DNA of 64,000 nt from positions 248,001 to 312,000 of the forward strand of contig NZ_JAPYRE010000001.1 of assembly GCF_029936995.1 (NCBI RefSeq), written 5' to 3'. The translations under genes were made by a program, and so were the position numbers. Source of the DNA: Henriciella sp. Its GTDB lineage: Bacteria > Pseudomonadota > Alphaproteobacteria > Caulobacterales > Hyphomonadaceae. Shown one piece after another: positions 1 to 64,000 of this stretch. The stretch's first letter is position 1, and each line of letters begins with the position of its first letter. Below the pieces are notes generated by a model, which did no database searches, had not been told where the DNA came from, and saw nothing but the letters and a program-made list of their open reading frames with translations.

Positions 1-1
1 T

Positions 2-670
2 GCGACGGTCGATAGGGACAGCTTCTTCGAGATCGGGTCCCAGTGGGGGCGGGGTATCGTGACCGGGTTTGCGCGGGTGAATGGCCAGCCAGTCGGCATC
101 ATGGCGGGCAATCCGTTCTTCATGGATGGCGCCTGGACCGCGGATGTCTGCGACAAGGTCACCCGGCACATGGACCTCTGCTCGACCTTCCACCTCCCGG
201 TAATCCACTTTGTTGATTGCGCGGGGTTCGCCGTCGGCGTGAAGCATGAAACCGCAGGTGTGACACGCAAGGGTGTGCGCGCCATGGCCGCGGTATATCA
301 GGCAACAGTGCCGGTCTGCTCGGTTGTTATCCGCAAGGCGTTTGGCCTTGCAGGCTCTGCGATGATGAATCCCACCAAGGCCAAATGGCGTTATTGCTGG
401 CCATCCGGCAACTGGGGCTCGCTTCCCATGTCTGGCGGGATCGAGGCAGCTTTCAGGAAGGAGCTGGCCGAGACCGATGACAAGGAGGCTCTCCTGAAGG
501 AGCTCTACAAGAAGTTCGAGGCCATGGAAGACCCGTTCCGGACAGCCGAAGCCTTCTTTGCGGAAGAGATCATCGATCCTCGAGAGACACGCCCGCTGCT
601 GGTGGACTTTGTTCACCATGCGCGCCGCCGGATGGAGCCGGGGACAACAAAATTCGGCCCAAGGCCCTGA
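2..670 (+). CDS. Acyl-CoA carboxylase, carboxyltransferase (beta) subunit, C-terminal part
   Basis: The reading frame is open from base 2, so the gene begins upstream of the window. The visible 222 residues belong to the carboxyl transferase family (PccB/AccD-like), which moves the carboxyl group from carboxybiotin to an acyl-CoA. Seen are a stretch ending WGRGIVTGFARV with the following GIMAGNP, the GVRAMAAVYQATVP helix and the AFGLAGSAMMNP glycine-rich motif of the second crotonase-like half. The substrate (propionyl-, methylcrotonyl- or other acyl-CoA) cannot be decided from this fragment. The biotin-carrying alpha subunit is not in the window. The end is a TGA at 668-670. Family assignment is firm; acyl specificity is open. 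Confidence 0.9.
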   Translation, partial: ATVDRDSFFEIGSQWGRGIVTGFARVNGQPVGIMAGNPFFMDGAWTADVCDKVTRHMDLCSTFHLPVIHFVDCAGFAVGVKHETAGVTRKGVRAMAAVYQATVPVCSVVIRKAFGLAGSAMMNPTKAKWRYCWPSGNWGSLPMSGGIEAAFRKELAETDDKEALLKELYKKFEAMEDPFRTAEAFFAEEIIDPRETRPLLVDFVHHARRRMEPGTTKFGPRP

Positions 671-739
671 TCCTGCCCAAGATTTGCCTCGAAGCCTGTG
701 TCACTCTCTGACCTCACCCGCTGAGTGGGAGGGATGAGA

Positions 740-1651
740 ATGAAATATTTTGTGCCAGCCATACTGGCTGTGGGATTGATCGCCGCCTGTGGTGGGCCGG
801 ATTCGGGACCTGAAAGGACGGCCACGCCATCTTCACCTCCCCCGCCTGTGGCATCCGAGGTGTCTGTTTCCGGCCAGCGAATGGCGAGTGACCAAGCCTA
901 TACACGGCCTGCACCAGAAACACCCGAGGTCGAGCCCGGCGCCGAGCAGTATATTGCCTACAGTCACTCACTCGGCCTGCGCCTGCCAAAGGGCGGTGTC
1001 GATCCCATGATTCAATCGCATGTCGAGGCCTGCCGGAGTGTTGGCACGAACACTTGCATTGTGGTCAACTCGAACATCAACAATTCCAATGATGACTATG
1101 TGTCCGGACACGTCTCCATCCGGGCGAAACCGGACTGGATCGAAGCCTTTCTCGGTAATGTCGATGAAGCCACTGAAGAGGCTGGAGGCGAAATCACGTC
1201 GCGCTCGACGCGCGCGGAGGACCTGACGCGCACCATCATCGACACATCCAGCCGGCTGGACGCACAGCGCACACTCCGTGGGCGTCTTGAAGGCTTGCTG
1301 GAGCGCCGCGACGGCTCTTTGGGTGACCTGCTTTCCATCGAACGTGAACTGGCGCGTGTGACAGGTGAGATCGAGTCAATTGAAGCTCAGCTCAAGGCAT
1401 TGCGCCTGCGTGTTTCGATGTCGTCGCTGGATATCTCCTACCAGACGAAGGTCCCACCCTTCTCGAATTCCCGCTCCAATCCACTTGGCGAGGCGTTCGG
1501 GGACTTCTTCTACAACCTGTCTGCGGCCATCGGGGCGGTAATTACCGCTTTCGCGGTGGGCCTGCCCTGGCTCCTTTTGGCCGGCCTTTTCCTCTGGATC
1601 TGGCTGAAGCTGATCTGGCCCCGGATGCGCCGCCGGAAGCAGCAGCCTTAG
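740..1651 (+). CDS. DUF4349 lipoprotein
   Basis: Predicted 303-residue envelope lipoprotein of unknown function. I chose ATG 740 because GGAGGG sits 6 bases before it; a GTG at 725 and an ATG at 734 are also in frame. The N-terminus is a lipoprotein signal ending LIAAC, followed by a Pro/Ser-rich linker. The middle has the DUF4349 pattern: a beta region around IRAKPDWIEAFL, then a long charged coiled coil (LDAQRTLRGRLEGLLERR and SIERELARVTGEIESIEAQL). A C-terminal membrane segment and a basic tail (RMRRRKQQP) follow. Members of this family have been linked only loosely to the envelope; no function is assigned. Its 3' end overlaps the convergent pseudouridine synthase gene by 110 bases. Confidence 0.85.
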   Translation: MKYFVPAILAVGLIAACGGPDSGPERTATPSSPPPPVASEVSVSGQRMASDQAYTRPAPETPEVEPGAEQYIAYSHSLGLRLPKGGVDPMIQSHVEACRSVGTNTCIVVNSNINNSNDDYVSGHVSIRAKPDWIEAFLGNVDEATEEAGGEITSRSTRAEDLTRTIIDTSSRLDAQRTLRGRLEGLLERRDGSLGDLLSIERELARVTGEIESIEAQLKALRLRVSMSSLDISYQTKVPPFSNSRSNPLGEAFGDFFYNLSAAIGAVITAFAVGLPWLLLAGLFLWIWLKLIWPRMRRRKQQP

Positions 1652-2411
1652 CTGAACTGACCAGACTGGCGCGTTCTTCGCTTGTGAGGGCGCGCCATTT
1701 TCCCTCCGGCAGGTCGCCGAGCTCCAGCGGGCCAATGCGGACGCGATGCAGATCGACCACGACAAGCCCAACAAGTTCACACATGCGCCGGATCTGGCGG
1801 TTGCGGCCTTCACGGAGGCGGAACCGTAACCGGCCCGCGCCCAGCTGGTCGACCTTGGCCGGTTTCAGACGCCGCCCATCCAGCGACAGACCATTGCGGA
1901 GTTGAGAGACCGCCTGGGGCGTCACCTGTCCCTTTACGGTGACAAGATACTCCTTCTCGAGGCCGGAGAGCGGCCCGATCACAGCCTTGGCGAGCACGCC
2001 GTCTTCGGACAGGAGAAGCAGCCCTCGGGAATCCATGTCGAGCCGGCCAAGTGGGGCAAGCTGTGTCGAGCGACCCGGCACTTTCGGGGCCTTGCCGACG
2101 AGATTTGACTTCGTCACCAGGCGTACGGCTGGTGTCTGTCCGGCTTCAGGCTGGGAAGAGACATAGCCGACCGGCTTGTGCAGGACGGCGGTGAGCTGCT
2201 CATCCAGTTGCTTTGCCCCGGCCCGGCCGAGTGTCATCGTCTCGCCGGGAGAAATCTTGTGGCCGGGGGAGCTGACCTGTTCGCCATTCACGCTGACTTC
2301 GCCCTTCTCGATCAGGCTTTCTGCTTCCCGCCGTGAACAGAGGCCAAGAGACGCCATCCATTTGTTGAGCCGAATGGGCTCATCGCCCTCATAGGTGTGG
2401 GTATCTGACAT
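1542..2411 (-). CDS. rRNA pseudouridine synthase, RsuA/RluB/RluF family
   Basis: Enzyme converting a uridine of rRNA to pseudouridine, 289 residues. An N-terminal S4 RNA-binding domain is visible (LNKWMASLGLCSRREAESLI, then VSVNGEQV), followed by the catalytic motif GRLDMDSRGLLLLS, whose first Asp is the conserved nucleophile of this family, and the family signature EGRNRQIRRMCE. The last about 40 residues are low complexity, rich in Ala, Gly, Ser, Arg and Lys; basic tails like this occur in RluB-type enzymes. Whether the target is 23S or 16S rRNA cannot be told. The tail is encoded antisense to the end of the DUF4349 gene. Confidence 0.92.
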   Translation of the reverse strand: MSDTHTYEGDEPIRLNKWMASLGLCSRREAESLIEKGEVSVNGEQVSSPGHKISPGETMTLGRAGAKQLDEQLTAVLHKPVGYVSSQPEAGQTPAVRLVTKSNLVGKAPKVPGRSTQLAPLGRLDMDSRGLLLLSEDGVLAKAVIGPLSGLEKEYLVTVKGQVTPQAVSQLRNGLSLDGRRLKPAKVDQLGAGRLRFRLREGRNRQIRRMCELVGLVVVDLHRVRIGPLELGDLPEGKWRALTSEERASLVSSAKAAASGGASGARSASARSRGKGRPKGARAGPPRKR

Positions 2412-2482
2412 GCGCGCTGTCTAGCAGAGGCGGGCAGGGGAAGCGAGATGCTCGCCGGACGCGTACGCAACTGTTACCGGTT

Positions 2483-2500
2483 CCATGCATTCGTGCATGG
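2483..2500. promoter_or_regulatory. 7-bp perfect hairpin with TTCG loop in a divergent promoter region
   Basis: CCATGCA, loop TTCG, TGCATGG. It lies in the 173-base gap between the divergently read pseudouridine synthase and GNAT genes. Because the stem is a DNA palindrome it could be a protein-binding dyad or, in RNA, a stable UUCG hairpin. No T-run follows, so it is not a typical terminator. No regulator can be named. Confidence 0.45.
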
Positions 2501-2550
2501 CAGACGCCAGAATCTTTAAGCTTGCAATCGTCCACAGAAAGGTCCATTTC

Positions 2551-2583
2551 GCAAGTGCAGCATAAATTGTGCGAGTGCAGCAT
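2551..2583 (+). repeat. Two 13-base direct repeats, 20-base period, just before a start codon
   Basis: GCAAGTGCAGCAT at 2551-2563 and GCGAGTGCAGCAT at 2571-2583 differ at one base and are spaced by two helical turns. The second copy ends one base before the ATG at 2585. The position fits a regulator site or a 5' UTR element for the GNAT gene. No Shine-Dalgarno sequence is visible there. Confidence 0.5.
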
Positions 2584-2584
2584 T

Positions 2585-3193
2585 ATGACCTATGAGCTTC
2601 ATATAAAGACCGATGAAGGCAGCCCTGTCCTGCTGCGGCCACTCTTGCCGGAAGACAAACCGGCCCTGGCGGATGCGATTGCCCGTTTTTCAAACCGCTC
2701 GCGCTATATGCGTTTCTTCTCCGGTATGACGACAATTCCCGATCCCGTGCTGGACAGGCTCGCGGATGTTGATGGCATGCGCCATATTGCATGGGTTGCC
2801 ATAGATGAAGCCACGCCTGGACGTCCGGTTATCGGGGCGGCCCACGCCATGCGGGCAACAGCCCACAATGAAAGCGCCGACTTCGCGATTGGCCTTGTTG
2901 ATAAGTGGCAGCATAAGGGTGTCGCCCGTCTTCTGGTCGCCCTGCTTGTCGCAGAGTCCCAGATCAAGGGCGTTGAAGACATGACGGCGGATGTACTCTG
3001 GGAAAACCGCAAGGGCAAATCGCTTATGAAGGCGCTTGATGCCGCGAGCACGGGCACCGACGCCAATGTCATCCACTTCCAGTTCTCCGTCGATGGTGCG
3101 CTTAACCGCCTGCGTGAGGATATGAGCGGTGCAGCCATGGAAACGGTCTTTGCCGCAATTGAGACAGGTGGTCCGGTTCCGGCTGCTGCCTGA
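2585..3193 (+). CDS. GNAT family N-acetyltransferase
   Basis: A 202-residue acetyltransferase of the GNAT fold. The sequence begins with an unfolded stretch and then LLRPLLPEDKPAL and SNRSRYMRFFSGM, the pattern found in the GNAT domain of Pat-like protein acetyltransferases, where this domain is fused to an acyl-CoA synthetase-like part; here the GNAT domain stands alone. The acetyl-CoA loop region is VDKWQHKGVARLLVALL (Q/R-x-x-G-x-A/G version). The ATG at 2585 is preferred, although an in-frame TTG at 2522 would extend it across the direct repeats. The acetyl acceptor is unknown. A lysine acetylase role is possible but is inference only. Confidence 0.8.
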   Translation: MTYELHIKTDEGSPVLLRPLLPEDKPALADAIARFSNRSRYMRFFSGMTTIPDPVLDRLADVDGMRHIAWVAIDEATPGRPVIGAAHAMRATAHNESADFAIGLVDKWQHKGVARLLVALLVAESQIKGVEDMTADVLWENRKGKSLMKALDAASTGTDANVIHFQFSVDGALNRLREDMSGAAMETVFAAIETGGPVPAAA

Positions 3194-3254
3194 GTTGCCC
3201 TGCCGCATGGGGATGTGTTGCTTCATTCATGTAGTGCCCTATCACTGAAGGGGC

Positions 3255-4496
3255 ATGAGCGACTCGTCCCCAGCCCCTGAAGCAGAACCATCCACAACAA
3301 GCCGTGAGCGGCGCCTTTCGCGCACGGAAGTCTTCCTGCTGACCCTTGCCTGCGCCGTGGTGACGGCAAACGCTTATTATATCCACCCGATCATTTCAGA
3401 GGTCGCGGAAGGCTTTGATGTCAGTCACGGCGTTATCGGCATTGTGCCTGGGGCTAACCAGATCGCACTGGCGCTCGGGGTCTTCCTGCTACTGCCGCTC
3501 GGCGACCTTATTTCGAACCGGAAGCTTGTGACCGTAACGGTCGCAGGCCAGTTTTTGTCGATCGTGGGAATGGCGTTTGCACAGGATTTCCGCGTATTCA
3601 CGCTGGCCTCGACCGTACTCGGCTTTTTCACCATCGCGCCTTATCTGCTGCCTGCCTATGCTTCCAAGCGCATAGATCCGGGCCGGCTGGGCGCGGTGAC
3701 CGCCATGCTCACCACAGGCATCATTGGCGGTATTCTGGTTGCACGTGCAGGATCTGGCGTCGTGGCAGAGTACTTTGGCTGGCGCACTGTCTATTATATC
3801 GCGGCATCTTTCATGCTGGTCGTTTCCATCCTCCTGCCTTTCCTGATGGATGAGCGTGAAGCGAGCGCGAAGAACCAGCCGAAACAGGGCTATTTCAGCC
3901 TGCTACTGTCCATATTCCCACTGGTGACGCGCTATCCTGAAATCATTATCTCAGGCGCGATACAGGGGCTCGGTTTCGGGGTTTTCCTGGCGATCTGGAT
4001 GGGGCTTGGCCTGCACTTGCCGGATATGGGTTACGGTGTCGATGTGGTCGGCTATCTGGCCGGATTCGCTATATTCAACCTGTTTACGACGCCTTTCCTC
4101 GGGCGCTGGGCCGATGATGTCGGGCCTTACCGCGCCCGGATCGCCGCGGCGGTGGTAAACTTCGTGGCGGTCTGCCTGCTCTGGCCGATGGGATATAATC
4201 TCTGGCTGCTGGTTGTCCCGGTCATCCTGATGACCATGCTCGGGCCGCTGGTCGATATCTGCAATCGGATGACATTTCTCTCGCTTGATGCAGAAATTCG
4301 CACACGCCTGATGACCATCTATATCGTCATGATGTTCATTGGTGGCGGCATTTCGAGTACGGCTGGCACGGCTGTTTACGAACTCGCCGGGTGGCCCGGC
4401 AATTCCGTGCTGGCCGTTATAATGTCGGGCACGTTGCTGATGCTGAGCGTAGTCGCGTGGGCAGTATATGGGCGCCAGCGTCAGATAGGCAGCTAA
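3255..4496 (+). CDS. MFS transporter
   Basis: Predicted 413-residue inner-membrane carrier of the major facilitator superfamily with about twelve hydrophobic segments. The first segment is LTLACAVVTANAYYIHPI, and a typical loop 2-3 region (LLPLGDLISNRK) and a second-half counterpart (FLGRWADDVGPYRAR) are present. A hydrophilic N-terminal stretch of about 25 residues precedes the first helix. Substrate is not inferable; the AYYIHPII start resembles the arabinose-efflux/drug-efflux branch. Its stop TAA (4494-4496) overlaps the stop of the convergent uvrD-like gene by three or four bases. Confidence 0.88.
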   Translation: MSDSSPAPEAEPSTTSRERRLSRTEVFLLTLACAVVTANAYYIHPIISEVAEGFDVSHGVIGIVPGANQIALALGVFLLLPLGDLISNRKLVTVTVAGQFLSIVGMAFAQDFRVFTLASTVLGFFTIAPYLLPAYASKRIDPGRLGAVTAMLTTGIIGGILVARAGSGVVAEYFGWRTVYYIAASFMLVVSILLPFLMDEREASAKNQPKQGYFSLLLSIFPLVTRYPEIIISGAIQGLGFGVFLAIWMGLGLHLPDMGYGVDVVGYLAGFAIFNLFTTPFLGRWADDVGPYRARIAAAVVNFVAVCLLWPMGYNLWLLVVPVILMTMLGPLVDICNRMTFLSLDAEIRTRLMTIYIVMMFIGGGISSTAGTAVYELAGWPGNSVLAVIMSGTLLMLSVVAWAVYGRQRQIGS

Positions 4497-6826
4497 ACCC
4501 CCGTCACGAACGTCGAGATCACCTTCTTCAGTCCGGCCTTCTTGAAATTCACCTGCAGCTTCGTGCCGTCTGCGGCGAGGACCTGGCCGTAGCCGAATTT
4601 CTCGTGATGCACGCGCTGCCCGACGTGGAACCCGGATTTTCCGGCGCTGCTGGCCAGCAGCTCTGCCTTGCCTTCGATGACCGGGCCTGACTTGCCTGCG
4701 CTGCGAGCGTTCTCCTTCAGGCGGCGCCAGCCGGGCGAGTTATAGGAGGAACGCTCGCCCAGGTCCTCGATCGTGCCCTGAAAGCCGGTATCGGCGCCGG
4801 GCATGGTGGAATAGCCGGTCTCGGAGACCGCGTCGACATGGTCATGCGGCAATTCATCGACGAAACGCGACGGCAGAACGGACTGCCAGCGCCCGAAGAT
4901 CATCCTGTTGGCGACAAACGAAATCGAGCAATTCTCGCGGGCTCGCGTGATGCCGACATAGGCAAGGCGGCGCTCTTCCTCGAGGCCCTTCATCCCGCTC
5001 TCATCAAGCGAGCGGCGCGACGGGAAGACCTCTTCCTCCCAGCCCGGCAGGAAGACCATTGGCCATTCAAGGCCCTTGGCGGCATGCAGGGTGAGGATCT
5101 GGACCTCGTTGCCGGAGCTTTCGCTGCCGACATCCATGACGAGTTCGACATGCTCGAGAAAACCGGCGAGCGAATCGAACTGGCCAATGGCGTGGATCAG
5201 CTCTTTGAGGTTGTCGAGCTTGGTCTGGCTCTGTGGCGAGCGGTCCTTCTGGAGCATATCGGTGTAGCCGGACTCGTCCAGTACGACCTGGGCAAGCTCA
5301 TGATGCGGCATCCCGTTGTTCAGCCGGTCGCGCCACATGTTTATCTGGTCGATGAAGGTTGTCAGGCCGCGCTTGGCGGGGCCTTTGACTTCATCGGTCT
5401 GGAGCACCATCGGGGTCAGCGTGAACAGCGAGCGCCCGTCGGCGCGCGCGAAGGTCTGCAGCTTTTGCACCGTGGCGGCCCCTACACCCCGCTTGGGCTG
5501 GTTGACGACGCGCTCGAAGGCGAGGTCGTCATCAGGCGAGCGAATGAGGCGTAGATAGGCCATCGCGTCGCGGATTTCCGCGCGCTCGAAAAAGCGCGGG
5601 CCGCCGATCACGCGATAGGGGATGCCCAGCATGATCAGCCGGTCCTCGAACAGGCGCATCTGCCAGGAGGCGCGCACGAGGATCGAGCAGTCTTCGTAAG
5701 TGCCCCCCTTGTTCACATAGGCTTCGATGTCGTCGCAGATAAGGCGCGCTTCGGCTTCGCCGTCCCAGAGACCGCGGACCTTCACCCGGTCGGCATCGGG
5801 ATCGGCCGTGGTCTCGGCACCGACATAGAGTGTCTTGCCGAGGCGGCCCTTATTGTTGTCGATCACGCCTGCGGCAGCGCCAAGGATGTGATGCGTCGAG
5901 CGGTAGTTGCGCTCCAACCGGATGACCTTGGCGCCCGGAAAGTCTTTCTCGAAGCGCAGGATGTTGTCCACCTCCGCGCCACGCCAGCCATAGATCGACT
6001 GGTCATCGTCACCGACACAGCAGAGATTGCCCGTACCACGTGCAAGCAGGCGCAGCCAAAGATACTGGGCGACATTCGTATCCTGATACTCGTCGACCAG
6101 GATATATTTGAACCGCTTGTGATAATCGGCGAGCAGGTCGGGGTTTTCCTGGAAGATCGTGATGTTGTGGATCAGAAGATCGCCGAAGTCGCACGCATTC
6201 AGAACTTTCAGGCGCGACTGATAGATCTCGTAAAGCTTGACGGCCTTGCCATCGGCAAAACTCCAGGCTTCATCCTGCGGGACCCTGGCAGGCGTCAGGG
6301 CACGATTCTTCCAGCCGTCGATGAGGCTGGCGAGATGGCGCGGTGTCCAGCGCTTGGTGTCTATGTTTTCCGCCTCGATCACCTGCTTGCACAGCCGGAT
6401 CGCATCGTCGGCATTGAGGATGGTGAAGCTGGATTTCAGCCCGGCCAACTCGGCATGGCGGCGCAGTATCTGGGCGCTTATGGAGTGGAAGGTTCCGAGC
6501 CAGCGCAGGCCTTCGCCGGCCTCGCCGATCAGCTCCATCGCGCGTTCGCGCATTTCGCGGGCGGCCTTGTTGGTGAAGGTGACGGTCAGCGTCTGGGACG
6601 GCCAGGCCAGTTTGGAGGAGATGATATGGGCAAGCCGCGTCGTCAGCACGCGTGTCTTGCCTGTACCGGCCCCCGCGAGCACGAGCAGAGGGCCGTCGGT
6701 CGTTTCGACAGCTTCGCGCTGTTCGGGATTGAGACCGTCTAAATAGTTGGCCGTACTGTCCGGCACGGGCGCGCGGGCGGCGGCCATTTCGGAGATGGAC
6801 GGGCGGCGATTCTGGCTGGAACTCAT
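4493..6826 (-). CDS. uvrD: ATP-dependent DNA helicase UvrD/PcrA
   Basis: Superfamily 1 3'-5' helicase, 777 residues, acting in nucleotide excision and mismatch repair and in removal of proteins from DNA. Motifs appear in order: LNPEQREAV (Q motif), AGAGTGKT (Walker A, residues 51-58), VDEYQDTN (motif II), GDDDQSIYGWRGA (motif III), ERNYRST (motif IV), LTLHAAKGLEW (motif V) and VGITRARE (motif VI). The C-terminus has the compact beta domain GQRVHHEKFGYGQV typical of UvrD/PcrA. The start MSSSQN was chosen over an ATG three codons upstream on the basis of N-terminal fit; both are possible. UvrD versus PcrA naming is a matter of convention here. Confidence 0.95.
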   Translation of the reverse strand: MSSSQNRRPSISEMAAARAPVPDSTANYLDGLNPEQREAVETTDGPLLVLAGAGTGKTRVLTTRLAHIISSKLAWPSQTLTVTFTNKAAREMRERAMELIGEAGEGLRWLGTFHSISAQILRRHAELAGLKSSFTILNADDAIRLCKQVIEAENIDTKRWTPRHLASLIDGWKNRALTPARVPQDEAWSFADGKAVKLYEIYQSRLKVLNACDFGDLLIHNITIFQENPDLLADYHKRFKYILVDEYQDTNVAQYLWLRLLARGTGNLCCVGDDDQSIYGWRGAEVDNILRFEKDFPGAKVIRLERNYRSTHHILGAAAGVIDNNKGRLGKTLYVGAETTADPDADRVKVRGLWDGEAEARLICDDIEAYVNKGGTYEDCSILVRASWQMRLFEDRLIMLGIPYRVIGGPRFFERAEIRDAMAYLRLIRSPDDDLAFERVVNQPKRGVGAATVQKLQTFARADGRSLFTLTPMVLQTDEVKGPAKRGLTTFIDQINMWRDRLNNGMPHHELAQVVLDESGYTDMLQKDRSPQSQTKLDNLKELIHAIGQFDSLAGFLEHVELVMDVGSESSGNEVQILTLHAAKGLEWPMVFLPGWEEEVFPSRRSLDESGMKGLEEERRLAYVGITRARENCSISFVANRMIFGRWQSVLPSRFVDELPHDHVDAVSETGYSTMPGADTGFQGTIEDLGERSSYNSPGWRRLKENARSAGKSGPVIEGKAELLASSAGKSGFHVGQRVHHEKFGYGQVLAADGTKLQVNFKKAGLKKVISTFVTGV

Positions 6827-6937
6827 GGCGAACATATAGCAGGGATCGGCCCGCTTGGCAGGGGTTAGCTGCTTGTAACGAAGCAGACGAGAACCCGTGT
6901 GGCGTCAATGCGTTTATCCAGAATGCCGACCCGAGCC

Positions 6938-8731
6938 ATGAAGCCCTTGAAAATCACCCTCATGATCCTGACAGGGCTGCTGATGGCTGTCGTACTTTTT
7001 CTCTTGGCCCTGACGCAACCGCGCTTTGGAACACCATTCGCGAACTGGGCGCTCGGGATATGGGGGCCTGACGGCTCTACCGTTGGGCAGGCCCAGTTGC
7101 GCTTCCCGGCAATAACAACTGCCATAGCCCAAGATATTGATATGCCGGAGCGTATGGAGGCGCGTGAAATCGAGGCGCGGCTCAATCCTTTTGGATTTCT
7201 TCCCTTCGTCAGCTGGATTTCCCGGCTAGAGGGTGGTGACGGGTATATCCGTTTTGGCGGAAGCGGGGGTGACGACGGCCCAGACAACAAGGATCTGACA
7301 GACTACCGTTCCATCATTGATGAAGTGGCTCTTGCCAATGTCGAGCTGCGCCTGACGCGCCCGGACGGGCAACGCACCGTTCTGATCCGGGAAGCAAACG
7401 GGTCCTTGCGTTCCGGCGCGCTCATTGTGCGAGCGCGTGGGGCAAATTCCACGCTCGATTTCAACGGCGAAGCTGCCAGCACTCTCACGGCAATTACAGG
7501 CGACCTGCGCGTAACCGGGGGTAACTTCGCTGACCTGGCAGACCTTGCAGGCCTCGCCGCGCCTGACACCCCGCCTTATGATGTGCGCATGGCTGTTGAT
7601 ATCGACGGTGATAGCTGGAGATTTGAATTCCAGCCGGAGACGATCGTCGGCGACAGCGATGTTACAGGCCCCCTGACAGTGAACATGGCGGGGGACACCC
7701 CGGTCATTGATGCCCATCTCGTTTCACAGACGCTTGATGCAGATGACCTCGGCATCGTGTTTGGTATCCCTATTGGTGTGGGAGACGGCGAAACCGTTGG
7801 TGCGGAGCAGGAGCGTGCGCGCAATGTCTACAATCAGAGCGACCGGCTTATTCCGAATGTCGTAATCGACTTCTCGCGCCTTGATGCTGTTGATGGCAGC
7901 GTGACCTATCGTGCAGAAACCGTCGAAGATGCTGTTGTCGACGTGACGAGCCTCGAGTTTGATTTCGAGATAGAAGGCCGGGTTGTGCGCGCCCCTCTGC
8001 TGAAAGCCGGATTCCAGGAGGGCGAGCTTGAGGCTTATGCGACCCTGGACGGGACGCGCTCACCTGCAGTGACAACAGCGGAAGGTGATCTGCGCAGCGT
8101 CGCCATCGAGAACCTTGCGCTTGATCCATACCTACGAGGTACAGCCGAAGGCCGGTTCAGGCTCGAAGCTACTGGGGATGGCTTTCGCCAGGCTGCTGAA
8201 ACACTGGATGGAAAGGTTTCGGTCTGGTCCACGAATGCCGACATCCTTGCGCTCGCCGTTGAAGGCGCCGCGCTCGACCTGGTGGAGGCGCTGACTGTAT
8301 GGGGCGAGAATCCGCAGGACCGGACCTATGTCGATGCGCGCTGCATGGCCCTTGTCGCCAGTTTCGAACAGGGAAATGGCCAGCTTTCCCCCGCAGTCGT
8401 CGATACGGATGACAGCCTGATCGTGATCCGCGGCGATGTCGATCTCGGCACCGAACGCATGAAGCTCTCCGTGCGCTCCGAGGCCAAGGATGCTTCACTT
8501 GGCACGCTGGTTGGAGACGTTGGCATCGGGGGCACGCTGCGAAATCCAGAGCTTTTGCCATTCAGTGCCGAAACCGTCGCGCAGTTCGGCATTGCGGGCA
8601 TACTCGGCTCGATCAGTGGTGGGCTGGCAGCCCTGCCATTCATTGAGACTGGCGGGGCTGATGATGCCCCCTGTGCGTCGCTTCTGGCGCGTGCTGAAGC
8701 AGCCGGGGACAGCGCTGCTGCCAATGAATAG
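6938..8731 (+). CDS. AsmA-like envelope protein
   Basis: About 597 residues. It has a single N-terminal membrane helix (ITLMILTGLLMAVVLFLLAL) followed by a long beta-rich, presumably periplasmic domain and an Ala/Gly-rich C-terminus. The architecture and the repeated strands of alternating polar and non-polar residues fit the AsmA superfamily, which includes lipid-transfer proteins bridging the inner and outer membranes. Cys residues near the end (VDARCMAL and DDAPCASLL) could pair. Starts at GTG 6899, ATG 6908, ATG 6923 and ATG 6938 are all in frame; none has a strong ribosome site, and 6938 (MKPLKIT) gives the most usual N-terminus. It is divergent from uvrD. Function is inferred only from family. 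Confidence 0.7.
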   Translation: MKPLKITLMILTGLLMAVVLFLLALTQPRFGTPFANWALGIWGPDGSTVGQAQLRFPAITTAIAQDIDMPERMEAREIEARLNPFGFLPFVSWISRLEGGDGYIRFGGSGGDDGPDNKDLTDYRSIIDEVALANVELRLTRPDGQRTVLIREANGSLRSGALIVRARGANSTLDFNGEAASTLTAITGDLRVTGGNFADLADLAGLAAPDTPPYDVRMAVDIDGDSWRFEFQPETIVGDSDVTGPLTVNMAGDTPVIDAHLVSQTLDADDLGIVFGIPIGVGDGETVGAEQERARNVYNQSDRLIPNVVIDFSRLDAVDGSVTYRAETVEDAVVDVTSLEFDFEIEGRVVRAPLLKAGFQEGELEAYATLDGTRSPAVTTAEGDLRSVAIENLALDPYLRGTAEGRFRLEATGDGFRQAAETLDGKVSVWSTNADILALAVEGAALDLVEALTVWGENPQDRTYVDARCMALVASFEQGNGQLSPAVVDTDDSLIVIRGDVDLGTERMKLSVRSEAKDASLGTLVGDVGIGGTLRNPELLPFSAETVAQFGIAGILGSISGGLAALPFIETGGADDAPCASLLARAEAAGDSAAANE

Positions 8732-8814
8732 TCCGGCTGCCCCGCCGCTCAGTCTTGACGTTTAAATGAAGTGGCGTCTCATCTGTCATGCCTGCGATCG
8801 GTAGGCACGGAGAC

Positions 8815-9381
8815 ATGAGAGAGGCCTTCATGGGCATGACACCTGAAGAGATGATGGAGAGCATGAGGGCTGGCTTGCTCAAAAAGACCGGTCAGCCGCT
8901 TGAGCACTGGGTAGGCGTCGTTCAGGCGAGCGGTCACGAAAAGTTCGGAGAGCAGGTTAAGATGCTCAAGGACGAGTACGGGCTTGGCCATGGCCATGCC
9001 AACATGGTCTGCCAGGCGGCGAAGGGCCGGTTTGATGCCGATGAAGGCGACATGCTGGCCGGCCAGTACAAGGGCAAGGACAATCTGCGCCCCATCTATG
9101 ACGCCCTGGAAGCCTATGCGAAAACCCTCGGCAAGGACGTTGAGATTTCACCGAAAAAGACCGCGGTCGCTTTTCGTCGGTCAAAGAACTTCGCTGTCGT
9201 GACGCCGGCGACCAAGACCCGGGTCGATCTCGGTGTGAACCTCAAGGGGGAAGCCGGGACGATCCGGATGGCCGAGGAGAAACCGGGTTCCATGTGCACG
9301 CACAAGATCAAGTTACAAACGGCTGACGAAGTCGATGACGAGGTTAAAGCCTGGCTCAAGGCGGCTTACGAGCGCGCATGA
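8815..9381 (+). CDS. DUF4287 and DUF5655 domain protein
   Basis: A 188-residue soluble protein. The first about 70 residues (MTPEEMMESMRAGLLKKTG, then LEHWVGVVQASGHEKFGEQV and YGLGHGHANMV) match the DUF4287 pattern. The rest, with AYAKTLGKDVEISPKKTAVAF and FAVVTPATKTRVDLGV, matches DUF5655, a small domain thought to bind nucleic acid or ligand but without a proven role. The start is uncertain: ATG 8788, 8815, 8830 and 8836 are in frame. 8815 has GGAG four bases before it and 8836 begins the conserved region. It is probably monocistronic; convergent with the next gene. No function is assigned. Confidence 0.8.
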   Translation: MREAFMGMTPEEMMESMRAGLLKKTGQPLEHWVGVVQASGHEKFGEQVKMLKDEYGLGHGHANMVCQAAKGRFDADEGDMLAGQYKGKDNLRPIYDALEAYAKTLGKDVEISPKKTAVAFRRSKNFAVVTPATKTRVDLGVNLKGEAGTIRMAEEKPGSMCTHKIKLQTADEVDDEVKAWLKAAYERA

Positions 9382-9397
9382 CCGGGGCTGGCTTTAC

Positions 9398-10204
9398 CTA
9401 GGCCTTGAGGCGTCTGCGCGCGGCCTTGAAGTCCGGTTTACGCTTTTCTGTGAAGGCGGCCACTGCCTCCTTGTGCTCGGGCAGGGTGTAGCAGATTTCG
9501 AGTTGCTCATGCTCGCGCGCCTGCATCACGTGGTGGTCCGTCTCGCAGGCATTCGATGTAAGGAGCTCTTTGGTCATTCGAAGCATGGGCGAGGGGTTTT
9601 CTGCGATCTGGCTGGCCAGTGCGATAGCGTCATCAAGCAAGGTTTCGGGTTCGGCCAGGCGGTCGGCGAGCTTGATCGAGACGGCTTCTTCCCCGCTGAC
9701 GGGCTTGGCGGTCAGCATGAGCTCATGCGCCTTTCCCCAGCCCACGCGCTGCATCAAATAATGCGAACTCGCCAGCTCTGGCACGATGCCGACCTTTACG
9801 AAGACAAAGCCGAATTTCGCGTCGCGCGAAGCGACAATCATGTCGAACGGCAGGATCTGTGTAACACCGATACCGAAAGCCGGACCGTTGACAGCGGCGA
9901 TGCAGGGCTTGGACGAGCGGATCAGGCTAATCCAGTCAATCCCGCCATCCCGCTTGTGAGCCTTGGTCTCGGATTCGTCGATATTGGACTGGAAATAGGC
10001 TTTCATGTCGGCGCCCGCACAGAAGCCACGGCCCGCGCCAGTCATTACGATTGCGCCAATGTCGTCGTCTTCATTTGCAGCAGTGATCGCTTCACCGAGT
10101 TCCCGGCTCATCTGCGGGGTCCAGGCGTTCAGCTTGTCAGGGCGATTGAGCGTTATGAGGCAGACTGGGCCTCTGTTCTCTGATTTAATCTGGTCGAATG
10201 ACAT
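9398..10204 (-). CDS. Enoyl-CoA hydratase/isomerase family protein
   Basis: A 268-residue crotonase-fold enzyme expected to hydrate or isomerise an enoyl-CoA. GGAGG lies six bases before the ATG at 10204. Visible are the N-terminal strand VCLITLNRPDKLNAW, the oxyanion-hole stretch TGAGRGFCAGADMKAY, the second oxyanion part KPCIAAVNGPAFGIGV, and the VGIVPELASS segment carrying the acidic residue that acts as general acid/base in hydratases. The glutamate pair is not fully canonical, so isomerase or other crotonase chemistry remains possible. No other beta-oxidation gene is adjacent. Confidence 0.88.
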   Translation of the reverse strand: MSFDQIKSENRGPVCLITLNRPDKLNAWTPQMSRELGEAITAANEDDDIGAIVMTGAGRGFCAGADMKAYFQSNIDESETKAHKRDGGIDWISLIRSSKPCIAAVNGPAFGIGVTQILPFDMIVASRDAKFGFVFVKVGIVPELASSHYLMQRVGWGKAHELMLTAKPVSGEEAVSIKLADRLAEPETLLDDAIALASQIAENPSPMLRMTKELLTSNACETDHHVMQAREHEQLEICYTLPEHKEAVAAFTEKRKPDFKAARRRLKA

Positions 10205-10402
10205 GGCAGGCCTCCCATAGTTCTGTTTTTGCGGAGACTGGGAGGCGTGCCGTGGGGGCAGTCACGTAAAAATTCGAGTGAGGCAACTTCACGGGACGGC
10301 GGTTTTTCCGGAGCGTATAAAGATGATTGGCAAATACGGTCGATAAAGCGGAACACGTAGCGTTCAGGGCGCGTTCATCTTGTGTCTAAACAGGAAAAAA
10401 CC

Positions 10403-10570
10403 ATGTCCCTTATCACGATACTGCTCTGCATATTCTTGCCGCCTGTCGCAGTTGCCCTGCGTGCAGGTGTTGGCCTCCAGCTGCTCATCAACATCGTGTT
10501 GTGTTTTGTGCTGTGGCTGCCAGCTATCATTCACGCCTTCTGGGTGAGTTCACGCGGCCCGGTTGTATAA
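10403..10570 (+). CDS. YqaE/Pmp3 family small membrane protein
   Basis: A 55-residue, almost wholly hydrophobic protein: MSLITILLCIFLPPVAVALR followed by a second helix with LLINIVLCFVLWLPAIIHAFW. The pattern of LPP in helix one, a Gly-rich turn and IIHAFW at the end is diagnostic of the Pmp3/YqaE family (UPF0057), found in stress-induced membrane proteins. AGGAAA precedes the ATG at 10403; an upstream in-frame ATG at 10382 would add seven polar residues. It stands alone between convergent or oppositely read genes and probably has its own promoter. Role in membrane potential or stress adaptation is family knowledge. Confidence 0.88.
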   Translation: MSLITILLCIFLPPVAVALRAGVGLQLLINIVLCFVLWLPAIIHAFWVSSRGPVV

Positions 10571-10639
10571 TACAGGCGGGATGTCTGCGCACAGGCTTCC
10601 GGGATGAACCGGAGCCCATGCGCAAGACGTTTCATTGGT

Positions 10640-11752
10640 CTAGTAAAGTGTTGCCATCGCCTTGGCATCATAGTCCATGAGCTCGTCGGCGCGGCCTTCC
10701 TTGACCTTGGTTGCCCAGTGCGGGTCCTGAAGCAGGGCGCGTCCTACGGCCACCAGATCGAACTCGCCCTTGTCGAGACGCTCGACAACATCGGTAATCG
10801 GACGGGTCTTGGAGCCTTCGCCGCGCATCGCGCCCGTAAATTCCGATGACAGGCCGACAGACCCAACAGTGATGGTTGGAAGGCCCGTCAGTTTTTTCGC
10901 CCAGCCGGCCGTGTTGAGGCCGTTCTCGCCGTCGACGTCCGGGAATTCAGCTTCCCAGAACCGGCGTTGGGAAGCGTGGAGCACATCGACGCCGGCATCA
11001 ACGAAGACCTTGAGGAAAGCCTCGAATTCCTGCGGTGTTTGCGCGAGCTTGGCGGCATAATCCTGTTGTTTCCACTGCGAGAAGCGGAGGATCACCGGCA
11101 TATCCGGGCCGACGGCTTTCTTGACCTCGGAAATGATTTCGCCAGCAAATTTAGCGCGTTCGGGCAGGCCGCCGCCATACTTGTCCTCACGCTTGTTCAT
11201 GACTTCCCAGAAGAACTGGTCGATCAGATAGCCGTGAGCGCCATGAATTTCGACCGTGTCGAAGCCCAGCTCCTTGGCGCTTGCGGCGGCCTTGGCATAG
11301 GCGGCGACCATGTCGGCGACTTCTTCCTCACCGGGCTCGTCGAAGAGTTGCTTGCCCTTGTGCGTGACGCCGGACGGGCTGTCAGATGGGGCATCGGGAT
11401 AGTGGCCGGTGCCGGTCTTGCGCAGCAAACCCTGGTGCCATATCTGCGGCCCCATCTTGCCGCCCTTGGCGTGGACGCCTTCGATGACATTCTTCCAGCC
11501 TGCAAGCGCAGCTTCGGTGTGGAACAGCGGATAGTTTGCATTGTCAGCAGCACCCTTGCGCGGGATCAGCGTGCCTTCAGACAGGATCAGGCCGACATCG
11601 GCGTCGGCGCGACGGGCATAATAGTCGCGTACATCATCTGTCGGCACACCGTCCGGGCTGAAGCCCCGCGTCATGGGGGCCATGACAATGCGGTTGGGCA
11701 GGTCGAGACCCTTGATGCTAAAGGGTTCAAAAAGGGGGCTTACGTCAGACAT
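10640..11752 (-). CDS. NADH:flavin oxidoreductase, Old Yellow Enzyme family
   Basis: A 370-residue FMN enzyme of the OYE family that reduces activated C=C bonds at the expense of NAD(P)H. Visible are LFEPFSIKGLDLPNRIVMAPM at the N-terminus, the substrate-binding region in GKMGPQIWHQG, and VEIHGAHGYLIDQFFW with the conserved helix after strand 5. The C-terminal phosphate-binding area includes FDLVAVGRALLQDPHWATKV. The start MSDVSP (11752) was preferred over ATG 11773 because it fits the family N-terminus. The physiological substrate is unknown; such genes are often annotated as N-ethylmaleimide reductases. Confidence 0.92.
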   Translation of the reverse strand: MSDVSPLFEPFSIKGLDLPNRIVMAPMTRGFSPDGVPTDDVRDYYARRADADVGLILSEGTLIPRKGAADNANYPLFHTEAALAGWKNVIEGVHAKGGKMGPQIWHQGLLRKTGTGHYPDAPSDSPSGVTHKGKQLFDEPGEEEVADMVAAYAKAAASAKELGFDTVEIHGAHGYLIDQFFWEVMNKREDKYGGGLPERAKFAGEIISEVKKAVGPDMPVILRFSQWKQQDYAAKLAQTPQEFEAFLKVFVDAGVDVLHASQRRFWEAEFPDVDGENGLNTAGWAKKLTGLPTITVGSVGLSSEFTGAMRGEGSKTRPITDVVERLDKGEFDLVAVGRALLQDPHWATKVKEGRADELMDYDAKAMATLY

Positions 11753-11901
11753 GTCTTTCTCCCGATATTTCACCAGGCAAGTATCTGGTGCGAGACAGGT
11801 GATGGTTCAATGGTTTTCCGCCCTGGAAGTGTTCAGTACGCATTCACTTGAGTCTTCCTAAACTCGCTGTCATCAGTCGAGAGTGAAGGGGGACATTCGA
11901 C

Positions 11902-12960
11902 ATGAAACAGTTTTTTGTGTGTTTCGCCGTTGCCGGGTTCGGCGCTTGTGCAACGCCGGGGATTGATTACGCCGCACGCATAGTGCCACCGAATACCGCG
12001 GCAGTTGAGACGAGGACGGTCGATGTCGGCCGTTTTTCCGGGCCGGGTGGACGCTGGTATGAGAGCCAGTTTGAAGCGATGCTATCCGGCGCGACATTCG
12101 AGGGCCGTCCCTGGTTCCGCATGGCGCGCTTCGCAGACGGTAATCTTTCACCTGGCGAGCGAGCAGGCATCTATGAAGGCCTGATCGAGGTGACCGCCTA
12201 TGAGGCGGAAGAATACACCCAGACCAACAATAAATGCGTCGAATGGGACGGTCTGTTCGATTGTGAGCACCGTGAAGAGGTTCAGGAGATATGCCTGCGC
12301 GAAGAGTTGGAAGTGGCCGTCACACCGCGCCTCATCGAATATGGGAGCGGGACGCTCCTGTTTTCAGACACCTATTTCGGCAGTTCATCGCATAAAAGCT
12401 GCGACGAGACGTACTGGCATGACCGGCGCGGACGTTATCGCGAGGGGCGTTACGCCTATGGCCTGAGCGGCGGTGTCCGCCCACCACAGGACATGGTTAT
12501 AGATGCCCTGTCTGACACGATCCATGAAATCCGAAACGACATCGCGCCGCGCAATACGACGATGAGAGCAACCTTTGTTGACGAAGCGGTCGACCCGGTC
12601 GTGCGGGCTGACCCCCGTTTCGAGCAGGCGGTTAAGGCGGGCCGGGAGGCACCCCTTGCCTCCTGTGATGTCTGGCACCGTCTACATTCAGAGTACCCGC
12701 AGGCGCCTGCCGTCACACACAATCTGGGAGCCTGCTATGAATCCTCAGGCGACTTTTCTGGCGCACATACGCTCTATGCTGAAGCCGCTGAGCAGTCAGC
12801 CGCCGCAAGTCTGGAGGGGCAGGCCGGAGAAGAATTCCGGGAATCACTTTCGCGCCTGTCCTATCATCGCTCAGGCCTTGAGCTCCTGAACAGGCTGAAG
12901 GAAGGCCGCCTCAATCATGAGCTTGGAGAGGCGCGCCAGACTGACAGTCCCGGAAGCTGA
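11902..12960 (+). CDS. Hypothetical lipoprotein with TPR-like C-terminus
   Basis: A 352-residue predicted lipoprotein that I do not recognise. The signal peptide ends GFGACATP, with the lipid-accepting Cys at about residue 17. A central region has several Cys residues (NNKCVEWDGLFDCEHREEV, EICLREE) that could form disulfides. The C-terminal third (PAVTHNLGACYESSGDFSGA, then LYAEAAEQSAAASLEG) looks like one or two tetratricopeptide-type helical pairs. GGGGG lies eight bases before the ATG at 11902. No partner gene is linked to it; it may join a surface or assembly complex, but that is conjecture. Confidence 0.7.
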   Translation: MKQFFVCFAVAGFGACATPGIDYAARIVPPNTAAVETRTVDVGRFSGPGGRWYESQFEAMLSGATFEGRPWFRMARFADGNLSPGERAGIYEGLIEVTAYEAEEYTQTNNKCVEWDGLFDCEHREEVQEICLREELEVAVTPRLIEYGSGTLLFSDTYFGSSSHKSCDETYWHDRRGRYREGRYAYGLSGGVRPPQDMVIDALSDTIHEIRNDIAPRNTTMRATFVDEAVDPVVRADPRFEQAVKAGREAPLASCDVWHRLHSEYPQAPAVTHNLGACYESSGDFSGAHTLYAEAAEQSAAASLEGQAGEEFRESLSRLSYHRSGLELLNRLKEGRLNHELGEARQTDSPGS

Positions 12961-12969
12961 GCGGGCGCG

Positions 12970-13062
12970 TTACCAGCCCATGACATGCATGGCGTAGCCG
13001 GCAATTGCGGCCAGCAGAAAGCAGGCTGTTACAAAGCTCACCCGAAATGCGGCTCTTGTCAT
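12970..13062 (-). CDS. Putative 30-residue single-pass membrane peptide
   Basis: A short open frame that could easily be missed. ATG at 13062 is preceded by AGGGAGG with eight bases spacing, a very good ribosome site. The peptide begins MTRAAFRVSF, runs through a hydrophobic helix (VTACFLLAAIAGYAM) and ends HVMGW with TAA at 12970. Basic residues only before the helix predict N-in topology. It is the last gene of a minus-strand series after the 98-residue protein and the DUF4169 gene. No homologue is recalled; translation would need proof. Confidence 0.55.
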   Translation of the reverse strand: MTRAAFRVSFVTACFLLAAIAGYAMHVMGW

Positions 13063-13136
13063 TGGTGCATCCTCCCTGATGCCGGTTTCATGTTTTTATT
13101 TGGCCCACCTTTGCAAAAGGAGCGCCAGATAACAAA

Positions 13137-13313
13137 TCACCTTTCTAGCCGGGAGGAATCGAGCGTTGAATTTGCCTTGTTCTTGGCGGTCTTTTCAGCC
13201 TCTTTCTGGGCTTTTGTCCGGCCGTGCTTCACACGATTTTCAGTGGCCTTGCGCGCCTTCTCGGCGCGGGCTTTGACCTTTCGGGCCTTGTTGAGGTTGA
13301 CCGGTTCGTTCAC
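13137..13313 (-). CDS. DUF4169 family small basic protein
   Basis: A 58-residue protein, short and GTG-started. The sequence opens VNEPVNLNKARKVKARAEKA and continues with an ENRVKHGRTKAQKEAEK motif and ends DSSRLER, which matches the DUF4169 pattern (hydrophobic Asn-Leu start, Lys/Arg-rich helix, N-R-x-K-H-G-R-T-K core). It starts 12 bases after the stop of the 98-residue gene, so the two are probably cotranscribed. In many alphaproteobacteria DUF4169 genes stand close to fumC, and fumC is on the same strand 3 kb upstream here. Function unknown; nucleic-acid binding is suggested only by charge. Confidence 0.8.
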   Translation of the reverse strand: MNEPVNLNKARKVKARAEKARKATENRVKHGRTKAQKEAEKTAKNKANSTLDSSRLER

Positions 13314-13324
13314 GGACAGGGCCC

Positions 13325-13621
13325 CTAATCCTGATTGAACTCACGCCACTGTTCCATGGCGAGCGAGATGGCGAAGGTTTCGCGGTATTTCGGACTAGAG
13401 GCAGGCCGCGGCGCGCGTGCCGATGTCAGTGCCATGATCTCTGCGAGCTTGTTATGGGCTGCACCTGCCTGTCCGGCCCCGATATAGGCATGAAGTTCGA
13501 CCAGCGCTGAGGACAGTGGATCGTTCGCGCGGATCACGAAGTATGGCTCATCATCGGCGAGCTTGCCGACAACGTCGAATTCGGACGGATTGGCTTTCGA
13601 GCCGATGGGCGCCTTGGACAT
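13325..13621 (-). CDS. Conserved hypothetical protein, 98 residues
   Basis: Small soluble protein with the sequence EFDVVGKLADDEPYFVIRAND, a helical middle (SSALVELHAYIGAGQAGAA), and a C-terminal helix ending AMEQWREFNQD. I do not recognise a family. No signal peptide or membrane segment is seen. It is read toward the DUF4169 gene with an 11-base gap between its stop and that gene's GTG, and follows the SulP transporter gene after 83 bases. It may belong to the same small-gene unit. Confidence 0.72.
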   Translation of the reverse strand: MSKAPIGSKANPSEFDVVGKLADDEPYFVIRANDPLSSALVELHAYIGAGQAGAAHNKLAEIMALTSARAPRPASSPKYRETFAISLAMEQWREFNQD

Positions 13622-13704
13622 GGCAGTGACCTTTCGAATCAGTGGCTTTGCTGGCCGAAAGCCTAGGCAAAGCTGACCGTTTCGTCACCTGCGCGAGGCC
13701 ACAC

Positions 13705-15342
13705 TTAATGGGCCCCGCCAAAAGCCCCGGTGCGCACCGAATAATCCACGGCAAGGCCGTAGTCCGGATCGTCATCACTATCGACCATGAGCTGTCCGGC
13801 GCGGTTGAGCAGCTTGTGGCAGTCCCGCGACAGGTGGCGCAGGCGAAGCGTCTTGCCGAGCGCTTCGTACTTCGCGGCCAGGTCCTCAATGGCTTGCAGG
13901 GCCGACTGGTCGACGACGCGCGAGCGCATGAAGTCCACGATGACGACGTCCGGATCGGTTTCGGGGTGGAAAAGTTCAGCAAAACCTTCCGTCGAGCCGA
14001 AAAAGAGCGGTCCTTCGATCTCGTAGACATGTGCGCCGGGCGTACGGATGGAATCGCGTTCGATGATGCGGATACGCCGGGCATTGTTCCAGGCATAGGC
14101 AAGCGCTGAGACGATAACGCCGACAACCACGGCTGTGGCCAGATCATATGCGACCGTCACACCTGTGACGAGTACGATAACTAATGCATCCGTCAGTGGA
14201 ATGCGTGTCATGATGCGCAGGCTGTTCCACGCGAATGTACCGATCACGACCATGAACATCACCCCGACAAGAGCTGCCAGCGGAATCTGCTCGATCAGGC
14301 CGGAGCCGACAAGGATGAAGGCGAGCAGGAAAAGGGCTGAGGAAATGCCGGAAAGCCGGGTGCGTCCGCCCGATTTCACATTGATCATGGACTGGCCGAT
14401 CATGGCGCACCCGCCCATGCCGCCGAAAAACCCGGTCACAAGGTTGGCAGATCCCTGTGCAATGCACTCCTTGCTCGCTCCGCCGCGTGTATTGGTCATC
14501 TCGCCAACCAGGTTCAGCGTAAGAAGGCTTTCGATCAGACCGATGGCGGCAAGGATCAGCGCGTAAGGGAAGATGATCTCCAGCGTTTCGAGATTGAGTG
14601 GAACCATCGGTATATGGAAGCTTGGCAGGCCGCCCTGGATCGAGGCCAGGTCGCCCACGCGCGGCACATCGAGCCCGAACAGGATCACGATACCGGCGAC
14701 AATCGCGATGCCGGCAAGCGGAGCTGGCACGGCTTTCGTGATTTTCGGCATGGCCCAGATGATCGCCATGGTGAGCGCGACGAGGCCGAGCATCAGGTAA
14801 AGCGGCATGCCAGTCATCCATTCCCCGCCGGACATGCCGTGGCCGGAGGCTTCAGCCGTACCCGGTACCTGGAACTGGGTTAGCTGGGCGAGGAAGATCA
14901 CGATGGCGAGCCCGTTGACGAAGCCCAGCATGACAGGGTGGGGGACGAGCCGGATGAACTTGCCGAGCCGGAAAACGCCTGCGCCAAGCTGCAGGATGCC
15001 CATCAGGACAACGGCAGCGAAAAGATATTCCACGCCATGCTGCGCCACCAGCGAGACCATGACCACGGCCAGCGCGCCTGTGGCGCCGGAAATCATGCCG
15101 GGGCGTCCGCCGATCAGGGCGGTGATCAGGCCAACGATGAAAGCTGCATAGAGCCCGACCAGCGGATGCACTTGCGCGACGAAGGCGAACGCGACCGCTT
15201 CAGGCACCAGGGCAAGCGCCACGGTCAGTCCTGCCAGCAGCTCGGTCTTGATGCGGCCGGGCGTGAACTTGGCAAGATTGGCTTGCGAGAAGTTCTGCGC
15301 GCCGAGGCGATCAGCGAAAGTGGCGAATGTCGATTTGGTCAC
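13705..15342 (-). CDS. SulP family inorganic anion transporter
   Basis: A 545-residue SLC26/SulP carrier with a transmembrane core and a C-terminal STAS domain. The core shows the family signature LTVALALVPEAVAFAFVAQVHPLVGLYAAF, followed by GGRPGMISGATGALAVVMVSL, and the second-half GEMTNTRGGASKECIAQGSAN and GGMGGCAMIGQSMIN stretches. The STAS part is at about residues 430-545 (VYEIEGPLFFGSTEGF, VDQSALQAIEDLAAKYEALG). Substrates in the family include sulfate, bicarbonate and dicarboxylates; here none can be chosen. A long hairpin lies in the 5' leader between it and the upstream SDR gene. Confidence 0.93.
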   Translation of the reverse strand: MTKSTFATFADRLGAQNFSQANLAKFTPGRIKTELLAGLTVALALVPEAVAFAFVAQVHPLVGLYAAFIVGLITALIGGRPGMISGATGALAVVMVSLVAQHGVEYLFAAVVLMGILQLGAGVFRLGKFIRLVPHPVMLGFVNGLAIVIFLAQLTQFQVPGTAEASGHGMSGGEWMTGMPLYLMLGLVALTMAIIWAMPKITKAVPAPLAGIAIVAGIVILFGLDVPRVGDLASIQGGLPSFHIPMVPLNLETLEIIFPYALILAAIGLIESLLTLNLVGEMTNTRGGASKECIAQGSANLVTGFFGGMGGCAMIGQSMINVKSGGRTRLSGISSALFLLAFILVGSGLIEQIPLAALVGVMFMVVIGTFAWNSLRIMTRIPLTDALVIVLVTGVTVAYDLATAVVVGVIVSALAYAWNNARRIRIIERDSIRTPGAHVYEIEGPLFFGSTEGFAELFHPETDPDVVIVDFMRSRVVDQSALQAIEDLAAKYEALGKTLRLRHLSRDCHKLLNRAGQLMVDSDDDPDYGLAVDYSVRTGAFGGAH

Positions 15343-15388
15343 GGGATGTGCTCAGTCTTCTGGCGTGTGAGGAGTTGTCGCACGCTAT

Positions 15389-15425
15389 GACGGTCTTGAT
15401 GTTGCAGCGCAACACCAAGACCGTC
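15389..15425 (-). promoter_or_regulatory. 16-bp inverted repeat in the leader of the SulP gene
   Basis: GACGGTCTTG (15389-15398) pairs with CAAGACCGTC (15416-15425), then after one mismatch TGTTGC pairs with GCAACA around a three-base loop AGC. It starts 31 bases after the SDR stop and ends 46 bases before the SulP start. No U-run follows on the minus strand. It may be a factor-assisted terminator, an mRNA stabiliser or a leader element. Confidence 0.7.
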
Positions 15426-15455
15426 CCAAAAGCTGAACTTTTTTACTGCCAGCTC

Positions 15456-16265
15456 TTAGCTTGCAGCGACGATCCCGCCGTCGCAGGCAATGGTCTGGCC
15501 CGTGATGTAAGCGGACGCTTTCGACGACAGGAAGATTGACAGGCCGGCAATGTCCTGCGGTTTGCCGACACGTCCGGAGGGATTCCGATCGCCGATCGAC
15601 TGCCAGTCCACCCCTTCGGTTTCGCCCTTGAAGCCAACGCCGGTCGACAGCATCCATGTGGGGAACGGGCCCGGTGCGATGCCGTTGACGAGGACGTGTT
15701 CGCCGGCAAGGTGAGCCGACAGGACGCGTGTCAGGTGAATGACGGCGGCTTTGGAAGGCCCATAGACGAAGCCGCTCATCGCATTGGTGTGTATCCCGTC
15801 GATGGAGGCGATGTTGATAATGCGGGCCGGATCGTCAGCGTTGGCCGACTTGCGCAGGAGTGGCATCAGTTTCTGGGTCAGGAAGAAGACGCCTTTCACA
15901 TTGACGTCCATCACCTTGTCCCAGCCTTTTTCCGGGAACTCCTCAAGTGAGGCCCCCCAGGCGACACCGGCATTGTTGACCAGCACGTCGACCCTGTCCT
16001 CGCGCTTGGCGATCTCACTGGCGAGATACTCGACCCCGTCCATATTGCCGAGATCGGACGGTATCGCATAGATTTCGCCGCCATACTCGCCCTTCAGCCG
16101 CTCGACCGTGGCCTCGCAGGCATCGGCCTTGCGCGAGGAAATGATGACCCTGGCGCCATTCGCGAGAAAGCCTGCGGCAATCATTTCACCGATACCGCGA
16201 GACCCGCCCGTGACGACAACGGTCTTGCCCTTCACCGAAAAAAGATTGCTGAAATCCATATCCAT
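15456..16265 (-). CDS. Short-chain dehydrogenase/reductase
   Basis: A 269-residue classical SDR. The ATG at 16265 has GGAGG eight bases upstream; a TTG further upstream is less likely. Motifs are VVVTGGSRGIGEMIAAGF (cofactor loop), VLVNNAGVAWG, IINIASIDG with the catalytic Ser neighbourhood, and YGPSKAA giving the Tyr-x-x-x-Lys pair, then HVLVNGIAPGPFPTWM. The C-terminus CDGGIVAA is typical of beta-ketoacyl reductase-like SDRs. Several basic residues after the Gly motif (SSRKAD) favour NADPH. Substrate not determinable. Confidence 0.9.
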   Translation of the reverse strand: MDMDFSNLFSVKGKTVVVTGGSRGIGEMIAAGFLANGARVIISSRKADACEATVERLKGEYGGEIYAIPSDLGNMDGVEYLASEIAKREDRVDVLVNNAGVAWGASLEEFPEKGWDKVMDVNVKGVFFLTQKLMPLLRKSANADDPARIINIASIDGIHTNAMSGFVYGPSKAAVIHLTRVLSAHLAGEHVLVNGIAPGPFPTWMLSTGVGFKGETEGVDWQSIGDRNPSGRVGKPQDIAGLSIFLSSKASAYITGQTIACDGGIVAAS

Positions 16266-16366
16266 GAACGTATCCTCCAATTTGCTTCACTAGTGAAGCT
16301 TTTGAAGGATGACGTCGCGTCTGGCAAGGGCTGTGGCTTCGGAACTCAGCAAAATAAGTGTTTGGT

Positions 16367-17776
16367 TCACCCCGGCGAAATCATCTTCTCCGGCCGGACG
16401 ATCGCGTCGAAGTCCTCTTCGGGGATGCCATCCTTGATGGCTTCCTCGCGCAGGGTCGTGCCGTTCTGGTGAGCGGTCTTGGCGATCTTGGCTGCGCGGT
16501 CATAGCCGTATTTTTCCTTAAGCGGCGTGACCAGCATCAGTGAGTTTTCCAGCCCGCGCTGGATGTTCTCGAGGCGCGGTTCGATGCCGACAACGCAGTT
16601 CTCTGTGAAGGAAACCGCGGCATCGGCGAGCAGGCGCACCGACTGGAGGAAGTTGTACGCCATCATCGGGTTGAAGACATTAAGTTCGAAATGGCCCTGG
16701 CTGCCGGCAAACCCAATGGCGGCATTGTTGCCGTGGATGTGTGCGCAGACCTGGGTCAACGCCTCGCACTGGGTCGGGTTGACCTTACCCGGCATGATCG
16801 AGCTGCCGGGCTCGTTCTCCGGCAGGGCCAGCTCACCGAGACCGGAACGCGGGCCGGAACCAAGGAAGCGAATGTCATTGGCGATCTTGAAGCAGGACAT
16901 GGCGACCGTGTTGATCGCGCCATGCGTCATGACCATCGCATCATGGGCGGCCAGTGCCTCAAACTTGTTCGGCGCGGTCTGGAATTTGAGGCCCGTGATC
17001 TGGGCGATCTTGTCGGCAACCATCTCGTCGAAGCCTTCCGGGGAGGCGAGCCCGGTGCCAACCGCCGTGCCCCCCTGGGCAAGCTCCATCAGCTTCGGCA
17101 GGGTCATCTCGATACGTTCGATGCCGTTGGCAAGCTGCTGGGCATAGCCGGAGAACTCCTGGCCGAGCGTGACCGGTGTGGCGTCCTGTGTGTGCGTGCG
17201 GCCGATCTTGATGATGTCGGCCCAGCTTTGCGCCTTGTCATTGATCGCGTTCTGAAGCTGTTGCAGCGCCGGGAGCAGACGGTGGGTCACTTCCTCCGCA
17301 CAGGCGATGTGCATCGCGGTCGGGAAGGTGTCGTTGGAGCTCTGGCTCATATTGCAGTGATCGTTCGGATGAACCGGCGACTTGGACCCCATCTCCCCGC
17401 CGAGTATCTCGATGGCGCGGTTCGAAATCACTTCATTGGCGTTCATATTGGACTGGGTGCCAGACCCGGTCTGCCAGACGACCAGCGGGAAGTGCGCATC
17501 CAGCTTGCCTTCGATCACTTCGTCTGCGGCCTGCGTTATGGCTTTGCCGAGTTTTTCGTCGAGCTTGCCGAGCGCCATGTTCGTCTCGGCGGCAGCTTTC
17601 TTTACGATTCCAAGCGCGCGGACGACCGGGGCGGGCTGTTTTTCCCAGCCGATCTTGAAGTTACCGAGGGAGCGCTGGGCCTGCGCGCCCCAGTACTTGT
17701 CTCCGGCAACCTCGACCGGGCCCATCGTGTCTGTTTCTTTACGCGATTTCGGCTGTTTTTCGCCAAAAATGCCCAT
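16367..17776 (-). CDS. fumC: Fumarate hydratase class II
   Basis: Class II (iron-independent) fumarase, 469 residues, hydrating fumarate to L-malate in the TCA cycle. The family signature [15 protein letters not shown] is present, as are [14 protein letters not shown] near residue 100 and [14 protein letters not shown], which form the three-subunit active site. The length matches the usual 460-470 residues. It is divergent from hemH, with about 200 bases between. No iron-sulfur motifs are present. Argininosuccinate lyase or aspartase, members of the same superfamily, are excluded by the overall FumC pattern. Confidence 0.96.
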
Positions 17777-17980
17777 GGTGAGGCTCCTTCATGTTCGGCA
17801 GATATCTTTTGTCCCGTGCGCTTTAACACGCAGGTGTGCCGGCGCAAATGCGCCCGGTTGTCAGGGGCAGATGTAAGGGCCCGGCTGGGACAGGTGCATT
17901 GCGACAGCCTGACTGCCTTGTCTCCCGCGGGTTAGCGCTATCTAGTGCAGGAGACAGTTTGAGCAGAAGAAAGACTCGTC

Positions 17981-19033
17981 ATGGCTGATGGACAGATCGC
18001 TCACAGGGGCAAGACACCCGCACACGCGCCTGAGGGGCATCCGCCCATCGTGCAGGGCAAGACTGGCGTGTTGCTTGTCAATCTCGGAACGCCTGATGGC
18101 ACAGATTACTGGTCGATGCGGCGTTATCTGTCTGAATTCCTGTCAGACCGCCGCGTCATCGAGCTCAACCCGCTGCTTTGGCAGCCGATACTCCAGGGGC
18201 CGATCCTAACGTTTCGGCCGTCAAAGTCCGGCGAGGCCTATAAAAAGATCTGGATGGAGGAGGGCTCGCCACTTCTGGTCTATACCCGCCGCCAAGCTGA
18301 TCGGCTGGCTGCAAGGATCGGCAGCGAGAACCTGCTCGTCGACTTTGCCATGACCTATGGCAATCCGTCCATCGCCTCCAAGCTGGAGCGGCTACACGAT
18401 GAGGGCTGCGAACGGATCGCGGTGATCGCGCTCTATCCGCAGTATTCCGCGACAACGAGCGCGAGCGTCTATGACCGCAGCTTCCGGGCGCTCGGCGATA
18501 TGCGCTGGCAACCGGCGATACGCACGGCGGCGCCGTTTTTCGATCACCCAGCCTATATCGAGGCGCTGGCTGGCTCCATTCAGGACCATGTTGCCGGGCT
18601 GGATTTTGAGCCGGAACGGGTCCTGATGAGTTATCATGGCATCCCGAAAGCCTATCTCGACAAGGGTGATCCGTATCACTGCCACTGTCACAAGACGACG
18701 CGACTGGTGGCTGAAAACCTCGGCTGGGACACTGGCTTTGCCATGACGACATTCCAGAGCCGCTTCGGCCCGACCGAGTGGCTACAGCCCTATACGGACA
18801 AGACGCTGGAAGCGCTTCCGGGGGAGGGCGTGAAGAAAATTGCCGTCGTTTCGCCTGCATTCATCTCGGACTGTCTCGAAACGCTTGAGGAGATTGCCAT
18901 GGAAGGCCGGGACACATTCCTTGAGGCTGGCGGTACACACTTTTCTGTGGTGCCCTGTCTGAATGACAGCGAACGTGCGATTGATCTTCTGGAGACACTG
19001 GCCCGGCGTGAGCTGGCCGGATGGCTTAGCTAG
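17981..19033 (+). CDS. hemH: Ferrochelatase
   Basis: Terminal enzyme of heme synthesis, inserting ferrous iron into protoporphyrin IX; 350 residues. Visible are KTGVLLVNLGTPDGTDYWSM near the start, SEFLSDRRVIEL, YPQYSATTSA, the SYHGIPKAYLDKGDPYHCHC region with the conserved His, and SPAFISDCLETLEEI with the acidic cluster near the C-terminus. The two Cys residues in PYHCHCH are noteworthy but do not prove a [2Fe-2S] cluster. The first gene of a rightward run with two small genes behind it. About 45 bases upstream of the start a TTAGCGCTA palindrome resembles the site before zwf. Confidence 0.95.
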   Translation: MADGQIAHRGKTPAHAPEGHPPIVQGKTGVLLVNLGTPDGTDYWSMRRYLSEFLSDRRVIELNPLLWQPILQGPILTFRPSKSGEAYKKIWMEEGSPLLVYTRRQADRLAARIGSENLLVDFAMTYGNPSIASKLERLHDEGCERIAVIALYPQYSATTSASVYDRSFRALGDMRWQPAIRTAAPFFDHPAYIEALAGSIQDHVAGLDFEPERVLMSYHGIPKAYLDKGDPYHCHCHKTTRLVAENLGWDTGFAMTTFQSRFGPTEWLQPYTDKTLEALPGEGVKKIAVVSPAFISDCLETLEEIAMEGRDTFLEAGGTHFSVVPCLNDSERAIDLLETLARRELAGWLS

Positions 19034-19050
19034 GCAAAACCGGAGACATC

Positions 19051-19704
19051 ATGGACAAGGTTGAAATCTACTGGTCATTCCGTAGCCCGTATTCTTACCT
19101 GGCGACGTCGCGCCTGCGCGAGATGGAGCGACGCTGGGATATCCCTTTCATCATCAGGCCAGTCTATCCGATTGCGGTGCGTATTCCCGGTTTTTTCAAG
19201 ACGGTGAACCCGATGTGGCCGCCCTACTTGATGCGCGACTGTTTCCGGCTGGCAGAATATCACGGCATCCCTATCGGGCGTCCGAAGCCGGACCCGGTCG
19301 TCATGGATATGTCGACAGGGGAGGTGCCGGCAGATCAGCCCCACATCCATCGCCTGACGCGCCTGGGTGTCATTGCCAGCCAGTCCCCGGATGCGCTGGC
19401 CTTCTTCGATGAGATTTCGCGCCTGATCTGGGCCGGGGAGACCGAATGGGACAAGGGAGATGCCCTTGCGCAGGCCGCAGACAGGGCCGGTTTCGACCTT
19501 GCTGCGATGGAAAGAGAGGCAGAGACGCGCAAGGACGAACTGGAAGCAGAGATCGAGCGAAACGAAGCTGACCAGAAGGCTGCTGGCCACTGGGGCGTGC
19601 CGTTAATGGTGTTCAATGATGAGCCCTTCTTCGGGCAGGACAGGCTGGACATACTCGAATGGCGGCTCGGTAAGTCCGGCGTGACAAAGACTGGCGGTGT
19701 CTGA
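19051..19704 (+). CDS. 2-hydroxychromene-2-carboxylate isomerase-like protein (DsbA superfamily)
   Basis: A 217-residue thioredoxin-fold protein of the DsbA/kappa-GST branch. It begins VEIYWSFRSPYSYLATSRLR, the typical HCCA-isomerase N-terminus where the Ser of the SPYSY stretch replaces the active-site Cys. The C-terminus WGVPLMVFNDEPFFGQDRLD contains the cis-Pro region found in this family. Related enzymes isomerise 2-hydroxychromene-2-carboxylate in naphthalene degradation using glutathione; no other aromatic degradation gene is nearby, so another glutathione-dependent role is as likely. It follows hemH by 17 bases and precedes the RusA-like gene by 2 bases. Confidence 0.85.
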   Translation: MDKVEIYWSFRSPYSYLATSRLREMERRWDIPFIIRPVYPIAVRIPGFFKTVNPMWPPYLMRDCFRLAEYHGIPIGRPKPDPVVMDMSTGEVPADQPHIHRLTRLGVIASQSPDALAFFDEISRLIWAGETEWDKGDALAQAADRAGFDLAAMEREAETRKDELEAEIERNEADQKAAGHWGVPLMVFNDEPFFGQDRLDILEWRLGKSGVTKTGGV

Positions 19705-19706
19705 GC

Positions 19707-20063
19707 GTGGATGGCTGGATCAAATCCGGCAAGGTTCGGGCGCGGATCACCGATGAGGGCGCCCTTGAGGTCCGTTGTTTCGGCCTCACCACACAGGCGA
19801 AATACTATAAACCGCTCCTGAAGGAGTTCTTCCGCAAGGATTTTACGCGCCTACGGCCCGGCCATGGCGACTATGCGGTTCATATCGTCATGGAATATAC
19901 CGGCGATCCGCCGTGGATGGATCTCGACAATCTTGCCAAGGCCCTGCTGGATAGTGTGTCCGGAAATGCCTTCGCTGATGACCATCAGGTCGCGCGCCTG
20001 CTGGTCGAGCGGCGTGTGGGAGACCGCGAGGGCATCTATATGCGTGTTGAGGCGATGGACTGA
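19707..20063 (+). CDS. RusA-like Holliday junction resolvase
   Basis: A 118-residue protein starting GTG two bases after the preceding stop. The stretch WMDLDNLAKALLDSV followed by FADDHQV reproduces the RusA catalytic pattern: Asp72, Asp74, Lys78 and Asp91 or Asp92 correspond to the Asp70, Asp72, Lys76 and Asp91 of E. coli RusA. RusA cleaves four-way DNA junctions and in E. coli is prophage-borne, but this copy sits among metabolic genes with no phage gene in sight. The N-terminal half (residues 1-60) is less conserved. Assignment rests on motif spacing; biochemical function unproven. Confidence 0.75.
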   Translation: MDGWIKSGKVRARITDEGALEVRCFGLTTQAKYYKPLLKEFFRKDFTRLRPGHGDYAVHIVMEYTGDPPWMDLDNLAKALLDSVSGNAFADDHQVARLLVERRVGDREGIYMRVEAMD

Positions 20064-20088
20064 TACCGTCGGCCCGACAGGCGCTGGG

Positions 20089-20547
20089 CTAGAACCGTCT
20101 GAAAGGTTTCGGCGCTGCCGTGGCTGTCGCCGTGGCGACGACCTTGCCATCCGGGGCGAGGCATCGCGCTTCGGAAAAACACACTGTCTTGCCAAACTTG
20201 AGGATTTTCGCCTCGACCTTGGCCGGGCCGACAAAGAGCGGCGCGAGGTAGGAGGTCTTCATCTCCAGCGTTGGCGCGGTCATGGTCACGTTGGAAGCAA
20301 TGATGATGTTGGTCGAGATCGCTTCGTCCAGCATGGCGGTGACGAATCCGCCCTGTATCGCGCCGGTCGGATTGGCAAAGCTTTCGTCGGCATGGAAATC
20401 CACGACGATGCGCATCTCATCCTGATGCACTTCTGCCAGCTGCATGCCCAGCGTGTCGGAACAGGCCGGACGCTTCTTCGAATTGCGAAAACGCGCCAGC
20501 ATGTCGGCATCGCTTACGCGCGGCTTTTCGGTGTTGCTATCGGCCAA
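20089..20547 (-). CDS. PaaI/YbgC-type hotdog-fold thioesterase
   Basis: A 152-residue hotdog-fold protein expected to hydrolyse an acyl-CoA thioester. The core pattern NPTGAIQGGFVTAMLDEAIST contains the conserved Gly-Gly and Asp of the PaaI helix, followed by TLEMKTSYLAPLFVGP. It starts only a few bases after the sspB stop on the same strand, so the two are likely cotranscribed. No signal peptide. The acyl substrate is unknown; other hotdog functions cannot be fully excluded. Confidence 0.87.
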   Translation of the reverse strand: MADSNTEKPRVSDADMLARFRNSKKRPACSDTLGMQLAEVHQDEMRIVVDFHADESFANPTGAIQGGFVTAMLDEAISTNIIIASNVTMTAPTLEMKTSYLAPLFVGPAKVEAKILKFGKTVCFSEARCLAPDGKVVATATATAAPKPFRRF

Positions 20548-20549
20548 GG

Positions 20550-21047
20550 CTATTTCCGGCGGAAGGTGTCGAGGTTCACGACGGTGCCCGCGCTGTCATC
20601 GCCCGAGGCACGCTTTGCTTCTTCAGGTTTTGCTTCTTCGTCTGCCGACAGCTCTGTCGCGGGTGCGACGACATCCTGACCGGTCCCGGCTTCTCCACGT
20701 TCGAATGACAGGCCGAAATTCACGGATGGGTCGACGAAGCGCGTCATCGCTGCGAACGGGATGGACAGGTGCTGGGGCACACCGTTGAATTTCAGGATCA
20801 CCTCGAAATGCCCGTCAAACACTTCCAGGTCCCAGAACTGGTGCTGGACCACAATCGTCATTTCATCCGGGAACCGCTCGACCAGATGCTCGGCCATTTT
20901 TACGCCGGGGGCCTTGGTCCGGAACGTGATATAGAAATGATGCTCGCCCGGCGCCATCTCGTTGCGGGCCGTTTCGCGAAGGGCTTCACGCACAACGCCA
21001 CGCATTGCAGCCTGTGTGAGGGCTTCATATCCGATATCGTCAGTCAT
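20550..21047 (-). CDS. sspB: SspB family adaptor (alpha type) for ClpXP
   Basis: A 165-residue protein matching the alphaproteobacterial SspB family: a helical start (GYEALTQAAMRGVVREAL), a beta core (HHFYITFRTKAPGVKMAEHLVERFPDEM split over positions 38-65, then VQHQFWDLEV and FEVILKFNGVPQHLSIPF), and a disordered acidic tail ending in a short hydrophobic stretch (GTVVNLDTFRRK). SspB binds the ssrA tag and tethers it to the ClpX zinc domain through its tail. The ssrA gene lies about 0.5 kb upstream on the same strand with one small gene between them. No smpB, clpX or clpP is in the window. Confidence 0.9.
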   Translation of the reverse strand: MTDDIGYEALTQAAMRGVVREALRETARNEMAPGEHHFYITFRTKAPGVKMAEHLVERFPDEMTIVVQHQFWDLEVFDGHFEVILKFNGVPQHLSIPFAAMTRFVDPSVNFGLSFERGEAGTGQDVVAPATELSADEEAKPEEAKRASGDDSAGTVVNLDTFRRK

Positions 21048-21229
21048 CCAGCCAATCCCTTCAGCAGTGATCTCTTTCTACGGCGTTTTGAGCGTGCTTC
21101 AACATGCTTCGTTCAGGAAGCGATATAAGAATACCACGTTCGCGCGTCCGCGTTTATAGTCAGGGGCGGACACGCTCTGCAAAGCCTGAATATATCTGAA
21201 CTGCAATGACCTGGAATGTGGGCCGCGGA

Positions 21230-21424
21230 CTAGCTGTGCTCGTGGGAAGCTTCAGTATCGTCCTTGCGGCGGGTATTGGAGACACCCGTTATGATGCCAA
21301 TGCCGGCCAGGATAATGGCCCCAATTCCGATCCAGACCCCTGGGACGCCCAGTTGATAGGCACCGAAGGCAAGCCCGGCAATCAGGATCACGAAACCAAA
21401 CGTGTAAAGTGCAAATGAAGACAT
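21230..21424 (-). CDS. Small two-helix membrane protein, 64 residues
   Basis: The ATG at 21424 has AGGAG seven bases upstream, so it is preferred over ATG 21430 or starts further upstream. Two hydrophobic segments (SFALYTFGFVILIAGLAFGA and WIGIGAIILAGIGIITGV) are joined by a short turn, YQLGVPGV; the C-terminus is charged (NTRRKDDTEASHEHS). This indicates both ends in the cytoplasm. I recognise no specific family. It lies between ssrA and sspB on the same strand and could be transcribed with either. Confidence 0.72.
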   Translation of the reverse strand: MSSFALYTFGFVILIAGLAFGAYQLGVPGVWIGIGAIILAGIGIITGVSNTRRKDDTEASHEHS

Positions 21425-21514
21425 TTTCATACTCCTGTTATCGTCAGGATAAACGCCAGCCGGGCCGGGGTGTTCCGGCAAGGCCATCTGCGAATCTGTA
21501 GGGAAAAGGTGGAG

Positions 21515-21845
21515 GCTTCTGTTGCCAGGCGCCTCCGGGCCCCGCCTGAGGCGCTGATGCCCCAGGAGTTAAAAGTTCGGTTTACCTACCGACCGCTTAC
21601 GCGGCCATCAGTTCACCTTCAGCAAAGTTGTCATTGGCAACTATGTTGAAATGAGCTTCTAACGGAGCTCGGCCGGGCGAAAGCATCGTCTTTACACGTC
21701 CGTCGATCCTGTTTCGGCCCCATAATCCGTCCAATGAACGGGAAAATTGGTGGAGCCGCCGGGTACCGCCCCCGGGTCCGAACCGCTTATTACACGTGCG
21801 TTTATCGCCATAGTCCCCGAAAGGACAATTGTAATATAGGTGGAA
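21515..21845 (-). ncRNA. ssrA: Transfer-messenger RNA, circularly permuted two-piece form
   Basis: tmRNA that rescues stalled ribosomes and adds a degradation tag. On the minus strand the acceptor piece comes first and ends in an encoded CCA at 21750-21748; the coding piece begins GGGGCCGAAACAGGATCGAC at 21721. The seven bases GGGGCCG pair fully with CGGCTCC (21758-21752), including the G3-U70 wobble that marks alanine acceptors, with discriminator A at 21751. The 26-base linker between the pieces (21747-21722) would be removed in processing. The order acceptor-linker-coding is the permuted arrangement known from alphaproteobacteria. The outer boundaries are estimates; a GCGCCTC/GAGGCGC stem at 21529-21554 lies near the 3' end. 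Confidence 0.93.
21597..21638 (-). other. Proteolysis tag frame of tmRNA
   Basis: The resume codon GCC at 21638-21636 opens a 13-codon frame reading ANDNFAEGELMAA, ending TAA at 21599-21597. With the alanine carried by the tmRNA itself the tag is AANDNFAEGELMAA, 14 residues. It shares AANDNFAE with the Caulobacter tag and ends in the Ala-Ala needed for ClpX recognition. Confidence 0.95.
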
Positions 21846-21875
21846 ACCCTGCTGCCTGAAAGGGGGCAGTTGCGA

Positions 21876-23330
21876 TCAGCGTGAGATGCGCAGGTCGGAA
21901 ATCGAGGTTGCGATTGCGCGATAGCTTTCGACAAGCTCCTGTCCGTTATCAGCGGAAAAGTAGAACTCCTGTCCCGACGCGCAGTATTCCAGCACATCCT
22001 TGCCCGCATCCGGGGCCTGGAATGCGACCGTGTAGATGATGACATCATCATTCTTGATCGTGTCGCATAGATCCTTCGCCTGTTCAGTCGAGCTGCCCTG
22101 GCTGTTGAAGAGTTGCTGGTTGAACTCGCCGTCCGTCATGACGATCATCGCCTTGACGACATCGGGCTCTTCCTTGTCGAGCGGTGTCGACGCGCCATCG
22201 AAGACGTCGCTCCAGCGGTCATTGATCATGTACCAGCCCCAGGCGATGCCCTGATGCCCAGCAGTGCCGCCATTCGCGTAGAGGCTGTTGATGAAGTGAT
22301 TGATTTGCGTCTTGTTATGGCTCAGGGCGAAAGGGGGAATGTTCAGGCACTCATCCTCACCGCGTGTATACCATCTCTCGTAATAGTCGCTCCATTCCGC
22401 ATAGCTTGCCGCCATGTAGCCTTCGCTGTTCTTGTTATCGGACTGGGCATTGTACTCACCGGACTCGAGCTCATCGACGAGTTGCCACTGGTTGACCTGC
22501 TTGGGCTGTATGTCCTCAAAGGCATAGTTGCCGCCACGCTCGTAAATGCATGTTGAGTCCATCGTATATGTGTCCTGCACGCGCTTGTCGCGACAGCTGC
22601 GGTCATACCTCATGCAATAGCCCCACCGTGGGTGGTACCGTTCGCAGGTGTAGCTACACTCTTCCTTCTCGTAATCGACCTCATAGGTGCGCCGTTTTTT
22701 GAGGCCTGTAACATCCTCAAAGTAATTCCCGGCATCGATCATGCTGTTGTAGGCGACCATGGCGATGCGTACATCACCATCACTGGCGGAGCCTGGCTCA
22801 GGCAGCAGTGTTTCCACCGCATCCTTGGCAGCGGTCTTGAGCTCGAAAATACGGCCATAGCTGTTCATGGAACCTGAAACGTCAAAGACGAACGACACGT
22901 CCAGACGGCCCGTGCCATAGGTTGCCGTGCCCGTGACGGTGAGTTCGACATATTCACGCCCGGCCAGACGCATCAGCGATGTTGGCTGGTAACAGGTCAC
23001 AGTGCCTTCGATTTCTTCCGGCCCCGGAAACTTGATCCCGAGGGCATCGCACGTAAGCCTGTTGCCTTCACTCTCCATGATGGCGTCGAAATAGGTTTGC
23101 GCGTGTTCCTTGACCTCATCCTTGTCGCTGACATTCTGCATCATCCGCGCACCGGCGAGCATGGCTGAGTCTACCGACCGCTGGATCTTGCCCTTCTTGG
23201 AAAAGGCGAGCTGGGCATCAATGGCAAAACCGGCAACCAGAAGGAGCGGCAAAAGCGTAAGCGCGAAGATAACAGCAACATTACCGCCATTGTTCGAACG
23301 GAACTTCCTGTCGTTTCCGAATAGTTTCAT
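21876..23330 (-). CDS. TadG-like pilus-assembly protein with von Willebrand factor A domain
   Basis: A 484-residue membrane-anchored protein. Residues about 15-40 (GGNVAVIFALTLLPLLLVAG) followed by QLAFSKKGKIQRSVDSAML make the TadE/TadG N-terminal segment, cleaved or retained as a membrane anchor. A vWA domain starts at about residue 145, with the metal site DVSGSM (Asp150, Ser152, Ser154) and the second motif VMTDGEFNQ. An insertion of about 60 residues in the vWA domain holds at least six Cys (ECSYTCERY, YCMRYDRSC, STCIYERG) and probably forms disulfides outside the cell. No tad or flp genes flank it, so it is an orphan. The 3' end is close to ssrA. Confidence 0.85.
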   Translation of the reverse strand: MKLFGNDRKFRSNNGGNVAVIFALTLLPLLLVAGFAIDAQLAFSKKGKIQRSVDSAMLAGARMMQNVSDKDEVKEHAQTYFDAIMESEGNRLTCDALGIKFPGPEEIEGTVTCYQPTSLMRLAGREYVELTVTGTATYGTGRLDVSFVFDVSGSMNSYGRIFELKTAAKDAVETLLPEPGSASDGDVRIAMVAYNSMIDAGNYFEDVTGLKKRRTYEVDYEKEECSYTCERYHPRWGYCMRYDRSCRDKRVQDTYTMDSTCIYERGGNYAFEDIQPKQVNQWQLVDELESGEYNAQSDNKNSEGYMAASYAEWSDYYERWYTRGEDECLNIPPFALSHNKTQINHFINSLYANGGTAGHQGIAWGWYMINDRWSDVFDGASTPLDKEEPDVVKAMIVMTDGEFNQQLFNSQGSSTEQAKDLCDTIKNDDVIIYTVAFQAPDAGKDVLEYCASGQEFYFSADNGQELVESYRAIATSISDLRISR

Positions 23331-23518
23331 TTGCCCAGCGCTCCAGATAAATCGCTCTTTCTCAGTGTCTTTCCTAAAACAACTGAGTTGAAGTCCGATT
23401 TGGATGTGTCGTTTAACTTGCGGCTTGTGGTTGAGGGTTTGTTAAGGATCGACCACCTGTTTCCTGACGTGCAAGACAGTGGACAGGGCGTGCAGACTCG
23501 GTGAAAGTCGTTACCGCA

Positions 23519-24313
23519 ATGCGTCAGTATCTCGATCTTCTACAGGACGTGCTCGACAATGGTGTGGAGCGCGGTGACCGCACCGGCACCGGCACCATAG
23601 GCGTCTTCGGGCGTCAGATGCGGTTTGACCTCGGCGATAGCTTTCCCTTGCTCACAACCAAGAAGCTGCACCTGCGATCAATCATCATTGAGCTGCTCTG
23701 GTTTCTCAGGGGCGATACAAACATTGCCTACTTGAAGGAAAACGGCGTTTCCATCTGGGATGAGTGGGCCGATGAGAATGGTGATCTCGGCCCGGTTTAT
23801 GGTAAACAATGGCGCTCCTGGACGGGACCTGACGGACGCACGATCGACCAGATCGAATGGGTCCTGAATGAAATCCGGACCAATCCGAACTCACGCCGGC
23901 TGGTGGTCTCGGCCTGGAACCCGGCGGACGTGAACGATATGGCGCTGCCGCCGTGTCACTGCCTGTTCCAGTTTCATGTTGCAGACGGCAAGCTGAACTG
24001 CCAGCTCTACCAGCGCTCTGCCGATATCTTTCTCGGCGTGCCGTTCAATATTGCTTCCTACGCCCTGCTGACGATGATGATGGCGCGTGCCACCGGGCTA
24101 GAGCCTGGCGAGTTCGTCCACACGCTTGGCGATGCGCATCTCTATTCAAATCATCTCGAACAGGCGAAGCTGCAACTCACGCGCGCACCACTCACCCCGC
24201 CGAAGATGATCCTTGATCCTGACAAGACCGACCTGTTCGGCTGGGAATATGAGGACTTCCAGCTTGTGGGCTATGAGGCCCACAAGCACATCAAGGCTCC
24301 GGTCGCCGTTTGA
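23519..24313 (+). CDS. thyA: Thymidylate synthase
   Basis: Folate-dependent dUMP to dTMP methylation; 264 residues from ATG 23519, exactly the length of E. coli ThyA, so the upstream GTG at 23501 was not used. The catalytic Cys146 lies in [11 protein letters not shown]. Also present are [11 protein letters not shown] (phosphate binding), [14 protein letters not shown] and [20 protein letters not shown], and a conserved C-terminal Val in HIKAPVAV. The gene for dihydrofolate reductase, which recycles the dihydrofolate formed, lies 1.7 kb downstream with two opposed genes between. Confidence 0.97.
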
Positions 24314-24331
24314 TAGAGCCGTCTGCCCTGC

Positions 24332-25117
24332 CTAGCGCGGAGCCATCCGGATAGAGCCATCCAGCCGGAAATTGTGACCGTTAAGATAGCCGTTGCGGGC
24401 GATCTCCAGCGCAAGCGAGCCGAATTCCTCCGGTTTGCCGAGGCGTTTCGGGAACGGCACGGAGGCGGCGAGGCTGTCGAGAACCTTCTCCGGTGCGCCG
24501 AGCATCAGTGGCGTCGTGAAGATGCCGGGCATGATCGAGTTTACCCGGATACCAATATTCATCAGATCTCGCGCCATGGGCAGGACAAGCCCGTTCACGC
24601 CAGCCTTGCAGGAGCCGTAGATCACCTGGCCGATCTGGGCGTCCTGCGCAGCGACCGAGGCCGTCAGTGTGATGGATCCACGCTCGCCATCATCGTTCAA
24701 CGGTTCTGAGTTCGCCATGCCAAGCGCCGACATTGAGGCGATGCGATAGGAGGCCACAAGAATGCCTTGCGCGCCACGGTCATATTCTTCCGTCGGTGTG
24801 CGCTTGTATTTCATGGTTTCCTTGTCGAACGAGAGTGTCTTGCCGCGTCCGCCTGTCACGGCGCAGTGCACGGTGATGCGTTCCTGGCCATGTGCTTCAC
24901 GGGCCTTTGCAAAGCCGGCCTCGCAGGACTCCTCGTCGAGAATGTTGACCTTGCAGAATACCCCGCCCGTGGCCTTGGCGACCTCTTCACCTTTTTCCTC
25001 CTGGATGTCGAAGATCGCGACCTTCACGCCAGCTGCGGCCAGGGCTTCAGCCGTTGCCCGCCCGAGGCCGGATGCGCCACCTGTAACGATTGCAGGGGTG
25101 TCTGAGCCGAGTTTCAT
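24332..25117 (-). CDS. SDR family oxidoreductase, 3-hydroxyacyl-CoA dehydrogenase type 2-like
   Basis: A 261-residue SDR with GGGAGGAC five or six bases before ATG 25117. Motifs: AIVTGGASGLGRATAEALA (cofactor loop), FDIQEEKGE with an Asp favouring NAD, and YGSCKAGVNGL giving the Tyr-x-x-x-Lys pair, then IRVNSIMPGIFTTPL. The expected Asn-Ala-Gly strand is HCAVTGG here, a mild deviation. The overall pattern is that of human HSD17B10-like enzymes in acyl-CoA oxidation. Substrate is not proved by the neighbours. Confidence 0.87.
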   Translation of the reverse strand: MKLGSDTPAIVTGGASGLGRATAEALAAAGVKVAIFDIQEEKGEEVAKATGGVFCKVNILDEESCEAGFAKAREAHGQERITVHCAVTGGRGKTLSFDKETMKYKRTPTEEYDRGAQGILVASYRIASMSALGMANSEPLNDDGERGSITLTASVAAQDAQIGQVIYGSCKAGVNGLVLPMARDLMNIGIRVNSIMPGIFTTPLMLGAPEKVLDSLAASVPFPKRLGKPEEFGSLALEIARNGYLNGHNFRLDGSIRMAPR

Positions 25118-25192
25118 GATGTGTCCTCCCTTATCTGCTCTCGTCTGCATGATTACGCGGGCAACTGCGGGTGAGGAAGCTCTGCCGTCGGG

Positions 25193-25897
25193 TTAGCCGA
25201 AAGTGGTTTTCGGGCTGGCGCCATCATCCTCGTATGGATCGACCTTACCGGCCTTTTCCCGCTGGCGGATCAGCCAGGAGACGATTACGGCACCGATCAT
25301 CTTGCCGGTGATGAAGACAATCCAGTTGGCCAGGTGCAACATGTTGCCCGGTTCGTCGCCGAGCTTGATCTGGCGGGCGAGGTCCGCGCCGTAGAGGAAG
25401 ATTGTTGTATCGACCGGTGCCGCGATGGCGCTCGACAGGATGATTCGTGTCGACAGGCGGTATTTCGTGAAGGTGAAGATCAACCAGTCCGTGATTTCCG
25501 AGACCGCGAAAGCCAGCCCGGAGGCGAGCGCGATGACAGGCCATGCATAGTAAAACGACCAGGCAATCGCCAGCGCCATGACGATCAGGACACGATGGCC
25601 CATGCGGCGCTGGACGAAGTCACGAAAGACGAAAACCAGCCCGGTGACCACAGTCAGCGGATGTATCTCGACGCCGCGGCTGAAATTTTCTGAAGGTGAC
25701 AGCAGTGTGAAACTGTCAACAATACCGAATGACCAGTTCAGGAATGGGATCGTGGCAAAGTAAAGGAAGGCCCAGAACCGGCCGCGAAAGTAGTATATAA
25801 GTCCGAGGGTCACCGACAGGCCGGCAATTACAGGCCATTTATTTTGCGGCTGATTGTTAGTTATTGCGTCGATCAGGCCATTCAATAGGTCCATCAT
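25193..25897 (-). CDS. VUT family transporter (DUF165, YhhQ-like)
   Basis: A 234-residue inner-membrane protein with six or seven hydrophobic stretches. The pattern VFVFRDFVQRRMG, the helix ALASGLAFAVSEITDWLIFTF, and NWIVFITGKMIGAVIVSWLI fit the VUT/DUF165 family, whose E. coli member YhhQ imports the queuosine precursor preQ0. The charged residues in the SEITDWLIF region are conserved there. Whether this protein carries preQ0, a vitamin or another small molecule is open. ATG 25897 and 25894 are both possible starts. Not linked to queuosine genes. Confidence 0.75.
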   Translation of the reverse strand: MMDLLNGLIDAITNNQPQNKWPVIAGLSVTLGLIYYFRGRFWAFLYFATIPFLNWSFGIVDSFTLLSPSENFSRGVEIHPLTVVTGLVFVFRDFVQRRMGHRVLIVMALAIAWSFYYAWPVIALASGLAFAVSEITDWLIFTFTKYRLSTRIILSSAIAAPVDTTIFLYGADLARQIKLGDEPGNMLHLANWIVFITGKMIGAVIVSWLIRQREKAGKVDPYEDDGASPKTTFG

Positions 25898-26022
25898 GAG
25901 TTGAATCTTCTATTGGCTGTGACCGAGGCTATTGATCCGGCCTATACGTCAATCCTAGTCTTTGTCCGGAGTAGTTATATATCAACGTCGCAGAATGCGG
26001 TGTGAATGCAAGAGGGACTCCG

Positions 26023-26547
26023 ATGGAAGAACCGGTCAGGTTGTCTGTGATCGTTGCGCGGTCGAGAAACGGTATCATAGGCAAGGATGGCGGGCTTCCG
26101 TGGAAACTCGGGGATGACCTGAAACTGTTCAAGCAGACGACCGTGGGCAAACCGATCATCATGGGCCGCAATACCTGGGAGAGCCTGCCCATACATCCCC
26201 TGCCCAAGCGTCAGAACATCGTGATCACACGCGATTGGGCCTATGCCGCAGAAGGCGCGCGCGTCTATTCGAACCTGAATGCCGCGATACAGGCCGCCAA
26301 GGCGATTGCGGTCAGGGATGGTGAGGATGAAGTGTTCGTGATCGGCGGGCAGTCGCTTTATACCCGTGTCCTGCCCATCGCGGATGTTCTCTATATCAGC
26401 GAGGTCGATGCCGAGGTGGACGGCGATGTCTCTTTTCCGGATTTCGATGAATCCGCGTTCCGCGAAGTCGCAACCAAACCGTTTGCGCAGAATGAGCGCA
26501 ACGATCATGCGTTTACACTGAGAGTGCTTGAGCGGATAGATGCCTGA
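26023..26547 (+). CDS. folA: Dihydrofolate reductase
   Basis: NADPH-dependent reduction of dihydrofolate, 174 residues. ATG 26023 has AGAGGGA seven bases upstream; the in-frame GTG at 26002 is less good. Seen are LSVIVARSRNGIIGKDGGLPWKL with the WKL active-site start, KTTVGKPIIMGRNTWESL-like core (QTTVGKPIIMGRNTWESL), and VFVIGGQSLYTRVLPIAD. The acidic residue expected at the pteridine site is the Asp in the GDDLKLFK stretch. Together with thyA it completes the thymidylate cycle. Confidence 0.96.
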   Translation: MEEPVRLSVIVARSRNGIIGKDGGLPWKLGDDLKLFKQTTVGKPIIMGRNTWESLPIHPLPKRQNIVITRDWAYAAEGARVYSNLNAAIQAAKAIAVRDGEDEVFVIGGQSLYTRVLPIADVLYISEVDAEVDGDVSFPDFDESAFREVATKPFAQNERNDHAFTLRVLERIDA

Positions 26548-26659
26548 GATACCCTAAGAGTCCGGCTGACCTTCCGCGACGGCGCGGCTTGAAAGGCGTT
26601 CTCCAGCGCGACAAGCTCCCCTTTCATAAAAGCAGACAGTGCCAGGGGAGGGCACCGCC

Positions 26660-27568
26660 ATGGATTTTGAGACCGTCGCTGAAGGATTACGGTTCCCGGA
26701 GGGCCCGGTCGTTATGTCGGACGGTTCGGTCATTGTCGTGGAGATCGAGAGCAAGAAGATCACGCGGTGCTGGGGGGACGGCAAGACTGAAGTGATCGCG
26801 ACACCGGGAGGCGGCCCGAACGGGCTCGCTATCGGGCCGGACGGGGCGCTCTGGGTCTGCAATAATGGCGGCTTCATCTACCATGAGCGCGACGGCCTGC
26901 TCATTCCCGGCCACTGCCCGTCAGATTATTCCGGCGGCCGGATCGAACGGGTCGATCTTTCCACCGGGAAAGTCGAGGTCGTTGCTGACAAGTGTAACGG
27001 GAATCCGCTGAAGGGGCCGAACGATCTCGTCTTCGACAAGGCGGGCAATCTCTATTTCACCGATCTCGGCAAATCCTATTCCCGCCACCGCGACACGGGC
27101 GGGCTTTACTTCATGCCAGCCGGCTCCGACACCGTGCAGGAGTTCGACTACAATCATATCTCGCCGAATGGCATTGGTCTCTCGCCTGACGAGGATGTCG
27201 TCTATTTCGCTGATACGATGACCGCGCGTGTCTGGGCCTATGACCTTGAAAGCCCTGGCAAGCCGAAACAGGCAGGGCCATTCTCGACGGGCCGCGTCGT
27301 CGCCGGGATGCCAGACCTGCGCTATTTCGACAGTCTTGCCATCACGGCGGCCGGGAATGTCTGCACCGCGACCATCCTTCAGGGTGGCATCACCACGGTA
27401 AAGCCCGATGGCAACCACAGCCACATCGGCTTCCCCGACCCTTTCGTTACCAATATCGCCTTTGGCGGCGAGGACATGATGGACGCCTATGTGACGCTGT
27501 CGGGCACCGGCAAGCTCATCAAGTGCCGCTGGCCGGAGCCGGGCCTGAAGCTGAACTTCAACGCCTAG
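26660..27568 (+). CDS. SMP-30/gluconolactonase/LRE family protein
   Basis: A 302-residue beta-propeller predicted to hydrolyse a lactone. CAGGGGAGGG lies 6-8 bases before ATG 26660. Visible are FPEGPVVMSDGSVIVVEI, GGGPNGLAIGPDGALWV with the Asn and Asp that hold the metal, LKGPNDLVFDKAGNLYFTD, and YNHISPNGIGLSPDEDVVYF, four propeller blades with the family Asn-Asp pattern. The substrate may be a sugar lactone. Since the Entner-Doudoroff operon in this window lacks pgl, a role as a lactonase for glucose oxidation is possible but is only a guess. Its stop overlaps the stop of the convergent Mrp gene in a CTAG. Confidence 0.88.
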   Translation: MDFETVAEGLRFPEGPVVMSDGSVIVVEIESKKITRCWGDGKTEVIATPGGGPNGLAIGPDGALWVCNNGGFIYHERDGLLIPGHCPSDYSGGRIERVDLSTGKVEVVADKCNGNPLKGPNDLVFDKAGNLYFTDLGKSYSRHRDTGGLYFMPAGSDTVQEFDYNHISPNGIGLSPDEDVVYFADTMTARVWAYDLESPGKPKQAGPFSTGRVVAGMPDLRYFDSLAITAAGNVCTATILQGGITTVKPDGNHSHIGFPDPFVTNIAFGGEDMMDAYVTLSGTGKLIKCRWPEPGLKLNFNA

Positions 27569-28734
27569 TCCTCGAACACGATCTCCGGCGCAGGCTTGGT
27601 CTGCAGGCTGTCCAGGTTGAGGGCGACGTTACGCGAAAGCTCATGGAAGAGTTTCGCGGATTCGGTCTCTCCCGCCGCGGCGGGTTTGCCGGTATCGCCA
27701 CCTTCACGGATTTCGTTCAGGATCGGCAGCTGGCCTAGCAGGGGCAGGCCGAGTGCGTCTGCTGTCCTGCGTCCGCCGCCTTCGCCCATCAGGTAGTGGC
27801 GGTTGCCGGCCGGGTCCTCGAACCAGCTCATCGTCTCGATAACGCCGAGCACCGGAACGGCTGTCTTGGCAAACATGGCTGCGCCGCGCCGCACATCCGA
27901 AAGCGCAACTTCCTGAGGCGTGGTGACGAGTACGGCTGCGGTGACCGGCACACGCTGGGCAATGGTGAGCTGCGCGTCGCCAGTGCCGGGCGGGGTGTCG
28001 ATGATGAGCAGGTCCAGTGGGTCTTCCGGTGTGCCCCAGGCAGCATCGTTCAGCATCTGCGTGATTGCCGACATGACGATCGGCCCGCGCCAGATCATGG
28101 GGGCATCGGGATCGGAGAGATAGCCGATGGACAGCGAATGAATGCCGTGCGCCTCGACCGGCACGAGCTTGCCTTCAGCGTTCGTGGCGGGTTGGGCATC
28201 ACTTGTGCCCAACATGGTCGGCGCACTCGGGCCATAGATGTCTGCGTCCAGCAGGCCTGTCTTGAGGCCGAGCTTGGCAAAAGCGGCTGCCAGATTGACC
28301 GCAACGGTCGACTTGCCGACCCCGCCTTTGGCACTCGCGACAACAAGTATGCGGGAAATGCCGGGTATTTTTTCGGTGGTCGGTGCACCGGGCTCGCCTT
28401 GCGATACGGCTTCTTCGGACAGGCGGGCCCCTTTGTGCACACGCTGGGTGCCTGCCCGGGGCGGGGCCTCTTCATGTGTACTATGTGCGCCCTGCGCGCG
28501 TTCGGCGGTCAACATGGCCCGTACATCGCCAACCCCCTTCACATTCATGGCACGCGCCTCGGCTTCGACACGGCGTGTCTCCGAGGCTTCCATGTCTTCA
28601 GGGTCTGCTTCGATGATGAGAGTCACGCTTCCATCATCCTTGACGCGGATGCCCTGTAGCCATTCAGGTGCGCCCAGTGCGCGCCGGATGGCGGTTTCGA
28701 CTTTGTCAGTTTGCCGCGATTTGCCACGAAACAT
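27565..28734 (-). CDS. Mrp/NBP35 family P-loop ATPase (iron-sulfur carrier type)
   Basis: A 389-residue protein with AAGGAG eight bases before ATG 28734. An N-terminal MIP18/DUF59-type domain (residues 1-80), a variable Pro/Glu-rich linker, and a ParA-like ATPase core with deviant Walker A ASAKGGVGKSTVAVNLA, DADIYGPSAPTM and LLIIDTPPGTGDAQL. In the family a CxxC motif near the C-terminus binds a bridging [4Fe-4S] cluster; at that place here the sequence reads MSWFEDPAGNRHYLMGEGGG, without Cys. The cluster-carrier role is therefore doubtful for this copy. Divergent from hflK. Confidence 0.88.
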   Translation of the reverse strand: MFRGKSRQTDKVETAIRRALGAPEWLQGIRVKDDGSVTLIIEADPEDMEASETRRVEAEARAMNVKGVGDVRAMLTAERAQGAHSTHEEAPPRAGTQRVHKGARLSEEAVSQGEPGAPTTEKIPGISRILVVASAKGGVGKSTVAVNLAAAFAKLGLKTGLLDADIYGPSAPTMLGTSDAQPATNAEGKLVPVEAHGIHSLSIGYLSDPDAPMIWRGPIVMSAITQMLNDAAWGTPEDPLDLLIIDTPPGTGDAQLTIAQRVPVTAAVLVTTPQEVALSDVRRGAAMFAKTAVPVLGVIETMSWFEDPAGNRHYLMGEGGGRRTADALGLPLLGQLPILNEIREGGDTGKPAAAGETESAKLFHELSRNVALNLDSLQTKPAPEIVFED

Positions 28735-28824
28735 GCGGGTGACTCCTTGATGCGAGCGTCTTGGGGTGCACATATCTGCGCAATGTCTATATGGCCATAG
28801 ACGGACAGTCATGAAGGAGGGGCA

Positions 28825-29985
28825 ATGCCCTGGAATGAAAACAAGGACGGCGAAGGATCGTCCAAGGGCAATGGCAGCCCGTGGGGCTCAGGCGGCAAGG
28901 GCAAGGACTCTCCGTGGTCCCGTCCCGGCGGCTCGGGCGGTTCAGGAGGCTCCGGCGGATCAGGTGGCGGTGGACGTGACCGCCCTGACCTTGAAGAGCA
29001 AATGCGCCGTATGCAGGAACGGTTCCGTCGTGGCCGCGGAAACAATGGCTCCGGCGGTGGAAATGGCCGTGGCGGGGGCTCCGGCTTTGGCCCGTTCGGT
29101 TTCGCCGTACTTGGCCTGGCCGCGCTGATCGCATGGCTCGCCACAGGCGTTGTCGTGGTCGATGAAGGCGAACGCGCCGCAGTCTTCCGTTTTGGCAAGT
29201 GGCAGAAAAATTTCGAACCGGGGCTGCATGTCCACCTGCCGACACCGATCGAGAAGCATGAGATCATGCCCTCGGAGAAACAGCAGGTCACACAGATCGG
29301 CGCTGACAATGACGAGCGCCTGATGCTGACCGGTGACGAAAATATCGTCGACGTCCAGTTCCGTGTCTTCTGGTACTATGATGAAGAAGACCCGGAGAAC
29401 TTCATCCTTAATATCGAGGGCGGTGAAGAGCTGGTGAAAGCATCGGCTGAGTCGGTGATGCGTGAAGTGGTCGGCAAGTCCAATCTCGATGACATCATCA
29501 CGACGGGCCGTGGTGAGCTCCAGAACGAGGTTCGCACCCAGCTCAGCGCCCTGCTGACCGATTACAAGGCAGGGGTCCAGATCCTCAACGTCGAGATCCA
29601 GGAAGCCCAGGCCCCCGCGCCTGTGCGTGATGCCTTCATTGATGTGGTCGTGGCCGGCCAGGATGCCGAGCGCGCAGTCCAGGAAGCCAACCGCTACGCC
29701 AATGACATCATTCCACGCGCACGCGGTGCGGCTGAGCAGATCATTCAGGATGCCGAAGCCTATCGCGAGCAGGTGATTGCCGATGCGACCGGTCAGGCCT
29801 CACGTTTCACGCAGATCCTCGCTGAGTACCAGCAGGCACCACAAGTCACGCGGGAACGGATGTATCTTGAATCCATGGAACGCATTCTCAATCGCAGCGA
29901 CAAACTCATTCTCGACAATGAGTCCGGGGCCGTGCCCTACCTGCCGCTCGATAGCGTCAACCGCAGAAACAATCAGGGGAACTAG
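28825..29985 (+). CDS. hflK: FtsH protease modulator HflK
   Basis: A 386-residue SPFH (band 7) membrane protein that with HflC forms a cage round FtsH. AAGGAGG is five to seven bases before ATG 28825. The N-terminal about 85 residues are Gly/Ser/Pro-rich (repeats of Gly-Gly-Ser and Gly-Gly-Gly), followed by one membrane helix (FAVLGLAALIAWLATGV) and the SPFH domain VVDEGERAAVFRFGKW. HflK-type features include ILNVEIQEAQAPAPVRDAF and the coiled-coil stretch rich in Ala and Glu up to about residue 340. Followed after three bases by hflC. Confidence 0.95.
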   Translation: MPWNENKDGEGSSKGNGSPWGSGGKGKDSPWSRPGGSGGSGGSGGSGGGGRDRPDLEEQMRRMQERFRRGRGNNGSGGGNGRGGGSGFGPFGFAVLGLAALIAWLATGVVVVDEGERAAVFRFGKWQKNFEPGLHVHLPTPIEKHEIMPSEKQQVTQIGADNDERLMLTGDENIVDVQFRVFWYYDEEDPENFILNIEGGEELVKASAESVMREVVGKSNLDDIITTGRGELQNEVRTQLSALLTDYKAGVQILNVEIQEAQAPAPVRDAFIDVVVAGQDAERAVQEANRYANDIIPRARGAAEQIIQDAEAYREQVIADATGQASRFTQILAEYQQAPQVTRERMYLESMERILNRSDKLILDNESGAVPYLPLDSVNRRNNQGN

Positions 29986-29988
29986 ATC

Positions 29989-30885
29989 ATGAGACCGTTT
30001 GGAATACTTGGCCTCGTCGCGATCGTGCTCGCCCTGATCGTGGCCTTCAACTCATTCTTCATCGTCGACCAGCGCAAGCAAGCGCTGCTGCTCCAGGTCG
30101 GGGCGGTTGTCGATTCCTATAACGAGCCGGGCTCGGATGAGGCCGGCCTGAAATTCAAGCTGCCGCTTGTCCAGAATGTCGTGATGTACGACCGGCGCAA
30201 TCTTGGTCTCGATGTCCGCGATATCGAAGCCTATGCATCGAACCAGGAGCAGTTGATCGTCGACGCTTTCGTACGCTGGCAGATTTCTGATCCGCTGGCC
30301 TTCTATCAGCGCCTCCAGACGGAGCGTGTCGCCCGCGACCAGCTTGAAAACTTCACGGATGCCGCAATCCGTAATGCCCTGGCTTCACGCCTGCCGGAGG
30401 ACATCATTTCCGGTCAGCGCTCGGAGCTCATGAACGAGATCCGCGATAATCTCGCAAACAATATTGCCGGTCGCGGCATCGAGATCATCGATGTGCGTAT
30501 TCGCCGGGCTGACCTGCCGGACGATGTTTCCGAACGTGTGTTCTCCCGTATGGAGGCCACCCGGAACCAGGAAGCCGAGCAGATACGGGCCGAGGGGGAT
30601 GAGCGTGCCCGCGGTGTCCGTGCGCGGGCGGAGCGGGAACGTACCGTGATCCTGGCTGAAGCGCGGCAACAGTCGGAGCAGATTCGTGGTGAAGGCGATG
30701 CCCGCCGGAACGAGATCTATGCGGAGGCCTATGACGGCGACCGCGAGTTCTTCCGGTTCCAGCGCGCCCTCATCGCCTGCGAGGAAGCCTTCACCGAAGG
30801 CACGCGAGTTGTTGTCGGCCCAGACAGGATGGGGCTGTGCAACGACTTCATTCAGCAGGCCCGTCAGAACGGGACACCGCAATAG
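29989..30885 (+). CDS. hflC: FtsH protease modulator HflC
   Basis: A 298-residue partner of HflK with an N-terminal membrane anchor (LGLVAIVLALIVAFNSFFIV) and SPFH domain (DQRKQALLLQVGAVVDSY, KLPLVQNVVMYDRRNLGLD). The segment RGIEIIDVRIRRADLPDDV followed by RMEATRNQEAEQIRAEGDER and RRNEIYAEAYDGDREFF is the HflC hallmark. It starts three bases after the hflK stop, so the pair is translationally linked. The DUF2065 gene follows, the usual alphaproteobacterial order. Confidence 0.95.
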   Translation: MRPFGILGLVAIVLALIVAFNSFFIVDQRKQALLLQVGAVVDSYNEPGSDEAGLKFKLPLVQNVVMYDRRNLGLDVRDIEAYASNQEQLIVDAFVRWQISDPLAFYQRLQTERVARDQLENFTDAAIRNALASRLPEDIISGQRSELMNEIRDNLANNIAGRGIEIIDVRIRRADLPDDVSERVFSRMEATRNQEAEQIRAEGDERARGVRARAERERTVILAEARQQSEQIRGEGDARRNEIYAEAYDGDREFFRFQRALIACEEAFTEGTRVVVGPDRMGLCNDFIQQARQNGTPQ

Positions 30886-30918
30886 GCAAGCAGGCAGGCG
30901 GCAGGGAGGTTCGCGTCC

Positions 30919-31116
30919 ATGACCTGGCAGACCATCCTCGCCGCCATTGGCCTGTGGTTCGCGCTCGAAGGTATCCTTTATGCCGCCGCGCCGGATGCTA
31001 TGCGGCGCATGGGAGACTGGCTGGCGCGCCTGCCGACAGAAAGCGTCCGCAGCGGCGGTATCTGGTCTGCCATTCTGGGTCTGGTTATCTTTTACATTGC
31101 GGCGCGCTTTTTCTGA
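30919..31116 (+). CDS. DUF2065 family small membrane protein
   Basis: A 65-residue protein with two hydrophobic helices: TILAAIGLWFALEGILYAAAP and GGIWSAILGLVIFYIAARFF. The PDAMRRMGDWLARLP loop between them is the DUF2065 motif. The position directly after hflC and before degP is the standard one for this family in proteobacteria, suggesting a link to membrane protein quality control, though no function has been shown. GGAGG precedes the ATG by about nine bases. Confidence 0.9.
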   Translation: MTWQTILAAIGLWFALEGILYAAAPDAMRRMGDWLARLPTESVRSGGIWSAILGLVIFYIAARFF

Positions 31117-31192
31117 CGCGTTGCGGTATGCCTGCGAAGCGCCATACTTGTGTGCGAGACAGATGTAGGTCTTCTTCAAGCGGAGAGCGACA

Positions 31193-32671
31193 ATGATACG
31201 CTTCAGAGCCCCCCTCATGGCCGGTGTGGCCGGCCTGCTGCTATTTGCACCGCTGGCCGAGGCCCAGCGGGCATCGCAGTCTGATAGCAATCAGGCAGAG
31301 GGGTCGCTGTCCGATACGACATCGGCGATCGACCAGAAGCAGGCGCCTGAGTCCTTCTCGAAACTTGCCAGGCGACTGATGCCTGCTGTCGTCAACATCA
31401 CGACAAGCCAGACCGTCGCGCCCGAGGGCATGCCGGAGTTCCCGGACGGCTCCCCGCTTGAGCGCTTCAACGAATTCTTTGGCCGTGATCCGGACGGCTT
31501 CCAGCGCGAGGGGTCGCTGGGGTCGGGCTTCCTGATCTCGGCGGATGGTACGGTTGTGACCAACAATCACGTCATCGAGAACGCCGATGAGATCAATGTT
31601 GTCTTCAATTCCGGACGTACCCTCAAGGCCGAGCTTGTCGGCACGGACCCTGAAACAGATGTCGCAGTCCTCAGGGTCACAAGCGACGACCCGCTGCCAT
31701 ATGTCGAGTTTGCAGACAGTGATGGCGCCGAAGTCGGCGACTGGGTCATGGCGATCGGCAATCCGTTTGGCTTTGGGGGCTCAGTCTCGGCGGGCATCAT
31801 TTCCGCGCGAAACAGGGACATCCAGTCCGGGCGCTATGACGACTTCATCCAGACGGATGCAGCGATCAACCGGGGCAATTCCGGTGGCCCGCTGTTCAAT
31901 CTGAACGGCGAAGTCATAGGCGTGAATACTGCGATTATCTCTCCGACGGGGGGCTCGGTCGGGCTTGGCTTTTCCATTCCGGCCAACCTGGTGGACCAGG
32001 TCGCCGGACAAATTCTGGAATTTGGCCATCCGCGCCGTGGCTGGTTCGGGGTGAATGTCCAGGGCATCGACCAGGACATTGCGGACGCTTATGGCGTCAA
32101 CGAACCTGACGGCGTCATCATCACATCTATCCAGGAAGATGGCCCGGCAGCGAAGTCTGATTTCGAGGTTGGCGATCTCGTACTCAGTTTCGACGGGCGT
32201 GTGGTCGAGAATGTACGTGGCCTGTCACGCATCGTTGCCGAAGCCGAAATTGGTGAGACCGTGAAGGTCGATATCGTACGCGATCGCAAACGTCGAACGG
32301 TCAGCTTCACAGTCGGTGAGCTGGAATCCAGTACGCCGGAAGAGACGCGAGAGCCATTGCCGGAAAATGCCTTGGCGCAAAATCCGATTGGGGCGGAACT
32401 GGTTACGATTGATGATGATGCGCGCCGGCGTTATGGCATCTCCCGTGATGTCGGTGGAGTGCTTGTAAACTCTGTTGCCGCGAATGGCCCGAGTTATGGC
32501 AAGCTGCGTAAGGGCGATGTCATAACCGAGATGGGCTTTGAGAAGATATCGGGCCTCGAAGCTGCCCATGAGGCACTGCGCCCAGAGAACGCTCCGGGAG
32601 GCAAGGGTCTGCTCGTGCGTATTTCCAGGGGCGGGCAGGTCATGTTTTTTACAATAAAACCAGAGCGTTAG
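31193..32671 (+). CDS. degP: DegP/HtrA (Do) family periplasmic serine protease
   Basis: A 492-residue periplasmic protease-chaperone. The signal peptide (residues 1-24) ends APLAEAQ. The trypsin-like domain has its catalytic triad at His126 (TNNHVIEN), Asp156 (TDVAVL) and Ser230 (RGNSGGP). Two PDZ domains follow: about 255-345 (RRGWFGVNVQ) and about 385-485 (GISRDVGGVLVNSVA). The length is that of DegP/DegQ-type proteins. It follows hflK-hflC-DUF2065 in the order found in alphaproteobacteria. The Asp/Glu-rich LA-loop is short, so DegQ-like activity is also possible. Confidence 0.94.
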   Translation: MIRFRAPLMAGVAGLLLFAPLAEAQRASQSDSNQAEGSLSDTTSAIDQKQAPESFSKLARRLMPAVVNITTSQTVAPEGMPEFPDGSPLERFNEFFGRDPDGFQREGSLGSGFLISADGTVVTNNHVIENADEINVVFNSGRTLKAELVGTDPETDVAVLRVTSDDPLPYVEFADSDGAEVGDWVMAIGNPFGFGGSVSAGIISARNRDIQSGRYDDFIQTDAAINRGNSGGPLFNLNGEVIGVNTAIISPTGGSVGLGFSIPANLVDQVAGQILEFGHPRRGWFGVNVQGIDQDIADAYGVNEPDGVIITSIQEDGPAAKSDFEVGDLVLSFDGRVVENVRGLSRIVAEAEIGETVKVDIVRDRKRRTVSFTVGELESSTPEETREPLPENALAQNPIGAELVTIDDDARRRYGISRDVGGVLVNSVAANGPSYGKLRKGDVITEMGFEKISGLEAAHEALRPENAPGGKGLLVRISRGGQVMFFTIKPER

Positions 32672-32776
32672 AAATTTTCTTCCCTTGTCGCGTTAAGGGA
32701 CTCTTTACGGATTCTGCAAATCAGATTCTGATTCGCTTGAGTCAAACGAAAAACGCGCGGCAAGGAGAATCCGGTC

Positions 32777-33175
32777 ATGGCGATGAGTGAAAGACAGTCC
32801 CTCGATCTGTGGCGTCGGGCCGTTTCGTCCTATGTCCGCACCTCTGAGCTTGACCTGTCGGCCCGTCAGCAGGCCATTTTCATGACGATTGCGCTTCAGA
32901 ACGGCCCGCATACCGTGCGCGGGCTCGCGGCCGGTTTGAATCTTGCCAAGCCGGCCGTCACACGGGCGGTCGACATGCTGGAGAAGGCAGGCTTTGTGCG
33001 CCGTCGTCGTGATGAGAACGACATGCGTAGCATCTTCGTTGAACGTACGACCAAGGGTATGGACTGGCTGCGCAATTTCTCCGGCCTTATTGTTGCCGCT
33101 GGGGCGGGTGAGGATATCTCCCAGATACAGACCGGGAATGAAACTGAAGCCCGGCCTGAACCGAAAGCGGCCTGA
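32777..33175 (+). CDS. MarR family transcriptional regulator
   Basis: A 132-residue winged-helix protein. The helix-turn-helix region is TVRGLAAGLNLAKPAVTRAVDMLEKAGFV, followed by the wing RRRRDENDMRSIFVERTTKG. The dimer helix at the start (SLDLWRRAVSSYVRTSEL) is short compared with typical 140-150 residue MarR proteins, and the C-terminus is Pro/Glu-rich. The adjacent NlpC/P60 gene begins 16 bases after it, so the two may be coregulated or cotranscribed. Ligand and targets unknown. CAAGGAG lies about nine bases before the ATG. Confidence 0.82.
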   Translation: MAMSERQSLDLWRRAVSSYVRTSELDLSARQQAIFMTIALQNGPHTVRGLAAGLNLAKPAVTRAVDMLEKAGFVRRRRDENDMRSIFVERTTKGMDWLRNFSGLIVAAGAGEDISQIQTGNETEARPEPKAA

Positions 33176-33191
33176 CACGACCGGGAGTGGT

Positions 33192-34040
33192 ATGCCGGAA
33201 TTCAACGACAAACGCCTGAGCCCGCCACAGGGACTGTCAGGTGAGCCGATGCAGGTCGGTGTTGGCGCTGTAGCAGTGCATGACGCACCGCGCGCGGACG
33301 CTGAAATGGTTACCCAGGCGCTGCATGGTGAAACGCTGAGCGTGTTCGAGCGGGAAGGCGGCTACGCGCATGTTCAGCTGCATCGTGATCGCTATGTCGG
33401 TTGGGCGCGGATAGATGCATTGTCGGCGGCTATTTACGAGACAAACCACAAGGTCATCGCCCTGCGCACCTATGCCTATTCAGAGCCTGATCTGAAATCG
33501 GCTCCGCTCTTTATGGTATCACTCGGCAGCAAACTGAGCGTGATAGGGCAGGAGGGGCGTTTTTTGCAGCTTGCTGGTGGCGGCTGGCTGCCTGAGCAGC
33601 ATGTCGCCGAAGCGGGCATTTTCGAAGATGACGCGGCTTCTGTTGCAGAGCGATTTCTGCATGCGCCCTATCTTTGGGGCGGATGTGAGAGCCTTGGGCT
33701 CGATTGCACGGGCCTGACGCGCGCGGCCTATCTGGCATGTGGCGTACTGCTGCCGCGTGACAGCGACATGCAGTTTGGCTGGTGCGGAGAAGCTGTAGAG
33801 GACTGGCAAGCCCCTGATGGGCTGAAGCGGGGCGATCTCGTCTTCTGGAAAGGCCATGTCGGCATCATGCTGGACAGTTCGACGCTGTTGCACGCCAATG
33901 CCTGGCACATGGCCGTAGCCGCAGAGCCCCTGAGTGGAGCAGTTCAGCGTATCGCAAAAATTTACGGCGAGCCCATTGGGGCCCGCCGCATTGATATCTC
34001 TTCGCTGAGGGAAGTTGAACCTGACTGGCTGAAAGGCTGA
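33192..34040 (+). CDS. NlpC/P60 family cell-wall hydrolase with SH3-like domains
   Basis: A 282-residue protein. Two bacterial SH3-type domains occupy about residues 20-145, with YAHVQLHRDRYVGWARIDAL and FLQLAGGGWLPEQHV. The C-terminal NlpC/P60 papain-like peptidase shows catalytic Cys in LGLDCTGLTRAAY, catalytic His in FWKGHVGIML and a third polar residue in LLHANAWH. Such enzymes cut gamma-D-Glu-meso-DAP bonds of peptidoglycan. No signal peptide is seen at ATG 33192, so it may act on imported or recycled peptides in the cytoplasm. It follows the MarR gene by 16 bases. Confidence 0.9.
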   Translation: MPEFNDKRLSPPQGLSGEPMQVGVGAVAVHDAPRADAEMVTQALHGETLSVFEREGGYAHVQLHRDRYVGWARIDALSAAIYETNHKVIALRTYAYSEPDLKSAPLFMVSLGSKLSVIGQEGRFLQLAGGGWLPEQHVAEAGIFEDDAASVAERFLHAPYLWGGCESLGLDCTGLTRAAYLACGVLLPRDSDMQFGWCGEAVEDWQAPDGLKRGDLVFWKGHVGIMLDSSTLLHANAWHMAVAAEPLSGAVQRIAKIYGEPIGARRIDISSLREVEPDWLKG

Positions 34041-34043
34041 GGC

Positions 34044-34889
34044 CTACTCTTCCTCGCTGTCGCCTTCTTCAGCATCCGCGTCTGTGTCCGGTGCAAGCTC
34101 GACTTCGCTCTCATTGCCTTCGGCCTCGGAATCCCGGTCAGTTACGGTGTCCTGGGTCTCAATCTCACCTGTAGCTTCGGGTGGAGTTTCTTCGGCGGTC
34201 TCGGAGTCGACAGTGGTTTCGACAGCCTCGCCCTCGGCAGAGGCTTCAGTGGCTTCGCCACCTTCTTCGCCCTCTGCGCCTTCATCTTCCTCTTCCTCAG
34301 GCAGCGGTTCCGGGAAGGCCGGTGCGTTCGGCGTGTTTTCAGCGAGATAGGCGATCACGTTGGCGCGCTCGTCATCACGGCGGAGGCCGGCGAAAGCCAT
34401 CGTGGTGCCGCGGATATAGCTGGACGGGTTTTCGAGCCACTTGTCGATGGACTCATAGGTCCACGGCTCGCCTGCGGATGCCTGCATCGCGGAGGAGTAA
34501 CCAAAGCTGTCATTATGGGCGTGTGTCGCCGTCATGATGCCGTGCAGGTTCGGGCCTGTGCCATTGCCGCCACCCTGTTCGATGGTGTGGCAGGTCGTGC
34601 ACTTCGACTTGAAGGCACGTTCGCCGCTGCTGACGTCGGCATTCGCGAGCAGGGCGCCGAGATCATAGACTTCCTCTTCGCCGCCACCAGCAGCCGCGGT
34701 TTCTGCAATATCGGTGTAATAGGCAAACCGGCTGTGCGCCCAGTCATTGAGCGTGCCTTCCTCTTCACCGTGATGGCCGCCGCCATGACCGGAGGAGAAG
34801 ACCATGCTGGAGAGTTGCTGCAACGCCATGATGCCCAGCACTACGGCGAGAATGCACGCGAAAATCTTGTTCCAGAAGAGATCGCCCAT
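34044..34889 (-). CDS. Membrane-anchored c-type cytochrome (CycM/c552 type) with acidic tail
   Basis: A 281-residue protein. An uncleaved N-terminal anchor (FWNKIFACILAVVLGIMALQ) is followed by a His/Gly-rich linker and a class I cytochrome c domain: heme site CTTCH (Cys97, Cys100, His101) and an axial Met164 in RGTTMAFAG. This arrangement equals the membrane cytochrome c that carries electrons from complex III to cytochrome oxidase in rhizobia. The last about 90 residues are almost purely Glu, Asp, Thr, Ala and Gly, an unusually long acidic tail. Divergent from pheA, as in other alphaproteobacteria. Confidence 0.9.
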   Translation of the reverse strand: MGDLFWNKIFACILAVVLGIMALQQLSSMVFSSGHGGGHHGEEEGTLNDWAHSRFAYYTDIAETAAAGGGEEEVYDLGALLANADVSSGERAFKSKCTTCHTIEQGGGNGTGPNLHGIMTATHAHNDSFGYSSAMQASAGEPWTYESIDKWLENPSSYIRGTTMAFAGLRRDDERANVIAYLAENTPNAPAFPEPLPEEEEDEGAEGEEGGEATEASAEGEAVETTVDSETAEETPPEATGEIETQDTVTDRDSEAEGNESEVELAPDTDADAEEGDSEEE

Positions 34890-35174
34890 CGGGATCGTCC
34901 TTGTTTGGTTATCTTATGTGACGCGCGCCTTCTGGCACGCTATCGAGTCGGAGGCAATATAACGGGATGCTTTGCAGGATGCGCGGGGGGATATAGCGGC
35001 GAAACGGCGCACTTTGTGCGGTGTTGTGGTGGTGTGGTCATGGTGCGCCAGCGGTCCGGCAGAAAGGCTTTCGGGCGAATCGGCACTTGAAATGCGCTCA
35101 CAGCTCGCGCATGGCAGGGCGCGCACGGGCCACAGGCGGCGTTTGCAGGCTTCAGACAGGATCCGGACGAGACA

Positions 35175-36032
35175 ATGAACGAGATGAAAACAGGCAGGAT
35201 CGCCTATCAGGGCGAAGCGGGCGCAAACTCACATATCGCCTGCAAGGAAACGTATCCGGAAATGGAGCCTGTCGCCTGCAAGACGTTCGAGGACGTTCTA
35301 TATGCCGTCGAGCGCGGCGAGGCCGATCTCGCCATGATCCCGGTGGAGAATACGATTGCCGGCCGGGTGGGGGACATCCACCACCTGCTGCCCGGCACCA
35401 CGCTGCACATGATTGGCGAGCACTTCATGCCGATCCGGTTCCAGCTGATGGCGCTGAAAGGCACGATGCTGGACGAGGTTAAGGTTGCCCATTCCCATAT
35501 CATGGCGCTTGGCCAGTGCCGGGCCTTCCTGCGGGAGAATGGCATCCAGGCCGTGATCGCTGCGGATACGGCCGGTGCGGCGCGTATCGTAGCGGAGACG
35601 GGTGATCCGTCCGTCGCCGCCATCGCGCCGGAACTGGCCGCCGAGGTGTATGGTCTCGACATCCTTGCCCGCAATATCGAGGACCATGACCACAACACGA
35701 CGCGCTTCGTCATCATGGCCCCGGAGCCGGTTGAGCATGACGCCACGGACGGTCCGACGATCACGTCCTTCCTGTTCCAGGTCCGCAATATCCCGGCCGC
35801 GCTCTACAAGGCGATGGGCGGATTTGCGACCAATGGCGTCAACATGACCAAGCTGGAAAGCTACCAGATCGACGGGTCTTTCACCGCGACCCAGTTTTAC
35901 GCCGAGATCGAGGGCCATCCGGATGAACGCCCGGTCCAGCTGGCGCTGGAAGAGCTTGGCTTCTTCTCCAGCTCGCTGAAGATCATCGGCGTCTTTTCCG
36001 GCGACCCGAAACGCTACAGCGCAGTGCGGTAA
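35175..36032 (+). CDS. pheA: Prephenate dehydratase
   Basis: Monofunctional enzyme making phenylpyruvate from prephenate in phenylalanine synthesis, 285 residues. The PDT domain covers about 1-180 with IAYQGEAGANSHIACKE, VPVENTIAGRVGDIHHLL-type core (IPVENTIAGRVGDIHHLL) and the conserved NTTRFVIM. A regulatory ACT domain follows (TSFLFQVRNIPAALYKAMGG, then VNMTKLESYQ with the ESRP-like phenylalanine site). No chorismate mutase domain is fused. ATG 35175 or 35184 may be the start. The 285 bases before it hold no recognisable gene or leader peptide. Confidence 0.94.
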   Translation: MNEMKTGRIAYQGEAGANSHIACKETYPEMEPVACKTFEDVLYAVERGEADLAMIPVENTIAGRVGDIHHLLPGTTLHMIGEHFMPIRFQLMALKGTMLDEVKVAHSHIMALGQCRAFLRENGIQAVIAADTAGAARIVAETGDPSVAAIAPELAAEVYGLDILARNIEDHDHNTTRFVIMAPEPVEHDATDGPTITSFLFQVRNIPAALYKAMGGFATNGVNMTKLESYQIDGSFTATQFYAEIEGHPDERPVQLALEELGFFSSSLKIIGVFSGDPKRYSAVR

Positions 36033-36042
36033 CAGGCCAGCC

Positions 36043-36972
36043 CTAGTGCTTCCAGACGATCTCGCTGTCTGAATAGCCCTGAAAATAGAGCGCGGCCGTC
36101 AGGTCCGTGACGGAAATTCCGCAGTGGGCCGCTTCGGCGACGACCGGTTTGGCGCGGTAGGCGATGCCGAGACCTGAGGCCTCGATCATGGCGAGGTCAT
36201 TGGCGCCATCACCCATGGCAAGCGTCTCTTCAGCCGACAGGCCGAGCTCTTTCATCTCCGTGTTTAGCGCGGCGAGCTTGGCTTCGCGCCCGAGAATCGG
36301 CTCACCGACCTTGCCGGTCAGCGCCTTGCCATTGTCGAGCAGCGTGTTGCCCTGATGGGTGTGAAAGCCAGCCATCTCCGCAATGCGGGAGGTGAAATAG
36401 GTGAAGCCGCCAGAAACGAGTACGCAGCGCGCGCCCTCGGCAGACATGGTGGCCACGAGTGTTTCCGCGCCGGGCATCAGCGTGATGCGCTCACGATGAC
36501 ACGTCTCCAGCGTCTCGAGGCCAAGCCCGTCCAGCATGCCCACGCGTTCTCGAAGCGCTTCCTCGAAATTCAGTTCGCCCTGCATGGCGCGTTCGGTGAT
36601 TGCGGAGATTTCTGCCTTAAGGCCGGCGAAATCGGCGAGTTCGTCAAGGCACTCCTGCTCGATAATGGTAGAATCCATGTCCGAGATAAGCAGTTTCTTC
36701 CGCCGGTTTGTGCTTGGGGAAACACAGATGTCCGCCTTGCCGGCGAAAATTGCCTCCAGCTGTTTGCGCAAAGGTTGCGGGTTCCTGGTGTCGACAGCCT
36801 GTTCGATGGCCGTGAAGTGTCCGTCACCACTCAGCATGCGGACTGGGCCGAAGTCTTTTGCATTTGCCTCACGCAGCGCGGATTCCAGCGTGTCGCCAAT
36901 GATTTGCAGGCTTTCTCCGCCGGGTGCCACAACTGTGACGACATGGCTGTAATCTGACGTTTTTTCATCCAT
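36043..36972 (-). CDS. serB: Phosphoserine phosphatase
   Basis: HAD phosphatase for the last step of serine synthesis, 309 residues. AAGGA lies eight bases before ATG 36972; the GTG six bases upstream is less likely. The nucleophile motif is LISDMDSTIIEQECLDE (D-x-D-x-T), motif II lies in CVLVSGGFTYF, and motif III/IV in ETLAMGDGANDLAMI. The N-terminal about 85 residues are an ACT-like or other regulatory region typical of alphaproteobacterial SerB. Divergent from miaA, as in several relatives. Confidence 0.95.
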   Translation of the reverse strand: MDEKTSDYSHVVTVVAPGGESLQIIGDTLESALREANAKDFGPVRMLSGDGHFTAIEQAVDTRNPQPLRKQLEAIFAGKADICVSPSTNRRKKLLISDMDSTIIEQECLDELADFAGLKAEISAITERAMQGELNFEEALRERVGMLDGLGLETLETCHRERITLMPGAETLVATMSAEGARCVLVSGGFTYFTSRIAEMAGFHTHQGNTLLDNGKALTGKVGEPILGREAKLAALNTEMKELGLSAEETLAMGDGANDLAMIEASGLGIAYRAKPVVAEAAHCGISVTDLTAALYFQGYSDSEIVWKH

Positions 36973-37020
36973 TGACACTGTCCTTACTTAACCTCGGGCC
37001 CCAAACCTCTTAATTGCTAA

Positions 37021-37953
37021 ATGATGAGACCTGCAATCCTGATCCATGGGCCAACCGCCAGCGGCAAGACAGACCTCTCCATTCAGATTGCCCGAAAGAT
37101 CAATGGCGAGATCGTCAATGCGGATTCCATGCAGGTCTACCGCGAATTGAATGTCATCTCCGCGCGCCCCAGCGAAGCCGAGATGGATGGGGTGGCGCAC
37201 CACCTGTTCGGACACGTCCCGGTCAGCGAGAGGTTTTCCACCGGCGAATGGCTGGAACAGGCGCGTCCGGTCATCGAGGATATCCAGAAGCGCGGCAAGA
37301 CGGCTGTCGTGGTTGGCGGTACTGGGCTTTACCTGCTGGCGCTGACACAAGGCCTGTCGGAAATCCCGCCCGTGCCGGAGGAAACCCGGCATGAGGTTCT
37401 CGAGATCGCCAAGGCGGACGGGGTGCGCGGTCTCAAGATCCGGTTACAGTCGGTCGACCCGGACGCGGCGGCCCGCATTGACGACAATGACCGTCAGCGT
37501 CTTTCGAGGGCCTACGAGGTCTGGCTCGCCACGGGCAAACCGCTCACGAGCTTCCAGAACCAGCGCTCCAAGCCGGTCCTCAACAATGATGAATGGCTGG
37601 GTGTCGCCCTGACGCCGCCGCGCGCCAAACTCTATGCCCGCATCGACAAGCGCTTCGAGGGGATGCTCATGGAGGGGGCTATGGAAGAGGCGCGAAAGCT
37701 GGTCGCCCTCGGCATCGATCCCGAGCTTCCGGCGATGAAGGCCCACGGCATGCCGTGGCTGTCTGCCTTCATTCGTGGCGAGATAGATGCAAACACCGCG
37801 GCCGAGAATGCCAAGCGCGATACGCGCCGCTATGCCAAGCGGCAGTTTACCTGGATCGGGCGGCAATTTCCGTTCTGGCCGCGTATTCCGTCTGCGGAGC
37901 TTTCCGTCCGGATGAGGGTTGTTTCTGCCCTTTACAAGGAGGTTGACCGCTAA
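37021..37953 (+). CDS. miaA: tRNA dimethylallyltransferase
   Basis: Prenylates A37 of tRNAs reading U-starting codons, 310 residues. The P-loop is HGPTASGKTDLSIQI, followed by IVNADSMQVYRELNVI and HHLFGHVPVSERFS. The later GTGLYLLALTQGL and the C-terminal RRYAKRQFTWIG stretch are diagnostic. ATG 37021 or 37024 starts it. In enteric bacteria the modification affects attenuation at leader peptides, an interesting link with the ilv leader directly downstream, though only proximity supports it here. Confidence 0.95.
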   Translation: MMRPAILIHGPTASGKTDLSIQIARKINGEIVNADSMQVYRELNVISARPSEAEMDGVAHHLFGHVPVSERFSTGEWLEQARPVIEDIQKRGKTAVVVGGTGLYLLALTQGLSEIPPVPEETRHEVLEIAKADGVRGLKIRLQSVDPDAAARIDDNDRQRLSRAYEVWLATGKPLTSFQNQRSKPVLNNDEWLGVALTPPRAKLYARIDKRFEGMLMEGAMEEARKLVALGIDPELPAMKAHGMPWLSAFIRGEIDANTAAENAKRDTRRYAKRQFTWIGRQFPFWPRIPSAELSVRMRVVSALYKEVDR

Positions 37954-37997
37954 GCTGAGGCAGGTTATGCCCCATTTGCGATTTGGAGGAAACAGCC

Positions 37998-38039
37998 TTG
38001 CGCCAGCAGAAGGTCGTCGTACTTATTGGTCACCCGTGA
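37998..38039 (+). CDS. Leader peptide of the ilvBNC operon
   Basis: Thirteen codons starting with TTG, preceded by GGAGG with a spacing of eight bases. The peptide is MRQQKVVVLIGHP, containing a run Val-Val-Val-Leu-Ile, the three branched-chain amino acids whose synthesis the downstream operon serves. The stop TGA lies at 38037-38039, inside the first arm of a long hairpin. This is the design of ribosome-mediated attenuation leaders. No annotated protein is expected from databases because of its size and TTG start. Confidence 0.8.
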   Translation: MRQQKVVVLIGHP

Positions 38040-38104
38040 CTGACATCTGAGATGTCGGCACGGGTGCGTATGGAAGGGTCTCAAACGAGGCCCTTTTTTC
38101 TTTT
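38031..38104 (+). terminator. Attenuator hairpins before ilvB
   Basis: First hairpin 38031-38066: CACCCGTG pairs with CACGGGTG and, inside, GACATC with GATGTC around TGA. Second hairpin 38074-38095: AAGGGTCTC, loop AAAC, GAGGCCCTT, followed by a T-run (38094-38099 then TTTT), an intrinsic terminator 40 bases before the ilvB start. A possible antiterminator pair is TGAGAT (38048-38053) with GTCTCA (38078-38083). Arrangement of the pause, terminator and antiterminator is inferred. Confidence 0.85.
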
Positions 38105-38145
38105 CAGGTCGCAGGAAAAACGAAAACGGATTGAACGAGACAGTC

Positions 38146-39924
38146 ATGGATACCCAGACCCTTACAGAGACAGATACCGATGCCCGCCAGATGACCGGCG
38201 CAGACATCGTCATTGCTGCGCTGAAGGAGCAGGGGGTCGACGTAATGTTCGGCTACCCTGGCGGGGCGGTGCTACCGATCTATGACGCGATCTATTCAGA
38301 ACCCTCGATCCGCCATGTGCTGGTGCGCCATGAACAGGGCGCAGGCCATGCCGCGGAAGGGTATGCCCGTTCGACGGGAAAGTGCGGCGTGGCGCTCGTC
38401 ACCTCCGGGCCGGGCGCGACCAACATGGTCACGCCGATCACTGATGCGATGATGGATTCCATTCCGATGGTGGTCATTTCCGGCCAGGTCCCGACCCACC
38501 TGATTGGCACGGATGCCTTCCAGGAGTGCGACACGGTCGGTATCACGCGCTGCTGCGCCAAGCACAATTACCTCGTCACGGACGTGGAAGACCTGGCGCG
38601 CACGGTTCATGAGGCCTTCCTGATCGCGACCTCCGGACGGCCCGGTCCCGTGGTCATCGACATTCCGAAAGACGTCCAGTTCTCGACCGGGACCTATATC
38701 GGCAAGGAAGGCGTCTACAAGCCGACCTACCAGCCGAAGACCGAGCCTGCCCCGCAGGCCATTCGGGATGTGCTGGAGTTGATGAAGACGGCGCGCCGGC
38801 CGCTCTTCTATACAGGTGGTGGCGTCATCAATTCCGGGCCGGAAGCTTCGACCCTGCTGCGTGAACTTCAGGCCGCGACCGGCTTTCCCGTGACCTCGAC
38901 ACTCATGGGGCTCGGTGCGTTCCCGGCAAGCCACCCAGACTGGCTCGGCATGGTCGGCATGCACGGGGCCTATGAAGCGAACAATGCCATGCATGATTGC
39001 GACCTGATGATCTGTATCGGTGCGCGCTTCGATGACCGGGTGACGGGCAAGATTTCTGCCTTTTCGCCTGGCTCGAAAAAGGTCCATATCGACATCGACC
39101 CGTCTTCCATCAACAAGATCATCCGGGTGGACGTGCCGGTCGTTGCCGATTGCAGGAATGCCATGCAGGCCATGCTCGATGGCTGGAAAGAGATGGCGGG
39201 CGAGACGCCGGACCTGTCGGGCTGGAAAGCCCAGATCGATACGTGGCGCGCGCGCGACTGTTTCGCCTATCCGCCGAATGAGGGCTCGATCCGTCCGCAA
39301 TACGCCGTCCAGCGCCTGTATGAGCTGACAAAGGCCCGCGATACCTACATCACGACCGAGGTCGGCCAGCACCAGATGTGGGCGGCACAATACTATCACT
39401 TCGAGGAACCGAACCGCTGGATGACGAGCGGCGGGCTCGGCACGATGGGCTATGGCCTTCCCGCAGCCGTCGGTGTGCAGGCGGCCCATCCAGACAGCCT
39501 CGTCATCGACATTGCCGGGGAGGCTTCCGTCCAGATGGTGATGCAGGAAATCTCCACCGCCGTTCAGCACAAGCTGCCCGTCAAGATCTTCATCCTCAAC
39601 AATGAGTGGATGGGCATGGTGCGTCAGTGGCAGGAGCTTCTGCATGGCGAGCGCTATTCGCACTCATACTCGGAAAGCCTGCCGGACTTCGTGAAGCTCG
39701 CGGAAGCCTATGGCGCGCATGGCATCCAGTGCAGCGAGCCGGGTGAACTCGACGCGAAGATCATCGAAATGATCGACCATGACGGGCCGGTGATCTTCGA
39801 CTGCCTGGTCACGAAGGCGGAGAACTGCTTCCCGATGATCCCGTCGGGCGCGGCGCACAATGAGATGATTCTCGGTAGCATCTCCGGGGATGAAATCGAC
39901 GAGGAAGGCCGTAAGCTGGTCTAG
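38146..39924 (+). CDS. ilvB: Acetolactate synthase large subunit
   Basis: Thiamine-diphosphate enzyme catalysing the first common step of Val/Leu/Ile synthesis; 592 residues from ATG 38146. Visible are [16 protein letters not shown] with the substrate loop, [18 protein letters not shown] carrying the catalytic Glu, [19 protein letters not shown], and [19 protein letters not shown]. The thiamine-phosphate motif that is usually Gly-Asp-Gly/Ala reads IAGEASVQM here, with Glu in place of Asp (codon 39520-39522). The terminal part includes [16 protein letters not shown]. First gene of the attenuated ilv operon. Confidence 0.95.
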
Positions 39925-39952
39925 CCCGGCTGTCGCTAAGGAGATGACTTTC

Positions 39953-40504
39953 ATGAGCCGCGAACCGATCCCTGCAAGCGCCTATGACATGGACCATGAG
40001 GAGGAAGCCGAGGAGCGTCGGACCCTCGCCGTGCTTGTCGACAATGAACCGGGTGTACTCGGCCGTGTGGTCGGGCTCTTCTCCGCACGCGGCTACAACA
40101 TCGAGAGCCTGACGGTGGCCGAGGTGGATCGCGACAAGCACCGCTCGCGCATCACCATCGTCACCACCGGCACCGCCCACATGCTGGAGCAGATCGAGGC
40201 ACAGCTGTTGCGGCTCGTGCCCGTGGCGAGCGTCATCGACATCACGAAGTCGAAGCGCGGCATCGAGCGCGAGCTGGCGCTGGTCAAGGTCGCCGGGACC
40301 GGGGACAAGCGCGTCGAGGCGCTGCGCATTGGTGAGATCTTCCGCGCGCACGTCATCGATACGACGAATGAGAGCTTCATCTTCGAGGTCACCGGCACCT
40401 CGGAGAAGATCGACCAGTTCAGCGAACTCATGGACCCGCTCGGGCTTGTAGAAGTCAGCCGCACCGGCGTGCTGTCGATCAAGCGCGGCAAGGAGGCGGG
40501 ATGA
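39953..40504 (+). CDS. ilvN: Acetolactate synthase small (regulatory) subunit
   Basis: Regulatory subunit giving valine feedback control and full activity, 183 residues. AAGGAGA is 9-10 bases before ATG 39953. The N-terminal ACT domain is ERRTLAVLVDNEPGVLGRVV followed by FSARGYNIESLTVAEVD, and the C-terminal domain begins after KSKRGIERELALVKV. It ends in TGA overlapping the ATG of the unknown gene (ATGA at 40501-40504). The symbol ilvH is equally used. Confidence 0.94.
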   Translation: MSREPIPASAYDMDHEEEAEERRTLAVLVDNEPGVLGRVVGLFSARGYNIESLTVAEVDRDKHRSRITIVTTGTAHMLEQIEAQLLRLVPVASVIDITKSKRGIERELALVKVAGTGDKRVEALRIGEIFRAHVIDTTNESFIFEVTGTSEKIDQFSELMDPLGLVEVSRTGVLSIKRGKEAG

Positions 40505-41010
40505 ACGATGGTAAAATGACGGCTCTACTTTCGAGCTACAGACCAGCAAATTCTTTGGCGCTTAGCCTCTTTTCGATGACCGAAGCCGTTTTTCCGGCTG
40601 AATGGAACAATGAGGTATCGGAGCTCTTTGTGCGTGACTTGGTTTCGTTTTCAGTCCACGCGAGGCGTTTGGTTCAAAATACCAGTTTGAAAAACGAACA
40701 ACTCATTGTTGAGCGCCCATACCATAATCCTCAGTACACGCGACAAGTGAATTGGCTTGATCGGTTCGATTTCGCAACCAATCGGATCATTCACTACGTT
40801 AATCTTGAGGTCGACTATGTCGAAACTGTTCAACGGCAGCGTTTCAAGGGCACGACGAGAAATCACGCTCCTTTTTCAGTTCGCGTCACCACGAAAGATT
40901 TTCCTGAGAAAGCAGACATCAACGTCAATGGAATGGCGTTGGTATTTCTCACCAACATCAAACCATTTTTGCAAAGTTCATTCCCCGCATTGGCGGGCAT
41001 CAAGGAGTAA
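40501..41010 (+). CDS. Hypothetical AT-rich gene inserted between ilvN and ilvC
   Basis: A 169-residue protein that I do not recognise. Its ATG overlaps the ilvN stop (ATGA), with AAGGAGG at 40490-40496 as ribosome site, and its stop lies six bases before ilvC. By hand count it has about 46% GC (235 of 510 bases), against about 60% or more in the flanking ilv genes, and uses rare codons such as TTT, AAA and ATA-type ones. Segments include LSSYRPANSLALSLFS, VNWLDRFDFATNRIIHYVNLEV and KADINVNGMALVFLTNIKPF; no membrane helix and no known motif are seen. The downstream SD of ilvC (AAGGAG, 41002-41007) is embedded in its last codons. It looks like an acquired gene that was fitted in frame into the operon. 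Confidence 0.78.
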   Translation: MNDGKMTALLSSYRPANSLALSLFSMTEAVFPAEWNNEVSELFVRDLVSFSVHARRLVQNTSLKNEQLIVERPYHNPQYTRQVNWLDRFDFATNRIIHYVNLEVDYVETVQRQRFKGTTRNHAPFSVRVTTKDFPEKADINVNGMALVFLTNIKPFLQSSFPALAGIKE

Positions 41011-42304
<1,294 letters not shown>

Positions 42305-42420
42305 ACACTTCGTCCACACCCGGCCTGAATTCTGCCTGAATGGCGAATTAAACATCCTTGTGTTGTGCGCGAGCGCCTGCACGGCAATATCTCCATGGCT
42401 GACCCAAAGGATGTGACCGG

Positions 42421-42837
42421 ATGAAAACCCTAATTGCTGCTGCCACACTGCCATTCCTCATGGCACCTCTGGCCTTCGCGGAGGGAGATGTGACGCCCGG
42501 CCTCTGGTCTTATGAGGCAACCACCGCCCTCGGGCCGATCCCGATGCGCGATCGGGGCACGCATTGTGTCGATCAGGAGATGGCCCGGGCCTCTTATGAG
42601 AGCCTGCTCAATGACATCAATCCGAATTGCCGGGTCACGAGCGGCGGCCAGGAGAGCGATGGCTACCATTTCACGCTTCGCTGCACCGGTGGGCCTGACG
42701 GTGAACTGACCGGCCGCCTGGTCACAGGGGCATCGGATGCAAACCTCAGTGCCACGGGCTGGACCGGCACAGCAGACAGCCGCGTGCCGGTCATCATCTC
42801 CGCGTCCGCGACGAAGCTAAGCCCGTCCTGTTCCTGA
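42421..42837 (+). CDS. DUF3617 family periplasmic protein
   Basis: A 138-residue exported protein. The signal peptide (about 1-20) ends PLAFAEG. The mature part opens TPGLWSYEATTALGPIPM and has Cys residues in THCVDQEM, PNCRVTSG and TLRCTGG, matching DUF3617 (G-x-W pattern after the signal, paired Cys). The family has no known biochemical role. Its own SD is weak; the 117 bases before it show no gene. It is not part of the ilv or zwf groups. Confidence 0.78.
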   Translation: MKTLIAAATLPFLMAPLAFAEGDVTPGLWSYEATTALGPIPMRDRGTHCVDQEMARASYESLLNDINPNCRVTSGGQESDGYHFTLRCTGGPDGELTGRLVTGASDANLSATGWTGTADSRVPVIISASATKLSPSCS

Positions 42838-42893
42838 CACCTTCCTGTATTATCAAAAAACCGGACCCGCTGGCTTGCAAAGCGCCTCACTTG

Positions 42894-42907
42894 TGGTAGC
42901 GCTAACA
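42894..42907. promoter_or_regulatory. Candidate LacI-type operator before zwf
   Basis: TGGTAGC GCTAACA is a 14-base near-palindrome (half-sites TGGTAGC and TGTTAGC, six of seven equal) with the central CpG usual for LacI-family sites. It lies 126 bases before zwf. It sits between a possible -35 TTGTGG (42891-42896) and -10 TATTTC (42914-42919) spaced 17 bases, which would fit repression. The regulator gene is not in the window. Confidence 0.5.
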
Positions 42908-43032
42908 AGACAATATTTCTAGTATCTGGCGGTCAGCGTTGCGCACAGGACAGGCAGATGAGGACTGTCTGGTGAAGATCGCCTGTCTTCGCTTTGACAC
43001 CGGTATATGGGCCACATACAGACTTGGGGAAC

Positions 43033-44502
43033 ATGGCAAAATTCATACCCGTCGATACATTCGACATCGTCATTTTCGGAGGCACGGGGGACCTGTCGCG
43101 GCGCAAGCTGCTGCCGGCGCTCTACCATCGTTTCGTTGACGGGCAGATCCCGGAAGCCTCCCGTATCGTCGGGGTCTCGCGCAGTGAGTTGAGCGATGCA
43201 GACTTCCGCAGCCTCGCGCGCGATGCCTGCAAGACGTCCACTGGAGAGGATTTCGATGCGAAAGCCTGGACGCAGTTCGAAAAGCTTCTTTCCTATGCCT
43301 GCCTCGACGCAACCAAAGAGGACGCCGACTGGGAGGCGCTGACATCGCGCTTGAGCGATGACGACCGCCCGTCGATATTCTATCTTGCGGTCACGCCGAA
43401 AATCTACGTTCCCATTTGCCAGGCCATCGGCAAGGCAGGGCTTGCAAAGGGGGATGCGCGCCTCGTGCTGGAAAAGCCGATCGGAACCGACCTTGAGTCC
43501 GCAAAGGCAATCAATGCCGGGGTCGGCGCGGTGTTCAGCGAGGACCGCATCTACCGGATCGATCATTATCTCGGCAAGGAAACCGTCCAGAACCTGCTGG
43601 TCCTGCGTTTCGGCAATACACTGTTCGAACCGCTCTGGAACCGCACGGCCATCGATCATATCCAGATCACGGTCGCAGAGGATGTCGGCGTCGGTGACCG
43701 GGCAGGCTATTATGACAGTGCCGGTGCGGTCCGCGACATGGTGCAGAACCATCTGCTTCAGCTGCTCTGTCTGATTGCGATGGAACCACCGAACTCCATC
43801 GAGGCGGATGAAATCCGTACCGAGAAGATCAAGGTGCTGAACGCGCTGCGGCCTGTCCGCTCCAAATATGCCGGGCGGGACACTGTACGCGCGCAATACG
43901 GGCCGGGTACCGTCAATGGAGAGCAGGTTAAAGGCTATCTCGAGGAGCTTGATGAAGGCGAAAGTGGCACCGAGACCTTCGTTGCGCTTAAAGCCTGGGT
44001 CGATAACTGGCGCTGGTCGCGGGTGCCGTTCTATCTGCGCACCGGCAAGCGGATGCGCTCTCGCCACTCGGAGATCGTGGTGCAGTTCCGCGAAGCCCCG
44101 CATGCGATGTTCGGCGAGGACCAGGCCCATTCCAACCGGCTGATCATTCGTCTGCAACCGGATGAGGGCGTGCAGCTCTATGTCCAGATTAAGGAGCCGG
44201 GACCGGGCGGCCTGCGTGTCCAGTCCCTGCCATTGAACCTCTCTTATGCCGAGACGTTTCAGGTGCGTTATCCGGACGCCTATGAGCGTCTGCTGATGGA
44301 CGTCGTGCGCGGCAATCTCGCCCTCTTCATGCGACGTGAGGAAGTCGAGGAAGCGTGGGAGTGGGTCGACGGGCTGCTGGAAGCCTGGGACGACGCCAAG
44401 GTGCCGATGCGCACCTATTCCGCCGGGCTTGAGGATGGCCCGGTCGAGTCCCGCATGTTGCTGCGTGAGGATGACCGCGACTGGTGGAGCAATGGAAAAT
44501 GA
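43033..44502 (+). CDS. zwf: Glucose-6-phosphate 1-dehydrogenase
   Basis: First enzyme of the Entner-Doudoroff and pentose-phosphate routes, 489 residues from ATG 43033 (GGGGA close before it). Seen are FDIVIFGGTGDLSRRKLLPA (cofactor loop), RLVLEKPIGTDLESA, and the active-site signature RIDHYLGKETVQNLLVLRF with the catalytic His. The remainder aligns through to TYSAGLEDGP. It is the head of zwf-edd-glk-eda; its stop overlaps the edd start (ATGA). Confidence 0.97.
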   Translation: MAKFIPVDTFDIVIFGGTGDLSRRKLLPALYHRFVDGQIPEASRIVGVSRSELSDADFRSLARDACKTSTGEDFDAKAWTQFEKLLSYACLDATKEDADWEALTSRLSDDDRPSIFYLAVTPKIYVPICQAIGKAGLAKGDARLVLEKPIGTDLESAKAINAGVGAVFSEDRIYRIDHYLGKETVQNLLVLRFGNTLFEPLWNRTAIDHIQITVAEDVGVGDRAGYYDSAGAVRDMVQNHLLQLLCLIAMEPPNSIEADEIRTEKIKVLNALRPVRSKYAGRDTVRAQYGPGTVNGEQVKGYLEELDEGESGTETFVALKAWVDNWRWSRVPFYLRTGKRMRSRHSEIVVQFREAPHAMFGEDQAHSNRLIIRLQPDEGVQLYVQIKEPGPGGLRVQSLPLNLSYAETFQVRYPDAYERLLMDVVRGNLALFMRREEVEEAWEWVDGLLEAWDDAKVPMRTYSAGLEDGPVESRMLLREDDRDWWSNGK

Positions 44503-46331
44503 CGACCCTTCATCCGAAGATCAAAGAGGTCACAGAGCGTATCGAGGCGCGATCGAAGGATACGCGTGAAGCCTATCTGGAACTGATCCGCGCGCGAAAG
44601 CCGGAAGGGTTTGCGCGTGAGAAGCTCGCCGATGGCAATCTCGCCCATGCTTCGGCTGGTTGTGCGGTGATGGACAAGACGCAGCTGCTCGGGGCGAACT
44701 GGCCGAATATCGGCGTGATCACTGCCTATAATGACATGCTCTCGGCGCATGCGCCGTATGAGAACTATCCTGAAATCATCCGGGACGAGGCGCGCAAGGC
44801 GAACGCGACAGCGCAGGTCGCGGGCGGTGTGCCGGCGATGTGCGACGGGGTCACGCAGGGCCAGCAGGGCATGGAGCTGTCGCTGTTTTCCCGTGATGTG
44901 ATCGCACTCGCCTCCGGGGTGTCGCTCAGCCACGACATGTTCGACGGCGCACTGCATCTCGGCATCTGCGACAAGATCGTGCCGGGCCTGATGATTGCGG
45001 CGCTGCGGTTCGGCTGGCTTCCACACATCTTCGTGCCGGGCGGGCCGATGCCGTCCGGCCTGCCAAACCCGGAAAAGCAGCGCATCCGGCAGGAATATGC
45101 GCTGGGCAAGGTCGGGCGTGATGCGCTCCTGAAAGCAGAATCCGAGAGTTATCACAGCCCTGGCACCTGCACCTTCTATGGCACGGCGAATTCCAACCAG
45201 ATGCTGATGGAAGTGATGGGCCTGCATATGCCGGGCGCGGCTTTCGAGAACCCCGGCACGCCGCTGCGCGAAGCCCTGACACGGGCCGCCGTACGCCGCG
45301 TCGTCGAGCTGACGGTGAAGCGGGACTATACGCCGATGGGGGAAATGATCGACGCAAAAAGCTGGGTCAATGCCATGGTCGGCCTAATGGCGACTGGCGG
45401 CTCGACAAATCACGCGTTGCATATCCCTGCCATGGCGGCAGCCTCCGGCTACCGGATCGAGCTGGAAGATTTCGAGGATGTAAGCGCCATTACGCCGCTG
45501 CTCTGCCGCATCTATCCCAATGGGCCTGCTGATGTGAACCACTTCCAGGCGGCTGGTGGTATGAGCTTCGTCATGCAGGAACTGCTAGACGCCGGGCTGC
45601 TCAATGGCGAGGCGCGTGCCCTCATGGGCAAGCTCAGCGACCATGCGAGAGAGCCCTGGCTCGATAATGGCGAGATCGCGTTCCGCGATGCGCCAAAAGA
45701 AAGCGGTGACCTCGATATCGTGCGCCCCGTCTCCGATCCGTTCCAGCCCGAAGGTGGCCTGCGTATGCTGGATGGCCCGCTGGGCCGGGGTGTGATCAAG
45801 GTCTCTTCGGTCAACCCGGACCGTATGGTGATCGAGGCACCCGCCCGCGTCTTCGATAATCAGGAGGCTTTGAAGGAAGCCTTCAAGGCTGGCGAGCTTG
45901 ACCGGGATGTGATTACGGTCGTGCGTTTCCAGGGACCAGCGGCGAACGGCATGCCGGAACTCCATGCGCTTTCCCCGGCCCTCGGCGCGTTGCAGGACAA
46001 GGGCTACAGGGTCGCGCTGGTCACGGACGGGCGTATGTCCGGGGCGAGCGGCAAGATCCCGGCGGCTATCCATGTCGGGCCGGAAGCTGCGCGCGGCGGT
46101 GCACTGGCTCGGGTGCAGGATGGTGACGTGATCCGGCTGGATGCTGAAACCGGCCGTCTCGACATTCAGGTGTCCGAGGACGAATTCGCCGCCAGAGAGC
46201 CAGCACAATTCCGCCCGAACATCCGGGGGCAGGGGCTTGGCCGGGAAATGTTCTCGGCTTTCCGCGATAATGCCGGTCGCCCTGAAGCCGGGGGCAGCCT
46301 GTTCGATTTCTTCCTGCCCGTGGGAGGATAG
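44499..46331 (+). CDS. edd: 6-phosphogluconate dehydratase
   Basis: IlvD/Edd-family iron-sulfur dehydratase making KDPG, 610 residues. ATG 44499 overlaps the zwf TGA. Cluster-binding Cys residues are seen in [20 protein letters not shown] and [16 protein letters not shown]-type region ([16 protein letters not shown]), with [14 protein letters not shown] also holding one. [23 protein letters not shown] is the conserved C-terminal motif. Length is that of Edd rather than IlvD (about 560-615 in both); context decides in favour of Edd. Confidence 0.95.
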
Positions 46332-46334
46332 AGC

Positions 46335-47315
46335 GTGGCAGAGTCCATCCTGGTCGGTGATATCGGTGGTACGAATGTGCGCTTTGCCATCGCGCGTCGC
46401 GGCTTTGCCGGTCATTCGGTGATCAGCGATGTCTGCGTCATGCCCGGCGATGACTTCGAGACCTTCGATGATGCACTCTCGGTCTATATAGACAAGCTGG
46501 GCAATAGCGCCCCGCAGCAGGCCCTGATCGCCCTTGCCGGACCGGTCGATGAAGGCAGCGTCCGGCTGACCAATCGTGACTGGATCGTCGATGAAAAACG
46601 GCTGGAAAACCGCGCCAGCCTGAAACGGGTGCGTCTCGTCAATGACTATGCGGCCATGGCCCGCGCCATTCCCGAATTGCCGGAAAGCGACTTTCGGCTT
46701 TTGAAGGAAGGCGATGTTGACGACCATTCGCGTGACCCGATCCTTGTCTCCGGGCCGGGCACAGGGCTTGGCATGGCAACACTGATCCCGGTCGGCACAC
46801 AGGGCTGGAAAGTGCTAACAGGGGAAGGCGGACATGCCGCTTTCGCGCCTGCTAATCGGCGCGAGTGGGCGCTCACCGAAAAACTGCGTGAAACACACGA
46901 CCACGTCTCGCGTGAGCTCGTGCTGTCAGGCTCGGGCCTGAATGCCGTCCACAAGGCCCTCTGCGAGATCGACGGGGTCAGCTGGGAAGAATTGCGGCCG
47001 GGCGAGATCATGACACGTGCTGAGGCAGGCGACAGAATCTGCCGTGACATCTGCGAGATCAGGGCACGCGGTACACTGTTTGCGCTGGGGGATGCCGCCC
47101 TGATGAATGGCACGCGGGGCGGCGTTGTCATCACGGGCGGGGTCGCCGAGCGGCTGGAAAACTGGCTGGCAGCGCCGGAAGCCCTGGCCCGCTTCAACGA
47201 CCGCGGCCCCATGAGCAGCTATATGACGCCCATACCGATCCGCCTCCTGCTGTCCGGTGAGGCAGCACTGGTCGGCGCTGCCGCGCTGCATTTCGATAAA
47301 GGGAATCCAGAATGA
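46335..47315 (+). CDS. glk: Glucokinase
   Basis: ATP-dependent glucose phosphorylation, 326 residues, starting GTG 46335 three bases after the edd stop. The phosphate motif VGDIGGTNVRFAIARRG, the catalytic-Asp-region RVRLVNDYAAMA, GPGTGLGMATLIP and EGGHAAFAPANRRE all mark the Glk family of proteobacteria. The C-terminus overlaps eda by four bases (ATGA). Together with zwf, edd and eda it supplies the glucose catabolic unit. Confidence 0.95.
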   Translation: MAESILVGDIGGTNVRFAIARRGFAGHSVISDVCVMPGDDFETFDDALSVYIDKLGNSAPQQALIALAGPVDEGSVRLTNRDWIVDEKRLENRASLKRVRLVNDYAAMARAIPELPESDFRLLKEGDVDDHSRDPILVSGPGTGLGMATLIPVGTQGWKVLTGEGGHAAFAPANRREWALTEKLRETHDHVSRELVLSGSGLNAVHKALCEIDGVSWEELRPGEIMTRAEAGDRICRDICEIRARGTLFALGDAALMNGTRGGVVITGGVAERLENWLAAPEALARFNDRGPMSSYMTPIPIRLLLSGEAALVGAAALHFDKGNPE

Positions 47316-47953
47316 AGACCATGACCGCCTTCCGGGCCGCGATAGACGCAGCGCCTGTCGTTCCAGTGCTGACGGTGGAGGACGCCGCCCATGCCGAGCC
47401 TCTGGCCGAAGCACTGGTGAAAGGCGGCATGACCTCGGCGGAAATCACACTGCGCAGCCCGGCAGCTCTCGATGTCATCCGTATCATGAAGGCCGCGCAG
47501 GACAGGCTGCTGGTCGGGGCCGGTACGATCATTTCGGAAGGCGATGTGGATGCCGCGCTCAAGGCGGGCGCGGACTTTCTCGTCACACCGGGCACATCGC
47601 CCCTGCTGCTGGATGCACTCGGACGTCACGACGGTGTGATCCTGCCGGGCATCTCGACGGCAAGCGAAGCGATGGCGCGTTTCGATGAGGGCTATGGCGT
47701 GCTGAAATTCTTCCCGGCAGAAGCGGCTGGCGGCGCCAAATTTCTGAAGTCGCTGGCCGGCCCGTTGCCGCACATGGACTTCATGCCGACAGGTGGGATC
47801 ACGCCGGACAATGCTGCCGATTATCTCTCCCTGCCCAATGTCATTGCGGTCGGCGGCTCTTGGATCGCCACGAAAGACGAGATGGCAAGAGGCGACTGGA
47901 GTGCGATCACGGAGAAGGCGAAGGCAGCGACCAAGTTGCGGCGGGGAAGCTAG
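47312..47953 (+). CDS. eda: 2-keto-3-deoxy-6-phosphogluconate aldolase
   Basis: Class I aldolase splitting KDPG into pyruvate and glyceraldehyde 3-phosphate; 213 residues. The Schiff-base Lys lies in GVLKFFPAEAAGG, and other motifs are VPVLTVEDAAHAEPLAEAL, RLLVGAGTIIS and FMPTGGITPDNAADYL. Its ATG overlaps the glk stop. It is the last gene of the operon; the EamA-type transporter gene is convergent one base further on, leaving no room for a separate terminator. Confidence 0.95.
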   Translation: MKTMTAFRAAIDAAPVVPVLTVEDAAHAEPLAEALVKGGMTSAEITLRSPAALDVIRIMKAAQDRLLVGAGTIISEGDVDAALKAGADFLVTPGTSPLLLDALGRHDGVILPGISTASEAMARFDEGYGVLKFFPAEAAGGAKFLKSLAGPLPHMDFMPTGGITPDNAADYLSLPNVIAVGGSWIATKDEMARGDWSAITEKAKAATKLRRGS

Positions 47954-47954
47954 C

Positions 47955-48875
47955 TTACTCTGGCAGGTCACTGGCCGGCATACGGGCCTCGCGCCGTGTG
48001 CTGAATTTCCCTGCGAAAGCGACGATCAGGCAGCTCACGATGATGATTGCCGCACCGGCCCAGAGGGGCCATCCGGGCAGTTCGTCAAAGAAGGCCAGCC
48101 CGAAGACAGCACTCCAGATTAGCGCGGTATATTCCAGGGGCGCCAGTTGCTGGGCGGGTGCGCGCGCATAGGCCAGCGTCATGAGATACCAGACCGAGTA
48201 ACCGAGCATTCCGAGCACGAGGAAAAAGGGAATGGACGCCAGTGCCGGAAATCCGAACAGGCCAACCGTCACGGGCAGCATGGCAATGGCAGGGACGACA
48301 TTGGTGAACATCGCGATCGTGTCTGCGTCTTCCTTCGTGGCCCGCATCCTGAGCAGGACGAGAACGAAGGCATAACCCACTGTCGAGACGAACAGGGCGA
48401 TGAGGCCCAGTGGCCGGTTGTCTGCCACAACGGCACTGGCATCCCCGCTGGACCCCCAGACGGCCAGGGCCACGCCACTAAACCCCAGGAAAGCCGCAAC
48501 GACCGCGACGGGCTTGATCTGTTCGCCTATGACGATGCGGGCCACAGGGGCAACCAGCAGCGCGGCCGTGAAACTGAGCGCGGTGGCTTCCGCCAGGCGA
48601 AGCTGTGTCAGGGCGTAGAAGAAGGTGAAGGCGCAGAAGAGTTGCAAAAGCCCGCGCATTGTATGGAAGCGTATTGCGGCATTTGACGGGCGCGGGCGTT
48701 TCCTGGCGCGGAAGACGGCAAAAGCGATGATCCCGCCAAACAGGAACCGCCAGGCCAACAGGTGATGCAGGCCTGCACCGGGCGCTACGCCTTTGACGAG
48801 CGCATCAATACCGCTGCCCATCGCAATGGCGATGAGTGCAACAAGGACAGGCGCGGCAAGAAAACGGTTCAGCAT
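47955..48875 (-). CDS. EamA/DMT family transporter
   Basis: A 306-residue inner-membrane protein with ten predicted helices in two EamA repeats. ATG 48875 (MLNRFLAAPVLVALIAIAMG) fits the family start; the longer upstream frame is not supported. The first repeat ends SFTAALLVAPVARIVIGEQI, the typical EamA motif before a charged loop, and the second has APLEYTALIWSAVFGLAFFDELP. Substrate unknown; relatives export amino acids, nucleotides or other metabolites. Confidence 0.87.
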   Translation of the reverse strand: MLNRFLAAPVLVALIAIAMGSGIDALVKGVAPGAGLHHLLAWRFLFGGIIAFAVFRARKRPRPSNAAIRFHTMRGLLQLFCAFTFFYALTQLRLAEATALSFTAALLVAPVARIVIGEQIKPVAVVAAFLGFSGVALAVWGSSGDASAVVADNRPLGLIALFVSTVGYAFVLVLLRMRATKEDADTIAMFTNVVPAIAMLPVTVGLFGFPALASIPFFLVLGMLGYSVWYLMTLAYARAPAQQLAPLEYTALIWSAVFGLAFFDELPGWPLWAGAAIIIVSCLIVAFAGKFSTRREARMPASDLPE

Positions 48876-48930
48876 GGCGCCGAGCCTGTAACCGCTAAGC
48901 TGCCTTCCGGCCAGAGATTGTTTGGGCCTG

Positions 48931-49941
48931 CTATTCCGCTGCCTTTGCGGGACCCAGGCTCTCGCGGACATCGGCGGCGATCTCGTAGGATCTCATGCGT
49001 GCTTTCTCGTCGAAGACGCTTGTTGCCAGGATCAATTCATCGGCGCCAGTCTCGCTGACGAACTTGCTGACGCTCTCCTTCACCGTTTCGGGCGAACCGA
49101 TTGCCGAACAGGAAAGCACCTGATCCAGCATGGTGCGTTCATGCGGCAGGATCTCGTCCTCAAAGCCCGGATCAGGCGGAGCCATTTGTTTTGGTGTCCC
49201 TCGGCGCAGGTTGACGAAGGTGCGTCTGAGGGATGTGGCAAGGTGCTGGGCCTCGCCGTCAGTGTCGGCGGCAATCATGTTGAAGCCGAGCATGACATAG
49301 GGTTCTTTCAGCTGCTCGGAGGGCTGGAAGGTCTCGCGATAGATCGAGATGGCCTGCTTCATCGCGCCGGGGGCGAAGTGCGATGCGAAGGCATAGGGCA
49401 GGCCGAGATGTGCGGCGAGCTGGGCGCCGAACGTTGAGGAGCCGAGAATCCAGAGCGGAACTTTTGTCCCGGCTCCCGGTACGGCCTGAACGCGCTGGCC
49501 GGGTTCTGTGTCGTCGAGATAGGCCTGCAGTTCGACAACTTCCTTGGGGAAGCGGTCCTCCCCGCCAATCAGGGTGCGGCGCAGGGCGTGGGCGACGGCC
49601 TGATCGCCACCCGGCGCACGGCCAAGGCCGAGGTCGATGCGGCCCGGATAGATTGCGTCCAGCGTCCCGAACTGTTCGGCCACCATGATGGGCGCATGGT
49701 TGGGCAGCATGATGCCGCCTGCGCCAAGCCTTATCTTTTCCGTGTCCTGTCCGGCATGAGCGATCATGACGGATGTCGCCGCGCTGGCGATGCCGGGGAT
49801 GTTGTGATGCTCGGCCAGCCAGTAGCGGTTATAGTCGAGCCTGTCGGCATGGGTAGCGAGGCGGCGGGCACGGGCAAGCGCCTCGCGCGCATCGCTGCCT
49901 TCAACGATCGGGGCGAGATCGAGAACGGAAAACGGTATCAT
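48931..49941 (-). CDS. LLM class flavin-dependent oxidoreductase
   Basis: A 336-residue bacterial-luciferase-like monooxygenase of the YhbW/MsnO8 type. The start [12 protein letters not shown] is family-typical, followed by [55 protein letters not shown], and [23 protein letters not shown] or F420 may serve; no reductase partner is adjacent. Substrate unknown. A weakly purine-rich stretch precedes ATG 49941. Confidence 0.92.
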
Positions 49942-50005
49942 GCAAAGCTATTTATGAACGCCGGGACCGAGTCTCAATTCTTCCGCAAAGGAATGCCGTT
50001 CAAAT

Positions 50006-50782
50006 TCAGGCCACGACGCGCAGTTTGCCCGTGCAGACTACCTTGTTGCGTCCAGTGTTCTTTGCCCGGTAGAGCATCTCGTCAGCGTCTTCCAGAGCCT
50101 TCGCCAATCCATCGTTCTGATGAAGCGCAGCAACGCCGAACGAGGCTGTTACCCGGCCCTTGCGATCCTTGTAAGAGGTCTCGGCCCTTTCAATGCGCTG
50201 ACGCAGACGCTCACAGACGCTCTCTGCCTGTTCCAGGGTCAGATTGCTCAACAGTATGACGAATTCCTCACCGCCCCAGCGGCCGAGGCGGTCAAATGGC
50301 CCGCGCAGTTCGGAATGGCTGAGGCTGGCAATTTCGAGAAGGACGCGGTCCCCGAAACCGTGGCCATACATGTCATTGAACTGCTTGAAATGATCCAGAT
50401 CGAACAACGCAATCGCAGCCGTGGTCTGGGTGCGGTTCATGCGCATCAGTTCTTCATTGGCAAGCTTCTCGAAGGAGCGTCGGTTGAGGAGGCCGGTCAG
50501 CGGATCTGTCGAGGCCAGGGCGTAGAGCGTCGAGTGATAGCAATCCATGCGGTACTGGTTCTGTGCCGCGAGCGCCCCCATCGGAGCGGCGACACAACTC
50601 GCGATGACCAGTGTTGTCGTGACAAGTTCGCCTTGATTGGTCGGCACATAGCCGAAGTGTCCAAGAACCACTGCAAAAATGGTTGCCAGTGACAGGGCGG
50701 CCGCCAGAACAAATCCAAAGAAGGTCAGGGCGCGGATTGTTGCGCCACGACCTGCATCAAGGAGGCGATACTGCGGTTCCAT
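50006..50782 (-). CDS. Membrane-bound diguanylate cyclase (GGDEF domain)
   Basis: A 258-residue protein with two N-terminal membrane helices (ALTFFGFVLAAALSLATIFAV and a second, VTTTLVIASCVAAPMGALAA), a short linker and a GGDEF domain from about residue 88 (DPLTGLLNRRSFE). The active site is RWGGEEFVILL, an active form. The inhibitory site five residues upstream should be Arg-x-x-Asp; here it is GPFD, so product inhibition may be lost. It produces cyclic di-GMP. No PDE domain and no sensory domain other than the helices are present. Confidence 0.92.
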   Translation of the reverse strand: MEPQYRLLDAGRGATIRALTFFGFVLAAALSLATIFAVVLGHFGYVPTNQGELVTTTLVIASCVAAPMGALAAQNQYRMDCYHSTLYALASTDPLTGLLNRRSFEKLANEELMRMNRTQTTAAIALFDLDHFKQFNDMYGHGFGDRVLLEIASLSHSELRGPFDRLGRWGGEEFVILLSNLTLEQAESVCERLRQRIERAETSYKDRKGRVTASFGVAALHQNDGLAKALEDADEMLYRAKNTGRNKVVCTGKLRVVA

Positions 50783-50846
50783 ACGCTCTGGATACCACCA
50801 GATTGCGAAAAACCGCGTAACTGCTTCTATTGAATTTTATTGAATT

Positions 50847-51305
50847 TCAAGGCGTGGGCGTGAGGACCAGTGGCACCCTGGCTTCGCGTGTATCCTGTAG
50901 TCCGCTCGGGTCATCTTCGCGTAGGACAAGCGTTGCTTGTGTCGGCTGGGAAACGGAAAACTCGATTTCGGATTCAAATTTTACGGGCTTTTCCGTCATC
51001 CATTCGCCCTGAGAACTCGCATAGTGTTCGGTAATCACCTCGCCTTCCGCCGTGACGATTTCCAGCGGGAAGCTGCCCTCGAAGTACCAGGTGCCCGGGA
51101 CCGATCCGCCAAGCTGAATAGGGCTGGTCACTTCAGCGCCGGGTTGCGGGTTGTCGATAACCATTTCTGCGGGAATGGAGGCCTGAGGGCTTCCTTCCTG
51201 CGGTTCTGTCGTTTCCGGTTTGCTGTCTACTTCGGCAGGCGAGCAGGCGGTGAGTGCAAGGGCTGCAGCGCCAAGTCCGGTAAGCATGAAGGCATGGATT
51301 GTCAT
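50847..51305 (-). CDS. Gmad2 domain lipoprotein
   Basis: A 152-residue lipoprotein. The signal peptide ends LALTACSPAE (lipid Cys at about 21). After a Glu/Pro-rich linker the domain IDNPQPGAEVTSPIQLGGSVPGTWYFEGSFPLEI then ITEHYASSQGEWMTEKPVKFE (position about 47-115) matches the Gmad2 immunoglobulin-like fold found in spore germination GerM-like proteins and many other envelope proteins. The start ATG overlaps the VOC gene stop (ATGA at 51302-51305), the third gene of a coupled trio. Confidence 0.85.
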   Translation of the reverse strand: MTIHAFMLTGLGAAALALTACSPAEVDSKPETTEPQEGSPQASIPAEMVIDNPQPGAEVTSPIQLGGSVPGTWYFEGSFPLEIVTAEGEVITEHYASSQGEWMTEKPVKFESEIEFSVSQPTQATLVLREDDPSGLQDTREARVPLVLTPTP

Positions 51306-51682
51306 TCGTGATGGCTCCGCTTCTTGCCGATGGGAGTCATGAAACTCAGCTCGTGGCCGTCTGGATCCTTGAGGTGGAAGTAGCGTTCCATCCAGGGCGC
51401 ATCACGGGGCGCGAAATCGGTTTCGATCCCGGCAGCAGTGATGCGCGCATGAAACGCGTCGACATCTTCAACCTCAAAAATGCCCCGGCCCCAGAATCCG
51501 GGCGGGGCGTGGCCGCTCTCTCGCGTCAGGTTAAGTGCCGAAGGACCGGCCCACAGCGTCGAGAAGTCTGCTTCCGGCCCGCCAAAATCGAGCCGGAAAC
51601 CAAGTGTTTCGTAAAACGCCACGGCGCGGGCCATGTCACGGGTCGACAGGGTGAGTGCACTGATGCCCCTGTGCAGGCTCAT
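51302..51682 (-). CDS. VOC superfamily protein (glyoxalase/bleomycin-resistance type)
   Basis: A 126-residue vicinal-oxygen-chelate protein. It starts ISALTLSTRDMARAVAFYETLGF, the usual beta-alpha opening, and ends FHLKDPDGHELSFMTPI with the metal-site Glu and conserved Asp-Pro-Asp-Gly. ATG 51682 overlaps the preceding stop by the sequence ATGA. The ligand is unknown; the sequence is typical of small uncharacterised VOC proteins rather than lactoylglutathione lyase. Middle gene of the sel1-VOC-Gmad2 series. Confidence 0.9.
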   Translation of the reverse strand: MSLHRGISALTLSTRDMARAVAFYETLGFRLDFGGPEADFSTLWAGPSALNLTRESGHAPPGFWGRGIFEVEDVDAFHARITAAGIETDFAPRDAPWMERYFHLKDPDGHELSFMTPIGKKRSHHE

Positions 51683-52275
51683 AGGCCCGTGCGCTCTGGC
51701 AGGCCGAAGCCGCGGGCGCGTTCGCAGGACCATTCATCATCGGCCGCGCAGGCATCCTGCAGATACTGCTTGCCCTTGTCGCGCTCCATCGGGCCACCTT
51801 GGCCACGGTACAGCATCGAACCATAGCCGCCGCAACCGGTCTGGTCGCCGAGTTCGCAAGCCTTCTGATAAAGCTTGCGGGCGTGAGGCATGTCTTCATC
51901 TCCGCCGACACCCTGAAAGCTCAGATAGGCCTGCTGGCGGCAGCTTTCCGCGTCGCGGCCCTTAAGGCAGGCTTCATTGTAGAGCGAACGGGCAGCGCCA
52001 TAATCCTGCTGGCTGCCCTTGCCCCGGCGATAGAGGTCAGCGAGCTTGCGGCAGTTGCGGGCCCAGACCGCACGCTGGCGGTCCTTGTCGTTGCAGGCAG
52101 TTGAATAGTTCTCGATCGCGTCGTCATACCAGCCTTTTTTCACGGCCCGGTCGGCATAAAGCTCCTTGGCGTCAGGACTGGCGATCTGGTCGCGCCCGAA
52201 CTGGGCCGACGCTGAGGGCGCAAGCGCGATCGCGGCAATCATGGCGGCCAGCAAGGCGAGAATTCTGGGGGTCAT
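51679..52275 (-). CDS. Sel1-like repeat periplasmic protein
   Basis: A 198-residue exported protein. GGAG precedes ATG 52275 by about eight bases. The signal peptide ends ALAPSASAQF. Then a series of helical Sel1/TPR-like repeats follows, with CNDKDRQRAVWARNCRKLADLYRRG, ARSLYNEACLKGRDAESC and ARKLYQKACELGDQTGCGGYG-type units (around residues 55-180), each ending in Cys, typical of HcpA-like Sel1 proteins stabilised by disulfides. It probably binds a partner in the periplasm. First gene of the coupled trio. Confidence 0.88.
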   Translation of the reverse strand: MTPRILALLAAMIAAIALAPSASAQFGRDQIASPDAKELYADRAVKKGWYDDAIENYSTACNDKDRQRAVWARNCRKLADLYRRGKGSQQDYGAARSLYNEACLKGRDAESCRQQAYLSFQGVGGDEDMPHARKLYQKACELGDQTGCGGYGSMLYRGQGGPMERDKGKQYLQDACAADDEWSCERARGFGLPERTGL

Positions 52276-52421
52276 GTTCTGTCTCCGCATCATGCTATAC
52301 AATAACACATCCAATTAAGGCCATTTTCTGACAAGTGACCTGCTCCAGCCTTGCCAGACCGGGGCAGGAGATGCACCTTCCTCGGGGAACGCAAGAGAAA
52401 TGGAAAAAGGGGCTCACCAGC

Positions 52422-53393
52422 ATGGCTGCACAGGATCAGAAACCGCTCGGATCGGGCTTCGGGGCGAAATCGACGGCCAGTGAGGTGCTGGAGGGGCACG
52501 ACCTTACAGGCCTGAAGACCATCGTTACGGGCGGCTATAGCGGCATCGGCCTTGAGATGGTGCGTGCGCTTTCTGGTGCCGGGGCGCAAGTCACAGTGCC
52601 TGCGCGCCGACCCGACGCGGCAAAGGAGGCTCTCGCTGAAATGCCGGGTGAAATCACGGTCGCCGCAATGGATCTGGCTGACCTGGAAAGCGTCACGCGG
52701 TTTGCCGCTGATTATACCGGCGCGGAAGAGCCGCTGCACATCCTCATCAACAATGCTGGTATCATGGCCTCTCCACTGGACCGTGTCGGGCCGGGCTGGG
52801 AGGCGCAGTTCGCGATCAATCATCTCGGCCACATGGCCCTGACGCTGGGACTGGAACCTGCACTCAAGCGCGCTGAAAATGCCCGTGTGGTGGCCCTTTC
52901 ATCGACTGCGCATATCCTGACAGATGTTCACTGGGACGATCCGCATTTCGAGCAGCACGAATATGACAAGTGGCAGGCTTACGGGCAATCCAAGTCCGCC
53001 GATGCCCTTTTCGCCAATGCCCTGAACCGCAAATGGGGTGGCAATGGCTTCCAGGCTTTTTCGGCTCATCCCGGCGGTATCTTCACGGATCTTCAGCGCC
53101 ATCTTGAGGACGAAGAAATGGTGCAGTTGGGCTGGAAAAACCCGGACGGCACGATCCCCGACCGGGTCAAGGCCATGTTCAAGACGCCAGAGCAGGGCGC
53201 ATCGACAGCGATATGGGCGGCCACATCGCCCAAGCTCGAAGCGCGTGGCGGGGAATATTGCGAGGATTGTGACATTGCCCAGCTGGCCGACGAGAATAGC
53301 CAGCGCTGGCAGCATGCGCGCGAATGGATCACCGATGAAGCAAAGGCCGATCGTCTCTGGAAGATGAGTGAGAAAATGCTCGCAGAGGCCTGA
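52422..53393 (+). CDS. SDR family oxidoreductase, retinol/WW-domain oxidoreductase-like
   Basis: A 323-residue SDR. ATG 52422 has AAAGGGG about ten bases upstream. Motifs: KTIVTGGYSGIGLEMVRALS, VTVPARRPDAAKEALAEM with Arg residues favouring NADP, LHILINNAGIMASPLDR, INHLGHMALTLGL, and the YGQSKSADALFA catalytic pair. The C-terminal extension EYCEDCDIAQLADENSQRWQ and beyond is characteristic of the retinol dehydrogenase-like branch. The cupin gene begins 16 bases later. Substrate unknown. Confidence 0.9.
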   Translation: MAAQDQKPLGSGFGAKSTASEVLEGHDLTGLKTIVTGGYSGIGLEMVRALSGAGAQVTVPARRPDAAKEALAEMPGEITVAAMDLADLESVTRFAADYTGAEEPLHILINNAGIMASPLDRVGPGWEAQFAINHLGHMALTLGLEPALKRAENARVVALSSTAHILTDVHWDDPHFEQHEYDKWQAYGQSKSADALFANALNRKWGGNGFQAFSAHPGGIFTDLQRHLEDEEMVQLGWKNPDGTIPDRVKAMFKTPEQGASTAIWAATSPKLEARGGEYCEDCDIAQLADENSQRWQHAREWITDEAKADRLWKMSEKMLAEA

Positions 53394-53408
53394 ACAGGAG
53401 GTTTCGGC

Positions 53409-53813
53409 ATGTCTGGACCATCGAGGCTTGAGACCCACCCCGTTCACCTGGGAAAGAAGGGAAAGGCGGAGATCGAGCCAGAATTCTCCGGCGACATGGA
53501 ATGGTACATGGCCTATGGCGCACGCCATGCTGATGACGGCCCGGATGGGCGGCTGGTCTCCATGCATACGTTCCGTGAAAGCTGGGATAGCTGGGAAGTC
53601 CATCCACGGGGCCACGAAGTCGTGCTGTGCACGTCCGGACAGATGCGGCTGATCCAGGAGCATCCAGACGGACGTACTACGAAAGCGACGATCGGGCCTG
53701 GCGAATATATTATCAATGCGCCCGGCGTCTGGCATACTGCCGACGTGCTTGAAGCGCCCGCCACGGCGGTTTTCATCACCGCCGGTGAAGGTACAGACCA
53801 CAGGCCGCGCTGA
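53409..53813 (+). CDS. Cupin domain protein
   Basis: A 134-residue single-domain cupin. The characteristic strands are SWEVHPRGHEVVLCTSGQM with a His and Glu placed as in cupin motif 1 (G-x5-H-x-H replaced by H-P-R-G-H-E), and GPGEYIINAPGVWHTAD as motif 2 with its His. It follows the SDR gene by 16 bases and probably shares its transcript. Many such proteins hold a metal and act on small organic acids or sense ligands; no specific role can be given. Confidence 0.87.
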   Translation: MSGPSRLETHPVHLGKKGKAEIEPEFSGDMEWYMAYGARHADDGPDGRLVSMHTFRESWDSWEVHPRGHEVVLCTSGQMRLIQEHPDGRTTKATIGPGEYIINAPGVWHTADVLEAPATAVFITAGEGTDHRPR

Positions 53814-53856
53814 GGCAGGGCCGCATACAAGGGCTTCAGGCCCGAGGGAGACCGGA

Positions 53857-54717
53857 ATGAGAAGACACATCATGGTGGCAGCTGCGCCGCTTCTAATGCT
53901 TGCCGCCTGTAGTTCCATGCAGGAAAGCGACCTGCCTGAGGCCACCGTGCCTGCCCCGCCCATGATGGGAACCGCAAATGTCTCAGACGCGCAGATCAAT
54001 GAGGCCATCGTCAATCCAGAGCGTCCTGAAACCGATGTGGAACGCGACGAGCTGCGCAAGCCCGCAGCGGTGCTGAGCTATATGGAGCTGATGCCGGGCG
54101 ATACGCTGCTCGAAATGGAGGCGGGTGACGGCTACTTTACCGAGATTTTCTCCCACTATCTCGGTCCGCAGGGAGAGCTTTACATGCAGAACCCGGCGGC
54201 CTTCGACTCTTTCCTTGGCGATGCGCCAGCAAAGCGCCTCGAGCGTCTGGAGAATGTCGAATATGTCCGTTCCAATTTTGACGACATCCCGCTTGATGAT
54301 GCCTCTGTGGATGTCGTGACCTGGTTTCAGGGGCCGCATGAGCTCTGGTACACACCGGAAAGCGGGGCGATGCTGGTCGGCAATCCGCAAGCGTCCTTCC
54401 CGGAAATCAAACGTGTCCTGAAGCCTGGCGGCAGCTTCATCGTGATCGACCATGCTGCGCCCAGCGGGGCGCCCGCGTCGACCGGCGGGGACACGCACCG
54501 CATAGACCCGCAGATTGTGCGCGATCTCGCCCGTGAAGCCGGTTTCGTTCTCATTTCGGAGAATGATCTTTACGACAATCCGGACGATGATCTCGATGCA
54601 AGCGTGTTCGACGAGGCGGTGCGAGGCAAAACCGACCAGTTCATGATGAAATTCGAGAAGCCGATAAACCAGCCGCCGGAACGCCGCGCGGCTGCACTCC
54701 CGCCGACACCTGAGTGA
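53857..54717 (+). CDS. Lipoprotein-type class I SAM methyltransferase-fold protein
   Basis: A 286-residue protein. The signal peptide is of lipoprotein type (MVAAAPLLMLAACSSMQ; lipid Cys near 18). A methyltransferase fold follows with motif I LEMEAGDGYFTEIF, IPLDDASVDVVTWF and motif VI LKPGGSFIVIDHAAPSG. Proteins of this sort are known in alpha- and gammaproteobacteria but none is well studied, and SAM is not expected in the periplasm, so the fold may bind something else. GGGAGA lies about eight bases before ATG 53857. Confidence 0.85.
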   Translation: MRRHIMVAAAPLLMLAACSSMQESDLPEATVPAPPMMGTANVSDAQINEAIVNPERPETDVERDELRKPAAVLSYMELMPGDTLLEMEAGDGYFTEIFSHYLGPQGELYMQNPAAFDSFLGDAPAKRLERLENVEYVRSNFDDIPLDDASVDVVTWFQGPHELWYTPESGAMLVGNPQASFPEIKRVLKPGGSFIVIDHAAPSGAPASTGGDTHRIDPQIVRDLAREAGFVLISENDLYDNPDDDLDASVFDEAVRGKTDQFMMKFEKPINQPPERRAAALPPTPE

Positions 54718-54758
54718 TGTCCTTGACGGACCCGTGCGGCTGATGGAGAGGAGCGGCG

Positions 54759-55502
54759 ATGCAGACTGAGAAACGTCACGTTCCCGCCGCGCGCTCGCGC
54801 CAGGCCCTCTGGCTTGGCCTCGCCTTTGGCGGGGCCGTGATCGTCCTTTTCGTTCTCGGCAAGACCGGCGTCATCGGCTCGCTGGAAGCCTTCATCACCC
54901 AGATGCAGCAGCTGACAGACACGCCTTGGGCGCTGCCAGCCGTGATCGCGCTGTTCACGGCTGGCGCATTCGTCGGCATACCGCAGTTTGCACTCATCGG
55001 GGCGGCCGTTGTCGCCTTCGGGCCGCTCTATGGCGCGATATATTCCTGGCTGGCGTACATGGTGTCCGGCTCGGTGACATTCTGGCTCGGCCGCTTCAGC
55101 GGGCAGGCGGCCGTGGCGCGCTTTTCCGGCAAGCGCGGAGAACGCTTCACCCGTTTCGTGAACCGCAATGCCTTCGCCGCGAGCCTTATCGTGCGCAATG
55201 TGCCAACAGGCCCGTTCCTGATCGTGAACATGGCATTCGGCGCGGTACGGGCGAACTTTCCCGGCTTTGTCGCAGGCATGGCTATCGGCATTGTTCCCAA
55301 GATCCTGCTGGTCGCTTTTGCAGGCCAGAGCCTGACAGCCGCGATGCGTGGATCCCCTCTGATTGCCGCCGGGCTGGCGCTCATTGCAGCGATCATTTTT
55401 GGCGGTGTCTGGCTGTTTGCCCGTCACAGGCATCAGACCGGCAAAGTTATTGCGCCATTTCAGGGTAAACCGGTTGACAGCGACGCCGATAACGCAGATT
55501 AG
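54759..55502 (+). CDS. TVP38/TMEM64 (VTT, DedA superfamily) membrane protein
   Basis: A 247-residue membrane protein with about six helices. The signature is FTAGAFVGIPQFALIGAAVVAFGPLYGAIYSW followed by GSVTFWLGRFSGQ, and the second half RNVPTGPFLIVNMAFGAVR then GMAIGIVPKILLVAFAGQSL (the conserved Gly/Pro motif of VTT domains). Related proteins act in lipid scrambling or membrane homeostasis in eukaryotes and DedA-type homologues in bacteria. GGAGAGG precedes the ATG by eight to ten bases. Substrate unknown. Confidence 0.9.
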   Translation: MQTEKRHVPAARSRQALWLGLAFGGAVIVLFVLGKTGVIGSLEAFITQMQQLTDTPWALPAVIALFTAGAFVGIPQFALIGAAVVAFGPLYGAIYSWLAYMVSGSVTFWLGRFSGQAAVARFSGKRGERFTRFVNRNAFAASLIVRNVPTGPFLIVNMAFGAVRANFPGFVAGMAIGIVPKILLVAFAGQSLTAAMRGSPLIAAGLALIAAIIFGGVWLFARHRHQTGKVIAPFQGKPVDSDADNAD

Positions 55503-55509
55503 TCGCGTT

Positions 55510-55587
55510 ATGCGCAAGAACCTGCCCCATATCAGGCTGCTAAGCCTGCTCCTTACCGGCCCCTGGCCGGTCGCCGCCGGGTCCTGA
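55510..55587 (+). CDS. Leader peptide of leuA
   Basis: A 25-codon frame beginning ATG at 55510 and ending TGA at 55585-55587, 69 bases before leuA. Its first half, MRKNLPHIRLLSLLL, has six Leu codons within residues 5-15, and the second half continues TGPWPVAAGS. A hairpin begins directly behind the Leu run. This fits leucine-controlled attenuation of leuA as known for several alphaproteobacteria. No clear Shine-Dalgarno is seen, which lowers confidence. Confidence 0.7.
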   Translation: MRKNLPHIRLLSLLLTGPWPVAAGS

Positions 55588-55608
55588 CATCCGGCGCCTG
55601 GCCAGGGG
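55560..55608 (+). promoter_or_regulatory. Long inverted repeat in the leuA leader
   Basis: CCCCTGGCC (55560-55568) is exactly complementary to GGCCAGGGG (55600-55608); inside, CGCCGG (55575-55580) pairs with CCGGCG (55591-55596), closing a ten-base loop. The first arm overlaps the end of the leader peptide just after its Leu codons. No strong U-run follows, so action through an intrinsic terminator is not evident; control of translation is possible. Confidence 0.7.
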
Positions 55609-55656
55609 ACACGTTGAGCTTCGTATTTCCTAACGTTTCCAGCAGGCCAGTATCCG

Positions 55657-57189
55657 ATGAGTGACAATAACCGCATCCTGATTTTCGACACCACAATGCG
55701 TGACGGCGAGCAGTCGCCCGGCGCTTCCATGACCCATGCCGAGAAGCTCGAGCTTGCAGATGTGCTTGAAACAATGGGGGTCGACATTATCGAGGCAGGC
55801 TTCCCGGCTTCTTCGATAGGCGATTTCGAGGCCGTGCGTGAGATTGCGCGCCGCTCCAGATCCTCCACCATCTGCGGGTTGTCACGGGCGACCGAAAAGG
55901 ATATCGACCGCTGTGGCGAGGCTGTGCGCGAGGCCGCCCGTCCACGCATCCACACCTTCATCTCCACCAGCCCCGTTCATATGAAGCACAAGCTCCAGAT
56001 GGGGCCGAATGCCGTGCTGGAGGCCGTTGGCCGCTCGGTCGCCCAGGCGCGCAATCTCGTCGATGATGTCGAGTGGAGCGCGGAAGATGCCACACGGACA
56101 GAGTTCGACTTTCTCTGCAAATGTATCGACGCGGCGATCCATGCCGGGGCCACCACGATCAATGTGCCCGATACGGTCGGCTACACCCACCCTGACGAGT
56201 ATGGCGCATTGATCCGGTCCCTGCGTGAGACGATCCCGAATTCCGACAAGGTGATCTGGTCGACGCATTGCCACAATGACCTCGGGCTTGCGGTCGCCAA
56301 CTCGATTGCCGGCGCGCAGAATGGTGCGCGTCAGATTGAGTGCACCATAAACGGACTCGGGGAACGGGCCGGCAATGCGGCGCTTGAAGAGATCGTCATG
56401 GCGTTCAAGGTGCGCGGTGACTCCCTGCCTTTCGAGACGGGGGTGGATTCAACGCGGATTGCACGCGCCAGCCAGATGGTGAGCCGTATCACTGGCTTTC
56501 CCATCCAGTATAACAAGGCCATCGTCGGCAAGAACGCTTTCGCCCATGAAAGCGGGATTCATCAGGATGGGATGCTGAAGAATACCGAGACCTACGAGAT
56601 CATGAAGCCGGAAGATGTCGGCGTCTCGAAAAGCTCGCTTGTCATGGGCAAGCTGTCGGGCCGCAATGCCTTTCGCGACAAGGTAGGCTCGCTTGGCTAT
56701 GAGCTCGATCCGGATTCGCTGGATGAAGCCTTCCGCCGTTTCAAGGCGCTGGCCGACAAGAAGAAACAAATCTTCGACGACGACATACTGGCGCTGATAG
56801 ATGACCAGCTCTCGGCGATTGGCGAACGCGTCGCTTTTCGCAGCCTTCGGGTCATTGCGGGGTCTGAAGGACCGCAGACGGCCGACCTCGCCGTGCTTGT
56901 CGATGGCAATGAGGCGTCCACCAGCTGCGAGGGCAATGGCCCGGTTGATGCCGTGTTCAACGCGATCCGCCAGATCGTCGACCATGATGCCAGGCTCGAC
57001 CTCTATCAGGTCCACGCGGTTACTGGGGGCACCGATGCCCAGGCCGAGGTCAGCGTGCGTCTCAACGGCGAAGGGATCATGGCGGTCGGGCGGGCCTCCG
57101 ACCCCGATACGCTCGTGGCCAGCGCCAAGGCCTATATCTATGCGCTGAACAAACTTGAAGCCCGTCGCATGAAGCGGATGGCGGCCTGA
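55657..57189 (+). CDS. leuA: 2-isopropylmalate synthase
   Basis: Committed step of leucine synthesis, 510 residues. The catalytic domain has DTTMRDGEQSPGASM, IEAGFPASSIGDFEAV, HCHNDLGLAVANSI with metal His residues, and INGLGERAGNAALEEIV. The C-terminal LeuA dimer/regulatory domain (about 390-505) contains VDGNEASTSCEGNGPVDAVF, the leucine-feedback region. Length is that of the bacterial type-I enzymes. It lies behind a leucine-rich leader peptide and ahead of the mre operon, from which a terminator-like hairpin separates it. Confidence 0.96.
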   Translation: MSDNNRILIFDTTMRDGEQSPGASMTHAEKLELADVLETMGVDIIEAGFPASSIGDFEAVREIARRSRSSTICGLSRATEKDIDRCGEAVREAARPRIHTFISTSPVHMKHKLQMGPNAVLEAVGRSVAQARNLVDDVEWSAEDATRTEFDFLCKCIDAAIHAGATTINVPDTVGYTHPDEYGALIRSLRETIPNSDKVIWSTHCHNDLGLAVANSIAGAQNGARQIECTINGLGERAGNAALEEIVMAFKVRGDSLPFETGVDSTRIARASQMVSRITGFPIQYNKAIVGKNAFAHESGIHQDGMLKNTETYEIMKPEDVGVSKSSLVMGKLSGRNAFRDKVGSLGYELDPDSLDEAFRRFKALADKKKQIFDDDILALIDDQLSAIGERVAFRSLRVIAGSEGPQTADLAVLVDGNEASTSCEGNGPVDAVFNAIRQIVDHDARLDLYQVHAVTGGTDAQAEVSVRLNGEGIMAVGRASDPDTLVASAKAYIYALNKLEARRMKRMAA

Positions 57190-57229
57190 GAACGTTTCGT
57201 TTTAGAAACAATTAACCAAAAAATGAGGG

Positions 57230-57249
57230 GGCGGGCTGAAGAGCCCGCC
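57230..57249 (+). terminator. Hairpin after leuA
   Basis: GGCGGGCT, loop GAAG, AGCCCGCC: an eight-base perfect GC-rich stem 41 bases after the leuA stop, followed by ATTATTATG and not by a long T-run. It is the only strong stem before the next gene and is likely to end the leuA transcript, perhaps with Rho or NusA help. A-rich bases (CCAAAAAATG) precede it. Confidence 0.65.
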
Positions 57250-57266
57250 ATTATTATGGTTTGGTA

Positions 57267-57289
57267 AGGCGGAACGGTTCGTTCCGCCT
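57267..57289. promoter_or_regulatory. Second 9-bp palindrome upstream of mreB
   Basis: AGGCGGAAC, loop GGTTC, GTTCCGCCT, all pairs perfect. It lies 17 bases after the leuA terminator and 126 bases before mreB. In the 225-base gap no gene was found. It may be part of the terminator region, or an mreB leader or operator structure; no U-run follows. Confidence 0.5.
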
Positions 57290-57315
57290 ACGGTCAGTGT
57301 CGGCCTTGCGTTTGA

Positions 57316-58455
<1,140 letters not shown>

Positions 58456-58541
58456 TCCGCAGTCCTGCTGACTCGGCAGTTGCAGACAGGTGCGGATCGT
58501 CTCAGGATTAGATCTGTGGTCGGAGGCCGGAAGGGACGTCC

Positions 58542-59447
58542 ATGGTCCGTATGAGAGGAAAGCGACTTAAAGGCCGCCCATTGAGGCGATACGCCCTTTT
58601 TGTTGCCCTCGCCGGCCTTTTCGCCATTCTGCTGCTCCAGACATCGCCACGTCTCCGCGCCATGGTCGACCCGGCCCGGACAATGGCGGCCGACCAGCTG
58701 GCAAGTTCCGCCCGGCCGGGGCTGTGGGATCGCATCACCGGCCGCTCGGCGCGGGAGGAACGCATCCGCGAACTTGAAGCAGAAGTTCGCGAGCTGACCC
58801 GTTACAGACAGGTCGCGATCTCCATGGCCGCAAGGCTTGAGTCCTATGAGGACATGCTCAACATGATGGGGGAGCCGCCCGTGCGCGGTGTCACCGCCCG
58901 TACGACGTCTGAGACGAATGGCCCGTTCCGCGAGGCAATCCTCGTGAATGCCGGCGCGCTTCAGGGTGTGGAAGAGGGGGCCTACGCAGAAAATGAAGGC
59001 GGTCTTGTCGGGCGTGTCGTCCAGCTTGGCGAGCGCTCATCGCGCGTGCTCCTGGTGACAGACTTCAACTCGCGTGTGCCAGTCGTCGGCGAAGCCAGTG
59101 GTATGCGCGCCATCGTCTACGGTGACCGCGATGATCTCGGCACGCTCACCGACATGCCGGAGAAGGGGAGCTTCATCGAAGGCGAGCGTGTCCTGACTTC
59201 GGGCGATGGAGGTGTTTTTCCGCGCGGTATTGTAGTGGGTGAAATTGTCGAGCGCAGTGGCGACCAGCGTGTCGATTTCAGCATGACGCGGGCCACGGGC
59301 GGGTTCGTCCGCCTGATGCCATCGACAAAGATTCCGAAGCCGGAAGCCTATCCGATCGAGCCCTATGTTCCTGAAGATGACGAGGCGACAGAAACCGCTG
59401 CGTCGGAAGAGGGCGATGATCCTTCTGGCAATCCGGGAGGACGTTGA
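58542..59447 (+). CDS. mreC: Rod shape-determining protein MreC
   Basis: A 301-residue bitopic protein linking MreB to periplasmic wall enzymes. One N-terminal helix (YALFVALAGLFAILLLQTS), then a coiled coil (EERIRELEAEVRELTRYRQ) and the two-barrel MreC domain with VNAGALQGVEEGAYAENEGG and GVFPRGIVVGEIV. The C-terminus is acidic and low complexity (EDDEATETAASEEGDD). It starts 87 bases after mreB. Confidence 0.95.
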   Translation: MVRMRGKRLKGRPLRRYALFVALAGLFAILLLQTSPRLRAMVDPARTMAADQLASSARPGLWDRITGRSAREERIRELEAEVRELTRYRQVAISMAARLESYEDMLNMMGEPPVRGVTARTTSETNGPFREAILVNAGALQGVEEGAYAENEGGLVGRVVQLGERSSRVLLVTDFNSRVPVVGEASGMRAIVYGDRDDLGTLTDMPEKGSFIEGERVLTSGDGGVFPRGIVVGEIVERSGDQRVDFSMTRATGGFVRLMPSTKIPKPEAYPIEPYVPEDDEATETAASEEGDDPSGNPGGR

Positions 59448-59450
59448 GCG

Positions 59451-60011
59451 ATGGCGAGGCAGAAGTCCGATAGCCGCCCTTCCGGATTTGGCCGTATCTG
59501 GGCTGAAGCGGGACCAACAAGCCGCCTCCTGGCGGGCACTGTGCTTGTCATAGCGATCGGGCTGGTCGGTCTTACGCCGAAGAGCGTGTTCGGGACGGAG
59601 CTTATCTGGCCTTATGCTGCCCTCATTGCCGCCATGGGCTGGGGGCGCAGCGGGCTTGCCTTCCGGCCGATGATCGTCCTGATGCTGCTTGGTGTCGTGC
59701 AGGACGTGACGGCCTATGCGCCGCTCGGCTGTTTCGGCTTTATCAACCTGACAGCATTCGGAATGAGTGCCTTGATCCATTACCATTTCGACCGTGACAG
59801 GTCGCCGATCATTACCACGCTGTCGCCAATCCTTGTCTATGCTGCCGGTTTTGCGCTTGTCTGGCTGTTCGCGAGCTTCAACAGCAATCACATGGTCCAG
59901 CTTTCGCCATTGGTAAGCGCGTATGCTGTCACCTACGCGCTACACATCGTGATCGCCCCTGTATTTGACCTTGGCCGCCGGGCCGGCACAATGGCTGGAA
60001 CACTGTCATGA
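59451..60011 (+). CDS. mreD: Rod shape-determining protein MreD
   Basis: A 186-residue inner-membrane protein with about five helices (LAGTVLVIAIGLVGLTP, IWPYAALIAAMGWG, and FINLTAFGMSALIHYHF). Sequence conservation in MreD is low, so the call leans on length, topology and position between mreC and the PBP2 gene. It starts three bases after mreC and its stop overlaps the following ATG in an ATGA. Confidence 0.9.
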   Translation: MARQKSDSRPSGFGRIWAEAGPTSRLLAGTVLVIAIGLVGLTPKSVFGTELIWPYAALIAAMGWGRSGLAFRPMIVLMLLGVVQDVTAYAPLGCFGFINLTAFGMSALIHYHFDRDRSPIITTLSPILVYAAGFALVWLFASFNSNHMVQLSPLVSAYAVTYALHIVIAPVFDLGRRAGTMAGTLS

Positions 60012-61927
60012 GCAAACAGAACGACTTTGAAGAGAGTATCGACCGGCGGACCGTCACGGCAGGCCTTGCCGGGGGACTTATGTTCTCCGGCCTTGTCGCG
60101 CGGCTCGCACAGCTTCAGCTGGTCGAAGGCAAGAGATACCAGAAGATCGCCGATGAAAACGGCGTAAAGCTCGAACTCGCGCCGCCGGAGCGGGGCAATA
60201 TCGTTGACCGGTTCGGCCTGCCGCTGGCGTCACAACGCCAGGCCGGTCGTGTGTCTATCGTGCGCGAACAGGCCGACGATCTGGAAGCGTCTCTTCGTGA
60301 AGTGGCAAGGCATATCGACCTGCCGGAGGAGGAGCAGAGACGCATCGTCCAGCAGGCGCGCCAGCAGGCCTCCTTCCAGTCGACCATCGTGAAAAGCGAA
60401 CTTTCCTATGATGACTTCGCGCGTATGTCGCTTCTGGCGGCCGAAATTCCCGGTGTGCATGTCGATATGGCCTCAACGCGTTCCTATCCGCGCGGCCGTG
60501 ATGTCGCTCATGTTCTGGGATATGTCGCCAAGGCCAGCGGCGATGACCTGGCCCGCCTGACGGATGGAAAGAGCCAGGAAGAGGCCAAGCTCCTGCGGAC
60601 CCTGTTCCGCCACCCCGACATGCGGACAGGCCGGTCCGGCGTGGAGCGCTATGCTGAAAAGTGGCTGCGCGGGGAGCCAGGGTTTCGCAAGCTGGAAACC
60701 AACGCTGCGGGGCGTGTCATCCGGGAACTCGACAGTGACGATCTCGCGCCAGTGCCCGGGCGCGATATCGGGCTGACGATCGATGCTGAACTCCAGCGCG
60801 CTGCGATTGACCGGTTCGGGGAAGAAAGCGGGGCGGCCGTCGTGCTCGATATTGAAACGGGCGCGATCCTCGCTTTCGTCTCGACCCCGGCTTTCGATCC
60901 GAATGATTTCGTCAACGGCATTTCCTATTCTGACTATAATGCCTTGCGGGAGAATGACCGCTCACCGCTTTACCACAAGGCCTATGACGGCACCTATCCG
61001 CCGGGCTCGACGTTCAAGATGGTGGTGGCGACCGCAGCGATCGAGAGCGGTATCGATCCGAACATGCACGTTTACTGCCCCGGCCACTACCGCTTCGGGA
61101 ACCGGACATGGCATTGCTGGAAGCGTGGTGGTCATGGCTCCGTGGACCTTCACTGGGCGCTCAAGGGCAGTTGCGACACCTATTTCTACGAGATCGCCAA
61201 GCGAACGGGCGTGGAAAAGATCGCTGAAGTGTCCAAGCGGTTCGGCTTTGGGCAGCGCTGGGAACTCGGCATGACCGGCGGCCGCAGCGGCACGGTGCCG
61301 AACGATGAGTGGAAGCGCAAGGCGCTCGGAGAGCCGTGGTATCAGGGCGAGACGCTCAATTACGGCATCGGGCAGGGCTATCTCTCGGCGAGCCCGCTCC
61401 AGCTGGCTGTCATGTCGGCCCGAATCGCGGCCCGCGGACGCCTGATCGAGCCATATATCATTGGGGATGGCCCGCGGCCGAACGAGCCGATTCCCTATGC
61501 CGAACCGCTGGATCCTGAAATCATGGATGTCATGAAGGCGGGGATGTACGGCGTGACGTCGGAAACGGGAGGCACGGCCTGGCGTTCCGGGGACCTGGGG
61601 CTTGGCGGCCCGAGACTGGCCGGCAAGACAGGCACAGCGCAGGTGCGCCGGATCTCTGCGGCTGAGCGGCGTAGTGGTATCCTGAAGGGCGAGGACATTG
61701 CCCGCAAACTGCGCGACCATGCCCTGTTTGTCGCCTATGCGCCGGCTGATGATCCCAAATATGCGATTTCCGTTGTGGTCGAGCACGGTGAAGGCGGTTC
61801 CAGTACGGCCGCGCCAGTTGCACGCGACATTCTCGCGGCCGCGATCCGCCGGGATTCCCGACGTGCGGCACGCTGGCAGACAGCCTCTGTTGCGCCATCG
61901 GTTTCGACAAAACGGAGCGCGCCCTGA
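60008..61927 (+). CDS. mrdA: Penicillin-binding protein 2 (elongasome transpeptidase)
   Basis: Class B PBP, 639 residues. N-terminal cytoplasmic stretch and membrane anchor (GGLMFSGLVARLAQLQLV), pedestal domain with ERGNIVDRFGLPLASQRQ, and transpeptidase domain with active-site Ser in PPGSTFKMVVATAAIE, the SxN-type motif in KGSCDTYFYEIAKR (with Asp at the third place) and the third motif AGKTGTAQV. It cross-links wall together with RodA, whose gene starts at its last base (TGATG). Confidence 0.96.
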   Translation: MSKQNDFEESIDRRTVTAGLAGGLMFSGLVARLAQLQLVEGKRYQKIADENGVKLELAPPERGNIVDRFGLPLASQRQAGRVSIVREQADDLEASLREVARHIDLPEEEQRRIVQQARQQASFQSTIVKSELSYDDFARMSLLAAEIPGVHVDMASTRSYPRGRDVAHVLGYVAKASGDDLARLTDGKSQEEAKLLRTLFRHPDMRTGRSGVERYAEKWLRGEPGFRKLETNAAGRVIRELDSDDLAPVPGRDIGLTIDAELQRAAIDRFGEESGAAVVLDIETGAILAFVSTPAFDPNDFVNGISYSDYNALRENDRSPLYHKAYDGTYPPGSTFKMVVATAAIESGIDPNMHVYCPGHYRFGNRTWHCWKRGGHGSVDLHWALKGSCDTYFYEIAKRTGVEKIAEVSKRFGFGQRWELGMTGGRSGTVPNDEWKRKALGEPWYQGETLNYGIGQGYLSASPLQLAVMSARIAARGRLIEPYIIGDGPRPNEPIPYAEPLDPEIMDVMKAGMYGVTSETGGTAWRSGDLGLGGPRLAGKTGTAQVRRISAAERRSGILKGEDIARKLRDHALFVAYAPADDPKYAISVVVEHGEGGSSTAAPVARDILAAAIRRDSRRAARWQTASVAPSVSTKRSAP

Positions 61928-63099
61928 TGGCCCGGGCTGCGCGTGCCTCGAATATACGTTTTGAAGACCGCACTTTCGCTGGCACGCTGGGTGAACTGCC
62001 CTGGGGGCTGATCCTGCTCCTGATCAGCATGGCGCTGATCGGCACGGCTGCGCTCTACAGCTCTACATACACCAATCCGGCCGAATCCGCTCTGCCAGCC
62101 CGGCATGCCATCCGCTTTGTCGTGGCTTTGGGCATCATGTTTGTCATCGCGCTCGTGCCCGTTAAGATCTGGCTGAGGGCGGCCTGGCCAGCCTATTTCG
62201 TGACGCTCGCCATGCTGGTCGGTGTGGAGCTTTTCGGCGTGAGTGGCGGCGGCGCGCAGCGCTGGCTGCCGCTCGGCCCGGTCAATGTACAGCCGTCGGA
62301 GTTCATGAAGCTGGCACTCACCCTGGCGCTGGCCCGCTATTACCACAACAACCTGACAAGCGATTCGGGGCGGTTCTTCATTCACCTGCCTGCACTGTTC
62401 ATGATCCTCATCCCCGCCGCGCTGATCTTCAAGCAACCGGATTTCGGCACCACGCTTGCCCTGTTCGCATCCGGTAGTGTCCTGATCTATCTCGCGGGCC
62501 TCTATTATCGTGTCATTGCTGCGGTGGCCGTGACGGGCCTGGTCAGTATCTGGCCGGTCTACCAGTTCGTCCTGGAAGACTATCAGCGCGAGCGTGTCGA
62601 CACTTTTCTGGCGCAGCTGACAGGCCAGGCAGTGAACACGTTGGATGACGGGTACCAGATCGAACAGGCCAAGATCGCCATTGGCTCAGGCGGCTGGCAG
62701 GGCAGGGGCTTCATGGAAGGGATCCAGGCCCAGCTCGACTATATCCCCGAACAGCATACCGACTTTATCCTGACAGTCATTGCCGAGGAGTTCGGGTTCC
62801 TGGGGGCCACGGGCCTGCTGGTGATCTGGGCGATCATCCTCGTCTGGGGGATGGTTATCGCGCGGGGCTCGTCGAGCCTGTTCGGCCGGTTTGCCGCAGC
62901 CGGCTGTGTGGCGACGGTGGGGTTCTTCATCCTGTTCAACGTGGCCATGGTGCTCGGCCTTGTGCCAGTGGTGGGTGTGCCCTTGCCGCTGGTCTCGTAT
63001 GGCGGCACAGTGATGTTCACGACGATGGCCTGTTTCGGCATCATCATGTCGGTGCACCTGGGGCGGGATGAAAGGTTGAATGCGCAGGGGGTGATTTAA
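61927..63099 (+). CDS. rodA: Peptidoglycan polymerase RodA
   Basis: SEDS-family glycosyltransferase, 390 residues with about ten helices. Typical segments are WGLILLLISMALIGTAALYS, QRWLPLGPVNVQPSEFMKLAL, the GSGGWQGRGFMEGIQAQLDYIPEQHTDF region holding the catalytic Asp, IAEEFGFLGATGLL, and GVPLPLVSYGGTVM near the end. It overlaps the PBP2 gene by one base, indicating coupled translation. Last gene of the shape operon. Confidence 0.96.
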   Translation: MARAARASNIRFEDRTFAGTLGELPWGLILLLISMALIGTAALYSSTYTNPAESALPARHAIRFVVALGIMFVIALVPVKIWLRAAWPAYFVTLAMLVGVELFGVSGGGAQRWLPLGPVNVQPSEFMKLALTLALARYYHNNLTSDSGRFFIHLPALFMILIPAALIFKQPDFGTTLALFASGSVLIYLAGLYYRVIAAVAVTGLVSIWPVYQFVLEDYQRERVDTFLAQLTGQAVNTLDDGYQIEQAKIAIGSGGWQGRGFMEGIQAQLDYIPEQHTDFILTVIAEEFGFLGATGLLVIWAIILVWGMVIARGSSSLFGRFAAAGCVATVGFFILFNVAMVLGLVPVVGVPLPLVSYGGTVMFTTMACFGIIMSVHLGRDERLNAQGVI

Positions 63100-63180
63100 C
63101 CCCTATTGCGGCAGATGCGTTGACGTCTGTCCCACGATATATACTGTCCCGCGAAAATCATTTCCTGGAGGGAGCAAAAT

Positions 63181-64000
63181 ATGGAAATTGGCCGCAAGAC
63201 TGAGACCTGGGGCTCGAAATTCGGCTTCATCATGGCCGCAGTGGGCTCTTCGGTGGGCCTCGGCAATTTCTGGCGTTTCCCGTACACCGCCGGCGAAAAT
63301 GGCGGCGGGGCGTTCATCGTGATCTATCTCGTTTCGGTGGCCTTTGTCGGCCTGCCGTTGCTGATGGCGGAATACTCCATGGGCCGCAAATCCGGCATGT
63401 CGGCCATTGAGGGTGTGCAGTCGCTCGCCCGTGCCGAGGGCAAGAGCCTCAACTGGGGCATCGTCGGCTGGGTCGGCACGCTGACGGCGACCTTCATTCT
63501 CAGTTTTTACCTTGTGATTTCGGCCTGGCTGATGGCTTTCACGTTCCAGGCGCTTGGCGGTAACTTTACCGGCATGGATGCTGCGAGCTCGGGCACCAAT
63601 TTCAACAACACGATCGGCCAGGGTGAGCACCCACTGGTTTCCAAATGGTACATGCTGCTTCTGCTCGGCATCTTTATTGCCGCAAACATCTTCGTCGTGG
63701 GGCGCGGTGTGAAAGGCGGTATTGAACGTGCTGCCACCATCCTCATGCCGGCTTTCTTCATCATGCTGGTCGTGGTCGTCGGTTTCGCACTGACAACCGG
63801 AGACGGTGCCGCGGCTGCAGAATTTCTCCTTACGCCGAAATGGGGGGATGTCGGCTTCAACACCTTCCTTGAAGCCATCGGCCAGGCCTTCTTCTCCATT
63901 GGTATCGGTGTCGGCCTGATGATCACCTATGGTGCCTACCTGTCGCGCCAGACGAACATCCCTCAATCTTCCGGCATCGTGGCCGGGTCCGATACGCTGG
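63181..64000 (+). CDS. Sodium-dependent neurotransmitter:symporter (NSS) family transporter, N-terminal part
   Basis: The frame runs open to the window edge, so about 273 residues are visible of an expected 450-500. GGAGGGAG lies six bases before ATG 63181. The first helix GFIMAAVGSSVGLGNFWRFPY has the unwound Gly-rich sodium/substrate site of LeuT-type carriers, followed by ENGGGAFIVIYLVSVAFVGLPLLMAEYSMG. Further helices are seen, including FLEAIGQAFFSIGIGVGLMITYGAYL (helix 6). Likely an amino-acid or amine importer; substrate not determinable. Confidence 0.93.
   Translation, partial: MEIGRKTETWGSKFGFIMAAVGSSVGLGNFWRFPYTAGENGGGAFIVIYLVSVAFVGLPLLMAEYSMGRKSGMSAIEGVQSLARAEGKSLNWGIVGWVGTLTATFILSFYLVISAWLMAFTFQALGGNFTGMDAASSGTNFNNTIGQGEHPLVSKWYMLLLLGIFIAANIFVVGRGVKGGIERAATILMPAFFIMLVVVVGFALTTGDGAAAAEFLLTPKWGDVGFNTFLEAIGQAFFSIGIGVGLMITYGAYLSRQTNIPQSSGIVAGSDTL

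Follow-up and report, generated by a model that had tools for sequence, protein, structure and literature searches.

In Caulobacter crescentus the ilvBN operon is described, in PMC4117421 citing Tarleton 1994, as being under leader control by attenuation, in the sense that shortage leads to read-through. An 'ilvB leader peptide' of alphaproteobacteria was treated in 2005 as an earlier finding (PMC1273637, which cites Vitreschak 2004). For S. meliloti, a 2008 source names an 'ilvIH cis regulatory' element (PMC2573895). In S. meliloti, rnTrpL and peTrpL of the trp attenuator are reported to act in trans (PMC10117765, PMC7298713).

We analysed a window of 64 kb, by which we mean the whole stretch of DNA. 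The genome to which it belongs measures 3.4 Mb, and by ilvB its closest named relative is Henriciella algicola (Hyphomonadaceae, 86 % identity). Between miaA and ilvB there are 192 nt, and these enclose a leader ORF and two hairpins. They very probably (a probability of roughly 0.87) constitute a transcription attenuator that responds to the ribosome and controls the ilvBN(C) operon, of the kind known from alphaproteobacterial ilvB/ilvI leaders. The leader ORF, its start, its codon run, the first hairpin (H1), the terminator, their order and the gene context are shown by comparison of sequences and are as follows.

37021-37953, miaA, upstream of ilvB.
37943-37970, plus strand, putative promoter (TTGACC at 37943-37948, 16-nt spacer, TTATGC at 37965-37970), overlapping the 3' end of miaA.
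37985-37989, plus strand, leader Shine-Dalgarno GGAGG, recognised by sequence, 8 nt before the TTG.
37998-38039, plus strand, leader peptide ORF MRQQKVVVLIGHP of 13 codons, with TTG at 37998-38000 and the TGA stop at 38037-38039.
38013-38027, plus strand, control codons GTC GTC GTA CTT ATT (Val-Val-Val-Leu-Ile), read from the sequence.
38031-38066, plus strand, hairpin H1, -26.7 kcal/mol, z -5.3, with the leader stop codon in its 5' arm.
38073-38103, plus strand, intrinsic terminator GAAGGGTCTC AAAC GAGGCCCTTT followed by a T-run; hairpin 38073-38096, -15.5 kcal/mol, z -3.7.
38146-39924, plus strand, ilvB, acetolactate synthase large subunit by NCBIfam profile match, the putative regulated gene.
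About 39959-40504, plus strand, ilvN, 3' of ilvB.
41017-42036, plus strand, ilvC, 3' of ilvN.

A first-pass annotation, made from the letters of the DNA, had described most of this arrangement. Its GGAGG, eight nucleotides, TTG and 13 codons were right to the base, its long hairpin folds in the window as in all relatives examined, and its terminator stem with T-run is conserved. The terminator does lie just upstream of ilvB as it had proposed, although the distance given there as 40 bases is 49 nt from the end of the stem to the ATG. This ATG at 38146 is kept in relatives, with a TTG at 38131 as the other possible ORF start. The calls of ilvB, ilvN and ilvC rest on NCBIfam NF006581 (1070 bits) and on NF008864/TIGR00119 and TIGR00465, matched over their cut-offs. 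A 169-aa ORF situated between ilvN and ilvC (40501-41010, plus strand) has neither a Pfam nor an NCBIfam match, and no homologue of it was found in 50 related genomes; its appearance is that of an orphan insertion within the ilv operon. Elsewhere in the window, a permuted (two-piece) alphaproteobacterial tmRNA gene was recognised at 21508-21865 on the minus strand with 266.6 bits.

The putative promoter was not picked up by a generic sigma-70 scan; among 33 Hyphomonadaceae loci, a pattern match recovered it with unchanged spacing in 24, and in most of the loci missed by the pattern TTATTG can be recognised by eye at the same place. Transcription is expected to start near 37977. GGAGG or GAGG ahead of the leader start is kept in most Hyphomonadaceae. 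The start codon itself is TTG in the subclade of about 14 genomes to which the window belongs, while sister genomes carry at the same position, mostly after GGAGG, either ATG (MRPTVVLVIRHLR) or GTG (VRPTIVLVIKHL, VRTSLVLVIRHP). Since three start codons exchange at one position, there is good sequence evidence that TTG 37998 is the real start of a putatively translated leader, as the first-pass annotation had held in calling the start non-ATG. The comparison of leaders in related genomes, which it had suggested as a check, shows that the peptide and its run of Val, Leu and Ile codons are kept through these swaps. Peptides such as MKNFAVILVVGRRMGRMV are found in the leaders of Rhizobiales.

The occurrence of such leaders was surveyed in 110 ilvB/ilvI loci, 30 from whole-genome relatives and 80 from public genome contigs, which provided 108 usable upstream regions. 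To satisfy the rule, an ORF had to be 8-25 codons long, to have four or more Val/Ile/Leu within 6 codons, and to be followed by a terminator 15-60 nt past its stop. Of the 108 alphaproteobacterial upstream regions 91 qualified, and of 540 copies made from them by dinucleotide shuffling 0 did; in the 64 kb window, searched on both strands, the site before ilvB was the sole match. The combination of leader and terminator before ilvB is beyond chance, and this provides strong comparative evidence for the earlier assignment to attenuators with a Val/Leu/Ile leader peptide. With a slightly looser rule, the element was also present in five more Hyphomonadaceae genomes and in 6 of 9 genomes from the order's other families, where ilvB is 66-73 % identical (L117-L127 with the leader, L128-L130 without). 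No leader was found in six sampled loci with a distant ilvB of 43-46 % identity (L131-L136). Loci L128-L136, representing ilvB upstream regions in other families of the order, are without such a leader peptide and terminator, mostly where ilvB is the 43-46 % version; these lineages may regulate ilvB otherwise.

The choice of codons within the leader peptides was compared with an expectation from each genome's own ilvB usage. Across 81 distinct leaders, whose counts are not independent because the leaders share descent, GTA was seen 88 times against 3.8 expected, CTT 55 times against 7.5 and ATT 61 times against 15.7, while CTG (10 against 70.6) and GTC (30 against 99.8) were depleted. The bias is present separately in Hyphomonadaceae and in other alphaproteobacteria, and it is confined to the leader frame, with counts in the three frames of 67, 4 and 0 for GTA, 47, 4 and 2 for CTT, and 49, 3 and 3 for ATT. 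Near the start of ilvB itself, taken as a control, GTA occurred 11 times against 3.6 expected, a far weaker bias than in the leaders. GTT, CTA, ATA and TTA show no enrichment in the leaders, therefore the effect is not a plain A+T preference. ATT and ATC are normally read by one tRNA, and a preference for ATT would need slow wobble reading and not selective charging. The branched-chain control codons are rare synonyms in these GC-rich alphaproteobacterial genomes, a tendency that agrees with the theory of Elf and Ehrenberg, in which control codons are chosen for sensitivity (PMC1183508).

The structural part of the leader is conserved too. The whole leader folds with z -3.0, and some folds extend the base of H1 by pairing UCGUAC (38017-38022) with GUAUGG (38068-38073). 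H1 was seen in every Hyphomonadaceae leader examined, with the stop codon inside its 5' arm, and its mean z in 63 leaders of other alphaproteobacteria is -3.2. Among 15 leaders, most of the seven outer pairs were found to change on both sides with few mismatches, through exchanges of the types C-G/U-A, G-C/A-U and the like. These pairs were taken from individual folds; an RNAalifold consensus and a model built on a MAFFT alignment were set aside because H1 was misaligned between clades. The terminator core GGGTCTC...GGCCCTTTT is kept in nearly all Hyphomonadaceae leaders.

In the leader folds, no switch of the classical kind could be recognised in the window. The first-pass annotation had proposed that a ribosome stalled at codons 6-10 favours read-through, and had suggested folding with a ribosome footprint as a check. 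Equilibrium folding with a footprint set on each control codon does not bear this out: the terminator probability in the window stays at 1.00 at every ribosome position, and in all 28 leaders it is 0.97 or more. This measure proves little, because a genuine antiterminator acts while the 3' arm of the terminator has yet to be transcribed, and therefore transcripts cut before that arm were also folded. In the cut transcript of the window, pairing of the terminator 5' arm with upstream sequence was 0.36 with no ribosome, 0.00 with the ribosome at Val6-Val8, where its footprint stops short of H1, 0.01 at Leu9, 0.12 at Ile10 and 0.45 at the stop codon. The same measure gave, for the free, stalled and stop states respectively, 0.04, 0.83 and 0.03 for E. 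coli trp, 0.30, 0.73 and 0.00 for thr, and 0.11, 0.51 and 0.00 for leu. The cut-transcript test does not discriminate E. coli his, and parts of the test leave ilvL and ivbL unresolved; since a thermodynamic test misses the his switch as well, failing to detect an antiterminator is not proof of its absence.

Comparable results were obtained across the class. The segment from the apex of H1 to the terminator loop folds worse than its shuffled versions, with mean z +0.87 in 28 Hyphomonadaceae leaders and +0.81 in 63 other alphaproteobacterial leaders, of which 1.6 % fall below -1. The mean difference in pairing between stalled and stop states is 0.08 for the ilv leaders of Hyphomonadaceae and 0.09 for those of other alphaproteobacteria, against 0.63 for rhizobial trp leaders (eight Rhizobiales, L137-L144, upstream of trpE(G)). 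For this control, terminator loops of up to 16 nt were allowed; loops over 8 nt had hidden six of the eight leaders. The rhizobial trp leaders show a clear antiterminator in the folding test in which the ilv leaders of the same genomes show none. Two candidate pairings were rejected. UGAGAU-GUCUCA, between the H1 loop and a terminator arm, is absent from neighbours such as L004 (CATCATCACATG). In some free-state folds the terminator 5' arm pairs with the Shine-Dalgarno GAGG or with the control codons GUACUC/CUU, but this pairing is weak, varies between clades and is beaten by the terminator at equilibrium. Some rhizobial ilv leaders reach about 0.5 when stalled against about 0.1 without a ribosome, and part of the ATG-started sister clade (L015, L016, L018) shows a weak 2:3 pairing, AGGU-CUUG/CAAG-GUCU, of 0.6-0.77 at Val8/Ile9; by these predictions a classical switch may operate in such leaders. 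For the window leader, a classical antiterminator switch is unsupported by the folding, and in alphaproteobacterial ilv leaders generally the usual antiterminator is apparently missing or very weak.

A working scheme for the attenuator can nevertheless be outlined. Transcription from the promoter at the end of miaA would yield a leader of about 125 nt, on which a ribosome would translate the TTG-started peptide of 13 codons. With charged Val, Leu and Ile tRNAs plentiful, the ribosome would finish and leave, H1 and the terminator would form, and transcription would end near 38100. With these tRNAs short, the ribosome would wait on the Val-Val-Val-Leu-Ile run, partly made of rare codons (GTA, CTT, ATT), and its leading edge, for an assumed footprint of 12-13 nt, would reach or enter the 5' arm of H1, at about 38025-38037 depending on the codon. 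The base of H1 would thereby be held open and more polymerases would read through into ilvB. We infer translation of the leader from the comparisons above, and the opening of H1 would be the cause of lower termination. The polarity, by which amino-acid shortage should lead to read-through, is borrowed from Caulobacter, because the RNA folds of the window show no such switch.

A mechanistic version of the attenuator reading, tentative and rather unlikely as it stands, dispenses with the antiterminator altogether: termination would be efficient only with H1, by itself or in a stack with the terminator, and a ribosome waiting at the last of the control codons would keep H1 from forming. The strong selection on H1 in all groups, the closeness of its 3' end to the terminator, and the lack of a selected fold in segment 2-3, set beside the clear 2:3 switch of rhizobial trp leaders from the same genomes, are consistent with it; however, the terminator would have to be weak when alone, which is an assumption, the weak 2:3 pairing in the ATG-started clade runs counter to it, and nearest-neighbour folding is blind to kinetic, tertiary or protein effects. 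Its generalisation, that alphaproteobacterial ilv attenuators consist of two hairpins only, with ribosome position setting H1 and H1 setting the strength of the terminator, is more doubtful still. If true, such leaders would represent a mechanistic variant of ribosome-mediated attenuation, tuned by the rare codons GTA, CTT and ATT, in genomes that also contain ordinary trp attenuators.

That the terminated leader acts also or mainly as a trans-acting small RNA or small mRNA, like the S. meliloti trp attenuator RNA, is improbable. The trans action of rnTrpL/peTrpL is a precedent (PMC10117765, PMC7298713), and rhizobial homologues are filed in Rfam as sRNA Atu_C8, but the position directly before ilvB/ilvI and the codon content of the peptide favour attenuation in cis. 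A miaA terminator accompanied by a chance ORF can practically be dismissed, for although the terminator lies about 120 nt past the miaA stop and may end miaA transcripts too, a conserved promoter, exchange of start codons, a frame-specific rare-codon bias, a covarying H1 and the shuffled controls all contradict it.

Returning to the attenuator reading, the element in the window is real, well conserved and of an ordinary kind; its start codon, and the lineage in which it occurs, are such that annotation would overlook it. For this genome, the unannotated leader gene and its attenuator are the likely explanation of ilvBNC regulation. The broader implications are that an Rfam 'sRNA' would be the rhizobial form of the ilv attenuator, and that control codons are drawn from rare synonyms class-wide. 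The weak or missing antiterminator raises a testable question, namely how a stalled ribosome prevents termination, and its apparent absence together with the rare-codon design is the point likely to concern specialists.

Comparison with known systems helps to place the element. As in the trp-type attenuators of E. coli and the rhizobial trpL leaders, a short, putatively translated ORF carries a run of end-product codons, a hairpin follows the codons, and an intrinsic terminator stands between the ORF and the first gene; they, however, show a stable 2:3 antiterminator dependent on ribosome position, which was not detected in the window leader. Like the leaders of Vitreschak et al. 2004, as cited in PMC1273637 and PMC2573895, in which a leader peptide and cis element precede ilvB or ilvIH in alphaproteobacteria, the window has a Val/Ile/Leu-rich peptide and a terminator directly before the biosynthetic acetolactate synthase large subunit. 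Of 18 alphaproteobacterial loci scanned, 14 (L072:2834-2953, L055:2820-2940 and 12 others) carry Rfam RF02502 (Atu_C8, 'Rhizobiales sRNA') just before ilvI/ilvB and in the same orientation. Its consensus encodes a Val/Ile/Leu leader peptide of the ILVVG-R-MGR type, and Atu_C8 looks like the rhizobial form of the ilv attenuator and not like a separate sRNA. It shares with the window the place before the same gene, the leader peptide, the long hairpin and the terminator, while the window H1 lacks the rhizobial side hairpin and the end of the peptide differs. The window scores 17.8 bits (E 0.65) against RF02502, short of the gathering score of 50, therefore Rfam-based annotation misses this copy and it is not a formal member of Atu_C8. 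A close described counterpart is the ilvBN attenuator of Caulobacter crescentus (Tarleton, Malakooti and Ely 1994, as reported in PMC4117421), which belongs to the same gene and bacterial class, with tandem Ile/Val codons in the leader and a rho-independent terminator before ilvBN; the window leader differs in its TTG start and its Val-Val-Val-Leu-Ile run. In Caulobacter sp. Root655, the GTG-started leader MRNTMIVLMERPFTA, with GTA CTT ATG, has a layout like that of the window.
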